Shown one piece after another: positions 1 to 64,000 of a DNA stretch of 64,000 nucleotides. The notes beneath the pieces were generated by a model. The model did not search any database. It saw nothing but the letters and a program-made list of their open reading frames with translations, and was not told the origin of the DNA. This DNA comes from Bacteroidia bacterium (lineage in GTDB: Bacteria > Bacteroidota > Bacteroidia > B-17B0 > Aurantibacillaceae): positions 62,001 to 126,000 of the forward strand of contig JAGNIU010000001.1 of assembly GCA_018000995.1 (NCBI GenBank), in the 5' to 3' direction. The position numbers and the translations under genes are program-made. Position 1 is the first letter of the stretch. Every line of letters begins with the position of its first letter.

Positions 1-695
1 ACTAAAGTAAAAGCAATATTCCCAGTTAAATTAGCTCCAATTGGAATTAAACCTAATACGTTGTTCAATAAAATCAAAAAGAAAACAGTTAATAAATACG
101 GAACAAAGCGCTCAGGACGATTAGTAATATTACTTGCAGCAATATCATCGCGAACAAACACAATTAATGGTTCAAAAAACGATTGCTTGCCTTTTGGTGC
201 AGATGTAACGCCAGTACTTTTATAAGCTTTGGCTATTGATGTGAACAAGAAAAATAAAATAGCTGATGACAAAATTAACTGGACAACGTTTTTGGTAATT
301 GAAAGATCGGTGATGCTTTCTGTTGGATCCGACGAAATGATTTGCTCTTCTTCTAAACGGTAACCATTGTATTCGGCATGACCGTGCTCAAATTTACCTG
401 ATGAAAATACTTGAATACCTTTTGTGCTTGAATATAAAATAACAGGTAACGGCATTGCAACTGCATCATGACCCTCACCCCAAAAATGCCAAGAATGAGA
501 ATCTAAAATATGTTCAAAAGCAACTTTAGTAAGATCTACCTTGTCGTCTTCAGCAGGAGCTCCATGTGCTGAAGCATGCGTCGAAGAATGTGTTAAAGTA
601 TCGTCTGCTGAATATTCAATCGGTTCCGATGCCGAAATTTTATTGAAAAAAAAGACAGAAATAACTACAACTAAAAATAAAGTTCTCTTACCCAT
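1..695 (-). CDS. atpB: ATP synthase F0 subunit a, truncated at window edge
   Basis: Subunit a of the membrane sector of F-type ATP synthase, which forms the proton half-channels against the c-ring. About 231 codons are visible from the ATG at 695; the C-terminal part, with the essential arginine helix, lies beyond base 1. A signal-peptide-like start (MGKRTLFLVVVISVFFF) is followed by a polar, His-rich stretch, then a membrane segment (LILSSAILFFLFTSIA). After that come the family-typical SFFEPLIVFVRDDIA and RFVPYLLTVFFLILLNNVLGLIPIG. The long periplasmic N-terminus is usual for Bacteroidota AtpB. The other F0/F1 genes are expected to the left. Identity is confident; the protein is incomplete only because of the window. 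Confidence 0.93.
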   Translation of the reverse strand, partial: MGKRTLFLVVVISVFFFNKISASEPIEYSADDTLTHSSTHASAHGAPAEDDKVDLTKVAFEHILDSHSWHFWGEGHDAVAMPLPVILYSSTKGIQVFSSGKFEHGHAEYNGYRLEEEQIISSDPTESITDLSITKNVVQLILSSAILFFLFTSIAKAYKSTGVTSAPKGKQSFFEPLIVFVRDDIAASNITNRPERFVPYLLTVFFLILLNNVLGLIPIGANLTGNIAFTL

Positions 696-910
696 GAAAT
701 CTAACAATAAATGCGTTTTTTCTAATTTGGGTGCAAATGTAGGTATATTTTGATGTTTGTTATAATTTTTAGGTAGAAAATCATTTTTTTACGTTTTCAA
801 TATAAAATATTGATTATAAGCGTCTTAATACAATTTTCTAAATCGATGTGGGGTTTGAGATAGTAACATTTTTTGCACAATGTTTTTGTCGGAAAAAAAG
901 ACTGTTTTAA

Positions 911-2173
911 CTACCTCATTCGCTTGTAGGTCTGATAATAAAAACTTACCCCAACACAGGCTCCAAAGAAAATAATCAGTTTTACGACTTGAATAGCAAT
1001 TCCTCCAAAACCTAAACCCCTTAAAAACACTCCGTAAAATGCCTCAAGCCCCCAATTGAGAGGTGAAATTGAACTAATATTCCGCATTAACTCCGGCATA
1101 ACGAAAGTGGGAACCCAAACTCCACCTAAAGCAGCCAAAATCACAACACTCACCGCCCCAAACAATGAAGCTTGGTCTTGAGAATTCGAAACTGTTCCAA
1201 TTAATAGGCCATATCCTGTTGCGGCCAGACCTGAACTTAGCGCAATGCTAAATAAAGTAATATAATTATGTCCTATATCGAGTTTTGGTAGGCCTAACAT
1301 CGGTAAAATATAAATTCCCACCAATAGCATTAATAAGAACTGGATTAAATTTACAACTAAATACAAAGAGATTTTCCCTAACAAAACATTTAAATAGGAG
1401 CCAGGCATGGTTAACAAACGGAATGCACTTCCATCTTCGCGTTCTTTAATAATATTTCCTGCTAAAGGAATACAAATAAAAAACATGGCGAACATAGTCC
1501 AAGCAGGCACATTATGTTGAACTGAATTGGGAACGATGGCCGTTTCATTTTTTCCGGCATAAGCCTGAATAGTTTCTACTAATGGTTTATTATCAATTGA
1601 TGCAGCTTTACTATCAGGTGAAATATCCTTTAATTCTTCCCCTAAAGCAGAAATCATACTTTGCATTTCAATAGCTGATACAATTCTATCAATAGCACCA
1701 CTGATACTTACTTTAAACGATTGCTTCGTGATGGGATCAAAAAATACTTTTAATTGTATTGGATTTGCATCAGAAGTTTTTGTTGCACTATCCTCTTGCG
1801 GAAATAATTTTGAAATTCTTTCTTTTGCTTTGTCGCTTAATTGCTTGGAAGTGTTTTCAGGAACAATAATTCCAATTAAATATTTTCCCTCCGCCACTAA
1901 AGTCTTTGTTTCCTCTTCCGAAATATCCTTCTTCACCACTTCAAAAAAATGAGTTTGCACTAAAGCATTTTCTAATTTAAAAGAAAGCGAATCTTTATCC
2001 ATATCCACAAATAAAAGCGGAACAGAAGTTTCATTTACCGATTTAAATGTTGAATCCTGAATTATGGTAACAATAAAAACCAAAGCCATCGGCATCAAAA
2101 ACATAACCGCCAATGCAGCCTTGTCGCGCACCAACACTTTATATTCTTTATATATGCAGTAAAGCAGTTTCAT
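911..2173 (-). CDS. ABC-2 type exporter permease
   Basis: Inner-membrane permease of an ABC-2 exporter, 420 aa. One N-terminal membrane helix (about residues 20-40, AALAVMFLMPMALVFIVTII) is followed by a large extracytoplasmic domain to about residue 220. Five further hydrophobic segments fill the C-terminal half, including the ABC-2 signature region with IIKEREDGSAFRLLTMP. This is the YhhJ/YbhR-like layout. The start ATG overlaps the stop of the upstream ATPase gene by one base (TAATG), so the two are translationally coupled and must form one transporter. The substrate is not readable from sequence. Lying next to dehydratase and DarA-like genes, it could export a pigment or lipid; that is inference. 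Confidence 0.88.
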   Translation of the reverse strand: MKLLYCIYKEYKVLVRDKAALAVMFLMPMALVFIVTIIQDSTFKSVNETSVPLLFVDMDKDSLSFKLENALVQTHFFEVVKKDISEEETKTLVAEGKYLIGIIVPENTSKQLSDKAKERISKLFPQEDSATKTSDANPIQLKVFFDPITKQSFKVSISGAIDRIVSAIEMQSMISALGEELKDISPDSKAASIDNKPLVETIQAYAGKNETAIVPNSVQHNVPAWTMFAMFFICIPLAGNIIKEREDGSAFRLLTMPGSYLNVLLGKISLYLVVNLIQFLLMLLVGIYILPMLGLPKLDIGHNYITLFSIALSSGLAATGYGLLIGTVSNSQDQASLFGAVSVVILAALGGVWVPTFVMPELMRNISSISPLNWGLEAFYGVFLRGLGFGGIAIQVVKLIIFFGACVGVSFYYQTYKRMR

Positions 2174-2934
2174 TAATCCCTGAATCTATGTCCCGTAATT
2201 TTTAAATACACTTCTTCAATAGTGTTGCAATTGTTTGTGCTGATTAATTCTTTGGTTTCCCCTTGTGTAATTAATTTTCCTTCATCAATAATAGCAATGT
2301 GCGAACAAAAATCTTCCGCTTCATGTAAATGATGTGAAGTATAAAAAATAGTTGTTCCTTGTTCTTTATTTATTTTTTTTAGAAGTTCTATTATGGCAGT
2401 TTTCGATTGAATATCTACACCTACAGTTGGCTCATCCAGTATTAATAATTTAGGATGGTGTAATAAACCTGCAATTAAATTTACACGCCGTTTCATTCCA
2501 CCTGAAAAAGTTTGCACTTGTTGATTGGCGTTTTCTTCCAGACCTAAAATTTTTAAATTTTCAGCAATGCGTTTTTTCAATTCAGCTGTTTCAATTCCAT
2601 ACATCTGTCCCAAAAACATTAAGTTTTCGTAAGCTGTTAGTTTTGCATACAAAGCAATTTCTTGCGGCACCACGCCAATAAGTTGTTTGGTTTCCTTTAA
2701 ATGGGAGCAGGTATTTAATCCATTGATAAAAATTTCTCCGGTATTTGGTTTAAATAAGCCACACAACATCGAAATTAAAGTTGTTTTACCGGCGCCATTT
2801 GGTCCTAATAAACCAAAAATACTTTGTTGAGGAATACTAAGTGAAAGATTATTTACGGCAGGACGAGCAGCATTTTTATAGTGCCTGCTAACATCTTTTA
2901 TTTCAACCATAAATTGTTGCATGTAAATTCCCAA
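2173..2934 (-). CDS. ABC transporter ATP-binding protein of the ABC-2 exporter
   Basis: Cytoplasmic ATPase (253 aa) powering the downstream ABC-2 permease. Walker A is GPNGAGKTT near residue 45, the ABC signature is FSGGMKRR near residue 143, Walker B is LLILDEPTVGVD near residue 163, and the switch His sits in YTSHHLHEAE. This fits the CcmA/DrrA-type exporter ATPases. The first ATG gives MGIYMQQFMVEIKD; the Met codons at 2922 or 2910 would fit the family start equally well. It shares one base with the permease gene and follows the dehydratase gene by 15 bp, suggesting one minus-strand operon from the DarA-like gene through the permease. Confidence 0.92.
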   Translation of the reverse strand: MGIYMQQFMVEIKDVSRHYKNAARPAVNNLSLSIPQQSIFGLLGPNGAGKTTLISMLCGLFKPNTGEIFINGLNTCSHLKETKQLIGVVPQEIALYAKLTAYENLMFLGQMYGIETAELKKRIAENLKILGLEENANQQVQTFSGGMKRRVNLIAGLLHHPKLLILDEPTVGVDIQSKTAIIELLKKINKEQGTTIFYTSHHLHEAEDFCSHIAIIDEGKLITQGETKELISTNNCNTIEEVYLKITGHRFRD

Positions 2935-2949
2935 TAAACAAAAATAGTA

Positions 2950-3372
2950 TTATTCCTGAATAAAAATTTTCATTTCGCATTCGGCAACAGGCTCACCGTT
3001 ACAAGTAGATGTTGCAATAACCAAACTCACATTCATGACGAACGCTTTTTGCTTTACAACGGTTACCACTTCCGAATTTATAGGGGGAAGTGAATGAATT
3101 TTTAAATCTTTTATGTTGGCGATAAACCCAACTTTAGGTGGTATGTTTCTTAAACTACAAACATAACCTGCTTGTGCGGCACAACTTTGAGCTAAATTTT
3201 CTACAATTCCAGCTTCACTTAATGCGTTTTCATTTATAAAAAAATGATCGGCCTCAACCAGAAAACCTGTTTTCACACTTTCTTCCGAACATTCGTAAAT
3301 AGTGTGAACTAAGCAAATAGGGTCACGTTGCGGAATGTATGTTAAAATATTTTCTTTGGTAGCGAGAGCCAT
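2950..3372 (-). CDS. Hot-dog fold 3-hydroxyacyl-ACP dehydratase-like protein
   Basis: A 140-residue single-domain hot-dog protein resembling FabZ/FabA-type dehydratases and the ApeP-like dehydratases of aryl polyene clusters. The segment SEAGIVENLAQSCAAQAGY matches the central helix, where FabZ carries its catalytic acid (ENLAQ versus EAMAQ). The upstream HFPGHPVMPG loop of FabZ is not conserved; DHFFINENAL takes its place. The neighbouring DarA-like gene suggests a role in the beta-carbon dehydration steps of a polyene or resorcinol pathway. A thioesterase role is the main alternative, because the hot-dog fold is shared. The start at 3372 is a clear ATG with no better upstream option. Confidence 0.72.
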   Translation of the reverse strand: MALATKENILTYIPQRDPICLVHTIYECSEESVKTGFLVEADHFFINENALSEAGIVENLAQSCAAQAGYVCSLRNIPPKVGFIANIKDLKIHSLPPINSEVVTVVKQKAFVMNVSLVIATSTCNGEPVAECEMKIFIQE

Positions 3373-3454
3373 TGCAAATTATGTTCCGTAAAAGTAATGT
3401 TTCCTGAGCAATATCATAGTAAAACTCTTAAAATAAAATCAGACTGAAGAATCT

Positions 3455-4393
3455 TTACGAAGTTTGCCTTAAACTATTTTGCTTGTAATAAGCGATTTGC
3501 TTTTTGAATTTATTTCCCGCTAAAAGAGGAGCTAAGCGCGATACAATAGTAATAATAGGAGATAAAATAAGAATAGCAGTTGGCAATACTATTCCAAAAA
3601 TACGAACTCGACCTCTACGTTCGGCACTACTTGCTGTCCCGTTTTTTGAAACATATTTTGCATAGAGCGGAAACAAAGCCCTTCCTCTGCCTTCCATTAA
3701 AAGCAAATTCGATTTTACCGTAACAAAATCTTTCATCACAATAAGTTCCTGTAATTTATCAAAATTGTTTTGTTTTAGAGATGTTTCAATAAGTTTCCCT
3801 AATTCAGGCGCTGCTTCTAAATCTATATCGGAAACACCATAGCGGGGAAAAATTCCCATATAGTTTTCTTTAATTCCTTTTAACTCAAAAGCCAAAACAG
3901 TTACCAAACTTGTTAGATTCGAAGACTTATCTACAAACGTAATATTCCCTATTAATTTTGCACTCACATCCAACAAACGCTGTTTCATTTTTTCTTGCGC
4001 GCCTAACCACATGTTACGGCAATTAATAATGGTGATAATAGGTTTATTGTTCAATAATTTCTTTGCGTCTTCGCTTAGCAAGAATGAGTTTATAGGTCGG
4101 CAAATACTCAAAAACCAAGGTTGGTAACCAATAATTACTAAATCAAAATTTTCGCTTGGATTAACAGTTAGTGGCTCCAACTCGAAGGGAACACCTTGTA
4201 CATTTTCAGGAAACACATCAAAAAATTCTGAGTACTTCCAAGGATAAGGTAATTGTGCTTTTGGTTTTACTAATTCGTAATGAATAGAATATTCAGGATT
4301 TCCAATAAATGGTTTTAGTACCGCATCTAAAGCTAATTTGGCCTGACCGGTTTGCGTAAAATATATTACCAGTATTTTTTTCAAGTAGAGCAC
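3455..4393 (-). CDS. darA: DarA-like dialkylresorcinol biosynthesis protein
   Basis: A 312-residue protein with a flavodoxin-like N-terminal half (ILVIYFTQTGQAK). It carries segments I recall as characteristic of Bacteroidota DarA: PYPWKYSEFFDVFPE, RNMWLGAQEKMK, NYMGIFPRYGVS and a C-terminal membrane helix (FGIVLPTAILILSPI) after a basic stretch. DarA works with ketosynthase DarB in forming the dialkylresorcinol half of flexirubin-type pigments. No DarB is seen in this window. The start is either the GTG at 4393 or the TTG at 4384; the latter gives MKKILVIYF, closer to the usual family start. A generic flavodoxin-family oxidoreductase is the alternative reading. The assignment is from memory of family sequences, not from a search. 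Confidence 0.72.
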   Translation of the reverse strand: MLYLKKILVIYFTQTGQAKLALDAVLKPFIGNPEYSIHYELVKPKAQLPYPWKYSEFFDVFPENVQGVPFELEPLTVNPSENFDLVIIGYQPWFLSICRPINSFLLSEDAKKLLNNKPIITIINCRNMWLGAQEKMKQRLLDVSAKLIGNITFVDKSSNLTSLVTVLAFELKGIKENYMGIFPRYGVSDIDLEAAPELGKLIETSLKQNNFDKLQELIVMKDFVTVKSNLLLMEGRGRALFPLYAKYVSKNGTASSAERRGRVRIFGIVLPTAILILSPIITIVSRLAPLLAGNKFKKQIAYYKQNSLRQTS

Positions 4394-4403
4394 AAATTTA
4401 GCT

Positions 4404-4411
4404 TATATTTG
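4404..4411 (+). promoter_or_regulatory. Candidate -7 promoter element upstream of the RidA gene
   Basis: TATATTTG matches the Bacteroidota -7 consensus TAnnTTTG exactly and ends 15 bases before the ATG at 4427. No convincing TTTG -33 element lies 19-20 bases upstream, so the call is weak. Confidence 0.3.
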
Positions 4412-4426
4412 TTTATCAAAAGTATT

Positions 4427-4852
4427 ATGAGTTCAGAAAACACAAAAATAGAATCAAGCAAGGCGCCGGAGCCTGTTGGTTTATATCCACACGCACGTCG
4501 CGTTGGCAATTTTTTATTTTTAAGTGGTGTTGGTCCGCGCGAACGTGGCACAAAAAAAATTCCGGGTGTTGAATTAGATGAGAACGGGAATATTGTAAGT
4601 TACGATATTGAAGCGCAATGCCACAGCGTTTTCAGAAATATAAAATACATTTTGGAAGATTCGGGAAGTAGTTGGGATAAAATTGTTGATGTAACTGTTT
4701 TTTTAACCAACATGAAAGATGATTTTCCGAAATACAATAAAATTTGGGCGGAGTATTTTAAAGAAAATGCACCTTGTCGTACTACCATTGAAATAAATAA
4801 ATTACCAACCCCCATTGCCATCGAATTAAAAGTAATGGCAACCATTGACTAA
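4427..4852 (+). CDS. RidA/YjgF family protein, 2-aminomuconate deaminase-like subgroup
   Basis: A 141-residue RidA-superfamily protein. RidA enzymes hydrolyse reactive enamine/imine intermediates; the subgroup resembled here includes 2-aminomuconate deaminases. Recognisable segments are the N-terminal YPHARRVGNFLFLSGVGPR, the central SWDKIVDVTVFLTNM, and the end CRTTIEINKLPTP, whose Arg corresponds to the carboxylate-binding Arg of RidA. The start at 4427 was chosen over an in-frame upstream start because MSSENTKIES is the natural domain beginning and the earlier codons run back into the divergent DarA-like gene. No kynurenine-pathway neighbours are visible, so the substrate remains unassigned. 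Confidence 0.85.
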   Translation: MSSENTKIESSKAPEPVGLYPHARRVGNFLFLSGVGPRERGTKKIPGVELDENGNIVSYDIEAQCHSVFRNIKYILEDSGSSWDKIVDVTVFLTNMKDDFPKYNKIWAEYFKENAPCRTTIEINKLPTPIAIELKVMATID

Positions 4853-4863
4853 AAAATAATAAT

Positions 4864-5286
4864 ATGAAACATTTAATTTTATGCTTTTTGATTTTAGTTT
4901 CAAGTGTTGCACTTTCTCAAAACACAAAACCGGACTTGGCCAATTTGCCTACTACTGATGAAGTGGCTTTAACATTAAAAGGTTTAACAATTGAAAACAC
5001 AATTTTACAACAACAATTAATTCCGTTAAAACAAATTGACTTAAAAGGTGAAAATGCATCAAAATACAAATTGGTTTACTATCATTTTAAAACCACTTAC
5101 GTACACACTTTTTCGAAAGATGATTTGTTTTATGACAATGTAATAACTGAGGCGATGACCCGGTTTTTTACCGACCTTGAGAAAAACTGTAAACTTATTT
5201 TTGATGAAGTGGTAGTAACAAATACCGAAACAGGTAAGTCTTACAAAATTGCACCGCTAAATGTTGTAGTTAAAGTAGGGCAATAA
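4864..5286 (+). CDS. Exported protein of unknown function
   Basis: A 140-residue protein with a clear signal peptide (LILCFLILVSSVALSQ, cleavage after about residue 19). The mature part is about 120 residues, mixed alpha/beta in character, with segments YKLVYYHFKTTYVHTFSKDD and TNTETGKSYKIAPLNVVVKV. I recognise no domain. It follows the RidA gene by only 11 bp on the same strand and is probably co-transcribed with it. No lipobox, T9SS tail or membrane anchor is seen, so a soluble periplasmic protein is likely. Confidence 0.7.
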   Translation: MKHLILCFLILVSSVALSQNTKPDLANLPTTDEVALTLKGLTIENTILQQQLIPLKQIDLKGENASKYKLVYYHFKTTYVHTFSKDDLFYDNVITEAMTRFFTDLEKNCKLIFDEVVVTNTETGKSYKIAPLNVVVKVGQ

Positions 5287-5360
5287 TTTTATCCATCCTG
5301 CGTTTATTTATTATCCTTTGATTTTGTTTTATAGGTTTTAATCTGTATATTTAAATATAT

Positions 5361-6278
5361 ATGAAGCGCATCTTAATTATTTTATTTCTCACCACCGGCG
5401 TAAAAATATTTTCGCAAGATCAGCTATTTAAAAAAGATAACAGCAAACTTGAAGTGAAAGTGTTGGAAGTAACTCCCGATGAAGTAAAATATAAATTAAA
5501 AAATAATGCTAACGGGCCTCTTTATATTGTAAGAAAGAGCGACGTTGCATTAATCATATATGAAAACGGCACACACGAAACGTACCCTGATGCAAAACCT
5601 CCAACGCAAACGGTTTATATACAGCCAATGCCATATAATACACTTGATTCGTTACGCGCCAGAAGAGTACGGGAGCGTGAAAAACAATTTCTTGCTGTTA
5701 CAAAAAACAAAAATATTGTTTTTCTAAATGCATTGGGCTTTTTAAATGCTGGTATTTCCCTAAGTTATTTTCGTGAATTTACAGGCGGCTTATTCGACAT
5801 TCATATTCCAATCGCGTACGCATCTTATCCACAAGGCCAAAATTATGCTAGCCTAAGCGCTTCATTTTTCGGAAGCGGCAATTTTTATGGATATAAAATA
5901 ACTCAAAAATCAATTGACGTTGGGCTTGGCGCTTACATTAATACCAGTGGAAAAAAACCTGTAACTCATTTTGTAGGACCATTAATACGTTTTGCCCAAT
6001 ACAATGGAACTTTCGAAGAATACGATCAGTCCTATTATTATCAAAGTATAAAAACTCATGGCTTTGTAGTAAATGATGTTTATTTTATGCTAAATAATGG
6101 GGTACTGTTTCGTTTGAGTTCTCGTTTTAATTTAATGATTAATGGCGCTATAGGTTTTGTAACCAGCCGAACTTATATCGGGAACAATCCCATAAACTTT
6201 CAGTCGGGATATTACTACGATTCCTATAATAGCGCCCCTGTACTTCAATTTGGATTTAATTTTGGGTATAGATTTTGA
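5361..6278 (+). CDS. Outer-membrane beta-barrel-like protein of unknown function
   Basis: A 305-residue exported protein with signal peptide ILIILFLTTGVKIFSQ. Residues about 24-75 form a small domain common in Bacteroidota envelope proteins: LEVKVLEVTPDEVKYKLK, then GPLYIVRKSDVALIIYENG. From about residue 115 the sequence alternates short aromatic/hydrophobic strands with polar turns and ends in PVLQFGFNFGYRF. A terminal aromatic after alternating residues is the usual mark of an outer-membrane barrel. Ligand and role are unknown. Its gene stands 74 bp after the preceding exported-protein gene and is followed by the tandem repeat at 6331-6540. Confidence 0.68.
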   Translation: MKRILIILFLTTGVKIFSQDQLFKKDNSKLEVKVLEVTPDEVKYKLKNNANGPLYIVRKSDVALIIYENGTHETYPDAKPPTQTVYIQPMPYNTLDSLRARRVREREKQFLAVTKNKNIVFLNALGFLNAGISLSYFREFTGGLFDIHIPIAYASYPQGQNYASLSASFFGSGNFYGYKITQKSIDVGLGAYINTSGKKPVTHFVGPLIRFAQYNGTFEEYDQSYYYQSIKTHGFVVNDVYFMLNNGVLFRLSSRFNLMINGAIGFVTSRTYIGNNPINFQSGYYYDSYNSAPVLQFGFNFGYRF

Positions 6279-6330
6279 GCTAGAGTACTGGGAGATTAGA
6301 TAGGAGTTACTAGAATTTTATTCCGATGAT

Positions 6331-6540
6331 AAACATCCCTTCGACATCCCGATAGCTATCGGGATCAGGGCAGGCGCCTCGTTTTCTTTATAGTTTGATA
6401 CCTATTACACAAACATCCCTTCGACAAGCTCAGGGCAGGCTCCTCGTTTGCTTTATAGTTTGATACCTATTACGCAAACATCCCTTCGGCAAGCTCAGGG
6501 CAGGCTCCTCGTTTGCTTTATAGTTTGATACCTATTACGC
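6331..6540. repeat. Three tandem copies carrying a gene 3' end plus a REP-like palindrome
   Basis: Copy 1 is 6331-6410 (80 bp), copy 2 is 6411-6475 (65 bp) and copy 3 is 6476-6540 (65 bp). Each contains the imperfect palindrome beginning CCCTTCGACAAGCTCAGGG (CCCTTCGGC in copy 3). Each also contains the sequence that, on the minus strand, encodes the last residues DVCVIGIKL and the stop of the phosphatase gene ending at 6518. Copy 1 differs by having the perfect 18-bp palindrome TCCCGATAGCTATCGGGA (6347-6364) in place of the three bases AGC. The CDS therefore ends inside copy 3, and copies 1 and 2 are non-coding duplicates of its tail. The hairpins could end transcription for both converging genes. 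Confidence 0.93.
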
Positions 6541-8650
6541 AAACATCGTCCACTTGTTCATATTCACCCTTCCACATTTCAAATTCCTTTTCGAGGGATT
6601 GTTTTTGTTGCTGATAATTTTGTGAAGAATTTTTAAAGAGTAATTCTTTCAAGGCTTTATTTTTAATTTTCTTTCCTTGTTCACCACCAAACTGATCGGC
6701 AAAACCATCCGAAATTAAAAACAAACTATCACTCACTTTTAATTCGAAAGCATGATTCATAAATGGCTTTCTATTCTCAAATTTTCCAACAGGTTGTTTA
6801 TTGGCTTTTATCTCGCACCAAACATTATCTTTAATATACCACAAAGGATTGTTAGCGCCCGCCCATTGTATATTGAACTTTTTATTTGCTTCAACAACAT
6901 CGGCAAAACTTTGTCCTTTAGGAATAATCAATTTTCCCTTAGGCACTTTATTGTCGGGGTGACTATCAATCAAATCAATTCTCAAAAGACTAATATCCAT
7001 TCCGTCTTTCACCTCACTTGCGCTTTTCCCGAAAGTTTCTTCAACCAGTTCATTTACTTTGTCTAAAATCTTTGCAGGTTCTGTTAAACCAAATTCTTTT
7101 ACAGCTGCATTTAATGCATTAGCGCAAACTACACTTACCATTGCACCCGGCACGCCATGACCTGTACAATCAGCAACAGCAATTAAAAGCTGATGATTTT
7201 TTATGACGTGCATCCAATAAAAATCACCTGCAACAATATCTTTTGGTTTGTACAATACAAACGATTGTGGTAATTGTTTCTGAATTAAATCCACCGACGG
7301 CAAAATCGCTTCTTGCAAACGTTTGGCATAGGTAATAGAATCAACTATTTCTTTATTTTTTTCTGCAACTAAATCTTTTTGTTTTTGAATTTCAACATTC
7401 TTACTCTGCAAAATAATATTGTCTCTTTTTTTGTTTCTGAAATTCAAATAAAAAGCAATAGCTGCAAAAATCGCCAATACCAATCCGCCTAACGAAACCC
7501 ACAATAGTTTTTTTCGGTTTTCAGAATTTTCTTTTTGCAGTTTATTTTCTGCATTCAGCAATTCAATTTCTTTTCCTTGTTTTTCCGTTTTGTAAATAGC
7601 CTCTAATTCGGCAATGTTTTTAATATTCGATTCATTGGTTAAACTATCAACAAGCCGGTGGTACTCTTGTTGCGCTAAGTAGGCATTTTTAAAATCATTT
7701 TGAGAAAAATAAAATGTGCTTAAATCCTTATAAATATTTTTTTCGCGGTAACTGTTACCAGTTTCTTTTGCCATCTTCAACCCCTCATTATAAAAATACA
7801 AAGCAGAATCTTTTTTATTCGTCTTCTCATACACTCTGGCCATAGTTTGCATGATAGACGTTACGCGTTCCGGACTATTCACCAAATTCTGCATCGCTTT
7901 AAACAAATAACTCTTTGCTAAATAAGGTTTCCCTGTTTCTACATAAAAAGAAGCAAGATTATTATAAGCATTTTCAACACCTACTTTATTATTTGTTTCG
8001 TTAGCAAGCGCTAAAGATTTAAGCATATACTCTTCAGCTATTGTATCCTTATACATAGCAAAATAACATGCTCCCAAATTATCATACAATTCACCAATTA
8101 ATTTTTTATCATCACCACCTTCAACTAAGTCAAGTGACTTCTTGGTATTAATTTCACATTGGTCGTATTTGCCCATGTAAAAATAAACAGCTCCTATATT
8201 TTGATAACTTGCTGCGATATGTTTATTGCTTTTTAACTCCTGACGAATAGTTAAAGCTTTTAAATGCATTTCGATAGATTTACTATACTTGCCGGTACGC
8301 TCGTAACAAATACCACGATTGTTATAGATAGCCGCCAAAACAAATTTATCGCCACTTTTTTTAATGTATTGCTCAGCTTTATCAAGAAACTCCATACATT
8401 CCTTGTATTTAGCGTTTGCCGAATAAACATTACAGAATTCGTTATAGGCTCTGGCAGTAAGGGTATTGTCATTCAGTTGCAATGCCAAATTCAGAGCTGA
8501 ATCTGCATACAATTTCGAGGCAACAAAATCATCATGCCTTAACTCCTCAGCTTTATCGTTATAATGCTCAAACTTGGTATTTTGACTATATGCGAGGGTG
8601 CCAAGAACGGCCCAGAATAGAAAAAATATATTTTTAGCTCTTAAACGCAT
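6518..8650 (-). CDS. TPR-repeat sensor with SpoIIE-type PP2C phosphatase domain
   Basis: A 710-residue signalling protein. Its signal peptide or first anchor (KNIFFLFWAVLGTLAYSQ) leads into several TPR repeats over about residues 30-390 (for example AAIYNNRGICYERTGKYSKS and AYNNLASFYVETGKPYLAK). A transmembrane helix follows (LLWVSLGGLVLAIFAAIAFYL), then a coiled coil, then a SpoIIE/PP2C phosphatase domain with metal-binding segments DIVAGDFYW, VADCTGHGVPGAM and LFLISDGFADQFGG. Such proteins dephosphorylate anti-anti-sigma or similar partners in response to periplasmic input. The ATG at 8650 is chosen because the longer frame would overlap divergent ileS and lack a signal peptide at its start. 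The last nine codons lie inside the tandem repeat. Confidence 0.88.
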   Translation of the reverse strand: MRLRAKNIFFLFWAVLGTLAYSQNTKFEHYNDKAEELRHDDFVASKLYADSALNLALQLNDNTLTARAYNEFCNVYSANAKYKECMEFLDKAEQYIKKSGDKFVLAAIYNNRGICYERTGKYSKSIEMHLKALTIRQELKSNKHIAASYQNIGAVYFYMGKYDQCEINTKKSLDLVEGGDDKKLIGELYDNLGACYFAMYKDTIAEEYMLKSLALANETNNKVGVENAYNNLASFYVETGKPYLAKSYLFKAMQNLVNSPERVTSIMQTMARVYEKTNKKDSALYFYNEGLKMAKETGNSYREKNIYKDLSTFYFSQNDFKNAYLAQQEYHRLVDSLTNESNIKNIAELEAIYKTEKQGKEIELLNAENKLQKENSENRKKLLWVSLGGLVLAIFAAIAFYLNFRNKKRDNIILQSKNVEIQKQKDLVAEKNKEIVDSITYAKRLQEAILPSVDLIQKQLPQSFVLYKPKDIVAGDFYWMHVIKNHQLLIAVADCTGHGVPGAMVSVVCANALNAAVKEFGLTEPAKILDKVNELVEETFGKSASEVKDGMDISLLRIDLIDSHPDNKVPKGKLIIPKGQSFADVVEANKKFNIQWAGANNPLWYIKDNVWCEIKANKQPVGKFENRKPFMNHAFELKVSDSLFLISDGFADQFGGEQGKKIKNKALKELLFKNSSQNYQQQKQSLEKEFEMWKGEYEQVDDVCVIGIKL

Positions 8651-8755
8651 TAAAATCAATACCCTAAAGGTATTACAATTTCTTTTTAATGAGAGGGGTT
8701 TTTTGCTATTTATCAGTGAATTTTTACTAAATTCGCTCTCCTTTTTTAAGGCTTT

Positions 8756-11700
8756 ATGAGTAAGTACTCCGAATATAAACAATTGAACCTTCCGCAAATT
8801 AGTGCGGATATGCTACGCTTTTGGGAAGAACAAAAAACGTTCGAAAAATCAATTAGCAGTCGCGAAGGCAAAACGCCTTGGGTTTTTTATGAAGGTCCGC
8901 CTAGTGCAAATGGTTTGCCGGGCATTCATCACGTAATGGCGCGTGCGATTAAAGATATTTTTTGTCGCTTTAAAACATTGCAAGGTTATCAGGTAAAACG
9001 TAAAGCCGGTTGGGATACACATGGTTTACCAATTGAATTAGCAGTTGAAAAAGGATTAGGCATTACAAAAGAAGATATCGGAAATAAAAATTCACCGAAA
9101 TATTTATCAGTTGAAGATTATAACAAAGCCTGCCGCAAGGAGGTAATGAAATATACCGATAAGTGGGAAGAAGTAACTAAGAAAATGGGTTACTGGGTAG
9201 ATATGACCGACCCTTACATCACTTACGATAACAAATACATTGAAAGTGTTTGGTGGTTGCTAAACAACTTGTACAAAAAAGAACTATTGTACAAAGGATT
9301 TACTATTCAGCCATACTCGCCCGCAGCAGGAACAGGATTAAGTTCTCACGAATTAAATCAACCGGGATGTTATAGGGATGTGAAGGACAGAACAGCAACA
9401 GTTCAATTCAGAGTCCGAACTTCTGAATTTGAGAAAAGGAAATTTTTAATTGACTTGCCTACCGCAACCGAATTATATTTTCTTGCCTGGACGACAACTC
9501 CTTGGACTCTCCCTTCAAATACAGCATTAGCTGTTGGAAAAGATATTGAGTATGCTATTGTTGCAAATAACAATCCTCTAAACGGAAATTTTCAAATTTG
9601 CATCTTGGCTAACGAATTGTTTTCAAAATACTTTGATGAAGAGTTTGTTTTAGTTGGTGATGACAAATTAAAGCAATACGATTCCATCCACCAATTGGAC
9701 GGAAAACTAAAATTCCTAAAAGAGAATAATGTTACCAAAGGTAAAAATGGTAAACCAATTGGATTTAAAAATACAAATCTTGTAAAAGGTTCCGATTTAT
9801 CCGGAATCCGCTATGAGCAACTTTTGCCATTCGGACACGCAAAAATAGAGGACGCTCAAAATTTATTTCAAGTTGTAGTTGGAGATTTCGTTACCACAAC
9901 AGACGGTACCGGCATCGTACATATAGCCCCAAGTTTTGGAGCCGATGACTTCAAAGTTGCACGTGATAACAAAATTCCTGCTTTTACCTATGTCGACAAA
10001 AGAGGGAAATTTTTAAACTTTATTAAAGATGATGTTTTCCTATACGGTGATGAATATGTTAAGGAAGCTTATTTAACTGACGAAGAGAAACAAACAGAAT
10101 TCGAGAAACAGAAAAAAATATTAGAGGCTGCCGGAAAAATAAAAGAATTAAAAGCTTACCTGAGTGTTGATGAACGTATCGTTTTAAAATTACAGGAAGA
10201 AGGAAAATTATTTAAGAAAGAAACTTACGAGCACAGTTACCCACATTGCTGGAGAACTGACAAACCTGTTTTATATTATCCATTAGATTCTTGGTTCATT
10301 AAATCAACTGCTGCAAAAGACAGAATGATTGAACTGAACAAAACCATTAACTGGAAACCGGAATCAACAGGTACCGGTCGTTTCGGAAATTGGTTAGAGA
10401 ATTTGAATGATTGGAACTTATCACGCTCACGTTTTTGGGGAATTCCAATTCCTATTTGGACAAGTGAAGACCGTTCAGAACAAATTTGCATTGGCTCAGC
10501 AGAAGATTTGCAAAAAGAAATTTTAAATGCCGTTGCGAAAGGTGTAATGAAAGAAAATCCGTTAAAGGATTTTAAAGCTGGAAATAATTCAGAAGAAAAT
10601 TATAATACGTTTGATTTACATAAACCTTACGCTGATAATATTGTATTAGAGAAAAACGGAAAACAATTATTCCGCGAACCGGATTTAATTGACGTTTGGT
10701 TTGATTCGGGAGCAATGCCGTATGCACAATTGCATTATCCTTTCGAGAACAAAGATTTAATTGATAACAAAAAGTATTTTCCTGCAGATTTTATTGCAGA
10801 AGGTGTTGATCAAACCCGCGGTTGGTTTTTTACTTTACACGCAATCGCCACAATGAATTTTGATTCTGTTGCTTACAAAAATGTGGTGAGTAATGGATTA
10901 GTGTTGGATAAGAACGGAAACAAAATGAGTAAGCGTTTAGGCAATGCTGTTGATCCGTTCATCACTATTGATAAATACGGTGCTGATGCAACACGTTGGT
11001 ACATGATTGCAAACGCTGCTCCTTGGGATAATTTAAAATTTGATGTGGATGGCATCAGTGAAGTACAACGTCAGTTATTCGGAACACTTTATAACACGTA
11101 TGGCTTTTATGCTATGTACGCTAACGTTGATAATTTTTTAATTGACGAGAAAAATACCGTTCCTGTAAAAGACAGACAAGAATTAGACCGTTGGATTTTA
11201 TCGAAACTACACAGCTTAATAAAAGACACAACAGAACTTTACGAAACATTTGAACCGCATCGTGCTGCTCGTTTAATTGAAGAATTTGTTGATCAGCATT
11301 TAAGTAACTGGTACGTGCGTTTAAGTCGCCGTCGTTTTTGGAAAGGTGAAATGAGCACTGATAAAAAAGCGGCTTACGAAACTTTACACGAATGTTTATT
11401 GGTTGTTGCGCAATTGATGAGTCCTATTGCTCCTTTCTTTGGTGATTGGATGTATCAGAACTTAACAACCCCAATTCGCGAAAAAGCAATTGCTAGTAAG
11501 ACACGTCTACAATTTGAATCAGTTCACTTAACTGAATTAGTTAAAGCTGATAAGACAATTATTGATGTGGCTCTCGAACAACGTATGGACTTGGCGCAGA
11601 AAATTTCGTCAATGATTTTATCTATCCGTAAAAAAGAAAATTTACGTGTTCGTCAGCCCCTACAAAAAATTCAAATTCCTATTTTAGATAAAGACACGCA

Positions 11701-12322
11701 AGCGAAAATTGAAGCCGTAAAAGATTTGATCTTAGCTGAAGTGAATGTAAAAGAAATTGAATTTGTTGATGAAAGCAAAACAGCCATCGTCAAAAATTTA
11801 AAACTCAATTTTAAAACCTTGGGTAAAAAGTGTGGCGCTAACATGAAAGCTGTTCAGGCTTATGCATTAGAAAACGGAACGAAGATTATTCACGATATTG
11901 AGAGTACCGGAAAACACATTTTAAATGTGAATGGTGCTGAAGTTATTTTAGAGACTGAAGACGTAGAAATTATTCCGGTTGATATTCCGGGATGGAAAGT
12001 AGCGAATAGTGGTTCTATTACTGTAGCTTTAGACATTACCATATCGGAAGTGTTAAAACAAGAAGGATTAGCAAGAGAGATTGTTAATCGTATTCAAAAC
12101 ATGCGTAAAGACAAGGGTTTAGACGTAACTGACCGTATTTTAGTGAAAATTCAGGAAAATGCGGGACTTAATACGGCTATAAATAATAATTTAAATTATA
12201 TTTGTTCTGAGACTCTAACAGGCGATTTGCAATTGGTTCAAAACCTGAGCAATGCAACTGCAACCGCCGTAGAAGTTGATGAAACGATATCCACATTGAT
12301 ATCAATTGAAAAGTTAAACTGA
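8756..12322 (+). CDS. ileS: Isoleucyl-tRNA synthetase, type 2, with altered GIHH signature
   Basis: Charges tRNA-Ile; 1188 aa. The synthetase core is clear: GPPSANGLPGIHH (residues 47-59), AGWDTHGLPIE, an editing (CP1) domain with AWTTTPWTLPSNTALAV, DQTRGWFFTL, and KMSKR at residues 723-727, then an anticodon-binding domain and a long C-terminal extension typical of type 2 (eukaryote-like) IleRS. The class I HxGH signature is replaced by G56-I57-H58-H59 (bases 8921-8932), a swap of first and third positions. Literature on type 2 IleRS links GXHH with extreme mupirocin resistance. It is followed after 5 bp by the DksA-like gene. Confidence 0.97.
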   Translation: MSKYSEYKQLNLPQISADMLRFWEEQKTFEKSISSREGKTPWVFYEGPPSANGLPGIHHVMARAIKDIFCRFKTLQGYQVKRKAGWDTHGLPIELAVEKGLGITKEDIGNKNSPKYLSVEDYNKACRKEVMKYTDKWEEVTKKMGYWVDMTDPYITYDNKYIESVWWLLNNLYKKELLYKGFTIQPYSPAAGTGLSSHELNQPGCYRDVKDRTATVQFRVRTSEFEKRKFLIDLPTATELYFLAWTTTPWTLPSNTALAVGKDIEYAIVANNNPLNGNFQICILANELFSKYFDEEFVLVGDDKLKQYDSIHQLDGKLKFLKENNVTKGKNGKPIGFKNTNLVKGSDLSGIRYEQLLPFGHAKIEDAQNLFQVVVGDFVTTTDGTGIVHIAPSFGADDFKVARDNKIPAFTYVDKRGKFLNFIKDDVFLYGDEYVKEAYLTDEEKQTEFEKQKKILEAAGKIKELKAYLSVDERIVLKLQEEGKLFKKETYEHSYPHCWRTDKPVLYYPLDSWFIKSTAAKDRMIELNKTINWKPESTGTGRFGNWLENLNDWNLSRSRFWGIPIPIWTSEDRSEQICIGSAEDLQKEILNAVAKGVMKENPLKDFKAGNNSEENYNTFDLHKPYADNIVLEKNGKQLFREPDLIDVWFDSGAMPYAQLHYPFENKDLIDNKKYFPADFIAEGVDQTRGWFFTLHAIATMNFDSVAYKNVVSNGLVLDKNGNKMSKRLGNAVDPFITIDKYGADATRWYMIANAAPWDNLKFDVDGISEVQRQLFGTLYNTYGFYAMYANVDNFLIDEKNTVPVKDRQELDRWILSKLHSLIKDTTELYETFEPHRAARLIEEFVDQHLSNWYVRLSRRRFWKGEMSTDKKAAYETLHECLLVVAQLMSPIAPFFGDWMYQNLTTPIREKAIASKTRLQFESVHLTELVKADKTIIDVALEQRMDLAQKISSMILSIRKKENLRVRQPLQKIQIPILDKDTQAKIEAVKDLILAEVNVKEIEFVDESKTAIVKNLKLNFKTLGKKCGANMKAVQAYALENGTKIIHDIESTGKHILNVNGAEVILETEDVEIIPVDIPGWKVANSGSITVALDITISEVLKQEGLAREIVNRIQNMRKDKGLDVTDRILVKIQENAGLNTAINNNLNYICSETLTGDLQLVQNLSNATATAVEVDETISTLISIEKLN

Positions 12323-12327
12323 GAAAG

Positions 12328-13362
12328 ATGGCAAAGAAAGTAATAAAAAAAGCGAAAGCTTCGAAACCTGCTAAAAAAGCAAGTAAACCCGCAGCTAAAA
12401 AAGCAGCTAAGCCTGCAAAAAAAGCAGCGAAACCTGCAGCTAAAAAAGTAAAACCCGTAGCAAAAAAAGCAGCGAAACCTGCTAAGAAAGTTGCGAAACC
12501 TATAGCTAAAAAAGCAGCTAAGCCTGCTAAAAAAGTTGTTGCTCCAAAAGTAGCAGCTAAAAAAACAGTTAAAGATTTAATGGTAAAAAAGGCCGGAAAG
12601 CCAATTGATGCTATTAAAAAAACGGGAAAGCCAGTCGATGCTAAAGGAAAAAAAGGCAAGAAAAAAGGTGGAGATGATGACGATGACGATGAGGCAGACG
12701 TAAAAGATGATTACGAAAAAGGTGATGATGACGATGTGTTAGTTGGTGATTTGGAAGAGCCCGCAGTTCTTGATGATGGTGAAATTCCACCTCCTTCAGA
12801 TGATGATGATGACGATGAGATTCCAATTAAAAAAGGACGTGGTCGCCGTAAAAAATCAGATGGTTCATCAAAAGGTGGAAGCATGGAAGCTTATATCCGC
12901 AACCGTCCTTTACAAATTGATTTATCAAAACCATTAATCAAACGTAATCTTGAAGCGGAACCAAAACCTTTTGTAAATACAAAAGATAACCGTTCTCGTT
13001 ATCCGGATAAAGAATTAGCTGAGTTTAAAGAATTGATTCTTGAGAAATTAAAAGAAGCGCAAACCGATTACGATTTATTAAAGCAAACTTTATCTAACGA
13101 AGATAATCATGGTACTGATGACACTTCACCAACTTTTAAATTATTAGAAGATGGTAGTGATGTTTTATCGAAAGAAGAAACAGCGCAATTAGCAGCTCGT
13201 CAGGAAAAATATATTATCAACTTAAAAAATGCTTTAGTGCGTATCGAAAATAAAACTTACGGTATTTGCCGCGTAACCGGTAAATTAATTCCGAAAGAAC
13301 GTTTACGTAGCGTACCGCATGCAACTTTAGGTATTGATGCTAAATTAAATCAAAACAAATAA
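12328..13362 (+). CDS. DksA/TraR-family protein with histone H1-like N-terminal tail
   Basis: A 344-residue protein in three parts. Residues 1-115 are a Lys/Ala/Pro repeat region (KKAAKPA-type units) like histone H1 or AlgP tails. Residues 116-165 hold three runs of Asp (for example DDDDDD at 116-121). Residues 185-344 are a DksA/TraR-type coiled-coil and globular domain: YPDKELAEFKELILEKL, NHGTDDTSPTFKLLEDG and YGICRVTGKLIPKERLR. Only one Cys (314) remains, so no four-Cys zinc site can form. This coiled-coil form next to ileS and lspA is, as I recall, normal in Bacteroidota. It may bind RNA polymerase, and the basic tail may bind nucleic acid; both are inference. A terminator follows. Confidence 0.85.
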   Translation: MAKKVIKKAKASKPAKKASKPAAKKAAKPAKKAAKPAAKKVKPVAKKAAKPAKKVAKPIAKKAAKPAKKVVAPKVAAKKTVKDLMVKKAGKPIDAIKKTGKPVDAKGKKGKKKGGDDDDDDEADVKDDYEKGDDDDVLVGDLEEPAVLDDGEIPPPSDDDDDDEIPIKKGRGRRKKSDGSSKGGSMEAYIRNRPLQIDLSKPLIKRNLEAEPKPFVNTKDNRSRYPDKELAEFKELILEKLKEAQTDYDLLKQTLSNEDNHGTDDTSPTFKLLEDGSDVLSKEETAQLAARQEKYIINLKNALVRIENKTYGICRVTGKLIPKERLRSVPHATLGIDAKLNQNK

Positions 13363-13381
13363 TTCTATTGTAAGACTTAAT

Positions 13382-13419
13382 AAGTGCCAATCCGGATAAA
13401 AACGTTTGGCACTTTTTTT
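13382..13419 (+). terminator. Rho-independent terminator after the DksA-like gene
   Basis: A perfect 9-bp stem AAGTGCCAA (13382-13390) / TTGGCACTT (13406-13414) with a 15-base loop is followed by a run of T to 13419. The lspA ATG at 13427 lies just 7 bases beyond the T run, so lspA needs readthrough or this is an attenuator. Confidence 0.85.
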
Positions 13420-13426
13420 ATTTAAA

Positions 13427-14101
13427 ATGCTCAAAAAATACAAAATACCTTTACTTGCTATTTTCTTAGTTCTGTTCATCGATCAGTTCACAAAAATTTA
13501 CATTAAACTAAATTATCCTTTTGGTGAAGTAACACGCGTGGCGGGTGATTGGTTTATTTTACATTTTACCGAAAACCCGGGAATGGCTTTTGGATTAGAA
13601 TTTGGTGGCGATTACGGAAAATTAATTTTAAGCTCGTTCAGAATCTTAGCCTCCATTGCCGGCATCTGGTACATTATTCATATTGTGAAAAAAGGAGAAC
13701 ACCCGGGATTTATTTTATCGGTATCCTTAATTTTAGCAGGAGCGATAGGAAATATTTTAGACAGCACTTTTTATGGCATGTTGTTTAGCGAGAGTGATGA
13801 GTTTAACACCGCTAAATTTTTACCATCTGAAGGCGGTTACGCCGGATTTTTACACGGACGCGTTGTAGATATGTTTTATTTCCCCATTTGGAACGGAACA
13901 TTTCCAAGTTGGATGCCAATTTGGGGCGGAGAAGAATTTCAGTTTTTCAGACCCATATTTAATTTTGCTGATTTTTCTATCTCGTGTGGCGTTGGTATTA
14001 TTTTAGTGTTTCAAAAAAGATTTATTAAAGATCACAAAGAACCCGTTTCGCTTACAGATTCTCCGGCAGAAAATGTAAATAACGAAACTCCGAATCCATA
14101 A
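13427..14101 (+). CDS. lspA: Lipoprotein signal peptidase II
   Basis: Inner-membrane aspartyl peptidase that removes signal peptides from prolipoproteins, 224 aa. The conserved boxes are present: FTENPGMAFGL, LAGAIGNILDS with the first catalytic Asp, HGRVVDMFYF, and FNFADFSISCGV with the second catalytic Asp. Four membrane helices are visible. It is longer than the 160-170 residues of E. coli LspA because of an insert around residues 115-155 and a polar C-terminal tail, as usual in Bacteroidota. The ATG at 13427 is preferred; an in-frame TTG at 13406 would lie within the terminator stem. hemH follows after one base, so the two are co-transcribed. Confidence 0.95.
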   Translation: MLKKYKIPLLAIFLVLFIDQFTKIYIKLNYPFGEVTRVAGDWFILHFTENPGMAFGLEFGGDYGKLILSSFRILASIAGIWYIIHIVKKGEHPGFILSVSLILAGAIGNILDSTFYGMLFSESDEFNTAKFLPSEGGYAGFLHGRVVDMFYFPIWNGTFPSWMPIWGGEEFQFFRPIFNFADFSISCGVGIILVFQKRFIKDHKEPVSLTDSPAENVNNETPNP

Positions 14102-14102
14102 A

Positions 14103-15110
14103 ATGAAAAAAGCTATTCTGCTTATTAATTTAGGCACTCCCGATTCGCCTTCTGTTTCTGATGTTAGAAAATATTTAACTCAGTTTTTAAACGATGCAAG
14201 GGTTATTGACATTTCACCTGTTGGACGATTTGTTTTAGTGAATGGGATTATTGTTCCGTTTCGCTCTCCAAAATCCGCAAAGCTTTATCAAAACATTTGG
14301 ACTAAAGAAGGTTCTCCGCTTTTACTCAACACAAAAAGTTTAGCTGAGAAATTACAAAAAGAAGTGGGCGACGAGTATATTGTAGAATGGGCTATGCGTT
14401 ATCAAAAACCTTCTGTAAAAAGTGTACTTGAAAAATTACGCAAACAACAACCTTCCGAAATTATTATTCTTCCACTCTATCCTCAATACGCTTCTTCATC
14501 AACCGGGTCAACAGCTGAATTATTTTTAAAAGAATTATCGGGCTGGGAAGTTATTCCAAGTATTAAACTGATCAATAAATTTTACGATCATCCTGCATTC
14601 ATTAAAGCATTAGTTGAAACAGCGAAAGATTACAATTTAAATTCGTACGAACACATTATATTCAGCTATCACGGTTTACCGGAACGACAAATAAAAAAGG
14701 CATCAGTACATTATGGAAGTAATACATGTAATTTTGAAAATTGTTGTAATACTATTACAAAAGATAATCAATACTGTTACCGCGCCAATTGTTTTGAAAC
14801 AACGCGTCAATTAGTAAAGTATTTAAATATTCCGGAAGGAAAATATACATCCACTTTTCAATCGCGCTTAGACGATAAGTGGTTAAAGCCATATTCAGAT
14901 AAAGTAATTGAAGAGTTGGCAAAAAAAGGAATAAAAAAGATTTTAGTATTCTCTCCTGCTTTTGTTGCTGATTGCTTAGAAACACTTTACGAAATAGGAA
15001 CAGAGTATAATGAAATTTTTAAAGAGCACGGCGGCGAAAGTGTTACTCTTGTAAAAAGTTTAAATGATAATGATGTTTGGGTGAAAGCGGTTAAAGAGAT
15101 TGTTAGTTAA
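14103..15110 (+). CDS. hemH: Ferrochelatase
   Basis: Inserts ferrous iron into protoporphyrin IX in the last step of protoheme synthesis, 335 aa. The N-terminal LINLGTPDSPSVSDVRKYL and the active-site segment FSYHGLPERQIKK with His190 identify the family, supported by the acidic patch in DCLETLYEIGTEY. The stretch TCNFENCCNTITKDNQYCYRAN has several Cys, a feature of Bacteroidota HemH; I would not infer an iron-sulfur cluster from it. The start lies one base after the lspA stop. The 3' end overlaps the convergent T9SS gene by 8 bp, leaving no room for a separate terminator. Confidence 0.96.
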   Translation: MKKAILLINLGTPDSPSVSDVRKYLTQFLNDARVIDISPVGRFVLVNGIIVPFRSPKSAKLYQNIWTKEGSPLLLNTKSLAEKLQKEVGDEYIVEWAMRYQKPSVKSVLEKLRKQQPSEIIILPLYPQYASSSTGSTAELFLKELSGWEVIPSIKLINKFYDHPAFIKALVETAKDYNLNSYEHIIFSYHGLPERQIKKASVHYGSNTCNFENCCNTITKDNQYCYRANCFETTRQLVKYLNIPEGKYTSTFQSRLDDKWLKPYSDKVIEELAKKGIKKILVFSPAFVADCLETLYEIGTEYNEIFKEHGGESVTLVKSLNDNDVWVKAVKEIVS

Positions 15111-16506
15111 CGATCAGCTTTTGCTTGTAAAAATTTTCTCCGGTATTTAAAAACACAAAGTAAAGGCCCTTATTCATTCCTGATACATCAATTGTAGTAT
15201 TATTGATTCCTTCACTACACTGAACTTCCTTTGATAATACTAAATCTCCCCTGTGATTATAAACATGAATCATTTCGTTAGCGACAGATTTACAATTAAA
15301 TTTTATAGTTACTTCATCGTTTGCAGGATTCGGAATTACGCTAAAATCACTCATCTCCTCATTAAAACTAATTGTTTTTAATTTCGAGTATGAAATGCTG
15401 CCGTCAAAATCAACTTGTTTTAATCGATAATAACTTGTACCCTTTAAAGGATTTACATCTGTTGCGCCATAAGACAATGATTTGTTACTATTCCCCGCGC
15501 CATTTACTTTTTCAACTTCAGCAAAATTAATTGCGTCACTACTTTTTTCAACTATAAAATAATCATTGTTTTTTTCAGTTGCCGTTATCCATGTGAGATT
15601 TACACTGTCGCCAGTAACAAAAACATCAAAGCTTGTTAATTCAATAGGTAATGGCACCGCTCCAACAAAGTATGGCCAATGTATTGTGTGTTGACAATAT
15701 GGAGAAACAGGAACAGTAAATGCATAACAATAAACATACGTTGCGCCAACTGTTAAATTTGTGAAAGTTAAATTTGATAAAGTTCCGGATTGTAATATTC
15801 CGCCGCATGCCGCGTTTTGAAGTGTCCATGAAAAGTTAGAAACGTTTCCTGCTCCACAATTGGATTGTATAATAACATTAAAACTAACAGTATTTGTAGC
15901 AGCAGTAAACGAAGCGCACATTGTATAATTTTGTCCTGACCCAAAAGGTATTGCAAAGGTTTGACCGGGACAAGATGATGTAACTTGTGCAACAGTTGGA
16001 TTAGTAGCAAAACCACAAGCAGGGCATGATGAAGCGCAGGTTGAACAAGGTTGACCAGGACATGCAGGAGGCGGAGTACAAACAGAAGAACCGCATTGAT
16101 TAACTGTATTCCATGTAATAGTTGTTCCGGCGGTTAAACAAAGTCCGTAAATAACAGCATAACCATTAGTAGTTGAAATTGTATAGCAAGTACCTGCGGG
16201 TGTAGTAGATGTCCAAGTATTAACTAAAGTACCGCCTGTTGTAAAAATAGAAATACGAGGTGCCCAACCGCCGCCTGAGAAAGGAGGATTACATGATCCG
16301 CCGGGATTACAACTGTTTCCTGGTCCTCCTGGAATATTATTTGTAGTTAAGCACAACACAATTGCTCCGGGTGAACCATTACCTACAGTAAAAGATTGGC
16401 AGGTTGCACCGGTTGTATTATAACTACCACTGCAACTTACTTGCGAATATAGTTTCCCTAAAGAAAGAGAAATAATTATAACAACTATGTTTACAATTGT
16501 TTTCAT
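15103..16506 (-). CDS. Secreted Cys-rich protein with T9SS C-terminal sorting domain
   Basis: A 467-residue secreted protein. A signal peptide (IVNIVVIIISLSLGKLYSQ) is followed by a Cys/Gly/Pro-rich region (residues about 25-290) with many evenly spaced cysteines, such as CPGQPCSTCASSCPACG. A linker beginning PIELTSFDVFVTGDSVNLTW is the fibronectin-like segment common before T9SS tails. A type A sorting domain ends the protein (FSVIPNPANDEVTIKF to FYKQKLIVN). The start at 16506 is preferred because it begins at the signal peptide. It lies one base after the small exported-protein gene upstream, forming a pair like that at 17147-19011. Function is unknown; secretion to the cell surface is predicted. 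Confidence 0.8.
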   Translation of the reverse strand: MKTIVNIVVIIISLSLGKLYSQVSCSGSYNTTGATCQSFTVGNGSPGAIVLCLTTNNIPGGPGNSCNPGGSCNPPFSGGGWAPRISIFTTGGTLVNTWTSTTPAGTCYTISTTNGYAVIYGLCLTAGTTITWNTVNQCGSSVCTPPPACPGQPCSTCASSCPACGFATNPTVAQVTSSCPGQTFAIPFGSGQNYTMCASFTAATNTVSFNVIIQSNCGAGNVSNFSWTLQNAACGGILQSGTLSNLTFTNLTVGATYVYCYAFTVPVSPYCQHTIHWPYFVGAVPLPIELTSFDVFVTGDSVNLTWITATEKNNDYFIVEKSSDAINFAEVEKVNGAGNSNKSLSYGATDVNPLKGTSYYRLKQVDFDGSISYSKLKTISFNEEMSDFSVIPNPANDEVTIKFNCKSVANEMIHVYNHRGDLVLSKEVQCSEGINNTTIDVSGMNKGLYFVFLNTGENFYKQKLIVN

Positions 16507-16507
16507 T

Positions 16508-16837
16508 TTATTCGTAAACATATGTTTCAAATGGAACAAAACCTTTTGACGTTACTAATGTTGTTGGGTAAATTTTTATTTTAACGTTAGCATTGAGTTG
16601 GATATAACTCACAATATCAAGTTCACGTTTTTTTTCAATCTGAAATAATTCATCGTTACTTAATTCATATTTATCTGTTCCGGTTTTTAAAACAATCTGA
16701 TAGGTTCCTGTAAGAGGAGCTTCTTGTGCAAGTGTTAAAGCTGTAGTTTGTGATTTAGCATCACTTACCACCTGAGATTTTAAGCTTAAGGAAATGAAGG
16801 TTAATCCAAACATCACGATTATTATCTTTCTGCTCAT
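16508..16837 (-). CDS. Small exported protein, partner of the downstream T9SS gene
   Basis: A 109-residue protein with signal peptide IIIVMFGLTFISLSLKSQ. The mature part is about 85 residues with no recognised domain: TGTYQIVLKTGTDKYELSND and ELDIVSYIQLNANVKIKIYP. It is one base from the downstream T9SS gene. The same arrangement (small exported protein then T9SS protein) occurs at 17147-19011, and the two small proteins share weak similarity around YQI and a following acidic/hydrophobic segment. A joint function is suggested by synteny only. Confidence 0.68.
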   Translation of the reverse strand: MSRKIIIVMFGLTFISLSLKSQVVSDAKSQTTALTLAQEAPLTGTYQIVLKTGTDKYELSNDELFQIEKKRELDIVSYIQLNANVKIKIYPTTLVTSKGFVPFETYVYE

Positions 16838-17146
16838 ATATCTATCAACGATTTGAACTACAAATATCGACCATTTTTAATGGATGAAATAATTTAGATT
16901 TTTTAGATGAGCTTAATTAGACGAAGACGAGCGCTGAGGCGATTAACAGAGCTGTCCCTTACCCGATTTGTGTCTTATTATTTTAGCACCAATAGAAATT
17001 ATCGGAATTATGTAACAAACTTGTGTTAAAACTATTCAGAGTTTTAAGATTTAGTCTTTCTGCCCAATTAATACCCTACAAAAACCTGAATTAATAATGA
17101 TAGGAAAGAAATTGTTGGATAGACAAAGGACAGTTAACAAAACGTT
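16838..17146. other. Gene-poor intergenic stretch
   Basis: About 309 bases between the small exported-protein gene and the next T9SS gene on the same strand. I see no convincing gene, hairpin with T run, or repeat. A 40-codon frame at 16907-17029 on the plus strand lacks supporting features. The stretch probably holds the promoter for the 16837-15103 gene pair. Confidence 0.5.
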
Positions 17147-18691
17147 TTATTCCTTAATCAATTTGCGTTTATACAAGTTTACGCCATCGGTAATGTTTAC
17201 GAAATACATTCCGCTAAGTAAATCTTCTATATCTAATTCGAAACGGTTTATACCATCAATAACAGAAGTGTAATTTATTGTTTTTAAGTTATTGCCTTTA
17301 TTATCGTAAAAAGTAATTCCCCAATTTTTATCTTTTACAGATTTAAAACGCAGTTCAACTTTACTGTTAGCAGGATTAGGAACCAAACTTAAGTTAGCGT
17401 CATCATCTTGAAACATGACAGCTTGCAAATTCGATAAAGATTTACGTCCGTTTTTATCGTTAGTAACAATTCTGTAATAATTTATTTCATTATTTACCGG
17501 CGTTGGGTCGGCCATAAAATATGTTCTCTTTTCTTTCGAGTTTTTAGTGTAAGGGTTTACTTTTCCAATTTCAGAGAAATTAGTTCCATCAATGCTTCTT
17601 TCTACCGAAAAATAATCTAAATTATTCTCTAATACAGTTTCCCATACTAAATCTGTAGATTTATCTTTCATGTTATAGTTCGCAGTAAATTTCGTCATCT
17701 CAACAGGCAAAATAGCACAGTTAAAAGTGGCAGTGCCACTAAAGCTTAAATTATAACCAACAGGGTTAACTGGCGGACTCCACGAATCAATACATATATA
17801 ATATGTTTGACCTGCAATCACATTCATTGGAGTACAAAATAATTGACCTGTTACAATTTCTGTAGGATTAGTACCGGCTGCGCTTAAACCTGTATTTCCA
17901 GTTAATCCTGAATCGTTACAACGAATGGGAACTCCTAAGGCGCTACAAGGAGTACCCGGACCATAAACATTAAAATCATAATCCACTGCTCCGGCCAATG
18001 GGGCAATATTAAACATAAACGTACCTGAAGTAGCGAATTGTACTATATACCAGTTCGAAAAATTTTCTCCACCAGCTGGACAAGAAGCGCCATTACAACC
18101 TTCAGCGACAATTCCAGGGCCTATTGATGCATCGGAAAGTGAAGCTGAGGAACAAAGCGGAGTAGCAAAAGCACAATCAGCATTTGTTCCGGCTGGGGCA
18201 TTTGTACCACATGGAACACATGAAATAACAGCGTCCCATCCCGGTCTATTATTGGTAGCATCAGACCTAAACCTTGCAGTTAAGCATCCTGAAGGACCTG
18301 TTGCTGTAAAAGAAAAAGGAACTGCAGGTGTTCCACAAATTCTTCCAGTGCCTAAAGCCGGAGCAGTTGTAAATAAAGGGCTATTTTGTGTAGGACCGTT
18401 ACCGATTGTCAAATAATCCCAAGCACATGTGGCGCTTGCCTCAAGATTAAACGTGTTAAATGTAAGTCGGATACAGTTTCCGGCAGTATTTGGACAAAAT
18501 GTTCGATAAATTAAATTAATACTATTAGAGTAATTTGCAGCGCCACCGTTGTCCTGATAAGTTCCACCACAGGTTGCCGTTTCGCAAGCGCCAACATATT
18601 CTCCATTAATACCTGCTGTTGGATGCAGAAATTGCGCCTTCAAAGAGGTGCAAATAAACAGAACTAAAAATATCTTTACTAGCCTATTCAT
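17147..18691 (-). CDS. Secreted CUB-like domain protein with T9SS sorting domain
   Basis: A 514-residue secreted protein. After signal peptide LVKIFLVLFICTSLKAQ comes a CUB-like domain (about residues 30-155): TCGGTYQDNGGAANYSNS, ASATCAWDYLTIGNG, GRICGTPAVPFSF and LTARFRSDATNNRPGWDAVI. A second beta-rich module (about 165-325) has VDYDFNVYGPGTPC and QTYYICIDSWSPP, like prepeptidase-type domains. It closes with the FTANYNMKDKSTDLVWET linker and a type A T9SS domain (LSLVPNPANSKVELRF to LYKRKLIKE). CUB domains are usually adhesive. The start ATG shares a base with the stop of the upstream small gene (TAATG), so the pair is coupled. Confidence 0.83.
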   Translation of the reverse strand: MNRLVKIFLVLFICTSLKAQFLHPTAGINGEYVGACETATCGGTYQDNGGAANYSNSINLIYRTFCPNTAGNCIRLTFNTFNLEASATCAWDYLTIGNGPTQNSPLFTTAPALGTGRICGTPAVPFSFTATGPSGCLTARFRSDATNNRPGWDAVISCVPCGTNAPAGTNADCAFATPLCSSASLSDASIGPGIVAEGCNGASCPAGGENFSNWYIVQFATSGTFMFNIAPLAGAVDYDFNVYGPGTPCSALGVPIRCNDSGLTGNTGLSAAGTNPTEIVTGQLFCTPMNVIAGQTYYICIDSWSPPVNPVGYNLSFSGTATFNCAILPVEMTKFTANYNMKDKSTDLVWETVLENNLDYFSVERSIDGTNFSEIGKVNPYTKNSKEKRTYFMADPTPVNNEINYYRIVTNDKNGRKSLSNLQAVMFQDDDANLSLVPNPANSKVELRFKSVKDKNWGITFYDNKGNNLKTINYTSVIDGINRFELDIEDLLSGMYFVNITDGVNLYKRKLIKE

Positions 18692-19011
18692 TATTTCGAT
18701 TTGTTTTGAGTGGTTTTTTTCTCAGAATAAACTATTACTGTTAAACCTGTAACAGAATCAAATAACTCGATATCATCTTTTTCTAAACGCTTTGAATCGT
18801 AAAAATTCAAATCTAACTGATTAATTTTATCGCTATCCTTAATAGCGCCATTCCATCCTTTTATCTCGTAATCTATTTGGTAACGGGAAGTATTTGTTTC
18901 AACCATTGATTCATCAATCAATTTACCGTTTCCGATAGTTGGCATAATTGTTTGCGCTTTAACTAAGGCAGTTATTGAAACAATTAAAAGTGTAAAAAGA
19001 AACCTTTTCAT
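18691..19011 (-). CDS. Small exported protein, partner of the CUB/T9SS gene
   Basis: A 106-residue exported protein with signal peptide MKRFLFTLLIVSITALVKAQ; the ATG at 19011 is preferred over one five codons earlier because it begins at the basic n-region. The mature portion has no recognised domain (SRYQIDYEIKGWNGAIKDSD, DIELFDSVTGLTVIVYSE). It resembles the 109-residue protein at 16508-16837 in size, export signal and position before a T9SS gene. It is divergent from pabB. Confidence 0.66.
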   Translation of the reverse strand: MKRFLFTLLIVSITALVKAQTIMPTIGNGKLIDESMVETNTSRYQIDYEIKGWNGAIKDSDKINQLDLNFYDSKRLEKDDIELFDSVTGLTVIVYSEKKTTQNKSK

Positions 19012-19151
19012 AATATAAATATACAAAAAAAACTCACTTTTGCGCGGTTTAATTGAAATTTTTCTTCAATAACAGCTTTATTTCAAGCATATTAGCCTAT
19101 ATTTACTCACTAAAAGAGCGGCTTTACTCAATCCAATGCCACTCTTTTACA

Positions 19152-20261
19152 ATGGAACCTTTTACTATAGTTTTTAAAATCAAATATTTAGCTCTTCTTA
19201 GTAAAAACTCTCATAAAGAAGGTTTCAACATTTTCATTACTGGTAAAGAATCATCAAAACCATATAGGACCGGGTTCTTTTTTTGCAGCTACGATTATAA
19301 AAATCAAATCGAAAATCTTGAATCAAAAAAAAATTCTCCATTAAAATTTGATGATATAGTTTTTTTTGATGCTTCTGAAGAACAATCGATAGAGAATTTT
19401 CCTGAAACAAAATTTACTAAACATAATAATCCAATTACTCTTGTTGCAAAAACTTCTAAAGAAGAATACATTAAAAACGTTACGAAATTAAAAGAGCATA
19501 TTCAAAACGGAGATATTTACGAAATAAATTACTGCATAACCTTCGAAGCAAAAAACACGAAAATTAATCCACTTGAAATATATTCAAAATTAAATGCACT
19601 TAGTAAAGCCCCATATTCTGCTCTAGTAAAACTTGATGACAAATATATTATCTCTGCCAGTCCTGAATTATTTTTAAGCAAACGTGGCAATAAAATTATT
19701 ACAAAACCTATTAAAGGCACAATAAAGCGCGGGATTACTCCCGCTGAAGATGAAAAACTAAAATCAGAACTATTTAATAATATTAAAGAGCGCACCGAAA
19801 ATGTAATGATTGTTGATGTGGCAAGAAATGATTTATCACGTATTGCTAAAAAAGGAACTGTAAAAGTTGAGAAATTATACGACATCGAAACCTATGAACA
19901 AGTGCATCAGATGGTAAGTACGGTTAGCTGCGAATTAAAAGAAAATATTTCCTTCGATGATATTATCAAAGCTACCTTTCCAATGGCCAGTATGACAGGC
20001 GCTCCAAAAATAAGAGCCATGGAATTAATTGATGACTTTGAAACGAATAGTCGCGGACCTTACAGCGGTTGCATTGGTTACATAAAAGAAAATGGAGATT
20101 TTGATTTGAGTGTGCTTATCCGAAGTATTTTTTACAATGAAAGCGAAAATTATTTATCGTTTTCAGTTGGAAGTGCCATTACAGCTATGTGCGATCCGGA
20201 AAAAGAATACGAAGAATGTTTACTAAAAGCTGCCGCTCTTAAAAAAGTTCTGGAAGATTAA
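19152..20261 (+). CDS. pabB: Aminodeoxychorismate synthase component I
   Basis: Converts chorismate plus ammonia to 4-amino-4-deoxychorismate for folate synthesis; 369 aa from the ATG at 19152. The chorismate-binding core is clear: GDIYEINYCITFEA, SASPELFLSKRG, KPIKGTIKRG with the Lys typical of PabB (TrpE and MenF/EntC types differ here), NVMIVDVARNDLSRI, FPMASMTGAPKIRAME and the ending SVGSAITAMCDPEKEYEECLLKA. An in-frame TTG at 19053 would add 33 residues with no clear homology. The N-terminal half is shorter than in TrpE, as usual for PabB. No pabA or pabC is adjacent. Confidence 0.9.
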   Translation: MEPFTIVFKIKYLALLSKNSHKEGFNIFITGKESSKPYRTGFFFCSYDYKNQIENLESKKNSPLKFDDIVFFDASEEQSIENFPETKFTKHNNPITLVAKTSKEEYIKNVTKLKEHIQNGDIYEINYCITFEAKNTKINPLEIYSKLNALSKAPYSALVKLDDKYIISASPELFLSKRGNKIITKPIKGTIKRGITPAEDEKLKSELFNNIKERTENVMIVDVARNDLSRIAKKGTVKVEKLYDIETYEQVHQMVSTVSCELKENISFDDIIKATFPMASMTGAPKIRAMELIDDFETNSRGPYSGCIGYIKENGDFDLSVLIRSIFYNESENYLSFSVGSAITAMCDPEKEYEECLLKAAALKKVLED

Positions 20262-22688
20262 TTATTGCAAAACTAATTTCTGCGTCGCAATTAATTTTTT
20301 ATTTCTATTTATCCTCACCAAATAATTTCCTTTTGCGAAATCACCACAGTCAATTGTAGTTTCAGTCCCAGTAAGTGCTCCTGAATAAATAATCTTTCCT
20401 TCAATACTTTTTATCTCAACACTTTCTCCACCAATAAAATTATAATTTTCCAATTTTACTGTTACGTTATTAGTTGCCGGATTAGGATACACTTTTAAAT
20501 TCGCCACTATTTTTTCTACAGCCTTAATACCAATCGAAGAGGCTCCGTTTTTATTTGCAAAAGCATATTCCCCTAAACGCAGGGTATCAATAATAAATTT
20601 ACCCGCAGTTGCTCCTGTTTTGTATTTCGTGTATTTATCAACTAATTTCCAATCATCAGCAGTATTCTTTCTGTATAAAACTATAATGCTATCGTTTTGT
20701 AAATTGGTTAAACAAGTATCTAGTGCCGCCCAAGTTCCGCTTGTATTTAAATTTCCATCATAATTTAAATGAAGCTTAGAAACAAAGCCCGGACTCAAAA
20801 CTCCATCAAACCGCCAATAATGCTGATTCGATAAAATGTAGTTCTTAATGTTGTTTTTAATTGGGTCGGGAGCTGTATAATTATGTTCAACACGAATAAA
20901 AGAAGAATCAGCGCCTTTGTTGGTAATTGCAATAATACATTTTCCTAAAGCCTTATTAAAGTTTCCGTTTATTTTATAAATACCGTTATCTGCCGCAATA
21001 GCATCTGCAATTTTTGTTTCGTAATTGCTCACCGCAAATAAAGGTGCAAAAGGTAAATTCATGGTGAACGTTTGATTAGCACCACTCATAATTATATTTC
21101 TAACTGTTGGTTGCCAATTACTATCAAAAAAAGAGATTTCGAGTGGAACATTATTGTAATAAGAAGTTGCGCCGGTTAGTTTTTGCTTCACATAAATTGT
21201 AGCTAAATAATTTCCTGGGCTCGTCATTACATACTTTGTCGAATCAATAGAGAAGTGTGGCCAACCGCCAGCGAAAACCCAGTTATTAAAAAAATCGCCT
21301 AATAATTGTCCGGAAGAAGTTTCAAGTAATGTTCTAAACTCAGCGCTATTCATACTTTTGTACGACTTCTGCGCCATAACATATTTAACGCCATTAAAAA
21401 AAGCAACATCGCCCATATAACTACGTAAAGTATGAGCAACTACTGCACCCTTTTTATAAACGTGATCTCCGTAAGTGTATTGATGTGGAACACCCGAAAC
21501 AGGCCAAAATTTACCTTCACGGAAATGAGCAAAATGCAACATGTCTTCATGCGTTGATCGCAAAGCAGAAATGTAAGCAGGCTTTCCATATTGCCATTCT
21601 CTAAACATGTATTCGCTATAACTTGCAAAGCCTTCATTCAACCACATATCTTCTTGTGTTTCGCAAGTCATTAAATCTCCCCACCAATGGTGTGCAAATT
21701 CGTGCGCCATTAATGTTGCTTCGTAAGCAATGCTTGTTGCCGCTTGTGGATATGCAATATTTGTAGCGTGCTCCATAGCTCCACTTGAAAAAGGAACTAA
21801 ACAATACCCCACTCTGTTCCATTTATACGGACCATAATAATTTTCGAAGCCGGTTAAACAATTTTTAAAATTTACGAATCCATTTTTCAAAGCAGTTGTA
21901 TCTGTAGCGCGTGCTGCTAAAATAATTGGAACTGTGCCGGTAGAAATCGTATGGGTCCAATTCACCTGAGTATAATCAGCTACTGCTATAGAAGCTAAAT
22001 AGCTCGGGATTTCCTCTTGCATTACCCATTTACGCGTGCGCGTACTTCCTGTTTTAATATCGCTTATTAATTGTCCGTTGCAATAAGCGCGTTTTGTAGA
22101 ATCTGAAGTGATATTAAATTCATACTGACTCTTCTCTACAAAATTATCGAAGCAAGGAAACCACACTCTTCCATAATTATGCGGCTTTGCACCAAAACCA
22201 ACACCTAAATTAAATGCATAATTACCGCTAAAATAAAATCCACCCCAACCAGATGGATCGCCTTGTGGTCGGCCATGATAAAATAATGTCACATTAACAG
22301 TATCCGTAGTATTATAACTCAACGGTAAATTCACTTTGATAACCGTATCATTATAAGTATAAGTTAATGTTGTTGTGTTTAATTTTATTGAATCAATAAA
22401 CATCTTTAAAAGATCTAATCGTATTTTGTTTTGTCCGTTTAACTTTGGAGTAAATTTCACAGTAGTACTGCAACGAATCGTGTCGGTAACGAAATCGGTG
22501 ATGTTAACATTAATAGTATACTTCAAAACATCAATTGTATCACTTCTCAGATTTTCGGCACTATAATAAATACTGGCTGCATTCTTAGCCGACTTTAACT
22601 GTTGACAGGTCCCTACTTGACCATAGGCACTCATTACTCCAACAAAAAGTAGGATTACAAGCTCAACTCTCTTTTTTACTCTTTTCAT
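20262..22688 (-). CDS. M1-family zinc aminopeptidase with T9SS sorting domain
   Basis: Secreted metallo-aminopeptidase, 808 aa. Signal peptide LVILLFVGVMSAYGQ is followed by the M1 N-terminal beta domain. The peptidase domain has the substrate-binding GAMEH at residues 303-307 and the zinc motif HEFAH at 329-333, with the third ligand Glu352 in NEGFASY. A C-terminal beta region precedes a type A T9SS sorting domain (LKVYPNPATNNVTVKL to ATQKLVLQ). The usual GxMEN reads GAMEH, a one-residue departure. It most likely degrades peptides at the cell surface. The gene converges on pabB with no gap. Confidence 0.93.
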   Translation of the reverse strand: MKRVKKRVELVILLFVGVMSAYGQVGTCQQLKSAKNAASIYYSAENLRSDTIDVLKYTINVNITDFVTDTIRCSTTVKFTPKLNGQNKIRLDLLKMFIDSIKLNTTTLTYTYNDTVIKVNLPLSYNTTDTVNVTLFYHGRPQGDPSGWGGFYFSGNYAFNLGVGFGAKPHNYGRVWFPCFDNFVEKSQYEFNITSDSTKRAYCNGQLISDIKTGSTRTRKWVMQEEIPSYLASIAVADYTQVNWTHTISTGTVPIILAARATDTTALKNGFVNFKNCLTGFENYYGPYKWNRVGYCLVPFSSGAMEHATNIAYPQAATSIAYEATLMAHEFAHHWWGDLMTCETQEDMWLNEGFASYSEYMFREWQYGKPAYISALRSTHEDMLHFAHFREGKFWPVSGVPHQYTYGDHVYKKGAVVAHTLRSYMGDVAFFNGVKYVMAQKSYKSMNSAEFRTLLETSSGQLLGDFFNNWVFAGGWPHFSIDSTKYVMTSPGNYLATIYVKQKLTGATSYYNNVPLEISFFDSNWQPTVRNIIMSGANQTFTMNLPFAPLFAVSNYETKIADAIAADNGIYKINGNFNKALGKCIIAITNKGADSSFIRVEHNYTAPDPIKNNIKNYILSNQHYWRFDGVLSPGFVSKLHLNYDGNLNTSGTWAALDTCLTNLQNDSIIVLYRKNTADDWKLVDKYTKYKTGATAGKFIIDTLRLGEYAFANKNGASSIGIKAVEKIVANLKVYPNPATNNVTVKLENYNFIGGESVEIKSIEGKIIYSGALTGTETTIDCGDFAKGNYLVRINRNKKLIATQKLVLQ

Positions 22689-22791
22689 GTTAAATTTTTA
22701 AAGCCTAAGCTTAAAGGTAACGAAAAAAACTGTTTTTTTGCGTATGTTTAGGATTACAATAATGCTTTTAACAATTTAAACTCCTATTTAG

Positions 22792-24333
22792 ATGTTTTCA
22801 GTTAGTTTAGAGGAACTATATGAATTGGTTAAGTCACTGACTAAGTCTGAAAAACGATTTTTTAAACTTACCGTTTCATCGGAAGAACATTCGGGGGCTA
22901 TTTCTAAACTTTTTGATGAATTAGAAAAGGCTAGTGAATTTGATGAAGCTAAACTCTTAAAGTCTTCCAAACAAAAACACAAAACGCTTAGTCAGAAAGA
23001 TATTTTACAACTAACCTATAATGTTGTATTAAAAAGCCAGCGGACCTTTTATGCCGAAAGTATATCCGGCTACAAAATAAAAGACGAGATTTCCAATCTT
23101 AGAAACTTGTTCGACAAAGCGCAGTACAAGCAATGTCGCAAAATGCTTAACAAATTAAAAGAAGAGGCTTACGCTGAAGAAGGCTTTAATTCCATTTTAG
23201 AAATTATTTCTATTGAAAAACAGTTATTGGATATTGAAAACAAATTTGGAAATACTTCTAAATCGCTTGATGATTTAATTAAAGAAGAGCAACTTTTAAT
23301 AGATAAATCAAAAAATATTGGTGAATACGCGCAATCTTTTTCAAAAATTAATTATCAGGTTCGCCAAAACATGGTAGTTAAAACTTCGAAAGAACTTGAC
23401 TCTTATGATAAACTTTTAAATTCAACTCTTTTTAAAAATTGCGATAAATGTTATTCTAAAAAAGCTGAAGTTCTTTATCATCATAGTCGCGCCCTTTGCT
23501 TTTCAAAAAAGCGAGATAATGCTATGCGCCAAAATGAATTTAAAGAAATGGTTGCCTTAATGGATAAAAATCCGTTTCTGATTAACGAGTATCCTAAACG
23601 CTATTTATCCGGTATCAATAATATTTTATCAGTAGAAATTGAACAGGCTCATTATGGTACAGCCGAGAAATTAATTCACGACTTTATCAAACTTAAAAAT
23701 CATCCGGCTTTCAACACCACCGATTTGCAATTAAAAATTTTTACGAGTACAACTAATGCACAATTATTAATTTATACCGATGGCGGAAGAACGGACAAAG
23801 CGCTTCCTGTTGTTAAACTTATCAATGAACAAATTGCATTATACAAAGACAAAATCAATAAAGAAGAGGTTCTTATTTTCTATTACAATTTCACAAGTCT
23901 TTATATATACTCTGAGAAATATGAACAAGCGAGTAAATATTTAAATTTACTTTTAAGCGAAAATGATACTCAATTACGGCAAGATCTCCAATGTTTTTCA
24001 CGTCTTCAAAATATTATTTTACATTATGAATTACAGAAAATTCCTGAATTAAAATATCTACTAAAAACTACACGCGATTCATATAAACAACAAAAACCCC
24101 AATTTAAAATTGAAAAACTTCTTCTGGATATGTTTGAAGAGTTGATTGAAACAGAGAAGCCGCAATTGATTTGGGAAAAATATAATGACGAACTTAAAGA
24201 ACTGGTTAAGGACCCATTTGAGAAAATTGCCAATTACTATTTTGATTTCCTTGCGTACACAGAAAGTAAAGTAAGCGGGAAAAAAGTAGGAGATATTATT
24301 TTTGAGAAAGTAGCGCAAAGCTGGAAAAAGTAA
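22792..24333 (+). CDS. Helical repeat protein of unknown function, tandem paralogue 1
   Basis: A 513-residue cytoplasmic-looking protein, almost entirely predicted helical, without signal peptide or membrane segment. Repeating helical pairs resemble TPR-like solenoids (YEQASKYLNLLLSENDTQLRQ, YKQCRKMLNKLKEEAYAE). Its N-terminus (LYELVKSLTKSEKRFFKLT) resembles that of the next gene (NLLFDIIKSLSSEEIKYFKKI), and both proteins are exactly 513 residues. I do not recognise a named family. The pair is separated by 3 bp and is certainly co-transcribed. A scaffolding or regulatory role is only a guess from the solenoid form. Confidence 0.75.
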   Translation: MFSVSLEELYELVKSLTKSEKRFFKLTVSSEEHSGAISKLFDELEKASEFDEAKLLKSSKQKHKTLSQKDILQLTYNVVLKSQRTFYAESISGYKIKDEISNLRNLFDKAQYKQCRKMLNKLKEEAYAEEGFNSILEIISIEKQLLDIENKFGNTSKSLDDLIKEEQLLIDKSKNIGEYAQSFSKINYQVRQNMVVKTSKELDSYDKLLNSTLFKNCDKCYSKKAEVLYHHSRALCFSKKRDNAMRQNEFKEMVALMDKNPFLINEYPKRYLSGINNILSVEIEQAHYGTAEKLIHDFIKLKNHPAFNTTDLQLKIFTSTTNAQLLIYTDGGRTDKALPVVKLINEQIALYKDKINKEEVLIFYYNFTSLYIYSEKYEQASKYLNLLLSENDTQLRQDLQCFSRLQNIILHYELQKIPELKYLLKTTRDSYKQQKPQFKIEKLLLDMFEELIETEKPQLIWEKYNDELKELVKDPFEKIANYYFDFLAYTESKVSGKKVGDIIFEKVAQSWKK

Positions 24334-24336
24334 AAC

Positions 24337-25878
24337 ATGAAACCGTCTAATTTATTATTCGACATAATAAAATCATTAAGTTCTGAAGAAATTAAATATT
24401 TCAAGAAGATATCGTCTTTGCAGCAAGGCGAGAAAAACTATATTAAACTATTTAATTTTATTGCTACACTCGAGGAATATGATGAAGACGCTGTTAAAGT
24501 TGCTTTTAAAAATGAAACATTTATAAAACATTTACCTTCTGAAAAAAATCAGTTACTACATCACATTTTAAAAAGTTTACGTCACTTCCGGATTGAAAAC
24601 AGCAAAACAGCTGCTATTAACGAACAAATAAAAAACATTCAACTTCTTTTTAATAAATCACTCTACAAACAATCGCGCAAAATCCTTAATCAAATAAAAG
24701 AAGAAGCTTATAAGTACGAGTTGTTTTATTATATCCTCGAAATCATTGATCTTGAAAAAGTAGTTATTGATATGGAAGCACATTTCGGTCAAGTTACAAA
24801 TGTTACCATTGAAAAGCTAATTGAAGAGGAAAACGAGATCTATCAAAAAATTGAACAGCTTACTCACTTCGAAAAATTACTGAGTCAACTAAACAAACTA
24901 TCAACAAAATTATTGTTCGTTAGATCAAAAGCTGACTCTGATGAAATAGAAAAGATTGCAAAAGACGAAATACTCAACGATTCAGTAAAAATTAATTCGA
25001 AAAAGGCCTTTATAACCTCGTTACACGTTAAAGGTTTAGCTGCACGTGCCCTGAATAAAACAGATGAAATGTTTGATGCCTTTCAGAGTTTGGTTTTCGC
25101 CATGGAAAATAATCCTTCATTGATTTCTGAATTACCAAAAAGTTATGTTGTTGCGCACGGTTATATTATACGACATTACGCGATTAAAAGAAGATATAAC
25201 GATGGCTTTAAAACCATCGATAAACTAAAAGCACTTTGGTTAAATCCTGAATTTAAAAGTACTGATTTGCAAATTGCCATTTTTTCTAACTCTTATATTA
25301 ATGAAATGTTGCTGTATGCTTATATCGGTCAGCACGACAAAGCTAAAAATGTTATTCCGGCAGTTATAAAAGGCTTAGAAAAATACGAGGCTAAAATTAA
25401 TGAAGAAGAGTTGCTGCGCATTTATCAGATTATAACGATGGTGTATTTTGGAGTTGGAGAATATAGCAAAGCTTTACATTGGGTAAATCGTATTATTAAT
25501 TCTAATTATTCTGAGTTAAGACAAGACATCATTCGTATTTCTAAACTCATTAATTTAATTATCCATTTTGAGCTGGGTAATGATGATTTGTTACCATACA
25601 TTTATAAATCGACAAACCGTTTTGTAGAAGGGCTCGATAATAAATATCAATTTGAAATTCTGTTTTTAGAGCAATTTAAGAAAGTTGCTTTGTCGAAACG
25701 TGATGGCAAACAATTAAATTCGTTTGTGAAATTTAAGGAGGAAATGCAAGAGGTATTTAAAGATCCTTATGAAAGAAATGCTTTAGAGTATTTCAATTTC
25801 TACGCCTGGTTAGATTCTAAAATCCACAACATTACCTTTTCTGATGCTATTAAAATCAGAAAACAAAACATGGCTTAA
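24337..25878 (+). CDS. Helical repeat protein of unknown function, tandem paralogue 2
   Basis: A 513-residue paralogue of the preceding gene. Shared landmarks include LYKQSRKILNQIKEEAYKYE versus QYKQCRKMLNKLKEEAYAEE, NPEFKSTDLQIAIFSNS versus HPAFNTTDLQLKIFTST, and the C-terminal DPYERNALEYFNFYAWLDSK versus DPFEKIANYYFDFLAYTESK. Identity appears modest, so the duplication is old. No catalytic motif is visible. It ends 12 bp before the convergent rfaD gene. Confidence 0.75.
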   Translation: MKPSNLLFDIIKSLSSEEIKYFKKISSLQQGEKNYIKLFNFIATLEEYDEDAVKVAFKNETFIKHLPSEKNQLLHHILKSLRHFRIENSKTAAINEQIKNIQLLFNKSLYKQSRKILNQIKEEAYKYELFYYILEIIDLEKVVIDMEAHFGQVTNVTIEKLIEEENEIYQKIEQLTHFEKLLSQLNKLSTKLLFVRSKADSDEIEKIAKDEILNDSVKINSKKAFITSLHVKGLAARALNKTDEMFDAFQSLVFAMENNPSLISELPKSYVVAHGYIIRHYAIKRRYNDGFKTIDKLKALWLNPEFKSTDLQIAIFSNSYINEMLLYAYIGQHDKAKNVIPAVIKGLEKYEAKINEEELLRIYQIITMVYFGVGEYSKALHWVNRIINSNYSELRQDIIRISKLINLIIHFELGNDDLLPYIYKSTNRFVEGLDNKYQFEILFLEQFKKVALSKRDGKQLNSFVKFKEEMQEVFKDPYERNALEYFNFYAWLDSKIHNITFSDAIKIRKQNMA

Positions 25879-25889
25879 GAAAAAAAGAA

Positions 25890-26855
25890 TTAGAAGTAGC
25901 GGTGTCCCACTAAATAATTTTTCACGTAATCACTTACACCCTCTTCCAAAGTTGTAAATGATTTTTTATACCCCGCTGAAATAAGTTTCTGCATATTCGC
26001 CTCCGTGAAGTATTGGTATTTATCGCGGATATCAATTGGTGTATCAATAAATTCGATTTTCGCTTCCTTATCTAAAGCTTTAAAAGTTGCGTTGGCTAAA
26101 TCTAAAAATGTACGCGCGGTTCCGCTTCCTAAATTGTAAATACCGTTCTTGATTTTATTTTGGTACGCGAAAATCAAAACATCAATCAAATCTTTTACAT
26201 AAACAAAATCGCGTAACTGACCGCCATCTTTATATTTTGGATTATGACTACGGAATAATTTGACAAATCCTTTTTCGTTTATCTGATTAAACGAATGAAA
26301 AATCACAGAAGCCATTCTTCCTTTATGAAACTCATTAGGACCGTAAACATTAAAAAACTTAAAGCCATGCCATAATGGAGGCGTTTGTTTTTGTTGTAGT
26401 GCCCAAATATCAAAATCATTTTTACTATCGCCGTAGGGATTTAAAGGTTTCAATTGTGGAATTTTTGATTCATCATCATCATACCCAAATTCACCTAAAC
26501 CATAAGTTGCAGCTGAAGAAGCATAACTTAAACCAATATTATTCTTACTGCATATTTCCCAAATTGCTTTAGTATAATTTACATTTAACTCATCAAAAAT
26601 AGCTTTGTTGAATTCGGTAGTATCAGTACGTGCACCAATATGAAAAACATAAGTGACCTCAGAAGCGTTTGATTTAAACCAATTAATAAATTCAGAACGT
26701 TCAATTAATTTGGAATATTTTTTTGAACTATAATTTTTAGATTTATCTGATTTTGAAAAATCATCTACTAAAATTAAATCAATAACGCTGTCGTTATTTA
26801 AGCGCGACACTAAACAACTCCCTATAAAACCCGCTGCACCAGTTACTACAATCAT
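25890..26855 (-). CDS. rfaD: ADP-L-glycero-D-manno-heptose 6-epimerase
   Basis: Epimerises the ADP-heptose used for the lipopolysaccharide inner core, 321 aa; an extended short-chain dehydrogenase. The nucleotide-binding motif is VTGAAGFIGSCL at residues 4-15. The active-site pair is in YASSAATYG and YGDSKNDFD (YxxxK). The substrate-binding segments FKFFNVYGPNEFHKGRMASV and GGQLRDFVYVKDL are typical of RfaD/HldD rather than generic epimerases. Other heptose genes are not adjacent. Confidence 0.93.
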   Translation of the reverse strand: MIVVTGAAGFIGSCLVSRLNNDSVIDLILVDDFSKSDKSKNYSSKKYSKLIERSEFINWFKSNASEVTYVFHIGARTDTTEFNKAIFDELNVNYTKAIWEICSKNNIGLSYASSAATYGLGEFGYDDDESKIPQLKPLNPYGDSKNDFDIWALQQKQTPPLWHGFKFFNVYGPNEFHKGRMASVIFHSFNQINEKGFVKLFRSHNPKYKDGGQLRDFVYVKDLIDVLIFAYQNKIKNGIYNLGSGTARTFLDLANATFKALDKEAKIEFIDTPIDIRDKYQYFTEANMQKLISAGYKKSFTTLEEGVSDYVKNYLVGHRYF

Positions 26856-26940
26856 ATTCTAATTTGAAGCCTAAAATTACTAAAAACTTTTGCTTTACTA
26901 TAAACTTTGTATCCTTTTAGGTCATTTTTACATAAATTAA

Positions 26941-26971
26941 TTAGCCTTAAAGTTTAAAAATATTACATTTG
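26941..26971 (+). promoter_or_regulatory. Candidate promoter of the acyl-CoA synthetase gene
   Basis: TTAG at 26941-26944, 19 bases, then TACATTTG at 26964-26971, matching the Bacteroidota pattern TTTG-N19-TAnnTTTG with one mismatch. It ends 16 bases before the ATG at 26988. Confidence 0.45.
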
Positions 26972-26987
26972 GTTAAGATTAAATATT

Positions 26988-28766
26988 ATGGAAGTAACTC
27001 GAGTGTTTGATATTTTGGATTTATACAAAACAGCGTATAAAAAAGAGGATTTGCTTTGTGGCAAAGAAAATAAGAAGTGGAAAAAATACAGTAGCGACGA
27101 TTTTATAAATTATAGCAACTGGACTAGTTATGGTTTATTAAACCTTGGTTTTCAAAGCGGAGATAAAGTTGCTATTATTGCCAATAATTGTCCGGAATGG
27201 GTTTTTGCAGATTACGGTTGTCAGCAAGCGGGTATTGTTACGGTTCCTATTTTTCCAACGATTAGCAATAATGATTTGAAATTTATTCTGAATCATGCTG
27301 AAGTAAAAGCAGTTTTTGTTTCAGATAAAAAAATCTACGCCAAGTTAGTTGAACTTGAAAAAGAGATTCCAACAGTAAAACATATTATTTCATTTGACAA
27401 AGTAGAAGGTCTACCGCATTATGCTGATTTTATTGAAACAGCTAAACAAAATCCACTTACCGAAAAAGTAGACGCTATTAAAAAATCAATTACTGCTGAA
27501 GATTTATTAACCATTCTTTATACTTCAGGAACAACAGGAACTCCAAAAGGCGTAATGATTTCTCACCGTAATTTAGCGCAAAACGTTGTAGGTTGTCAAA
27601 ATTTTGCACCCTTTGCAACTTGGTGGAAAGCCCTAAGTTTTTTACCGCTTAATCACGTTTATGAACGCATGTTGATTACACTTTATTTATATAAAGGTAT
27701 CTCAGTTTATTTTGCTGAAGGTTACGAAACCATTGGTGATAATTTAAAAGAAGTACAACCACAAATATTTGTTTCAGTGCCGCGGTTAATTGAACGCGTT
27801 TACGAAAAAATTTCGTCGGCCGGAGAAAAATTAAGTGGTTTCAAAAAATTTATGTTCGACTGGAGCATTAAAATTGCTGAACAATATGAAGTAAATGGCG
27901 CAAACGGTTTTGCATATGAATTAAAACGAAAACTGGTTGATAAATTAGTTTACACCAAATGGCGAGCTGCTGTGGGTGGAAAATTAGTTTGCATGGCCTC
28001 GGGTGGCGCAGCTTTAAATCCCAAATTAGAACGCATTTTTTTATGTGCAGGCATTAAAGTATTACAAGGTTATGGCTTAACAGAAACTTGTGTTGTGGTT
28101 AGTGTAAACCGTTTTGGTGAAGATAATATCCGTATTGGTACAGTAGGGCCTTTGTTAGATGGTGTACAAGTAAAAATTGCAGAAGAAGACGGCGAAATTT
28201 TAGTAAAAGGAAAAAGTGTGATGATGGGCTACTACAAAAATCCGGAAGCCACCGCTGAAGTTTTTGATAAAGACGGCTGGTTTCATACAGGTGATGTTGG
28301 GATGTTTGTTGAGAATAAATTCTTAAAAATTACCGACCGCAAAAAAGAAATTTTTAAAACCAGCGCCGGAAAATACATTGCGCCTTTAGCAATTGAAAAT
28401 AAAATAAAGGAATGTAAATACATTGAGCAGTGCATGGTGATTGGTGAAAATCAAAAATTCGCATCTGCTCTACTCGTTCCAAACTTCGTCAACTTTAAAG
28501 AGTATTGTAAGGCCAATAATATTGAGTGGAAAGACAACATACATATGAGTCAGCATCCGGACTTAAAGAAAATAATTAACGAGCACGTGAAGCAAATGAA
28601 TAAAACACTTGCTCCTTACGAACAATTAAAACGTTGCGAAATCTTAAGCAAAGAATGGGGCGTTGATTCAGGTGAACTTACGCCAAAGCTCAGCTTAAAG
28701 CGAAAAATCATTAAAGAAAAAAATCTGGATGCAATAGGAAAGATTTTTGAAATGGAAGAAGCTTAA
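26988..28766 (+). CDS. Long-chain acyl-CoA synthetase (AMP-forming)
   Basis: Activates carboxylic acids through an acyl-adenylate; 592 aa, the size of FadD15/Faa1-type long-chain fatty acid ligases. The P-loop is LYTSGTTGTPKGVMISH near residue 175-190, followed by FLPLNHVYERM, LQGYGLTETCVVVSVN, GWFHTGDVG and the hinge region ITDRKKEIFKTSAGKYIAP. The C-terminal segment is as in Bacteroidota homologues. It sits next to the pigment block but is on the other side of the convergent methyltransferase gene. A role in priming an aromatic starter is possible but not indicated; housekeeping fatty acid activation is more likely. Confidence 0.9.
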   Translation: MEVTRVFDILDLYKTAYKKEDLLCGKENKKWKKYSSDDFINYSNWTSYGLLNLGFQSGDKVAIIANNCPEWVFADYGCQQAGIVTVPIFPTISNNDLKFILNHAEVKAVFVSDKKIYAKLVELEKEIPTVKHIISFDKVEGLPHYADFIETAKQNPLTEKVDAIKKSITAEDLLTILYTSGTTGTPKGVMISHRNLAQNVVGCQNFAPFATWWKALSFLPLNHVYERMLITLYLYKGISVYFAEGYETIGDNLKEVQPQIFVSVPRLIERVYEKISSAGEKLSGFKKFMFDWSIKIAEQYEVNGANGFAYELKRKLVDKLVYTKWRAAVGGKLVCMASGGAALNPKLERIFLCAGIKVLQGYGLTETCVVVSVNRFGEDNIRIGTVGPLLDGVQVKIAEEDGEILVKGKSVMMGYYKNPEATAEVFDKDGWFHTGDVGMFVENKFLKITDRKKEIFKTSAGKYIAPLAIENKIKECKYIEQCMVIGENQKFASALLVPNFVNFKEYCKANNIEWKDNIHMSQHPDLKKIINEHVKQMNKTLAPYEQLKRCEILSKEWGVDSGELTPKLSLKRKIIKEKNLDAIGKIFEMEEA

Positions 28767-28767
28767 A

Positions 28768-29835
28768 TTATTTCTTCACGCAAACTTGTAAGGTGTGACT
28801 TATTCCCACCTCATCTGTTTCACTCAAAATTTTAAAGCCAGCTTTATCAATTAAGCGGTTAAATACCTTTGAGTCGTACATCTGACTATTACCATTTGCA
28901 ATATTGGTAAAGTATAAAGAAGTCATTTGTAAACTAAAAGCTGCAGTTTTAAAACGTTGTCTGTCCCAAAACGTTTCCATAATATAAACTTTGCCGTTTG
29001 CATCTAAAGCTTCATGGCAGCGTAATAAAATACTTACAATCTCATCTTCACTAAAACAATCTAAAAACTGACTCATCCAAATAGCATCGGCGCCTTTTGG
29101 TAATTTTTGAGCTACATCTAAAATGTTAATTTCATGGAATCCGATTCTATTACTAAATCCCGCCTTCTCAACATTTGCTTTTGCCATGTTTAGTTGTCCG
29201 GGTAAATCAAAAATGGTTGTTTTCACATCAGGATCGTACCCAACCGCTTGCATTGAAAACTTTCCGGTGTTACCACCAATATCGTAAATGTGTTTTGGTT
29301 TATCCTTAAAAATAAGAGGCATTACCTTTGGAAATGAGCCATCGCTGTAAAAATGATCAAAAGCAAACCAACTTGTTTGAGCTTGTTTAGGCAAATGTGC
29401 TAAAGCTTCATAAACTGTTTTCCAAGTTCCAAATACAGATAGTCCTGTAGCCTTTTCTTTTTGAATACTTTCTTTTAAAGTAAACATTCCTTCATAACAA
29501 ACATCCTGAGTAAAATCCATGTTTACTCTTGTCATAGCATCATTTAAAAGAAATAAGCCCGCTTTAGTAATAGTGTATTTTTCATCGTTTCTTATCAGCA
29601 AACCAATGCCTAATCCGGCCTCAACTAAAACTCTTGTTCCATAATGCGGCACCTTGGTTTTTGCTTCAATCTCTTCAATAGATAAACCTTCTAATTTACT
29701 ATCTGCAATGGCATCCAAAATCCCTAAATCACGTAAAGCTAAGGAAGCTTGAAACACAATGGGCGCAAAGGCTATCCATTGGGCCAAATCTATCGCTTCA
29801 AGCGCTCTTTTATTATCTTTCGTAAAAAATCCCAT
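28768..29835 (-). CDS. SAM-dependent O-methyltransferase-like protein
   Basis: A 355-residue methyltransferase of the acetylserotonin/plant-type O-methyltransferase kind (family 2). An N-terminal winged-helix dimerisation region (LRDLGILDAIADSKLEGLSIEEIEAKTKVP) precedes the Rossmann domain with the SAM loop HIYDIGGNTGKFSMQAVGYD. Further family segments are KTTIFDLPGQLNMAKAN, DAIWMSQFLDCFSEDEIVSI and ANGKVYIMETFWDRQ. It is transcribed divergently from the tyrosine ammonia-lyase gene, 120 bp apart. In an aryl polyene pathway it could methylate the aromatic head or its hydroxyl; that is inference from position. No close catalytic His is asserted. Confidence 0.82.
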   Translation of the reverse strand: MGFFTKDNKRALEAIDLAQWIAFAPIVFQASLALRDLGILDAIADSKLEGLSIEEIEAKTKVPHYGTRVLVEAGLGIGLLIRNDEKYTITKAGLFLLNDAMTRVNMDFTQDVCYEGMFTLKESIQKEKATGLSVFGTWKTVYEALAHLPKQAQTSWFAFDHFYSDGSFPKVMPLIFKDKPKHIYDIGGNTGKFSMQAVGYDPDVKTTIFDLPGQLNMAKANVEKAGFSNRIGFHEINILDVAQKLPKGADAIWMSQFLDCFSEDEIVSILLRCHEALDANGKVYIMETFWDRQRFKTAAFSLQMTSLYFTNIANGNSQMYDSKVFNRLIDKAGFKILSETDEVGISHTLQVCVKK

Positions 29836-29955
29836 GTTTTAATACAATAAACGGCAAATATAGCTACTTAAAACAAAATGTTTCAAAAAATAAAAAAATA
29901 CGTACAGTTACGTATTTTAAAATTGTTTGTAATATTGTACTTTACAGCCCTATTT

Positions 29956-31494
29956 ATGGTAAAGATTGGAGATAAAAAGATTTCGGCAGACGATTTTTAT
30001 AAGGTTCTGATTAACAATATACAATTAGACATTGACGAGGATACTTTACGTAAAGTTTACCGCAGTTATTATTTCCTTAAAGAGTTTACCCGCGAAAAAT
30101 TAATTTATGGTATTAACACCGGTTTCGGGCCTATGGCACAATACCGTATTAACCACGATGATCAGATAAAGCTTCAATATAATTTAATTCGCAGCCACTG
30201 CTCCGGCACAGGCAACCCAATTCCTGAATTGGATTGTAAAGCAGTGATGCTGGCGCGTTTAAACACGTTATTGCAAGGCTACGCCGGAATTCATCCTGAT
30301 GCCCTTATTTTAATTAAAACTTTAATCAATAAAAATATTTCCCCTGTTATTTACGAGCATGGCGGTTTAGGGGCGAGTGGTGATCTTGTACAGTTAGCAC
30401 ATTTAGCTTTGACCCTTATTGGTGAAGGAGATGTTTATCATAAGGGCGTAATAAAACCAACCAAAGATGTTTTCGCTGAAGAAGGCATCAAACCAATGGA
30501 GATCCATATTCGTGAAGGTTTAGCTCTCATGAACGGAACATCAGCCATGAGCGGCATTGGTGTATTGAATGTTATTTACGCTGAGAATTTAGTGAACTGG
30601 TCGGTATTAGCTTCTTCGGTTATCATGGAGATTGTTAAAAGTTTTGACGACCACTACTCTACTCCGTTAAACGAAGTAAAACATCATTACGGACAAAACA
30701 CTGTTGCAAAAGCCATTCAAGAAACTTTAAAAGACAGCAAGCTTGTAAAAAAACGTGAAGAACATCATTACGATAAAAAAGTAGAGGTAGATGTGTTGGT
30801 GGAGAAAATGCAAGAGTATTATTCCATCCGTTGCGTTCCGCAAATTGCAGGACCAATTATTGATACTATTGCTTATGCAAAAGAAGTTTTAATAAATGAA
30901 ATTAATTCAGCAAACGATAATCCGATTGTAGATTGGGAACGCAAAAACGTTTATCATGGTGGTAATTTCCATGGTGATTATGTGGCTTTAGAAATGGATA
31001 AATTAAAAATTGCCATTACAAAATTATCGATGTTAGCTGAGCGTCAGTTAAATTTTTTATTGAATGATAAACTCAATAATATTTTACCACCATTTGTAAA
31101 TCACGGCACATTAGGTTTGAATTTAGGAATGCAGGGTGTTCAGTTTACTGCTACATCTACAACTGCAGAAAATCAAATGTTATCTAACCCAATGTATGTT
31201 CATAGTATTCCAAGCAACAACGACAATCAGGATATTGTAAGTATGGGAGCTAATGCGGCATTGATTGCAAAAAAAGTAATTTTAAATAGCTACGAAGTTT
31301 TGGCTATTGAATGGATGACCATTTTACAAGCCATTGATTATTTAAAAATTGAAGATAAGTTGTCTACAAAATCAAAAGAAGCCTATACCAATTTACGTAA
31401 AGTGTTTCCTTGTTTTAAAGAAGATCATGTTAAATACAAAGAAATAAAAGCAGTAAGAGATTATATTTTTCACAACCATATAGAAGTATTATAA
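29956..31494 (+). CDS. Aromatic amino acid ammonia-lyase, tyrosine ammonia-lyase-like
   Basis: A 512-residue MIO-containing lyase that eliminates ammonia from an aromatic amino acid. The MIO-forming triad Ala140-Ser141-Gly142 lies in GGLGASGDLVQLAHLAL. Other segments are YGINTGFGPMAQYR, LIRSHCSGTGNP, NGTSAMSGIGVLN, FNSANDNP-like EINSANDNPIVD, and ATSTTAENQMLSNPMYVHS. By memory, these match the Flavobacterium johnsoniae enzyme FjTAL closely, so 4-coumarate from tyrosine is the probable product. Ser-His at 80-81 is also found in histidine lyases, which remain an alternative. The ATG at 29956 is chosen because earlier in-frame codons from 29878 add a hydrophobic stretch foreign to the family. 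fabG follows after one base. Confidence 0.88.
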   Translation: MVKIGDKKISADDFYKVLINNIQLDIDEDTLRKVYRSYYFLKEFTREKLIYGINTGFGPMAQYRINHDDQIKLQYNLIRSHCSGTGNPIPELDCKAVMLARLNTLLQGYAGIHPDALILIKTLINKNISPVIYEHGGLGASGDLVQLAHLALTLIGEGDVYHKGVIKPTKDVFAEEGIKPMEIHIREGLALMNGTSAMSGIGVLNVIYAENLVNWSVLASSVIMEIVKSFDDHYSTPLNEVKHHYGQNTVAKAIQETLKDSKLVKKREEHHYDKKVEVDVLVEKMQEYYSIRCVPQIAGPIIDTIAYAKEVLINEINSANDNPIVDWERKNVYHGGNFHGDYVALEMDKLKIAITKLSMLAERQLNFLLNDKLNNILPPFVNHGTLGLNLGMQGVQFTATSTTAENQMLSNPMYVHSIPSNNDNQDIVSMGANAALIAKKVILNSYEVLAIEWMTILQAIDYLKIEDKLSTKSKEAYTNLRKVFPCFKEDHVKYKEIKAVRDYIFHNHIEVL

Positions 31495-31495
31495 A

Positions 31496-32224
31496 ATGAG
31501 CTACGCATTAGTTACCGGAGGATCACGAGGAATTGGAAGAGCATGTTGCATTAAGCTTGCCGAAATGGGCTACAACATTTTAATCAATTACACATCAAAC
31601 GACGCAGAAGCACAAAAGACATTGGAAGCTGTAAAAGCAAAAGGTGTTGAAGGTGTATTAATGAAATTTGATGTGAGCGACATGGCTGCCGTTGATAAAG
31701 CCGTTGGTGGTTGGATTGAAACGCAAAAAGATAAACCCATTACTGTATTGGTAAATAACGCCGGTATTAATAAAGATAATTTAATGGTGCTGATGAATCC
31801 GGAAGATTGGCACAGTGTAATGGATATTGCTGTAAACGGATTTTATTTTGTTTCTCGCCTTGTTGTAAAAGACATGTTGTTCAAGCGTAAAGGTCGCGTT
31901 GTAAATGTAGTTTCATTATCAGGATTAAAAGGTTTGCCCGGACAAACTAATTACTCAGCATCAAAGGGAGCAGTAATTGCAGCAACAAAAGCATTAGCAC
32001 AAGAAGTTGGTAAACGCGGCATCACTGTAAATGCAGTGGCGCCAGGGTTTATTAAAACAGATATGACTGCAGGTTTACCTGAAGATCAAATAAAATCAAT
32101 GATTCCAATGAATCGTTTTGGTGAAGCAGAAGAAGTAGCAAACGTTGTTGGTTTCTTAGCTTCTGATGCCGCATCGTATGTTACTGCACAAGTTATTTCC
32201 GTTAATGGAGGATTATACAGTTAG
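31496..32224 (+). CDS. fabG: 3-oxoacyl-ACP reductase (FabG-like)
   Basis: A 242-residue classical short-chain dehydrogenase that would reduce 3-oxoacyl-ACP with NADPH. Cofactor motif TGGSRGIGRACC is at residues 7-18, NNAGI near 90, the catalytic Ser in VVSLSGLKG, and the YSASK Tyr/Lys pair near 153-157. The C-terminal AVAPGFIKTDMTAGLP is typical. Sitting between the ammonia-lyase and ketosynthase genes, it is likely a pathway-dedicated reductase (ApeQ-like) rather than the housekeeping FabG. It starts one base after the lyase stop. Confidence 0.9.
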   Translation: MSYALVTGGSRGIGRACCIKLAEMGYNILINYTSNDAEAQKTLEAVKAKGVEGVLMKFDVSDMAAVDKAVGGWIETQKDKPITVLVNNAGINKDNLMVLMNPEDWHSVMDIAVNGFYFVSRLVVKDMLFKRKGRVVNVVSLSGLKGLPGQTNYSASKGAVIAATKALAQEVGKRGITVNAVAPGFIKTDMTAGLPEDQIKSMIPMNRFGEAEEVANVVGFLASDAASYVTAQVISVNGGLYS

Positions 32225-32240
32225 TGAATTGGTGAAATGA

Positions 32241-32300
32241 GAGTTAGTGAGTTGGGTTTAATTAATAAATACTATTTTTACTTCACAAAATCACTAACTC
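32241..32300. repeat. Inverted repeat between fabG and the ketosynthase gene
   Basis: GAGTTAGTGA (32241-32250) and its exact complement TCACTAACTC (32291-32300) flank a 40-base A+T-rich loop. There is no T run after the second arm, so it is not a simple terminator. It may be a dispersed short repeat or an RNA stem inside the operon. Confidence 0.6.
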
Positions 32301-32319
32301 GCTAAATCAGAATTAAAAA

Positions 32320-33540
32320 ATGAACAGAGTAGTTATTACAGGAATAGGAATTTGGTCTTGCCTTGGAAAAAATTTAGAGGAAGTGAAAAACTCTTTATTC
32401 GAAGGTAAATCAGGTATTGGTTTAATTCCTGCAAGAAAAGAAATGGGCTATCGTTCTGCATTAAGTGGAATTGTTGAGCGTCCACAATTAAAAGGTGTTA
32501 TCGATCGTCGTATGCGCGTTGGCATGCACGAACCGGCTGAGTTTGCTTTCATGGCAACCGATCCTGCATTAAAAATGGCAGGCATCGATATGGATTTTTT
32601 AGAAAAAAATGAAGTTGGAATTATTTATGGTAACGACAGCGTTGCAAAAGCAACTATGGATGCTATCGATACAATACGCGCAAAAAAAGATACTACACTT
32701 TTAGGTTCAGGTGCCATTTTTCAAACTATGAATTGCACGGTGAGCATGAACCTTTCTACTATGTACAAACTGAAAGGGATTAATTACACTTTATCAGCAG
32801 CTTGTGCCAGTGGCTCTCACTCTATTGGCATGGGATATTTAATGATTAAGTGGGGATTACAAAATCATATCATTTGTGGCGGTGCGCAAGAAGTAAACGA
32901 TTATACATTTGGTGCATTTGATGGCTTAAGCGCATTTTCTATTCGCGAAAATGAACCAACAAAAGCTTCCCGTCCGTTTGACAGAGACCGTGACGGATTA
33001 ATTCCGAGCGGAGGTGGCGCAACCGTTATATTAGAAAGTTTAGAATCAGCACAAAAACGCGGTGCAACCATTTTAGCAGAAGTTGTAGGTTATGGTTTTT
33101 CATCTAACGGCGATCATATCTCAAATTCGAATGTGGATGGTCAGGTTCGTTCACTTTCCATGGCTTTAAAAGATTCTGGTTTAGCAGCAAAAGACATTGA
33201 CTATATAAACGCACACGCCACTTCAACACCAGGTGGTGATAAAGTAGAAGCTCAGGCTTTAAATACCTTATTTGGTGATGCTAAAACTCCCGTAAGTTCC
33301 ACAAAATCAATGACTGGCCACGAATGTTGGATGGCCGGAGCCAGCGAAATTGTGTATTCTTTATTAATGATGCAAGGCGATTTTATTGCTCCAAATATCA
33401 ATTTCGAGAACCCTGATGAGGACTCAGCCAAGCTAAATATCATAGCTAAAACCAAACAACAATCCGTAAATACCATATTATCAAACAGTTTTGGGTTTGG
33501 GGGCACAAATTCTACCTTGATAATCAAGAAATTTGTATAA
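32320..33540 (+). CDS. Beta-ketoacyl-ACP synthase (KAS I/II type)
   Basis: A 406-residue condensing enzyme for chain elongation on ACP. The catalytic triad is intact: Cys162 in LSAACASGSHSIG, His299 in NAHATSTPGGD and His334 in SMTGHECWMAG. It is most like FabF/FabB and the ApeO/ApeR ketosynthases of aryl polyene loci. Position between fabG and an ACP gene suggests polyene extension of an aromatic starter. A chain-length-factor partner, often found in such loci, is not adjacent. It lies 95 bp after fabG with an inverted repeat in the gap. Confidence 0.9.
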   Translation: MNRVVITGIGIWSCLGKNLEEVKNSLFEGKSGIGLIPARKEMGYRSALSGIVERPQLKGVIDRRMRVGMHEPAEFAFMATDPALKMAGIDMDFLEKNEVGIIYGNDSVAKATMDAIDTIRAKKDTTLLGSGAIFQTMNCTVSMNLSTMYKLKGINYTLSAACASGSHSIGMGYLMIKWGLQNHIICGGAQEVNDYTFGAFDGLSAFSIRENEPTKASRPFDRDRDGLIPSGGGATVILESLESAQKRGATILAEVVGYGFSSNGDHISNSNVDGQVRSLSMALKDSGLAAKDIDYINAHATSTPGGDKVEAQALNTLFGDAKTPVSSTKSMTGHECWMAGASEIVYSLLMMQGDFIAPNINFENPDEDSAKLNIIAKTKQQSVNTILSNSFGFGGTNSTLIIKKFV

Positions 33541-33567
33541 ATTTGCCCTTTATTTGAATTTTCTGAC

Positions 33568-33831
33568 ATGACTAAGGAAGTAATTATTGAGAAGTGCATG
33601 GCTTTTTTTACCGAAGAATTTGAGGTAGATGGCTCTAAAATTTCCGGCGACGCGAACCTTCGCGAAACTTTGGATTTAGATAGTTTGGACTATGTTGATC
33701 TTGTTGTTGTAATTGAAAGCAATTTTGGCTTTAAAGTTAAACGTGAAGATTTTGTAGACATTCATACTTTCGACGATTTCTATAATTACTGTTTCAATAA
33801 GATTCAGGAAAAAGCCAAGGAAGTGGCTTAA
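33568..33831 (+). CDS. Acyl carrier protein
   Basis: An 87-residue acyl carrier protein. Ser39 in LDLDSLDYVDLVVVIE is the site for the 4'-phosphopantetheine arm. Four-helix ACP character and acidic composition are evident. Its place between a ketosynthase and an acyltransferase gene implies a pathway-specific carrier, not the housekeeping AcpP that usually neighbours fabF. It follows the ketosynthase gene by 27 bp. Confidence 0.92.
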   Translation: MTKEVIIEKCMAFFTEEFEVDGSKISGDANLRETLDLDSLDYVDLVVVIESNFGFKVKREDFVDIHTFDDFYNYCFNKIQEKAKEVA

Positions 33832-33839
33832 TAGTTGCT

Positions 33840-33859
33840 TATCCTTTTTAATAAGGATA
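33840..33859 (+). other. Short hairpin in the ACP-acyltransferase gap
   Basis: TATCCTT (33840-33846) pairs exactly with AAGGATA (33853-33859) around a six-base loop, ending 4 bases before the acyltransferase ATG at 33864. No T run follows. It could protect or process the operon mRNA, or lower initiation of the next gene. Confidence 0.45.
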
Positions 33860-33863
33860 CAAG

Positions 33864-34766
33864 ATGGAAAATCAATCTCCCCAATGGGACGGTCAATCAA
33901 AAGCGAAAATTTTAGGTTATAAAATTTTTGTTTTTTTCTTAAACACATTCGGACTCTCTCCTACTTATTTTTTTCTAAGAATTGTTTCTACTTGGTATTT
34001 TTTCTTTAGTAAACCTAATAAACACATTCGCGACTATTTAAAAACAGCTCACGGTTATTCTAAATCAAAAGCATTTTGGGCTGTTTACAAAAACAATTAT
34101 TTATTCGGACAAACCATTTTAGACAAAGTAGCTACAATGGCAGGCGTGAAAACAAAATTCAACATCATTCACGAAAATGGTCATGTACTCGATAAAATTG
34201 CTGCATTAGGCAAAGGTGGCATTTTGATTAGTGCACATACCGGTAATTGGGAAATTGCAGGACAAGGATTAAATCGTCTTGGTGTTGGCTTCAATATTTT
34301 AATGTATGAGAATGAAAAAGCCAACATTAAAAATTATATGAATGAGGTAATGAAAAAAAAGAAAATAAAAATCATTGCCATTAACGAAGAAACTAAAAGC
34401 CATATTATCGAATTACATAAAGCGTTTTCTAATAACGAATTATTGGTAATGCACGGCGATCGTTACCGCGAAGGAACTAAAACACTAACTGCTAATTTTT
34501 TTGGAAAACCCGCTAAATTCCCTGCCGGTCCGTTTATAATGGCCGCAAAATTTGGCGTTCCGCTTTGTATTGTTTTTGCAAATAAAACTGATTCCAGAAC
34601 CTATAATTTCTATTCAACCGAACCCATTCAAGTGCCTCGCGCCCGAGGCGAAAAAGAGGTTGAAGAAGCTTGTAAATTTATGCTCGATCGTTACGTTAAA
34701 GAGCTGGAAACCCGAGTGAAACAGTACCCTCACCAGTGGTTCAATTATTATAATTTCTGGGCCTAA
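33864..34766 (+). CDS. LpxL/HtrB-like lysophospholipid acyltransferase
   Basis: A 300-residue membrane-associated acyltransferase of the LpxL/HtrB family. One N-terminal membrane helix is present (FVFFLNTFGLSPTYFFLRIV). The catalytic HX4E motif reads HTGNWE in GGILISAHTGNWEIAG, and the second conserved block is VMHGDRYREG. Further family segments are FPAGPFIMAAKFGVPLCIVF and the ending YPHQWFNYYNFW. In aryl polyene and flexirubin loci, members of this family are thought to load the finished polyene onto a membrane or resorcinol acceptor. It is the last gene of the pigment block on this strand. Confidence 0.86.
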   Translation: MENQSPQWDGQSKAKILGYKIFVFFLNTFGLSPTYFFLRIVSTWYFFFSKPNKHIRDYLKTAHGYSKSKAFWAVYKNNYLFGQTILDKVATMAGVKTKFNIIHENGHVLDKIAALGKGGILISAHTGNWEIAGQGLNRLGVGFNILMYENEKANIKNYMNEVMKKKKIKIIAINEETKSHIIELHKAFSNNELLVMHGDRYREGTKTLTANFFGKPAKFPAGPFIMAAKFGVPLCIVFANKTDSRTYNFYSTEPIQVPRARGEKEVEEACKFMLDRYVKELETRVKQYPHQWFNYYNFWA

Positions 34767-34869
34767 TATTTCTTGCTTTTTACTTGGAATTATTACCGAA
34801 TTTTTACATATTTGGAAGCATATTATTAGCTTTTATCATTGTTTTAAAACTAACTAAAACCATTTTCAA

Positions 34870-36663
34870 TTGAAGCCAACAGACATTAAAGATCCGGAGT
34901 ATTTCCACAAAGTAGTAGACTGCCAATACGCATGTCCTGCACATACACCGGTTCCTGAATACATCAGGTTAATTGCCGCCGGAAAATATACTGAAGCGTA
35001 TATGATAAATTGGGATTCGAATGTTTTCCCCGGCGTATTAGGCCGTACTTGCGATCGCCCGTGCGAACCAGCTTGTCGCCGTGGTCGTGTAGACGAAGAG
35101 CCCGTTGCAATTTGCCGTTTGAAACGTGTTGCTGCTGATAATAAAGATGACGTAAAAAGTTTAATGCCACAAGGTCCTTTCAAATCGAATGGAAAAAAAG
35201 TTGCATTAATTGGCGCTGGTCCCGCTTCATTAACTGTTGCGCGCGACTTAGCTCCCTTAGGATACGAATTACATTTATTTGACGAACAGAAAAAAGGCGG
35301 CGGATTTATGCGCAGTCAAATTCCTTCTTTCCGTTTACCGGAAACTGTTTTAGATGAAGAAGTAAATTATATTTTAGATTTAGGTATTCACACTCATTTC
35401 AATCAGTATGTGAAAAGTATGAAAGATGAAATTCTTTCTAAAGATTACGATGCTGTTTTCGTTGGATCAGGAGCGCCTAAAGGTCGCGACCTTGATATAC
35501 CAGGACGTCAAGAAGGTGCTGCTAATATTCATCTTGGTATTAATTGGTTGGCAAGTGTTGCGTTTGAACATACTGCTAAAATTGGAAAAAAAGTTATTGT
35601 GTTAGGTGGTGGTAACACGGCGATGGATTGTTGTCGTACCGCTCGTCGTTTAGGTGGCACGCATGTTAAAGTTGTGGTACGTTCTCCATTCGCAGAAATG
35701 AAAGCTTCTCCTTGGGAAAAAGAAGATGCTGCTCACGAAGATATTCCAATCATTGATAATCACGTTCCAAAATCTTTCGTTGTTGAAAATGGTGTGTTGA
35801 AAGGAATGATGTTTGAAAAAGTTCACGCCACTTATGACGCTGCAGGAAAACGTAAACTAGTTCCTACTGGAGAACCTGATGTGTTTATTGAAGCAGACGA
35901 TGTATTAATTGCTGTTGGACAAGAAAACAGTTTTCCTTGGATTGAACGCGATTTAGGAATTGAGTTCGATAAATGGGAAATGCCAACTGTAAATGAAAAA
36001 ACACACGTATCTACAAATCCAAAAGTATTTTTTGGAGGAGATTCTGCGTGGGGACCAAAAAATGTAATCACCGCAGTAGCTCACGGTCACCAAGCGGCGG
36101 TTTCAATTAATAATTTCTGTCAGGGTATCGATTTAAATGAACGCCTTGCGCCTATGGTGAACCTGCATAGCGCTAAAATGGGAATTCACGAATGGAGTTA
36201 TGATAGTGAAGTAACTGTCGACGACCGTTATGTTGTTCCACAAGCCGATAAAAAATTAACCTTATCAAACAGAAAAAAAGAAGTTGAATTAGGTTTTGAT
36301 CCGTTAACCGGATTTAAAGAAGCTGAGCGCTGTTTGAATTGCGATGTACAAACTGTTTTCACTGAAAGTAAATGTATCGAGTGCGATGCTTGTATGGATA
36401 TTTGTCCTACAGCTTGTATCACCTTTACTGAGAATGCGGAAGAAGAAAGTGATTTAAGAAATTTATTAAAAATGCCTGCTAAAAACAAAACGCAGGACAT
36501 TTATGTATCCAACACACTGGCAACAAAACGCGTCATGGTAAAAGACGAAAACGTTTGCTTGCATTGTGGTTTATGTGCTGAACGTTGTCCGACTTCAGCT
36601 TGGGATATGCAAAAATTCTTCTATAACGTAACTAAAACACATACAGGATGTCAAAAACATTAA
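34870..36663 (+). CDS. Iron-sulfur flavoprotein, GltD/NfnL-like NAD(P) oxidoreductase with ferredoxin domain
   Basis: A 597-residue electron-transfer protein. The N-terminal Fe-S domain has Cys18, 22, 61, 65 and 69 (CQYACPA, CDRPCEPACRRG). A FAD site is at 115-120 (GAGPAS) and a nucleotide site at 246-250 (GGGNTA). The C-terminus carries two ferredoxin-type clusters: CIECDACMDICPTAC and CLHCGLCAERCP. Such proteins pass electrons between NAD(P)H and ferredoxin or a partner oxidoreductase. The TTG at 34870 is probably the real start, since an in-frame stop lies at 34855 and no ATG is near. Its 3' end overlaps korA by 16 bases, so it is likely a dedicated partner of KorAB. Confidence 0.9.
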   Translation: MKPTDIKDPEYFHKVVDCQYACPAHTPVPEYIRLIAAGKYTEAYMINWDSNVFPGVLGRTCDRPCEPACRRGRVDEEPVAICRLKRVAADNKDDVKSLMPQGPFKSNGKKVALIGAGPASLTVARDLAPLGYELHLFDEQKKGGGFMRSQIPSFRLPETVLDEEVNYILDLGIHTHFNQYVKSMKDEILSKDYDAVFVGSGAPKGRDLDIPGRQEGAANIHLGINWLASVAFEHTAKIGKKVIVLGGGNTAMDCCRTARRLGGTHVKVVVRSPFAEMKASPWEKEDAAHEDIPIIDNHVPKSFVVENGVLKGMMFEKVHATYDAAGKRKLVPTGEPDVFIEADDVLIAVGQENSFPWIERDLGIEFDKWEMPTVNEKTHVSTNPKVFFGGDSAWGPKNVITAVAHGHQAAVSINNFCQGIDLNERLAPMVNLHSAKMGIHEWSYDSEVTVDDRYVVPQADKKLTLSNRKKEVELGFDPLTGFKEAERCLNCDVQTVFTESKCIECDACMDICPTACITFTENAEEESDLRNLLKMPAKNKTQDIYVSNTLATKRVMVKDENVCLHCGLCAERCPTSAWDMQKFFYNVTKTHTGCQKH

Positions 36664-38639
36664 AGAAAAAAGTAAAAAAGAAAGCTATCAAAAAGGCAAC
36701 CAAAAAAGTTACTAAGAAGATTAGCAAGAAAATTACTAAGAAGGCTGTAAAAAAAGCAACAAAGAAAGTGGTGAAGAAAACAACTTTAAAAGTTGTAAAA
36801 GCTCCTGCAAAAAAAGTAACCGAAAGTAAAGTAAACGATTTCGTTATTCGTTTTGCTAACGTTAACGGAACGGGGTCTGCCAGCGCTAACTTTTTATTTA
36901 CAAAAGCTATTTTCAGGATGGGAATTCCTGTTACCCCAAAAAATATTTTCCCTTCAAACATTCAGGGCTTACCCACTTGGTATGAAGTTCGTGTTAGCGA
37001 AAAAGGTTATTTAGGTCGCCGCGAAGGAATTGATTTTATGGTAGCGGTAAATCCTCAGAGTATGCTTAACGATGTGAAGTCGGTAAGAAAAGGCGGCTAC
37101 TTTTTATATGATAGTTCAAAACCCTTACACTCTCAATATATTCGCAACGATATTAATTACATAGGCATTCCGTTAATGGAAATGTGTAATGCAGCTTATA
37201 CCGATGCACGTCAAAGACAATTATTTAAAAACATTGTTTACGTTGGGGCATTGATTGCTTTATTCGATATTGAATTTTCTGTTGTTGAAGGATTATTAGC
37301 TGATCAATTTAAAGGAAAAGAAAAATTAATTCCATCAAACGTACAAGCTTTACAGTTGGGAATTGATTATATAAAAGCAAATTTTAAATATCCATTAGAC
37401 ATTCGTGTTGAACGTCGCAATCTAGTAAAAGACTGGATTATGATGGAAGGTAATAACGCATGTGGATTAGGAGCTGTATATGCAGGTTGTACTTTTGCAG
37501 CTTGGTATCCAATTACTCCATCAACATCTGTTATCGAAGGCTTCGCAGATTATGCAGCAGATTACAGAACAGATAAAGTGACCGGCAAAAAAAATGTAGC
37601 GATTGTACAAGCAGAAGATGAATTAGCTGCAATAGGAATGGTAATTGGTGCAAACTGGAATGGTGCGCGTTCATTTACTTCTACCAGCGGACCAGGTTTA
37701 TCTTTAATGAATGAATTTTTAGGTTTAGCTTACTTCGCAGAAATTCCTGCAGTGTTAGTGGATGTACAACGTACGGGTCCATCAACAGGTATGCCAACAC
37801 GTACGCAACAATCCGATGTTTTAGAAGCAGCTTATGCTTCACACGGTGATACAAAACATGTTTTATTATTTCCGTCAACACCAAAAGAATGTTTTGAAAT
37901 GACTGCTGAATCATTTGATTTAGCTGAAGGATTACAAACACCTGTGATTGTGATGACGGATTTAGATTTAGGAATGAACGATCACATGACGCCTCCTTTA
38001 GTTTGGGACGATAAACGTCAATATAAACGCGGAAAAGTTCTAGATGCAGCAGCTCTTGAAAAAATTGAAAAATTTGGACGTTACTTAGATGTAGATAAAG
38101 ACGGTATTACTTACAGAACAATTCCCGGCACACATCCTTCTAAAGGCTCTTTCTTTACACGTGGTACTTCCCGCGATGAGTTTGCGGTTTATACTGAAGA
38201 CAGCGATGCATACCAACGTAACATGGACAGATTAATGCGCAAATGGGATACTGCAAAAAACATGGTGCCTGCTCCGCAATTATATCAAAAACAAAATAAA
38301 TCTGAAAACGGTATTTTATTTTTCGGAACATCGCAATACGCTGCTGAAGAAGCAATGGATATTTTAGATGAACAAGGAAAACCTGTTGATGCGATTCGCA
38401 TTAAAGGATTCCCTTTCAATAAAACTGTTGAGAATTTTATTAATTCACACAAACGTGTTTTCGTGATTGAACAAAACCGCGATGCACAAATGAAAAGTTT
38501 GTTGATGATAGAATTACAAGCGAGTCCAAGTAAATTAATTTCAGTATTAAATTATAATGGATTGCCTATTACAGCAGACAACATCTTAACACAAATAGCA
38601 AAAAATTTATCAGGTTCACCTAAATTAAAAAAGGCCTAA
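36648..38639 (+). CDS. korA: 2-oxoacid:ferredoxin oxidoreductase, gamma-alpha fused subunit, with Lys-rich tail
   Basis: A 663-residue subunit joining a gamma domain (about 60-250: FANVNGTGSASANFLFTKAI) and an alpha domain (from about 265: GNNACGLGAVYAGCTFAAWYPITPS, VQAEDELAAIGMVIGA, TSTSGPGLSLMNEFLG). With KorB it would oxidise 2-oxoglutarate or a related 2-oxoacid, making acyl-CoA and reduced ferredoxin. The substrate cannot be fixed from sequence. Residues 1-57 are an added lysine-rich tail of KKATKKV-type repeats, absent from usual KorA. The ATG is inside the upstream gene, in another frame. The stop is one base from korB. Confidence 0.9.
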   Translation: MSKTLKKKVKKKAIKKATKKVTKKISKKITKKAVKKATKKVVKKTTLKVVKAPAKKVTESKVNDFVIRFANVNGTGSASANFLFTKAIFRMGIPVTPKNIFPSNIQGLPTWYEVRVSEKGYLGRREGIDFMVAVNPQSMLNDVKSVRKGGYFLYDSSKPLHSQYIRNDINYIGIPLMEMCNAAYTDARQRQLFKNIVYVGALIALFDIEFSVVEGLLADQFKGKEKLIPSNVQALQLGIDYIKANFKYPLDIRVERRNLVKDWIMMEGNNACGLGAVYAGCTFAAWYPITPSTSVIEGFADYAADYRTDKVTGKKNVAIVQAEDELAAIGMVIGANWNGARSFTSTSGPGLSLMNEFLGLAYFAEIPAVLVDVQRTGPSTGMPTRTQQSDVLEAAYASHGDTKHVLLFPSTPKECFEMTAESFDLAEGLQTPVIVMTDLDLGMNDHMTPPLVWDDKRQYKRGKVLDAAALEKIEKFGRYLDVDKDGITYRTIPGTHPSKGSFFTRGTSRDEFAVYTEDSDAYQRNMDRLMRKWDTAKNMVPAPQLYQKQNKSENGILFFGTSQYAAEEAMDILDEQGKPVDAIRIKGFPFNKTVENFINSHKRVFVIEQNRDAQMKSLLMIELQASPSKLISVLNYNGLPITADNILTQIAKNLSGSPKLKKA

Positions 38640-38640
38640 T

Positions 38641-39693
38641 ATGAGTTACATTCGCCCAAAATTCCGTCACCCCGAATTACCTAAAAATAAATTAGGGTAC
38701 ACGATTGATTATTATGAAGGTTCTTTATCTACACTTTGTGCAGGTTGTGGTCACGATTCAATTAGTGCTGCCATCATCCAAGGTTGTTATGAAATGAATA
38801 TTGAACCACACCGTTTAGCAAAACTATCAGGTATCGGTTGTTCATCAAAAACACCAGCGTATTTTTTAAGTAACTCACACGGATTTAATTCTGTTCACGG
38901 CCGTATGCCATCAGTTGCAACTGGTGCAAACATGGCGAATCGTGATTTAATTTATTTCGGTGTATCAGGTGATGGCGATACTGCTTCTATTGGTATGGGG
39001 CAATTTGTTCACGCTATCCGTCGTAACTTAAACATGGTTTACATTGTCATGAACAATGGTTGCTATGGTTTAACGAAAGGACAAGATTCTGCAACCGCTG
39101 ATGCAGGTTCAAAAAATAAAACCGGACAAGTAAATTTATTTGAGTCGATTGATTTAGCAAGTTTAGCTATTGAATTAGGCGCATCTTATGTTGCGCAAAG
39201 TTTTTCTGGAGATAAATCACAATTAGTTCCGTTAATTAAAGCGGCAATGAAACATCCGGGCTTTGCATTTATAAATGTGATTTCGCCTTGTGTAACTTTC
39301 AATAATAATGTTGGTTCAACAAAATCATACGATCACGTCCGTCAACATATTGAAGCAACTGCAACAATGGATTTTGTTCCGGAGATGCAAGAGATTAGTG
39401 TGAGTTACGATAAGGGTGCACACAAACATGTAACAATGCACGATGGTTCTATTATTGAATTACATAAATTATCGGAAGATTGGGATCCACTCGACAGACA
39501 ATCTGCAATGAATGCCGTTTTAAATGCGAAAGCAAAAAATGAAATTCTTACAGGTTTATTGTATGTAGATCCGGATAGTCACGATTTACATCATTTACTT
39601 CAAACCAGCGACAAACCTTTGAATACACTGACAAAAGAGGTGCTTTGTCCGGGTTCTGAAGCTTTAAAAGAGATTAATGCAGGTTTAAGGTAA
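38641..39693 (+). CDS. korB: 2-oxoacid:ferredoxin oxidoreductase, beta subunit
   Basis: The thiamine-diphosphate subunit of the KorAB enzyme, 350 aa. Cluster ligands are Cys33 and Cys36 in CAGCGHDS, with further candidates in SGIGCSSKTP and ISPCVTFNN, matching the ligand pattern of two-subunit oxidoreductases. The ThDP-binding region is GVSGDGDTASIGMGQF and NNGCYGLTKGQDS. It directly follows korA and precedes pntA by 57 bp on the same strand. Confidence 0.93.
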   Translation: MSYIRPKFRHPELPKNKLGYTIDYYEGSLSTLCAGCGHDSISAAIIQGCYEMNIEPHRLAKLSGIGCSSKTPAYFLSNSHGFNSVHGRMPSVATGANMANRDLIYFGVSGDGDTASIGMGQFVHAIRRNLNMVYIVMNNGCYGLTKGQDSATADAGSKNKTGQVNLFESIDLASLAIELGASYVAQSFSGDKSQLVPLIKAAMKHPGFAFINVISPCVTFNNNVGSTKSYDHVRQHIEATATMDFVPEMQEISVSYDKGAHKHVTMHDGSIIELHKLSEDWDPLDRQSAMNAVLNAKAKNEILTGLLYVDPDSHDLHHLLQTSDKPLNTLTKEVLCPGSEALKEINAGLR

Positions 39694-39750
39694 ATCAATT
39701 CGTTTTATAAATTAATTATTCGTTATTTGTTTCACTAAATAAAAAAACAC

Positions 39751-41295
39751 ATGAAAGTTGGAATTCCCTCGGAAATATCCCCAAATGAGTTAAGAGTTGC
39801 TGCAACTCCAAAAACAGTAAAACGTTTGCAAAAGCAAGGGTTTGAAGTTCAAATTCAAAAGGGCGCAGGAGTAAAAGCAAATTTTTCTGATAAAGAATTT
39901 GAAGAAGCAGGCGCAAAAATTGTAAATACTGCAGCAGATATTTACGGAACTTCTGATATCGTTCTTAAAGTAAAAGAACCAACAACTGATGAAGTGGGGA
40001 TGATGAAAGAAGGTTTGGTATTGTTAAGTTACTTATGGCCTGCGCAAAATCAAGACTTACTTAAAACATTAGCTGATAAAAAAGTTAACGCTGTTGCGAT
40101 GGATGCGATTCCTCGTATTTCGAGAGCGCAAAAAATGGATGTATTGTCGTCAATGGCAAACATTGCAGGATACAGATCGGTAATTGAAGGGTCTTATCAT
40201 TTTGGAAGATTTTTAAACGGACAGATTACTGCTGCCGGAAAAGTTGAGCCCGCAAAAGTATTAGTGATTGGTGCAGGCGTTGCAGGTTTAGCTGCCATTG
40301 GTGCTGCTAATTCATTAGGTGCAATTGTTAGAGCATTTGATACTCGTAAAGAAGTTGCTGAACAAATTGAATCAATGGGTGCTACTTTTTTAACTGTAGA
40401 AATTGAAGAAGATGGCGCAACTTCATCAGGTTACTCAAAAGAAATGAGTAAAGAATTCATCGAAGCAGAAATGAAATTATTTTTAGAACAAGCGAAAGAA
40501 GTTGATATCGTAATTACAACGGCACAAATTCCAGGCAGGCCAGCACCAAAATTATGGATGGATTATCATGTGGATGCGATGAAACCAGGTTCTGTTATTG
40601 TGGATTTAGCTGCATCAACGGGTGGTAACTGTGCTTATACAAAAAACGGAGAAATATTTACAACCAATAATGGAGTTACAATAGTTGGAAAATTAAGTCA
40701 ATTACCAAGTCAAGCTTCACAATTATACGGAAACAACTTATGTCATTTATTAGATGATATGGGTAAAGCGGAAAAATGGAAGATTGATATGGAAGATGCT
40801 GTTGTATCTCGTGCAATGGTAACTTACAATGGTAAAATTAATTGGCCGCCTGCTCCACTTCCTGTTAGTCCAACTGCAGGTGGAAAACCAAAAGTTATTC
40901 CGCCAACGGAAGCGGAAACAAAAGCAACAAATGAAGCAGCTGCAAAAAAAGCGACTAACTCCATGGTCATTACCTTGGCATCCGTTGGAGCAATGTTATT
41001 CTTAGTTGGTAAATATGCGCCAAGCGAATTCATTCAGCATTTCACTGTATTCATACTGGCAATTTTTGTTGGTTGGCAGTTGATCACCAACGTTGCGCAT
41101 GCATTACATACACCATTAATGGCGGTGACTAATGCAATCAGTGGAATTATTGTTGTGGGTGGTTTATTACAAACAACGGGTGATATAAAAGATCCAGTTA
41201 CCATTATAGCAGTAGTTGCTATTTTAATTGCCAGCATTAATATTGTTGGTGGATTCTTCGTTACGCACCGCATGTTGAAAATGTTTAAAAAATAG
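39751..41295 (+). CDS. pntA: NAD(P) transhydrogenase subunit alpha
   Basis: Alpha subunit of the proton-translocating transhydrogenase (NADH + NADP+ to NAD+ + NADPH), 514 aa, with both PntA portions fused as in E. coli. The NAD(H) domain has [22 protein letters not shown] near residue 170 and [16 protein letters not shown]. The linker is Ala/Lys-rich, then four membrane helices run from about residue 405 ([36 protein letters not shown] and two more). A REP-like palindrome follows directly after the stop, before pntB. Confidence 0.94.
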
Positions 41296-41314
41296 CCCTT
41301 CGACAAGCTCAGGG
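41296..41314. repeat. REP-like palindromic element between pntA and pntB
   Basis: CCCTTCGACAAGCTCAGGG begins on the base after the pntA stop. The same core occurs in the tandem copies at 6331-6540. The outer four bases of each arm pair and the interior is imperfect. Confidence 0.75.
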
Positions 41315-41349
41315 TCCACAGTTTTAAAAAGTAAAAGAAAAATTAAATT

Positions 41350-42756
41350 ATGATAGAAATAGCAAAAGAAATTCAAACAGCAGCATATTTATTTGCAAGT
41401 ATCCTGTTCATTTTAAGTTTAGGAGGATTAGCCTCTCAAGAATCTGCAAAACGTGGAGTTGTCTACGGAATTGTTGGTATGATTGTAGCCATCATTGCTA
41501 CCGTTTTAGGTCAAGGTGTTGAAGGACATGTTTATATTATCGGCGCAATTGCCGTTGCTTCTGTGATTGGCATCTTGGTTGCACGTAAAGTGGAAATGAC
41601 TTCAATGCCTCAACTGGTTGCTATCCTTCATAGTTTTGTGGGAATGGCTGCAGTGTTGGTTGGTTTCGGTTCTTATCTGGATCCGGAAACACAAACATTA
41701 ACCGGAGCTTCACACATGATTCACTTGGTGGAAGTATTTATTGGAATTTTTATTGGCGCAATCACCTTTACAGGTTCTATTGTTGCATGGGGAAAATTAG
41801 ATGGGAAAATCCCTTCTAAACCTTGGGCATTTAAAGGACTTCAAATGATGAATGTTATTTTGATGATTGTATGTACAGTTTTAGGAGTGTTATTCTGTAA
41901 CGCACATGGAACAGAAGGAATGCTTCCTTTATTGATCATGACAGGAATTGCATCTTTCATTGGAGTTGTATTGGTAATGGCGATTGGTGGCGGAGATATG
42001 CCTGTAGTTGTTTCGATGCTAAACTCATACTCTGGTTGGGCTGCATCAGCTGCAGGATTTATGTTAGGAAACGATTTACTAATTGTAACAGGAGCATTGG
42101 TTGGAAGTTCAGGAGCAATTCTTTCTATGCACATGTGTCATGCTATGAACCGTTCTTTCTTTGCAGTAATTTTTGCGAATGCAACTGCATCGTCATCACA
42201 AGGTGGTGAGAAGAAAGCGATTGAAGGTGAAGTTACAGCTATGAATCACGAAGAAGTTGCAGCATTATTAAAAGAAGCGAAATCAGTAGTGATTGTTCCT
42301 GGTTATGGTATGGCGGTTGCTAAAGCTCAATATCCTATTTATGACATGGTACAAACCTTACGTAAAGCAGGAAAAAATGTGCGTTTCGCCATTCACCCTG
42401 TTGCAGGACGTTTACCGGGACACATGAATGTTTTACTAGCAGAAGCAAACGTGCCTTACGATATTGTAATGGAAATGGATGAGATAAACGACGACATGCC
42501 TGATACAGATGTAGTAATGGTAATCGGCGCTAACGATGTAGTTAATCCTGCAGCTCAAGACGATCCCGCATGTTCAATTTATGGAATGCCGGTTATTGAA
42601 GCATGGAAAGCTGAGAAGGTTATTATTATGAAACGTTCGATGTCGGCTGGTTATTCGGGTGAAGACAATCCTTTATTCTACAAGCCAAATTCAGAAATGC
42701 TTTATGGTGATGCTAAAGCTAGCGTTGAAAAACTTTTAGGATTTTTAAAAGCATAA
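41350..42756 (+). CDS. pntB: NAD(P) transhydrogenase subunit beta
   Basis: Membrane and NADP(H)-binding subunit of the transhydrogenase, 468 aa. About nine membrane helices occupy residues 5-275, including [20 protein letters not shown] and [18 protein letters not shown]. The C-terminal NADP(H) domain has [35 protein letters not shown] and [14 protein letters not shown]. With pntA it forms the complete enzyme. A strong terminator follows at 42776, ending the redox block. Confidence 0.95.
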
Positions 42757-42775
42757 TTTTAAAATAAGTAATTAC

Positions 42776-42806
42776 AACCCACCCGACTAATGCGGGTGGG
42801 TTTTTT
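42776..42806 (+). terminator. Rho-independent terminator after pntB
   Basis: A perfect 10-bp stem AACCCACCCG (42776-42785) / CGGGTGGGTT (42793-42802) with a 7-base loop, followed by a T run. It ends 5 bases before the ATG of the next gene. Confidence 0.92.
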
Positions 42807-42811
42807 CTTTA

Positions 42812-44056
42812 ATGACAGATTCAGTAAAAAAATATATTGCCATTGGCGCCGCTTCTGTAGCTCTTGCTATTTATGTATTTATTGAAGCGCAAGGTCGGGG
42901 CGATTTGTTTATTTTTTTATCGGCCTCAAAAGATTTGTTTGAAAACGAAAACATCTTCAAGAATACTTATCTCGACGGGTATCACTATTTCTATTCGGTA
43001 TTCTTTGCTATTTTATTGAAGCCCTTCACCTTTTTACCAATGTGGGCTTGCAACGCATTATGGTTATGCGCTAATCTGTTTTTTGTGTTTCGGATCTTTA
43101 CATTGATAAAAAATCTTTTGCCGCTTCACGATTTTACTAAGAATGAATTAATGGCTTTGCGCATTGGCGGATTTTTATTTTCGCTTCGTTTTATTCATGA
43201 AAATCTACATTGCTTACAAATCACCATTTTGATCTTGTATTTGACTTTACAAGGAATGCAGCTTGTGTTCTCCAATAAACCAAAACCGTTTTGGGGTGCA
43301 TTATTAATTGCCTTTGGTATAAACATAAAACTACTACCATTAGTATTGGTTCCTTATTTGTTTTACCGAGGTTTTTTTAGAGCTGGGTTTGCAATAATTG
43401 GAATTTACATTGGCATGCTAATTTTACCCGCAGCATTTATTGGTTGGGAACAAAACCAATTGCTACTTTCTACCTGGGCCGATTTAATTAATCCATTACG
43501 TTCAAATCATGTGTTGGATGCGGAAGAGCGGAGCTTTCACGGACTATCCACCTTGTTCTCCACTCTCTTAGTTGAGAACCCCGGCGACACACACGCTCTA
43601 TTAATTAAGCGGAACATTGCTGATGTATCACTCGATCAATTAAAACTCATTCTTAACACAGCCCGCTGTCTCTTAATTTTATTTACATTATATTTTTTAC
43701 GTACACTTCCGTTTAAATCTCAGGTAGGACTAAAACACCGCTTCTGGGAATTGAGTTATATTCTTTTACTAATCCCACTTATCTTCCCACATCAACAACA
43801 CTACGGATTTTTGTTTATTTGTCCGGCTTTTATTTTTTGTCTGTATTACTTTATCCGAAGAAGAAAAACACTTTCTAAAGGAAAATATTATTTTATGATG
43901 ATTACAGGAATTTTAATTTACCTGTTATGTAACTTGAAATTAATTTTAGGAAATTATAACGAATATTACGAGCACTTTAAAATACTCACTTACGGCACTC
44001 TGCTCTTACTGGTTCTACTATCAATTTGTGTTCCGAAGGACGCTGAAGTTAATTAA
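42812..44056 (+). CDS. Integral membrane glycosyltransferase, GT87/DUF2029-like
   Basis: A 414-residue polytopic membrane protein with about ten hydrophobic segments. The N-terminal part (GRGDLFIFLSASKDLFENENIF, then YHYFYSVFFAILLKPFTFLPM) resembles the GT87 family of polyprenyl-phosphate-sugar-dependent transferases, where an early acidic residue in the D-F/Y context is important. Later segments GALLIAFGINIKLLPLVLVPYL and LIFPHQQHYGFLFICPAFIF also fit. The acceptor is unknown. It starts 5 bp after the pntB terminator and is probably an independent unit. Confidence 0.75.
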   Translation: MTDSVKKYIAIGAASVALAIYVFIEAQGRGDLFIFLSASKDLFENENIFKNTYLDGYHYFYSVFFAILLKPFTFLPMWACNALWLCANLFFVFRIFTLIKNLLPLHDFTKNELMALRIGGFLFSLRFIHENLHCLQITILILYLTLQGMQLVFSNKPKPFWGALLIAFGINIKLLPLVLVPYLFYRGFFRAGFAIIGIYIGMLILPAAFIGWEQNQLLLSTWADLINPLRSNHVLDAEERSFHGLSTLFSTLLVENPGDTHALLIKRNIADVSLDQLKLILNTARCLLILFTLYFLRTLPFKSQVGLKHRFWELSYILLLIPLIFPHQQHYGFLFICPAFIFCLYYFIRRRKTLSKGKYYFMMITGILIYLLCNLKLILGNYNEYYEHFKILTYGTLLLLVLLSICVPKDAEVN

Positions 44057-44125
44057 TTTTAGAAAATTTGTTTTTCTCATTTTTATTTTTTAGATTAGAT
44101 ATTCTAAAAGAAAAATTATGAATTT

Positions 44126-44153
44126 AAAACGCAAAACGCAAAACGCAAAACAC
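44126..44153 (+). repeat. Heptanucleotide tandem repeat in a signal-peptide region
   Basis: Three perfect AAAACGC units (44126-44132, 44133-44139, 44140-44146) and a fourth with one change, AAAACAC (44147-44153). They lie just after an ATG at 44118. Because 7 is not a multiple of 3, each gain or loss of a unit changes the frame between that ATG and the long downstream ORF. Confidence 0.92.
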
Positions 44154-44172
44154 ATTAGCATTAAGCTTAACG

Positions 44173-45675
44173 TTGTTTATTCTCACATTTCTTTCTCCTT
44201 TTATTACTAAATCTCAAAACACTTTGCCTACAACAACTGTTACAGGTTGTTTAAAGGTTGATAGTACAATGAGAACAGGTAATTTAGAGAGTACCGGTAA
44301 TTTAGATGTTGCAGGTTCCGGTCGCATCGATAGCTCTTTAGTAGTTGGTGATACCATGAAAGCCCAAGATATTGAGGTTTCAGGTAATGCAAAAATTGCC
44401 GGTGATATTAACATCGGTGGTGGTATGTTCTTTAAAAACGGTACAGGCATTAGTGTAACATCAGGAACAACAACAGGGACTGAAATTTATAGTTATGGTA
44501 AATCAGCTATTGGCGCCAGCCCGACATTAAATCCATGTATTAACCCCAACCCTCCTTTCACAGCTCACCAATTTGGTGGAGTTTTTCAAATTTATGATAA
44601 TGGTCCAAGTGGCTACACCGGGGGAAGTATTTTGACTATGCAATCCTGGAATAACGGAAGCTCAATGGATGTTGCCGGTGGTGGTGGCTTACTTATGAAT
44701 TATTTTTGTGGTAAGGATATTTTCATGTGTACTGGTACTAATGGAGGGTCTGTTTTTGCAGGCGATATATTTCGCGCGAGTAAAAATGTTCAAATTGGAA
44801 ATCCGGGACCCTCTCCTATAGATGCTAATGTTTCATTAAATTTATTTCTTAATGGTACAACATCAGGCTTAAAACTTTGGTCTGGAGCAATACCTACAGT
44901 AAAACTCATACATGACAATTACGACCAATTTATGGTTATGGGTAATGGCAAAACTTCTATTGGTGTTAATGCAACACCAGGCGCAACTCCCTATAAAACA
45001 TTAACCGTAAATGGCGATGCTTCTTTTGCTAATTACGGAGGTACTGACGGTGAAAATGCTTTTGAAATTTTAGGCAATAACCAAATACCAACAAGAAGAG
45101 GTGTTTCGTTAGACAATAACAGTAATGTTACTTTCTATTTAAACCCCACCTCAACCACCGGTTCTTTTAAATTTAAAAATGGGCTATTGCCAACTTATGA
45201 TTTAATGGAGCTTGATGTTTATGGCAAACTTGCTTTAACATCATATAGTACTGATGCTATTGTTGTAAAGAATTTTGGAGAAAATAAAATAAAATTTAAA
45301 ACTAAATCTAATGGGCAAACTTGCATCGGCTGCGATAATGCCGGTACTTTTATGTTGGCTGTTGAAGGAAAAATTGGGGCGCGTGAAATCAAAGTTACAG
45401 CTGTTACGCCATGGCCTGATTTTGTTTTTGAAAAGAATTATAAATTAATTCCACTATTAACGGTAGACGAATACATCAAATCAAATAAGCATTTGCCGGG
45501 CATTCCCTCGGCAAATGAATTAGAAAATGAAACTTACGGATTGGACATTGCAAAGATGCAGGGCTTACAAATGGAAAAAATTGAAGATATTTATTTGTAT
45601 TTAATTGATTTGAAAAAGGAAATTGAAGTTTTGAAAAAAGAAAACGCGAAATTAAAAAAGCAAAATGATAAATAA
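44173..45675 (+). CDS. Secreted fibre-like protein, out of frame with its natural ATG
   Basis: About 500 residues are open from a TTG at 44173. The body is Gly/Asn/Thr-rich and repetitive (LESTGNLDVAGSGRIDSSLV), as in tail-fibre-like Bacteroidota surface proteins. The C-terminus is the typical fibre end: FEKNYKLIPLLTVDEYIKSN, HLPGIPSANELE and a terminal coiled coil rich in KKE. The upstream ATG at 44118 is in a different frame (55 bases away). Removing one heptamer gives an in-frame start with a fine signal peptide: basic n-region NLKRK, core LALSLTLFILTFLSPF, end TKSQN. As sequenced, export looks switched off unless the TTG or slippage serves. The next gene overlaps its end by 11 bp. Confidence 0.82.
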   Translation: MFILTFLSPFITKSQNTLPTTTVTGCLKVDSTMRTGNLESTGNLDVAGSGRIDSSLVVGDTMKAQDIEVSGNAKIAGDINIGGGMFFKNGTGISVTSGTTTGTEIYSYGKSAIGASPTLNPCINPNPPFTAHQFGGVFQIYDNGPSGYTGGSILTMQSWNNGSSMDVAGGGGLLMNYFCGKDIFMCTGTNGGSVFAGDIFRASKNVQIGNPGPSPIDANVSLNLFLNGTTSGLKLWSGAIPTVKLIHDNYDQFMVMGNGKTSIGVNATPGATPYKTLTVNGDASFANYGGTDGENAFEILGNNQIPTRRGVSLDNNSNVTFYLNPTSTTGSFKFKNGLLPTYDLMELDVYGKLALTSYSTDAIVVKNFGENKIKFKTKSNGQTCIGCDNAGTFMLAVEGKIGAREIKVTAVTPWPDFVFEKNYKLIPLLTVDEYIKSNKHLPGIPSANELENETYGLDIAKMQGLQMEKIEDIYLYLIDLKKEIEVLKKENAKLKKQNDK

Positions 45676-46216
45676 AATAATGTTATTCTCGAAAAAATAT
45701 TTTAATCAGGTCGCCTTGCCTTCTTCGTTAGTGCTAATGCTTATTATTTTCAGCACATGTAAAAAATATCCGGAAGGCGGATTTGAAAAAAGAGGGCCCG
45801 TGGTTTTATTGAAGCACAATGGTGCTTGGACATTAACTCTTTACGAAGTTAATGGCATAGATTCTACCAATTTAATTAATTATAACGGTAATGAAAAATA
45901 CAAGGAGGTTTCTTTTTATAAAGAAGATACTCCATATCATCCTCACTTATACGGGAAAAACTTTGATTCATTTATTTATATTGTTAATTTTTTGGACGAT
46001 AATACCAAATTGAGCTTTGCAGATGGTGTTGGCTCCTATGACAACATAACCAAATATTGTTGGGTTAATAATAGCTATGCATCAGGTTGTTACAGATTGT
46101 TTTTTAATCCTGAAGGTCATTCATCCGTTTGGGGAATAAATAAATTAACAAAAAAAGAACTAATCCTTGAATGTCGACAGAATCATTCTTACAAATTAAA
46201 ATTCAAACCACGATGA
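45665..46216 (+). CDS. Putative lipoprotein of unknown function
   Basis: A 183-residue protein with a lipoprotein-type signal: hydrophobic SLVLMLIIFSTC with the lipobox Cys near residue 32. The mature region has segments GAWTLTLYEVNGIDSTNLI and FDSFIYIVNFLDDNTKLSF, reminiscent of small lipocalin-like beta proteins, but I recognise no named domain. An internal ATG at 45680 could be the start. The gene overlaps the fibre-gene end by 11 bp and the next gene by 4 bp (ATGA), so the three form one translationally coupled operon. Confidence 0.75.
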   Translation: MINKIMLFSKKYFNQVALPSSLVLMLIIFSTCKKYPEGGFEKRGPVVLLKHNGAWTLTLYEVNGIDSTNLINYNGNEKYKEVSFYKEDTPYHPHLYGKNFDSFIYIVNFLDDNTKLSFADGVGSYDNITKYCWVNNSYASGCYRLFFNPEGHSSVWGINKLTKKELILECRQNHSYKLKFKPR

Positions 46217-48747
46217 AAAAAAAATTAGGTGTTTTCTTTTTACTATTTTTGTTTTATCAAGACATTTATGGACAAATAGATCATAATAAAGCGCATCGCC
46301 GATATTGGTATTATCGTACCCGAATGGTTAATGATTTTATTAAAATTGGAAAGGAGCAGGGAGACTGCGTTGTATTTGCAGAACGAAATTTTGGAAAACA
46401 GAATAAGTCTAAAATTGGGCCTGATCAAATTGATATTATCAATCAATATATTATGACCTTAGCATTAGAGTATAAATTATTAAGCAGGGGCCTTCAAGAT
46501 AAAAACGAAACCATTTATGAGTTATTCCACTTAATGTGGACTATAAACAGATTAGATCTTGAGGCAGAACAATATTGGGATACCCCAGCAAGCAACACGG
46601 AAATTTCTTCATACAATGGACCATTAAATGCATTTATGTTACGGGAAGATATGCCATTAAATTACATTAGCAACAATAATAATTTAAAACATTTTAATTA
46701 TGAGTTGAACTTAGACCCTAATGCAACAAATCCCAAAAGCTTTTGTGGTTTAGACCCAGTTTCTTCCTTAACACCAAACGAGAAATTTAGTGGCTATTTT
46801 CTTGGCAACGAACCAAAAGGCGATTTAACAATGCCGCATGATAAATATCACTCAATGCTAGTTGCATTGATGTTCGTTGTAAAATACATTCCTTCGGGCG
46901 TTGGATATTATGAAAACGGCGTCTTGCAACAGTTCCAAGATAACGTTTCGGATCTAAAAACTGAAGCGGTAAAAATGGCAGAACGAATTTATCATTATGT
47001 AAGTAATAGCAGTTACGTACTTCATTATAAAAATTCAAACGAGTCTAATGTTGGTGCTTTGGATGTAGGAAACGGCGCTTGGGCATATGCTTGGCCGCTG
47101 AGCAGAATGGCTTGTCATGTCAAAAATGGTTTTCCTTTTACTGAAAGCATTAGTTATTGTAATGCTCAAGGTGTAATGGATCCCTTTGCTGCTTCTGCCG
47201 GTTTAATAGAGTATAATGCAATGACCACTACTTCAACCTTACCTCCAATAACAATTAGCACTAGACCATTCGCAAATAAGGATCTCTACCTTTCCCCTGA
47301 AGATTTTGCAGTATTCAAGGCTTGGGATCAAGCAGGCACTAACACATCTCCACCTTTTATCCCAATTTGGGTTTCAATGAATAATAACTCTATCGTTAAT
47401 AGTTTAGAGTGGGCCGAACTATTGAGAAAAGTTTTGCATCAAGATGGTTTTTTAAACAAACAATTAAGTGTTTTTGCAATTCCGATTGACAAAGCCGGCT
47501 GCAAAGGACCATATCATTTCAATGGTTGTGACTATCCTGATTGGGAATGGTCATCGCAAGATAGGCTAGAACATCCGTATTATAGAGGCAGGGGATGCAA
47601 TGGAAATACTGATCCAGTGTTTGAGGGAAATTATCCCGGAGTAGATTATATGCTCTTGCATAACTTATATTATGAATACATGAATCAAATTACAATTGAT
47701 GGAACCAATGGAAACGCATCAGCTAATTCACAATCCGGAGGTAATGGACTTGGATCTGTTTTTGGTTCAGTTGGCAATTTCATTAGTAACGCTACGCAAT
47801 ATGTTGTTAATGGTGTTTCAAATTTTGTTAACACTACATTACCTGTTTATCTGTGTAATATCAGTAGCTCAATTGCAGGTGTTAGTTTAAATTGTTCAAA
47901 TACATCAAATGCAAATACTCCATTCCCATATTTAGGATATAATTTAATGGATAATTTTGATAATAGTTCTTGGCCAAAAAAAATAGTAACAGGTTTTGGT
48001 CCGAGCTTTAGTCAGGTAATGGTGGGAGTAACATCAAGGCCCGCAAAAATTTCAGTTTTTCAAAATTTAACTTCCAATGCTGAAATTAATTCCTTATCTA
48101 ATGTTTGTGGCAATTGCGGAATGCAATCTTTGCAAGAACCTGCTGATGTAGTTTATAGAGCAGGTAAAGAAATAACTTTATTACCAGGTTTTACAGTATA
48201 TCCGGGCGCGAATTTCCATGCCTATGTTTCTCGTTATTTGTGTTCTAGTAATGGCGATCCAATGAACATGAGACTAATAAACGGAGACTCTACAATTGTA
48301 GATAGTTTAGACTACTTAACTGATAATTTTATGCAGATTCCGATACATGCAGTAAGTTCTCAGCCTTCAGATTCAGATTTATTTCCTTTAATAAATGACA
48401 GCACAGGTGAAAACTCTAGAATTAATGATAATGAACTTCATAATGTTCAGGAGCAAATTACTAATTCAACAAACGGCGAAAATGCATATTCTAATTTAAA
48501 CAAACGGTTCAATGTTCTCCCTAACCCAAATGAAGGCTTGTTTAAGATTTATGTCAACAGATATAACGACGACGAAACTATTAGTGTTTCTATTTACGAT
48601 AGCAAAGGTGTAGAAATAAGACGCTATGAAAACGTATACGAGGTTTTAGAAATAGATTTAACGGAGTTTGGCAAAGGGATTTATCTTATCAAAATGTTTT
48701 CTTCATTGAGCAATGAACAAAAGCTAAAAAAAATAGTTATCCAGTAG
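46213..48747 (+). CDS. Large secreted protein with T9SS sorting domain
   Basis: An 844-residue secreted protein. The ATG at 46213 begins a signal peptide (KKKLGVFFLLFLFYQDIYGQ) and overlaps the previous stop as ATGA. The N-terminal two thirds (helix-rich: RTRMVNDFIKIGKEQGDCVVF, MLVALMFVVKYIPSGVGYYE) resemble no family I recognise. Around residues 640-690, AGKEITLLPGFTVYPGANFHAYV is the 3-coathanger-stack-like segment frequent before T9SS tails. A type A sorting domain ends it (FNVLPNPNEGLFKIYV to KLKKIVIQ). It would be exported with the fibre-like protein and lipoprotein of the same operon. Confidence 0.8.
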   Translation: MKKKLGVFFLLFLFYQDIYGQIDHNKAHRRYWYYRTRMVNDFIKIGKEQGDCVVFAERNFGKQNKSKIGPDQIDIINQYIMTLALEYKLLSRGLQDKNETIYELFHLMWTINRLDLEAEQYWDTPASNTEISSYNGPLNAFMLREDMPLNYISNNNNLKHFNYELNLDPNATNPKSFCGLDPVSSLTPNEKFSGYFLGNEPKGDLTMPHDKYHSMLVALMFVVKYIPSGVGYYENGVLQQFQDNVSDLKTEAVKMAERIYHYVSNSSYVLHYKNSNESNVGALDVGNGAWAYAWPLSRMACHVKNGFPFTESISYCNAQGVMDPFAASAGLIEYNAMTTTSTLPPITISTRPFANKDLYLSPEDFAVFKAWDQAGTNTSPPFIPIWVSMNNNSIVNSLEWAELLRKVLHQDGFLNKQLSVFAIPIDKAGCKGPYHFNGCDYPDWEWSSQDRLEHPYYRGRGCNGNTDPVFEGNYPGVDYMLLHNLYYEYMNQITIDGTNGNASANSQSGGNGLGSVFGSVGNFISNATQYVVNGVSNFVNTTLPVYLCNISSSIAGVSLNCSNTSNANTPFPYLGYNLMDNFDNSSWPKKIVTGFGPSFSQVMVGVTSRPAKISVFQNLTSNAEINSLSNVCGNCGMQSLQEPADVVYRAGKEITLLPGFTVYPGANFHAYVSRYLCSSNGDPMNMRLINGDSTIVDSLDYLTDNFMQIPIHAVSSQPSDSDLFPLINDSTGENSRINDNELHNVQEQITNSTNGENAYSNLNKRFNVLPNPNEGLFKIYVNRYNDDETISVSIYDSKGVEIRRYENVYEVLEIDLTEFGKGIYLIKMFSSLSNEQKLKKIVIQ

Positions 48748-48771
48748 GGATCAAAAGAATTTAATAATCAC

Positions 48772-51009
48772 TTACTTCAAAAGAGTAACGTGACCATAAT
48801 GCACTTCTTCGCGTTTTGTGACTATATTATAAAACGTAATCATCCAAACATAAACATCTTGCTGACAAGGTTTATTAAGATAGGTTCCATCCCAACCTGT
48901 TGGTGTATCTCTGGTTCTGAAAATACATTCACCCCAGCGGTCGTATATTTCAAATAGATATTTCTCTACACCAAAAACAGAAGGCATAAAAATATCATTC
49001 TTCCCATCTTTATTTCCCGGCGTAAAACTATTTGGTATCCAAAAAGCAAATTCAGGAATAATTTTCACAACACGTATTGCAGTATCTACACAACCAAATT
49101 GATTCACCACAGTTTGTACAATTTGATACTCACCAGGTTTAGTATAAGAATACATTGGGTTTTGAGATGAACTACTACCCCCGTCTCCAAAATTATAATT
49201 CCAACTAATCGCACTTATACTCTCATCAAAGAAAATAATGTCGGGATCGTAAATACTTGTTTCGGTTGGGGTCAGTGAAAAACCTGCTGTTGGCAGCGGA
49301 CTAACGGTTATCATCCCAGGCACAACAAACTTAGTGGTATCAATACAACCTGCTACCGAAATAATAGTTAGTGTTACGTCATAAACACCCGCCGGCGAAA
49401 AAACATGTGTAGGACTGGTTTGGTTAGAACTTCCTCCGTCGCTATACTCCCACAAATAAATTGGAGTTCCCCCCGAAATACTGTTATTTGTAAATGTTAC
49501 CGATGCAGGATCACACAAGGTTACTGAATCAGCCACAAAATTTGCTGTTGGTATTGGGTAAACTTCAACAGTATTACTCAACGTTTTAATACACATTTTT
49601 TGTTGAACAATAACCGAAACAGGAAAAATACCGGGAGCATTAAACACAACTCCGTTCGGACTTTGCAAAGTAGAAGTAACCGGTAATGCAGGAGCACCAA
49701 AATTCCAATTGAATGTTGTGTATCCCGGTGCAAATAAACCACCAACCGTAAAATTAAAACTATTACCAACTATACATTCTGGTGGCGGTGGCGTAAATGT
49801 TGGTTTTAAATTCGGGTAAACATAATATGTTTTTGATGTTGTATCAGCGCAAGGCTTACCGGGGTTTGCAATTAAGGTAACAAGGTAAGCACCACTATCA
49901 GGATAAGTATAAAAAGGGTTCGTAAAATTAGAAGTGTCGGCCAGTGTAGTTGGATCGCCAAAATTCCAAAAGTAATTTGTGCCATTAATACTATTATTGC
50001 TAAACTGTAAAGTGTAACCACTGCAATATTGATTTTGTGGCGGATTTCCTATTGGCGTTGCTTGATCATTAAACTGAGCTAACACAGTTACACTACAAGT
50101 AACAACGTTAAATTGAAAATCACGGTAATGCGTTCCAATTAATGTTGCACCTCTCCATTCTTGTACACATACTCCAACAACCCATTGTCCGTTAATATCA
50201 GGAACACCATTTAAAAATCCTGTTGACGAATTAATATTAATAGCGGGGTTAGATGACATTGGGAAACCACCGCTGTAAGGACTAATAAAATTTATTCCAT
50301 TGTAAGGAGGTGGCGTATTTACACTAGGACAACTTGGAGGCGGTGAAACACAACTTGGATTTGTTGGAGGATTCATTACAATTGGACAACAATTATCTAA
50401 ACCTTGATAAGGGGCGCATAAAGAATAAACTAAAACATCACCGTCGGGATCTGTTGCAGCGTGATCAAATTTTATAGGTATACCATTACAAATAAAAATA
50501 GGTGGAAATTTATTAAAGCGCGGACAAGAATTATTGGCTACAACTTCCGGTCCTGGAATATGTTCCCAATACGTTGCACCGGTTCCTCCCGGATTTACAA
50601 TATTAAGAATAGAATTATTCCTGCAACAACGTTGATACACTATATAATATCCACCTGTTCGTGGAGGAAGATTAACAACATCTTCGTAAATGGCTTCTTC
50701 AACACAAACATCATTTGGCGTTTGAATACAAGGATTATTAATAGATGGTGGGATATTAGCCTGTGCAACTAAAGGGAAATTTAATGTTTGAACAACATTA
50801 TTATTCGCGTCATAAATAGTAACAAAAGCCGGACTATCAAATGGCGCTTGTCCTAAAAAACAATCGCGGTAAATTTTTAACGTAATGTGGTAGTCGTTAT
50901 TGGTTAGTTTATCATAATAGATTTCACCACCCACAATATGCGTGGCTTTGAGTTGCGAACTAAGCACAACAAATACTATTAAAAAATATTTAGTAAAGTC
51001 CTTTAACAC
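48772..51009 (-). CDS. PKD-repeat surface protein with gliding motility-type C-terminus, copy 1
   Basis: A 745-residue secreted protein. After signal peptide LIVFVVLSSQLKATHIVGG comes a conserved Bacteroidota N-terminal region (GEIYYDKLTNNDYHITLKIY, WVVGVCVQEWRGATLIGTHY). Four PKD-type domains follow from about residue 325 (landmarks YFWNFGDP, FNWNFGAP, YLWEYSDGG, WNYNFGDGG). The C-terminus is the gliding motility-associated/CHU_C type B T9SS region: IPNSFTPGNKDGKNDIFMPS, YLFEIYDRWGECIF, GWDGTYLNKPCQQDVYVW. It would be carried outside the cell. It is a close paralogue of the gene at 51114-53306. Confidence 0.88.
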   Translation of the reverse strand: MLKDFTKYFLIVFVVLSSQLKATHIVGGEIYYDKLTNNDYHITLKIYRDCFLGQAPFDSPAFVTIYDANNNVVQTLNFPLVAQANIPPSINNPCIQTPNDVCVEEAIYEDVVNLPPRTGGYYIVYQRCCRNNSILNIVNPGGTGATYWEHIPGPEVVANNSCPRFNKFPPIFICNGIPIKFDHAATDPDGDVLVYSLCAPYQGLDNCCPIVMNPPTNPSCVSPPPSCPSVNTPPPYNGINFISPYSGGFPMSSNPAININSSTGFLNGVPDINGQWVVGVCVQEWRGATLIGTHYRDFQFNVVTCSVTVLAQFNDQATPIGNPPQNQYCSGYTLQFSNNSINGTNYFWNFGDPTTLADTSNFTNPFYTYPDSGAYLVTLIANPGKPCADTTSKTYYVYPNLKPTFTPPPPECIVGNSFNFTVGGLFAPGYTTFNWNFGAPALPVTSTLQSPNGVVFNAPGIFPVSVIVQQKMCIKTLSNTVEVYPIPTANFVADSVTLCDPASVTFTNNSISGGTPIYLWEYSDGGSSNQTSPTHVFSPAGVYDVTLTIISVAGCIDTTKFVVPGMITVSPLPTAGFSLTPTETSIYDPDIIFFDESISAISWNYNFGDGGSSSSQNPMYSYTKPGEYQIVQTVVNQFGCVDTAIRVVKIIPEFAFWIPNSFTPGNKDGKNDIFMPSVFGVEKYLFEIYDRWGECIFRTRDTPTGWDGTYLNKPCQQDVYVWMITFYNIVTKREEVHYGHVTLLK

Positions 51010-51113
51010 AGTTGTTTGACCAATAAAGTTAGCAAAAATTACCGATTTTTAATAGGAATGAGTGGAAACCGCCTTAAAATTAGGCTATTACAGAAGCTTT
51101 GAATTAAATGGGC

Positions 51114-53306
51114 CTATTTTAACAGATTAACATGTCCGTAATGGACTTCCTCGCGAAGAGTAACTGTATTGTAAAAAGTAATCATCCAAACATAAACATC
51201 TTGTTGACAAGGTCTGCCTCCTCTATTACCATCCCAGCCTATTGAAGTGTCTTTTGTTTTGAAAATACATTCACCCCATCGATCATATATTTCAAATAAA
51301 TAATTTTCTACGCCAATAACTGAAGGCATAAAAATATCATTCTTTCCATCTTTATTTCCGGGTGTAAAACTATTCGGAATCCAAAAAGCAAATTCAGGTG
51401 TAATTTTTACAAAACGAATAGCTGTATCCTGACAACCAAATTGATTTACTACAGTTTGAATTATTTCGTAATCGCCAGGCTTCGTATATGAATGTGTTGG
51501 ACTTTGCATTGAACTTGCATCACCATCCCCAAAAGAATAATTCCAGCTTACCGAATTTAAACTGAGGTCTAAAAAATTAATGTCCGGTTCAAAAATACTG
51601 GTTTCAATAGGAGAAACAGAAAATCCTGCAACAGGTTTTGGTGTAACGGTTACCATACCCGGTACAATAAATTTACTGGTATCACTACAACCCGCTGCTG
51701 CTAGTATTGTAAGCATTACATTATAAACTCCGGCTGGTGTAAACACATGTGTTGGACTAACAGCTGTTGAATTTCCGCCATCGCTAAATTGCCAGATATA
51801 ACTTGGTGTTCCGGTTGCAACACTATTATTTGTAAATGTAACAACAGCAGGGTCGCATAAAGTAACAGAGTCGCCCACAAAATCAGCAATAGGAATAGGA
51901 TAAACTTCCACAGTATCTTTTAATGTTTTCTGACACATTTTTTGTTGTACAATAACTGAAACAGGAAAACTACCTGCTGAATTATATGTAATTCCACTTG
52001 GTGCTTGTAAGGTTGAAGTGATTGGTAAAGCTGATGCGCCGAAGTTCCAATTAAACGATGTGTAGGTTGGCGCGAACAATCCTCCCAATGTAAAACTAAA
52101 ACTATTTCCGGTTATACATTGTGGTGACGGTGCCGTGAAGGTTGGTGCCAGTACAGGATAAATATAAAATGTTTGTTTAGATGTATCTGCACACGGCTTG
52201 CCGGGATTGGCAATTAAAGAAACAACATAAGCACCAGTATCCGGATAAGTATAATTTGGATTTACTAGTTTTGAAGTATCCGCTAAAGTATTTGGGTCTC
52301 CGAAATTCCAAGTATACTCTGTACCGTTAATGCTATAGTTAGAGAAATACGTTGTGAAACCATTGCAAAATTGATTCGGAAGAGAATTTCCGCCAATTGT
52401 AATTGGATTCGACTGATCGTTAAACTGTGCCAAAACACTAATCTGACAAGTAACAACATTGAATTGAAAATCGCGATAGTGTGTTCCTATTAATTGTCCG
52501 CCTCTCCATTCTTCAACACAAACACCAACTACCCATTGTCCATCAATATCCGGAACGCCATTTAAAAATCCTGTTCCCGAATTTACATTAAGCGCAGGAT
52601 TAGATGACATTGGAAATGTGCCTGAATACGGACTTACAAATTGAAGATTTGTATACGGAGGAGGCACAAGCGGACAAAATCCTGTTGGCGGAGGTGAGCA
52701 TCCGTCGTATGGGGCGCATAAAGAATAAATCAAAACATCGCCATCAGGATCTGTTGCTGCGTGATCAAATTTTATTTGTACACCATTGCATAAAAAAATG
52801 GGAGGAAATTTATTGAAACGCGGGCTAGAATTTACTGCCACAACTTCCGGTCCCGGAATATGTTCCCAGTAAGTTGTACCTGTTGTGCCCGGTGCAGGAA
52901 TATTTAAAATGGAATTATTTCTACAACATCTTTGGTAAACCACAAAGTAGCCGCCTGTTTTAGGAGGAAGATTTACTGTAGTTTCATAAATTCCTTCCTC
53001 AACGCATTCGTTGCCCGGAGGCTGAATACACGGATTATTAATTGAAGGTGCAATATTATTTAGTGATAGTAATGGGACTAGTACACTGTCAACCAGAAAA
53101 CCATTGACATCAAAAATGGCAATCAATGCCGGATTATCTAATTGTGCTTGTCCGTTAAAACAATCGCGGTAAACTTTTAAAGTGATTTTATAATTATTGC
53201 CGCCTAAATTATCGTAATAAATTTCACCACCAACAATATGCGTTGCTTTTAGTTGTGACGAGATGACAACTAATAGGAGTAAAAAATATTTAGTAACTCG
53301 TTTCAA
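51114..53306 (-). CDS. PKD-repeat surface protein with gliding motility-type C-terminus, copy 2
   Basis: A 730-residue paralogue of the preceding protein with the same order: signal peptide (LLLLVVISSQLKATHIVGG), conserved N-terminal region, four PKD-type domains (YTWNFGDP, FNWNFGAS, YIWQFSDGG, WNYSFGDGD) and the type B C-terminus (IPNSFTPGNKDGKNDIFMPS). Long identical stretches show fairly recent tandem duplication. The main differences are a shorter proline-rich insert near residue 210 and changes between PKD domains. The two genes are 104 bp apart, each with its own signal peptide. Confidence 0.88.
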   Translation of the reverse strand: MKRVTKYFLLLLVVISSQLKATHIVGGEIYYDNLGGNNYKITLKVYRDCFNGQAQLDNPALIAIFDVNGFLVDSVLVPLLSLNNIAPSINNPCIQPPGNECVEEGIYETTVNLPPKTGGYFVVYQRCCRNNSILNIPAPGTTGTTYWEHIPGPEVVAVNSSPRFNKFPPIFLCNGVQIKFDHAATDPDGDVLIYSLCAPYDGCSPPPTGFCPLVPPPYTNLQFVSPYSGTFPMSSNPALNVNSGTGFLNGVPDIDGQWVVGVCVEEWRGGQLIGTHYRDFQFNVVTCQISVLAQFNDQSNPITIGGNSLPNQFCNGFTTYFSNYSINGTEYTWNFGDPNTLADTSKLVNPNYTYPDTGAYVVSLIANPGKPCADTSKQTFYIYPVLAPTFTAPSPQCITGNSFSFTLGGLFAPTYTSFNWNFGASALPITSTLQAPSGITYNSAGSFPVSVIVQQKMCQKTLKDTVEVYPIPIADFVGDSVTLCDPAVVTFTNNSVATGTPSYIWQFSDGGNSTAVSPTHVFTPAGVYNVMLTILAAAGCSDTSKFIVPGMVTVTPKPVAGFSVSPIETSIFEPDINFLDLSLNSVSWNYSFGDGDASSMQSPTHSYTKPGDYEIIQTVVNQFGCQDTAIRFVKITPEFAFWIPNSFTPGNKDGKNDIFMPSVIGVENYLFEIYDRWGECIFKTKDTSIGWDGNRGGRPCQQDVYVWMITFYNTVTLREEVHYGHVNLLK

Positions 53307-53458
53307 AACAATCCTTTAACTATCTAAAGTTAACGATAAAAGTTATTACTAAAAAAACGAATTTAACGATCGTCTTTTAAATTCGGGATTTGTGTAAGCT
53401 AATGTGTAATTTTACAATAGAATTCGACCACTTATAAAGAGAATCTGACCACTTATTA

Positions 53459-53875
53459 ATGAATGAAATTTCTGATATAAATTCTAAAACTGTCCTTTTT
53501 TTCGATGGGAATTGTGGTTTGTGTAACCGTAGTGTAAAATTTGTATTGCGGAAAGAAAAAAAATCGGAACTAATTTTCTCTGCGCTTCAATCTGAATTTG
53601 CTAAAAAAACATTGCAGCCATTTAATTTAGAAGGACAATTAGACAGCATGGTGCTTTTAGAAAACGGAAAAATTCATTTACAATCTTCCGCCGCATTAAG
53701 AGTAACAAAATATTTAAAAGGTTTATGGCCCTTGATGATGATATTTATTATAGTTCCTCCATTTATAAGAAACGGTATTTACAATTACGTTGCTAAAAAC
53801 AGAATCACTTGGTTTGGTACTGCCGATTATTGTGAGATGATGACGCCGGAATTAAGAAAACGGTTTTTGGAATAA
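53459..53875 (+). CDS. DCC-family (DUF393) thiol-disulfide oxidoreductase-like protein
   Basis: A 138-residue DUF393 protein. The diagnostic start is FFDGNCGLCNRSVKFVLRKE with a CxxC pair (residues about 21-24). A hydrophobic segment GLWPLMMIFIIVPPFIRNGIY follows, then the typical YVAKNRITWFG. The family is proposed to have thioredoxin-like redox activity, but the role is not established. It stands alone, with a long hairpin in the convergent gap after it. Confidence 0.88.
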   Translation: MNEISDINSKTVLFFDGNCGLCNRSVKFVLRKEKKSELIFSALQSEFAKKTLQPFNLEGQLDSMVLLENGKIHLQSSAALRVTKYLKGLWPLMMIFIIVPPFIRNGIYNYVAKNRITWFGTADYCEMMTPELRKRFLE

Positions 53876-53894
53876 ATAGCTTCAGCACATTCTT

Positions 53895-53970
53895 GCCACT
53901 AAAGCTCTAAAACACCAAATCCCACTAAAAATTACTTTTGTGGGATTTTGAGTCTTTGTGTTTTAGTGGC
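53895..53970. terminator. Long imperfect inverted repeat, probable bidirectional terminator
   Basis: Two 31-base arms (53895-53925 and 53940-53970) match at 25 positions around a 14-base loop. The outer GCCACTAAA/TTTAGTGGC and inner AAATCCCAC/GTGGGATTT blocks are perfect. It lies exactly between two convergent genes, ending 4 bases before the stop of the minus-strand one. It may also be a small mobile palindrome. Confidence 0.65.
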
Positions 53971-53974
53971 TATA

Positions 53975-54898
53975 TTATTTCTTCATTCGTAGAATCTGCT
54001 CTTCCATTATTTTAATTCCTTCTTGAAAAGAATGTGGATTATACCCTAAAACCTTACGTGCTTTGTCAATTACAAATCCGGTTTTAGGCGGACGAACTGC
54101 GGGTTGCTTTATATCGGAAGATTTTGATGGTTTGATTAATGATTTATCTAATTTGTAATAATCAGCCACCACATACGCTAAATCAATAATGCTATAAAAA
54201 TCTTTTCCTGAAATATTGAAAATTCCTTCTGCACCTTTTTCTGCAATTAAAATACAACCATCCGCTAAATCTTCAGCTAAAGTCGGTGTGCGGAATTGAT
54301 CATCTACAACGTTAATAGTTTTTCCTTGTTCTAAATTTTGTTTTACCCACAGTACAATATTACTGCGACTCATGTTATCAACAATTCCATAAACTAAAAC
54401 AGTACGTGCAATTGCCCATTTTAATTTACTGGCGATAACAATTCGCTCTGCTTCTAATTTTGTTTCGGCGTAATAGCTTAATGGATTTGGCTTTTCTTCT
54501 TCAGTCAACGGACCATGAGTTCCATCAAAAATAAAATCAGTACTTAAATGAATGAAGTGTGGGTTGTAAGAATTGTTTTTTAAACTTTCTAATACTTTTA
54601 CCTGATGCTCAACTGCGGTAGCATTCATTAACCAAGCTTCTTCCTTTTGTGTTTCGCAGGCATCAACGTTTGTCATAGCCGCTGTGTTAATTACAACATC
54701 GGGTTTATGTTTTTCGAAAACTGATTTTACATTTTCGAAATTCGTAATGTCTAAAGACTCGTAAACATAACCTTGTTTATCAATTAAACGATTCTCACCG
54801 CGGGCAGTAGCGATTAATGAAACTTTGTTATTTACTTTTAGTTTGTAAACTAATTTCTGGCCTAACAACCCATTAGAGCCTGTAATTAAAATTTTCAT
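53975..54898 (-). CDS. RmlD-like NAD(P)-dependent sugar nucleotide reductase
   Basis: A 307-residue extended short-chain dehydrogenase of the dTDP-4-dehydrorhamnose reductase kind. The nucleotide motif is ITGSNGLLGQKL at residues 4-15. Family segments are VVINTAAMTNVDACE, the catalytic THxSTDFIFDG-like LSTDFIFDGTHGP, YYAETKLEAER (YxxxK), and RTVLVYG. It lies two bases after the K+ channel gene on the same strand, with no rhamnose cluster nearby. The sugar substrate is therefore uncertain. Confidence 0.85.
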   Translation of the reverse strand: MKILITGSNGLLGQKLVYKLKVNNKVSLIATARGENRLIDKQGYVYESLDITNFENVKSVFEKHKPDVVINTAAMTNVDACETQKEEAWLMNATAVEHQVKVLESLKNNSYNPHFIHLSTDFIFDGTHGPLTEEEKPNPLSYYAETKLEAERIVIASKLKWAIARTVLVYGIVDNMSRSNIVLWVKQNLEQGKTINVVDDQFRTPTLAEDLADGCILIAEKGAEGIFNISGKDFYSIIDLAYVVADYYKLDKSLIKPSKSSDIKQPAVRPPKTGFVIDKARKVLGYNPHSFQEGIKIMEEQILRMKK

Positions 54899-54900
54899 CT

Positions 54901-55917
54901 TTAAGAGGCTAAAATTTCTTTTAGTTTTTTAATTTGATCGGGCGTACCCAACACAAATATTTTTGATTGAGGAATTATTTTGGTATCGGCACTTGGGTTT
55001 ACGATGTATTCTCCCATCGCTGTTTTAAATCCAATAATGTTGGCGCCTGATTTATTTCTGATTTCTAAATCCTTTAATGTTTTGTGACGTAAGCCTTCAG
55101 AAAGTGTATCGAAATTAATTTCCTCCAAATTAATATTGTCTCCGCCTTCAGCAGTAATAAAATCGATAAACTCCATTACATCGGGCTTCATTACTAAAGA
55201 CGCCATGTGTGCGCCTCCCACTCTATCGGGCATGATTACATTCGTAGCGCCGGCAATTTTCAATTTGGTATCGGAATTATCATCACTTGCCCGTGAAATA
55301 ATAGTAAGATTAGGATTTAAATGTCGCGCCGTTAATACAATAAATAAATTATCTGCGTCAATTGGTAAAGTTGTGATCAAAGCTTTTGCTCTTAAAATTC
55401 CTGCTTTAATTAAGGTTTCATCTTTTGTTGAATCACCATTTAAAACCAATTCGCTGAATTTATGATTTATCGATTCTGTTACGGTAGCGCTATTTTCAAC
55501 TACCACAAAACGACGGTTATGCTTTTTCAAAACGTGAGCAGCTTGTCGGCCATTACGTCCGAAACCACAAATAATAACATGGTCTGATAATTTATCTATT
55601 GCTGCGTTCAATTTTTTGTTCTTATAAAACTGGTTAAACTCACCATCTACCACAAAACGTGTTATAGCAGAAACGGCATAAGCAAATGTACCAAAACTTG
55701 TGATGATTAAAAATACAGTAAACACTTTCCCGCCCATCGAAAGCGGCTCTACTTCCCCATAACCTACCGTTGCAATGGTGATAATGGTCATGTAAAAGGC
55801 ATTGAATAGCGTGTACCCGTCAATTAAAATATACCCCACAGTTCCTATCGCCACTAAAAGAAACAATATTCCCACCGGAACAACAAACCTGAAATAATCT
55901 CTAATAAATTGGCGCAT
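54901..55917 (-). CDS. Potassium channel protein with RCK (TrkA-N/TrkA-C) domains
   Basis: A 338-residue ligand-gated K+ channel. Two membrane helices flank a pore loop whose filter is TIATVGYGEVEP (TVGYGE near residues 49-54). The cytoplasmic part has a TrkA-N Rossmann domain beginning HVIICGFGRNGRQAAHVLKK near residue 113 and a TrkA-C domain at the end. This MthK-like layout is regulated by nucleotide or cation binding. The stop is two bases before the RmlD-like start, so they share an operon. Confidence 0.92.
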   Translation of the reverse strand: MRQFIRDYFRFVVPVGILFLLVAIGTVGYILIDGYTLFNAFYMTIITIATVGYGEVEPLSMGGKVFTVFLIITSFGTFAYAVSAITRFVVDGEFNQFYKNKKLNAAIDKLSDHVIICGFGRNGRQAAHVLKKHNRRFVVVENSATVTESINHKFSELVLNGDSTKDETLIKAGILRAKALITTLPIDADNLFIVLTARHLNPNLTIISRASDDNSDTKLKIAGATNVIMPDRVGGAHMASLVMKPDVMEFIDFITAEGGDNINLEEINFDTLSEGLRHKTLKDLEIRNKSGANIIGFKTAMGEYIVNPSADTKIIPQSKIFVLGTPDQIKKLKEILAS

Positions 55918-55996
55918 AAAAAAATCTAAGCTCTTTCAAACTTAGATTTTTTACTTGGTTTTAGCAAGTGTTTTCGGCTAAAAGCCGTAACGAAAA

Positions 55997-57280
55997 CTAT
56001 TTTGTGATTAATAATTTTTTTGGACGGGTGCCGGTGACATTTATCAGATATAAACCCAGCGAAAGATTCTCAACTGAAATTTTACCAAAAGGTTCATTTA
56101 TCAATTGCTTTATTACTTCCCGGCCTAAATTATCATACACAAAAAGATAAGAGTTCTTGTTTTCTAATGATGAAAATTCGTAACTCAATTCCGTTGTAAC
56201 GGGATTTGGAAACACTTTAAAGTTCTCATCATTATCCGTCAATTCATTAACGGAAGCCAAATTACACGTTGGTGCCAAAGTTGCAGTTTGACCACATTTC
56301 CATTGGGAAAAAGGAATTCCGGTAGTGACGGTCCAAGTAGAAAAAGCAGTTTGTTTTTGAGTGATGGTTTTCCACGCGATTAAACCACTTGCCGCTAGAA
56401 CATTCATCGAATCTAAAACCCTTGATAAAATAACAGGCATTTGAAAAGTTGGATAACTTGCATTTTTAAAATCTTTAAAGTTTATCATTAAACTGGCATT
56501 GTAAAATTTATTGGCAGGATAAGTTCCGTTTTTAATTTTAGTTGCTTCTGTTCTGATTTCTGAAATCATCATATTTACATTGGTAGTTGGGGTTAAAACC
56601 CACGAACAACCATTACCCTGATTCCATACAGTTTGGCTTGGATTATGACAATAAAAATCTACAGAATCAGCTTTGCCTCTGGGTTTCCATACTCCGTAAT
56701 TATCTAAGTCTTTAGAATGCGGCGGAATACTTCCTGCCCCCCAGATAATATTCGGCGTCCAACTATAGGTTGTATTTTGAATACCGCTAATGGTGGTTGT
56801 ATAAGTTAACCAGTCACCAACCGTATAAGTTGACGAAGTATTATTGTAATACACGAATCCACCAACCACATTACTGGCCTGTGCACCTGTTAAAGCAATA
56901 GAATAACTTACATCTGCAATACTATATGGAGCTGGTGCTTTAAATCTTGGGTCAATCTCAACTACATTTCCGTAAGGCAACCCTCCCATTTTATAGGCGT
57001 ACTCAATCACATCAGTTGATGTACTTGCTGCAACCTCATGATTTAAACAACCCTGAACAAAATTTACGCTAAGTTCCATATTATACTTTGCGGATTTTGT
57101 ACTAATTAGGTCAACAATTCTTTGAAGCGTGTCGCGCACAGGTCTGTAATTAGCATTGGTACTATAATCTTCGCCCGGCTCATTATGCGAGGTAATTCCG
57201 AAATTTAGAGTTGGTGTAGGAATTTGTCCGACTGTGGTTACCGCAATCATAACCAACAAAAACAATACTATTTTTTTCAT
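55997..57280 (-). CDS. Secreted protein with T9SS sorting domain
   Basis: A 427-residue secreted protein with signal peptide IVLFLLVMIAVTTVGQ. The central part (residues 20-340) has segments ITSHNEPGEDY, MELSVNFVQGCLNHEVA and WIIW-type aromatic runs; its beginning faintly recalls carbohydrate-deacetylase-like TIM barrels, but I would not assign a function. It ends with a type A T9SS domain (FKVFPNPVTTELSYEF, SLGLYLINVTG, KKLLITK). It is divergent from rimO. Confidence 0.75.
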   Translation of the reverse strand: MKKIVLFLLVMIAVTTVGQIPTPTLNFGITSHNEPGEDYSTNANYRPVRDTLQRIVDLISTKSAKYNMELSVNFVQGCLNHEVAASTSTDVIEYAYKMGGLPYGNVVEIDPRFKAPAPYSIADVSYSIALTGAQASNVVGGFVYYNNTSSTYTVGDWLTYTTTISGIQNTTYSWTPNIIWGAGSIPPHSKDLDNYGVWKPRGKADSVDFYCHNPSQTVWNQGNGCSWVLTPTTNVNMMISEIRTEATKIKNGTYPANKFYNASLMINFKDFKNASYPTFQMPVILSRVLDSMNVLAASGLIAWKTITQKQTAFSTWTVTTGIPFSQWKCGQTATLAPTCNLASVNELTDNDENFKVFPNPVTTELSYEFSSLENKNSYLFVYDNLGREVIKQLINEPFGKISVENLSLGLYLINVTGTRPKKLLITK

Positions 57281-57391
57281 GTTTTTAAATTTAGCTTATC
57301 GAAAATAACAAATCAGCAAGAGAAATCCAAGGTCCGGACCCTATTTAAAATAAGTCTAAACCATTAAATATTTGGTATCTTTACTCCCACA

Positions 57392-58705
57392 ATGAAAGCC
57401 CGTACCCTCAAAAAAAATAAAGTAAATGTTGTGACCCTCGGCTGCAGTAAAAATATTGTAGACAGCGAAGTTTTAATGGGACAACTAAAAGCAAATAACT
57501 TTAATGTTGAACACGAAAGTGCTGATGATGATCACAACATTGTTATCATAAACACATGTGGTTTTGTTGAGAATGCAAAGCAAGAAAGTATCGACACCAT
57601 TTTACGTTACGTTGACGCTAAGAAAAAAGGCGATATAGAAAAACTTTATGTTACCGGTTGTTTAAGCGAACGCTATAAAACAGATTTAGAAAAAGAAATT
57701 CCGGATGTGGATGCTTATTTCGGAACAAGAGAACTTCCAAAAATTTTAAAAACTTTAAAGGCCGATTATAAACACGAATTAGTTGGTGAGCGATTATTAA
57801 CTACTCCTTTACATTACGCGTATTTTAAAATAAGCGAAGGCTGCGATCGCCCGTGTAGTTTCTGTGCCATTCCTTTAATGCGCGGCGGACATGTTTCTGT
57901 TGAGAAAGAAGAATTAGTGCAACGCGCCAAAAATTTAGCAGCAAAAGGAACGAAAGAACTTTTATTAATTGCACAAGACCTTACCTATTACGGTTTGGAT
58001 ATTTATAAAAAACGCGAGTTGGCTGATTTGATTGACCGATTAAGTGATGTTGAAGGTATTGATTGGATTCGTTTACATTATGCTTTTCCGAGCGGTTTTC
58101 CGATGGAAGTGTTGGATGTGATGAATAAAAAAGCAAACGTGTGTAATTATTTAGACATGCCTCTGCAACACATTACCGATAATATGTTGAAGAGCATGAA
58201 GCGCGGTACAACGAAACAAAAAACAATTGATTTAGTAAATCAAATCAGAGATAAAGTTCCGGGTATTGCTATCCGTACTACTTTAATTGCCGGTTATCCG
58301 GGAGAAACTCAAAAAGACCATGAAGAAATGTTACGTTGGGTGGAAGATACAAAGTTTGACCGCTTAGGCATTTTCACTTATTCGCACGAAGAAAATACAG
58401 GCGCATTTAAATTGAAAGATGATGTGAGCGAGAAAATAAAAAAGCAAAGAGCTGATGCTGTAATGGCTATCCAACAAGAAATTTCGTATAACCTCAATCA
58501 ACAAAAGATAGGCAAAACATTTAACGTGTTGTTTGATAGAAAAGAAAATGACTTTTTTATTGGGCGAACTGAGTTTGATAGTCCGGATGTTGATAATGAA
58601 GTTTTAGTTAAAGCCACAAAAGATACTTACGTTCGTATTGGTGATTTTGCAAAAGTAAAAATTAACGATGCCAGCGATTTCGATTTGTATGGCGAGTTAA
58701 TTTAA
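57392..58705 (+). CDS. rimO: Ribosomal protein S12 methylthiotransferase
   Basis: A radical-SAM methylthiotransferase that modifies an Asp of ribosomal protein S12, 437 aa. The N-terminal cluster uses Cys18 (TLGCSKNIVDSE), Cys56 (INTCGFVENA) and Cys90 (YVTGCLSERY). The radical-SAM cluster uses Cys151, Cys155 and Cys158 in EGCDRPCSFCAIP. A C-terminal TRAM domain closes the protein. TLGCSKN-VDSE separates RimO from MiaB. Its stop shares a base with the next start (TAATG). Confidence 0.96.
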   Translation: MKARTLKKNKVNVVTLGCSKNIVDSEVLMGQLKANNFNVEHESADDDHNIVIINTCGFVENAKQESIDTILRYVDAKKKGDIEKLYVTGCLSERYKTDLEKEIPDVDAYFGTRELPKILKTLKADYKHELVGERLLTTPLHYAYFKISEGCDRPCSFCAIPLMRGGHVSVEKEELVQRAKNLAAKGTKELLLIAQDLTYYGLDIYKKRELADLIDRLSDVEGIDWIRLHYAFPSGFPMEVLDVMNKKANVCNYLDMPLQHITDNMLKSMKRGTTKQKTIDLVNQIRDKVPGIAIRTTLIAGYPGETQKDHEEMLRWVEDTKFDRLGIFTYSHEENTGAFKLKDDVSEKIKKQRADAVMAIQQEISYNLNQQKIGKTFNVLFDRKENDFFIGRTEFDSPDVDNEVLVKATKDTYVRIGDFAKVKINDASDFDLYGELI

Positions 58706-59367
58706 TGGAGCAACTCCTAAAAATATTAGTTATCATTCACATTTGCGCCGGAGCAGGTGTATTAATTTTTGGAGCTATTGCTTTTGGCCTCCGAAAAAAT
58801 ACTCCCAAACACAAACCTATTGGTAAAATTTATTTTTGGTGCATGAGCATTGTTTTTGTCACTGCCATGATCGTTTCTGTTGCCAAAAGTTTACTGTTTC
58901 TTTTCATGATAGGCATTTTCAGTTATTACAGTACGATTATCGCTTACCGCTCATTACGCTTAAAAAATTTACACAACAATCAAAAACCTTTGAAGCTAGA
59001 TTGGTTTATTGAAATTTTGTCGGGCTTAACTTTTTTAGGAATGGTAGTGCTCGGACTTTTTATTTTAATCCGTAATCAAAACGTTGGCGGTGTTGTTCCG
59101 CTTATATTTGGTTGTTTTGGATTATTAAGCGTAAGAACTAATTTGAAATTATTTATTAAAGGTCCGAAAGAAACCTTGTATTGGTACAAGAAACACATTG
59201 GCCACATGATGGGAAGTTATATTGGGGCTTTTACTGCTTTTTTGGTAAACCAAACACCTCACATACCCATTCACCCAACTCTATTGTGGTTTTTGCCGAC
59301 ACTCATTATTATGCCTGCCATGATAATAGAGATGAAGAAAGTAAAATCGAAACCGATTGACGCTTAG
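58705..59367 (+). CDS. Integral membrane protein of unknown function
   Basis: A 220-residue protein with about six membrane helices (LKILVIIHICAGAGVLIFGAI, IYFWCMSIVFVTAMIVSVA, FIEILSGLTFLGMVVLGLFI and others). The pattern HICAGAG ... PKHKPIGKIYF resembles DUF2306-like membrane proteins. It is translationally coupled to rimO, though a functional link is not evident. The gene end overlaps the convergent SET-domain gene by 4 bp. Confidence 0.72.
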   Translation: MEQLLKILVIIHICAGAGVLIFGAIAFGLRKNTPKHKPIGKIYFWCMSIVFVTAMIVSVAKSLLFLFMIGIFSYYSTIIAYRSLRLKNLHNNQKPLKLDWFIEILSGLTFLGMVVLGLFILIRNQNVGGVVPLIFGCFGLLSVRTNLKLFIKGPKETLYWYKKHIGHMMGSYIGAFTAFLVNQTPHIPIHPTLLWFLPTLIIMPAMIIEMKKVKSKPIDA

Positions 59368-59801
59368 TTCTTGCTTGTGGTTGTTTTCCATTTGGTGTGA
59401 CCATGTTTGATATTGTAACGGATACAATCCCAATAGCTTTTCGAGTAGTCAACAAAAATCTCTTCACCTGCTTTAATATCACGTGCCGCTACAATGAAAC
59501 ATTGATCGCCGAATACATCATAAATAGCATTATTCTTTAAGCCTTTTGTGCGGCTGATACCTCGTGCATCATTTGCATAACGTGCTTTGTATTGAGGTGT
59601 GCCGAAAGCGTCTATACATTTTTTACGATTAACAAAGAAGAGGTAACCGTCTTTATTCTCATCCACACGTTTGGAATATTCTTTCCAGTCGATGATCTCG
59701 CCTTTATATTCAATGATTTTTTCGCCCTTTTTTATTCCTTTTGTGGTATACAGACCTTTGCCTGCATTGGGCAATTTTGATTTTTTTACTAGTAGTGCCA
59801 T
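59364..59801 (-). CDS. Stand-alone SET-domain protein, tandem copy 1
   Basis: A 145-residue protein that is just a SET domain, the fold of lysine methyltransferases. Seen are GKGLYTTKGIKKGEKIIEYK (opening strand pair), CIDAFGTPQYKARYANDARG where the usual RFINHSC stands, and the C-terminal AGEEIFVDYSKSYW with the conserved Glu and Tyr. NHxC is replaced by ANDA, as in small bacterial SET proteins. The start at 59801 matches the paralogue; an ATG 14 codons earlier is less likely. Its stop overlaps the convergent membrane-protein gene by 4 bp. Target unknown; lysine-rich protein tails in the window are conceivable substrates but untested. Confidence 0.85.
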   Translation of the reverse strand: MALLVKKSKLPNAGKGLYTTKGIKKGEKIIEYKGEIIDWKEYSKRVDENKDGYLFFVNRKKCIDAFGTPQYKARYANDARGISRTKGLKNNAIYDVFGDQCFIVAARDIKAGEEIFVDYSKSYWDCIRYNIKHGHTKWKTTTSKN

Positions 59802-59939
59802 AGCTTTCGGACGGTAAAAATACAAAAACTTTTTAGTAGTCAATCAACTATTCTTGCTGGAACATTTATAAAAATGAGGCCGAGAACTTGGTTGATGCTA
59901 TAAATGATGATGATGAATCAAATCACGCCCTACTTTGTC

Positions 59940-60362
59940 TTACCCTGGTTTTTTTTCGAAGCCGTGTTTAATATTATACCGTACACAGTCCCAATATTCC
60001 TTAGAATAATTTACAAAGATCTCTTCTCCTGCCTTGATATCTTGTTTGGCCATAATATAACATTTGCCATCTATCACTTCATAATCGCAATTATTTTTTA
60101 AACCTTTAACTCGGGTTAAGCCTGCCGCATCATTAGCGTAACGTGCTTTGTATTGCGGGGTTTTAAATGCATCTATACAGTACTTGTTGTTCACGAAAAA
60201 CAAATAACCATCTTCACATTTCTCTACGCGTTTTTTGTATTCTTTCCAGTTGATGATCTCACCTTTGTACTCAATGATCATCTCACCTTTTTTAATAGCT
60301 TTGGTGGTAAACAGACCTTTGCCTGCATTCGGAAGCTTTGATTTTTTTACTAGTAGTGCCAT
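59940..60362 (-). CDS. Stand-alone SET-domain protein, tandem copy 2
   Basis: A 140-residue close paralogue of the gene at 59364-59801. Same landmarks: GKGLFTTKAIKKGEMIIEYK, CIDAFKTPQYKARYANDAAG and AGEEIFVNYSKEYWDCVRYN. The first 13 residues are identical (MALLVKKSKLPNA), and even the DNA around the start codon is nearly the same, so duplication was fairly recent. It lies upstream of copy 1 on the same strand with a 138-bp gap that holds no clear second promoter. Confidence 0.85.
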   Translation of the reverse strand: MALLVKKSKLPNAGKGLFTTKAIKKGEMIIEYKGEIINWKEYKKRVEKCEDGYLFFVNNKYCIDAFKTPQYKARYANDAAGLTRVKGLKNNCDYEVIDGKCYIMAKQDIKAGEEIFVNYSKEYWDCVRYNIKHGFEKKPG

Positions 60363-60448
60363 AGTTCGGGCGCAAAAATACTGTTTTTTTACCGGTAAAA
60401 AATTAATTAGTGTTAAGTTTATGAAAATACCTTGCGAAAAAATGAAGG

Positions 60449-61141
60449 CTACTGGAAGAAGGGTTTAATCTTCTCAGCCGACTCAAAATGATAATCCTTG
60501 TTCCCCTTCAAATAAAGCACCTTATCTACATTACGGAATAATACATCTAAATCGTGAGAAGAAACAATAACTGTCTTTTGCTTTTCCTTCACTAATTGCT
60601 TTAAAAGTTGAAATAATTGTAAACGCGATTCAAAATCTAAAAAGGCCGTTGGCTCATCCATTAAAATTACAGGCGTTTGTTGGGCGAGTGATTTTGCTAT
60701 TAGAACTTTTTGCTTTTGTCCATCACTCAGTTCATCAAAATAATTTTGAGAAAGATTTTTAATGCCAATAGTATCCAGACTTTGATTCACGATTTCAATA
60801 TCGCCGTCGTTTAATTGTCCGAATGCATTTAAATAAGGAATTCGTCCGGCCGCTACAATATCAAATACCGTTAAATTAAATCCGCCCAATTTATCAGTTA
60901 ATACAATAGAAATTAATTTTGATAGTTCTTGTTGGGAAATAGATTGAAGTGTTTTTCCATCCAAATTAATTTCGCCTGATAAAGGTTTTAAACTTCCGAT
61001 TATTGTTTTTAATAAAGTAGATTTTCCAATACCATTACTTCCTACCAAACCAATTAACTCACCTTTACCAATAGAAAAATTTAATCCGGAAAGGATTTCC
61101 TTTTGCTCGTAACCAATATTTAAATCCTTTACCTGTAGCAT
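60449..61141 (-). CDS. Iron/cobalamin-type ABC importer, ATP-binding protein
   Basis: ATPase of a FecCDE/BtuCD-type importer, 230 aa. Walker A is GSNGIGKST near residue 35, the signature is LSDGQKQK near residue 138, Walker B is VILMDEPTAFLD, and the switch His is in SSHDLDVLF. It shares one base with the upstream permease gene (TAATG). The substrate, an iron chelate, heme or cobalamin, cannot be chosen from sequence alone. Confidence 0.92.
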   Translation of the reverse strand: MLQVKDLNIGYEQKEILSGLNFSIGKGELIGLVGSNGIGKSTLLKTIIGSLKPLSGEINLDGKTLQSISQQELSKLISIVLTDKLGGFNLTVFDIVAAGRIPYLNAFGQLNDGDIEIVNQSLDTIGIKNLSQNYFDELSDGQKQKVLIAKSLAQQTPVILMDEPTAFLDFESRLQLFQLLKQLVKEKQKTVIVSSHDLDVLFRNVDKVLYLKGNKDYHFESAEKIKPFFQ

Positions 61142-62199
61142 TACGAGATGGTTTTGGATTTAAAGATTAAATAAATAACAACAGGAGAACCAATAAGTGT
61201 TGTAATAGTATTAATTGGCAAAGCATAACTGTTACTTAATAACTGACAAATACTATCGCACAACAATAATGTAATAGCCCCCACAAAAAAACAATACGTG
61301 ATTTGATGTAACTGATGCGAAGTTTTAAATAATAAACGACAAGCAATGGGCACCGATAAACCAACAAAGGCAATTGGTCCGCAGAATGCAGTTATTAATC
61401 CTGTTAAAATTGCTGTGACTAAAATTATTGTCATTCGTAAACGGTTTACGTTAATTCCCAAATTCTGGGCATAGGTTTCATTTAATAAAATAGCGTTTAA
61501 AGGTTTTGAAAGAAATAAAGTCATTAAACAAAACAGCAAACAAACGGGGAGCAAAATAAAAATATCTTTATTGGAAGTATTGCTTACAGAACCCATTCCC
61601 CAAACGACAAAACTTTTTAAAGCAGCTGGGTTCGACATGTATTCAATTAATCCTTGGAAAGCTCCAAGAACTTGAGAAAGCATAATTCCCACTAACAAAA
61701 CGGTAGTATTGCTTCGGCTGCGTTTAGAAATAAACAACACCAAAGCCATGATTAATAAAGAACCTGTAATCGCCGAAATGCTTATTAATGTTTTGCCGAC
61801 AAAATAATTAGTAACGCCTCCAAATAGAATCATCGCAATAGCAACAAACAAACCTGCACCACTACTTACGCCTAAAACATACGGTCCGGCTAGTGGATTA
61901 CGGAATAATGTTTGCATTAATAAACCTGAGATAGCTAAACTTCCTCCCGCTAAAATGGCGGTAATAGTTTTAGGAACACGAATGTTGTAAAAAATATCAG
62001 AAGCAATTCCTTCCTTTAAATCAGAAAACGAAATATTAATGCTGCCGAAAAAAAGGTTAATATATATTAAAAGCGCGGCGAATAAGATAAGCGCAAACGA
62101 ATTAAATATAAAAGATCTGGTATTCAAATTTAATTTTTTCTTATTTCGAGACAAATTCGTCAATCGTAATTCGTAACTCTCACTTACAAATTTACTCAA
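61141..62199 (-). CDS. Iron/cobalamin-type ABC importer, permease (FecCD family)
   Basis: A 352-residue FecCD/BtuC-like permease with about nine to ten membrane helices. Typical segments are RVPKTITAILAGGSLAISGLLMQTLFRNPLAGPYVLGVSSGAGL-type (split here as RVPKTITAILAGG and LFRNPLAGPYVLGVSSGA), ALKSFVVWGMGSVS, and ITAFCGPIAFVGLSVP. It has a hydrophilic N-terminal extension of about 30 residues. The gene overlaps the binding-protein gene by 8 bp and the ATPase gene by 1 bp. Confidence 0.93.
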   Translation of the reverse strand: MSKFVSESYELRLTNLSRNKKKLNLNTRSFIFNSFALILFAALLIYINLFFGSINISFSDLKEGIASDIFYNIRVPKTITAILAGGSLAISGLLMQTLFRNPLAGPYVLGVSSGAGLFVAIAMILFGGVTNYFVGKTLISISAITGSLLIMALVLFISKRSRSNTTVLLVGIMLSQVLGAFQGLIEYMSNPAALKSFVVWGMGSVSNTSNKDIFILLPVCLLFCLMTLFLSKPLNAILLNETYAQNLGINVNRLRMTIILVTAILTGLITAFCGPIAFVGLSVPIACRLLFKTSHQLHQITYCFFVGAITLLLCDSICQLLSNSYALPINTITTLIGSPVVIYLIFKSKTIS

Positions 62200-63382
62200 T
62201 CTTTTTATAATACTTCAATTGATGATCAGGCAACAAATGAGGGTGAAATATTTTAATAAAGTCTCTCAATAACTCGTCAGGATTGCTTATGCCGTTCTCA
62301 TAATAATCGCTGTAACCTTTAGCGTTACTTCTTTTGGTATTATTATAGAGATTTCCTGTTTTGTAAGGCTTAAATAAATTATAACGTTCGTCGTACGACA
62401 ATAAATTTTTTTTCGAATTTACATTTATGAAGAGGTTAAGCCAGAAATCAGCTTCCTTCGCTTTGATATAAACTTCTTCAAAATTTAAAGCAATGCTGCC
62501 CGATTTATTTTCACTCTTCCAAATATAATCTGCGCCTGCATCTTTTAAAAAATGAGCCATAAAGCTTTTTCCACCGGGAACATGCCAGGCATCGGCATAT
62601 TTAATTTCTGTTAATACAGTTGGTTTGTATTTTACCGTGTCAGTCAATGCTTTTAAACTTAAATAATTTTGTTCAGTAATATCAAATAAAGAATCTGCTA
62701 ATTTTTCCTTATCAAAAAAAGCAGCAATAAATTTTATCCACTCAGCACGCGCTAAAGGATGTTCTTCTAAATGATCTAAAGTAATGGCCACTGGAATTCC
62801 CGAGTTTAAAATTTTCTCATCGGCATCTTTTTTCGGATTACCCATACCAAACATCAACAATAGTTCAGGATTCAAAACCAAAGTTTGTTCAACACTAATT
62901 TGCGGACCTTTTCCTATCTCTTTTATTTTTTGTGAAGCGACTCCATCTATAATAAATTTATTGTTGTAATAATCTACGTTATCTACGGCTACAATTTTAT
63001 CTTGCAAATTTAACATCGTAAGCATAGCTGCGTAAACCGAACTCATGCAAGCAATATTATTTACAGGCGTGGCAACATAAAAAACATCATTTCCTAAATT
63101 TGGTTTTTGTTGGGATTTTGGATAAAGAATAAATGTTGCAGTTGTATCATTACTATCGCGATTACCGAACAAGAATAGCTTTTTGTATTGATCAAAATTT
63201 TCAATACCAAATCGCTTTGCATATTGAAGTACTGTGATTTTACCCCTCTCGATTTGATTTTCATTAGTTATCGCATTGGGATTATCACTACACGACAAAA
63301 CCAATAACCAATAACTTATAACCAGTAACCTATATTGTAACTTTAAAAACACTTCCGTTTGGTTTATTATCCTGCACTTCAA
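62192..63382 (-). CDS. Iron/cobalamin-type ABC importer, substrate-binding lipoprotein
   Basis: A 396-residue periplasmic-binding lipoprotein of the FecB/BtuF type. The lipobox is LLVLSCSDNP. Family segments are NNIACMSSVYAAMLTMLNL, ISVEQTLVLNPELLLMFGMG and the C-terminal WHVPGGKSFMAHFLKDAGADY. The only ATG before the lipobox is at 63382, which overlaps the sensor-kinase gene by 53 bp; a TTG nearer the hydrophobic core is an alternative. Together with the downstream permease and ATPase it makes a full importer. Confidence 0.88.
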   Translation of the reverse strand: MKCRIINQTEVFLKLQYRLLVISYWLLVLSCSDNPNAITNENQIERGKITVLQYAKRFGIENFDQYKKLFLFGNRDSNDTTATFILYPKSQQKPNLGNDVFYVATPVNNIACMSSVYAAMLTMLNLQDKIVAVDNVDYYNNKFIIDGVASQKIKEIGKGPQISVEQTLVLNPELLLMFGMGNPKKDADEKILNSGIPVAITLDHLEEHPLARAEWIKFIAAFFDKEKLADSLFDITEQNYLSLKALTDTVKYKPTVLTEIKYADAWHVPGGKSFMAHFLKDAGADYIWKSENKSGSIALNFEEVYIKAKEADFWLNLFINVNSKKNLLSYDERYNLFKPYKTGNLYNNTKRSNAKGYSDYYENGISNPDELLRDFIKIFHPHLLPDHQLKYYKKIE

Positions 63383-64000
63383 TTGTGCCGTTATGTGCTA
63401 AAACTATTTTTTCTACAATGTAAAGTCCGAGTCCGGTACCTTTTGTGTTGCGGGTTTCTTCGTTACCTACTCTGTAAAATTTATCAAATATTTTTGATTT
63501 CTCTTTTTCGGAAATTCCAAAACCATTATCACTTACACTTAAATTCAGTTTACCATTTTGGTTGTTTAAAGAGATAAGCACTTGCGAATTGTCGGGCGAA
63601 TACTTGAAAGCATTTTCAACAAGATTAATAATTATAGAAGGAAATAATAATTTATCCAGCGTGGCAGATAGTCCGTTTTGGATTTCGGTTTTCAAAATGC
63701 CTTTCGCCTTTTTATCAGAAAAATAATTCAGAATAATTTGTTCCGTTAATTCGCTCACATTAACGTTTTCTTTATTCAAAGCTAAATTTTTATCTGCCGA
63801 ATTCGCTAACAACACATCTTCAATTAAACGGTTTAAGCGATTGGTTTCATTCACAGCATTTGTTAAGAGTTGTTCTTGCTGATCGGCCGGAAGTTGCTTG
63901 TGCTTTAATAGTGTTTGTAATTGTAATTTCGTGGCCGCTATTGGCGTTTTTAATTCGTGTGTTACACTTAGTAAGAAATTTTTTTGTTGGTTTACTAACT
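63330..64000 (-). CDS. Sensor histidine kinase, N-terminus beyond window
   Basis: The C-terminal 222 residues of a membrane sensor kinase. The phospho-acceptor box is SVTHELKTPIAATK close to the window edge. The ATPase domain has INLVENAFKYSPDNS (N box), VSDNGFGISEKEKSKIFDKF (G1/F) and TKGTGLGLYIVEKI (G2). The frame stays open to base 64000, so the sensing part lies outside. It ends within the substrate-binding gene's 5' region. Regulation of the importer by this kinase is possible but not shown. Confidence 0.92.
   Translation of the reverse strand, partial: LVNQQKNFLLSVTHELKTPIAATKLQLQTLLKHKQLPADQQEQLLTNAVNETNRLNRLIEDVLLANSADKNLALNKENVNVSELTEQIILNYFSDKKAKGILKTEIQNGLSATLDKLLFPSIIINLVENAFKYSPDNSQVLISLNNQNGKLNLSVSDNGFGISEKEKSKIFDKFYRVGNEETRNTKGTGLGLYIVEKIVLAHNGTIEVQDNKPNGSVFKVTI

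Follow-up and report, generated by a model that had tools for sequence, protein, structure and literature searches.

A heptanucleotide array in the signal-peptide codons of a Bacteroidia gene for a predicted secreted protein: a candidate phase-variation tract

The window (a 64,000-nucleotide stretch of the genome of an uncultured Bacteroidia bacterium, here G000) contains an array of the heptamer AAAACGC between an ATG and the signal-peptide core of a gene for a predicted secreted protein, and this array is probably a contingency tract through which slipped-strand phase variation would gate signal-peptide export. The array appears to occupy codons of a Sec signal peptide, those that specify its basic n-region; slipped-strand mispairing would add or drop units and so bring the core and a 500-residue secreted domain into or out of the frame of the ATG. 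The assembled allele, with three units plus a degenerate one, would be OFF, yielding a 30-residue peptide and no secreted protein, and one unit fewer or two more would put the ATG in frame and make the protein exportable (ON). Because each 7-bp unit gained or lost changes the reading frame, one unit count in three would be ON, and the repeat peptide, KRKTQNA, would keep the leader basic. The features of the locus are as follows.

44067..44098, + strand: candidate promoter, TTTG-N20-TAGATTAG (Bacteroidota-like pattern match only)
44118..44120, + strand: ATG, very probable start codon, with AAAAGAAAAATY directly upstream in both species compared below
44118..44210, + strand: short ATG frame as assembled, 30 codons and a stop (putative OFF product)
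44126..44146, + strand: AAAACGC x3 (from the sequence)
44147..44153, + strand: degenerate fourth unit, AAAACAC (from the sequence)
44128..45675, + strand: 515-codon ORF, predicted secreted beta-rich protein with a C-terminal coiled coil
44152..44217, + strand: signal-peptide core and cleavage region TLALSLTLFILTFLSPFITKSQ in the ORF frame (hydropathy only)
44173..44175, + strand: TTG, in frame; no other common alternative start lies in this frame within the core or 5' of it

Repeat anatomy, reading frames and protein

Re-reading of the sequence confirmed the structure described in an earlier, sequence-only reading of the window, i.e., three AAAACGC units and a degenerate one after the ATG at 44118, with AATTT between the ATG (44118-44120) and the first unit. 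Tandem Repeats Finder placed the array at 44126-44151 (period 7, 3.7 copies, 100% match). The ATG had been described as out of frame, and its frame as assembled indeed ends at the stop at 44208-44210, giving the peptide MNLKRKTQNAKHISIKLNVVYSHISFSFYY. The 515-codon ORF, whose frame is 1 base (modulo 3) off that of the ATG, is immediately preceded by a TAA at 44125-44127 and, as assembled, has no in-frame ATG ahead of its signal-peptide core; it is otherwise intact, with no further lesion. Loss of one unit had been proposed to restore an export signal, and on removal of one unit the ATG does join MNLKRKTQNTLALSLTLFILTFLSPFITKSQN, a standard signal peptide by hydropathy: the first ten residues include three basic ones, the core has a mean hydropathy of 2.4, and the end, K-S-Q, looks typical of Bacteroidota leaders. 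The claim that no other ATG could supply this signal also stood: there is none in 44001-44260, and the first in-frame ATG, at 44269, lies past the hydrophobic core. As in phase-variable genes, a tandem repeat with a unit that is not a multiple of three lies a few bases 3' of the ATG, and a one-unit change toggles the long ORF relative to ATG 44118. The repeat codes for KRKTQN(A), directly N-terminal to the hydrophobic core (hydropathy only).

The exact 21-mer (AAAACGC)3 occurs once in G000. Two heptamer arrays of at least three copies were observed in the 397-kb contig, and none in eight replicates of an order-5 Markov model of that contig; the AAAACGC array in the window gene is more than chance.

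The window protein had no significant match in Pfam, PHROG, NCBIfam or PDB, and a recognised fibre, S74-chaperone or sorting domain was absent from it (Pfam, PHROG, NCBIfam). AlphaFold2, run with seven sequences, returned a mean pLDDT of 37; the model shows strands in the N-terminal half and, towards the C-terminus, a long helix. The data support a description as secreted and beta-rich, with a coiled coil at the C-terminus, and nothing beyond it; that the protein is a fibre is no more than plausible.

Homologs and the distribution of slippery tracts

The best match among 60 relatives was a gene of the same genus (L003, G007:C1; 47% identity over 282 matched residues). Its start reads ATGATTTT(AAAACGC)3AAAAGC, with the ATG in frame and the translation MILKRKTQNAKAVSLKPILAFLLLPLLNYSQSTIPTTT; the unit count in relatives, to which the sequence-only reading had pointed as a check, is thus three in this in-frame homolog. 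The L003 leader, MILKRKTQNAKAVSLKPILAFLLLPLLNYSQS, has 29 residues ahead of SQ, as has the window leader minus one unit, so that the two align gap-free, and from the ATG to the common AAGCTTAA the window is 7 bases, i.e., one unit, longer. Both species have AAAAGAAAAATY directly before the ATG and a TTTG at -51 (the TA..TT spacing is also similar), which makes it very probable that translation truly starts at ATG 44118.

This bears on the idea that the assembled allele makes its protein by another route, either from the TTG at 44173 or through slippage, during translation or transcription, on the A-rich repeat. The TTG, which the earlier reading had left unmentioned, is in frame, and the peptide read from it is hydrophobic, but it starts inside the core, with no Lys or Arg after it, and its product would be devoid of a basic n-region; for slippage, runs of AAAA are short, and in the homolog the leader is read from the ATG through the repeat. 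The context upstream of the ATG is kept in both species. We regard such a route as highly improbable. An extra unit introduced by sequencing or assembly into a genome that is truly in frame has an equally small probability. G000 is a draft genome of 77 contigs, and the homolog is in frame; the 26-bp array, however, lies well inside any read, an exact 7-base insertion would be an unusual sequencing error, the long neighbouring genes of the window are open, and a minority allele assembled from a mixed population would itself favour switching.

The window gene and L003 share no DNA word longer than the repeat plus its flank (about 29 bp; elsewhere below 16 bp). Identical residues are encoded by the same codon in 6 of 6 cases within the repeat, the less common codons CGC and ACG among them, vs 86 of 170 (51%) outside it. 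Taken alone, the codon count is no more than suggestive, since six codons would all match by chance about once in 60 times, and the common DNA word is, as far as this pair of genes goes, the stronger support for preservation of the repeat. Mere protein conservation was rejected as an explanation on codon identity and the shared word of about 29 bp; copying within the array could contribute to the preservation of its DNA.

Among 395 genomes of the class, (AAAACGC)3 was found in three (G000, G007 and G291), each time directly 3' of an ATG in a signal-peptide n-region; in G291, which belongs to another family, it lies in an unrelated secreted DUF7948/SBBP protein with the leader MKTQNAKRRTRIALTVVIGAMSTALVSAQ. 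Heptamer arrays of at least three copies were counted in two genomes. The 710 kb of G000 that were covered contain two, both in signal-peptide n-regions, the second being (AAAATTC)4.4 immediately 3' of the ATG of a gene for a PstS-like lipoprotein (L052, G000:C19, 6212-6242), in frame and on the same contig as the window array; the 420 kb covered in G007 contain one, that of the window homolog. A search of viral contigs for the array flanks found no copy. In other genomes of the family, AAAATTC arrays often lie elsewhere within genes, including an apparent ileS (L155, G006:C36, 1501-1525, where the array is apparently in frame and reads FKIQNSKFKIN). Because AAAATTC arrays sit at various places inside genes, a heptamer array alone is no proof of a switch, and they lend something to the view that such arrays are functionless dispersed repeats, tolerated in lysine-rich n-regions. 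This view is nevertheless the least probable of those considered: homologs carry poly-C or pentamers, not heptamers, at the same position, encoding other residues, and AAAACGC as a dispersed element was rejected, with only three sites in 395 genomes, all of them in n-regions.

When the 5' ends of homologs of the window protein from the same GTDB family were examined, many had a slippery tract between the start codon and the signal-peptide core, with mixed frames. The (ATCGCAA)8 of L070 (G004, same genus) and the CAACT pentamers of L086 (G028) are out of frame; homologs in G035, G032, G029, G009 and G028 carry poly-C of 9 to 16. The poly-C tract is in frame in L076 (C12), L097 (C16), L165 (C10), L207 (C9) and L233 (C9), and also in L163, a different secreted protein. 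It is out of frame in L162, L169, L189 and L198 (C10), L085 and L194 (C11), L077 (C10), L204 (C12) and L213 (C14), and in two other secreted proteins, L201 and L203 (C9). In L095, L196 and L197 two candidate starts lie four bases apart in different frames, which leaves the frame ambiguous. The leaders of L076 and L077 are near-identical and come from one genome, one in frame with C12 and one out of frame with C10. Roughly one in three tracts in frame is the expectation for freely drifting tracts. Single poly-C frame calls are soft, because draft assemblies can miscount homopolymers. Poly-C runs of 82 bases (L119, G066:C37:1-82) and 94 bases (L120, G067:C190 from 16111) at contig ends are probably assembly artefacts and a warning for poly-C lengths in drafts.

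In seven genomes, 15 of 40 poly-C tracts of at least 9 lay in signal-peptide n-regions under a strict criterion, vs 0.69% of random positions drawn from G000 and G007 (binomial p about 1e-22, several of the tracts being paralogous and not independent). None of the poly-C tracts of G000 itself is at a signal peptide. Queried with an alignment of two sequences, the named genomes yielded no relative; queried with the C-terminal domain, they yielded a broad family, from which 109 ORFs of named Bacteroidota genomes with a related C-terminal domain served as control. Nearly all of these have ordinary in-frame signal peptides, with no tract beyond short A/T runs, and the poly-C leaders in the control were confined to three ORFs (L213, L214 and L233) from two uncultured MAGs. 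Since the control ORFs are nearly all without tracts, the tracts are a feature of the window lineage and not of the domain. We lean, if slightly, towards a wider reading in which the family would keep a surface-protein repertoire under combinatorial phase variation, with the n-region as the standard site and the tract (heptamer, pentamer or poly-C) interchangeable between lineages.

Three further observations were made on leaders of the family. L201 and L203 (both G029:C6) share a near-identical leader (ATGCTTATG.., ACATTTTTAAG.., GGGCTTGGTAAAATTA, then C9) on large but different proteins, which suggests that leader and tract were copied between unrelated genes. In the homolog L016 (G004:C77, 960-990), A7 follows an upstream ATG whose frame is not that of the signal-peptide core; an internal ATG is another possible start. 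The homolog L007 (G030:C12, 1470-1490) has an in-frame TAA in its signal peptide (MKKII*SAIFIVGSVFIANAQ) in an otherwise open 376-codon frame.

Standing of the proposed switch and comparison with known systems

The slipped-strand ON/OFF switch proposed in the sequence-only reading gained from the anatomy, the in-frame homolog and the mixed frames of the homolog tracts, while slippage as the cause, reversibility, an effect on expression, surface location and a benefit from heterogeneity are what we infer. Slippage rates drop with lower unit number, and with only three perfect units (three pure units also in G007) the rate may be low. Because the array is short, the switch may be slow, or the assembled allele may be a single frameshift, fixed OFF. 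The unit duplication might be read as an ordinary frameshift allele, with the gene off in this lineage and on course to become a pseudogene and no reversible switching of consequence. The low number of perfect units, the shorter in-frame length of L003 and the signal peptide of L007, broken by a stop and not by a repeat, fit this account; the 515 codons without another lesion, the preservation of repeat DNA beyond what the protein requires and the recurrence of tract-type homologs with mixed frames argue against it, and we consider it unlikely.

A contingency tract of the kind favoured here has its nearest models in opa and neuO. Neisseria opa carries the CTCTT pentamer in its leader-peptide coding region (PMC3960869). 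By hydropathy, the window repeat likewise lies in the leader-peptide coding region: in both cases a non-triplet tandem repeat occupies signal-peptide codons, the frame decides (for the window gene, would decide) whether the whole protein is made, and a family of paralogs carries independent tracts; opa encodes a surface protein, and the window protein is presumably one. The window gene differs in its 7-bp unit, its few units, its occurrence in Bacteroidota and its unrelated protein, with no significant match in Pfam, NCBIfam or PDB to indicate homology to the Opa outer-membrane beta-barrel. CTCTT in opa codes for part of the leader core, whereas the window repeat codes for the basic n-region.

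E. coli K1 neuO carries the heptamer AAGACTC, with 3 to 53 units across genomes, most of them OFF (PMC13001214), so that three units do occur in a known switch. As in neuO, the window gene has a heptanucleotide array in its 5' coding region with one unit count in three ON. The neuO gene, however, encodes a phage-borne capsule O-acetyltransferase in which the repeat peptide is part of the enzyme and the repeat number affects activity, whereas the window repeat lies in a leader that should be cleaved off; the window protein has no sialic-acid O-acetyltransferase domain. Neisseria also has poly-C and poly-G contingency genes. Those homologs of the window protein that have 9 to 16 C residues close to the start codon, in mixed frames, resemble these; the window gene itself has a heptamer, and the poly-C members belong to other genera of the same family. 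The dispersed heptanucleotide repeats of cyanobacteria and Xanthomonas are also tandem arrays of a seven-base unit, but they are numerous and mostly intergenic (PMC4692102), whereas the window array is gene-specific and at a start codon.

By analogy, the window gene would work like opa and neuO, and by protein it belongs to neither. In Bacteroidota, phase variation of the surface is known mainly through invertible DNA, and a literature search of partial coverage found no report of such slippage switches in the phylum. If the wider reading for the family is true, Bacteroidota, known for switching by DNA inversion, would have slippage as a second way to vary their surface, and heterogeneity in environmental populations could be followed at the level of reads; this reading predicts mixtures of unit numbers in existing metagenome reads, where this can be tested. 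Slippery tracts in export signals across the family would, if true, mean that annotations miss or truncate many surface proteins.

Downstream genes and other features of the window

The order of the next two genes is kept in G007, where the flanking genes differ.

45665..46216, + strand: lipoprotein-like gene (..STCKKYPE..), same order in G007 by the common CKKYPE motif, unaligned
46213..48747, + strand: gene with a T9SS sorting domain (Por_Secre_tail) and a GCX_COOH domain, same order in G007

Further along, the minus strand encodes two adjacent paralogous large secreted proteins (48772-51048 and 51114-53315), which are 71% identical over 750 residues. A 65-bp unit containing CTTCGACAAGCTCAGGGCAGGCT is repeated 2.8 times (96%) at 6365-6547, at the end of a minus-strand ORF. 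A degenerate AACCAAT-like heptamer array (75-81%) lies at 63299-63334 in a minus-strand gene, where it codes for the hydrophobic core of a signal peptide, YRLLVISYWLLVLSCSDN, that resembles those of lipoproteins; the likely start codon is GTG.
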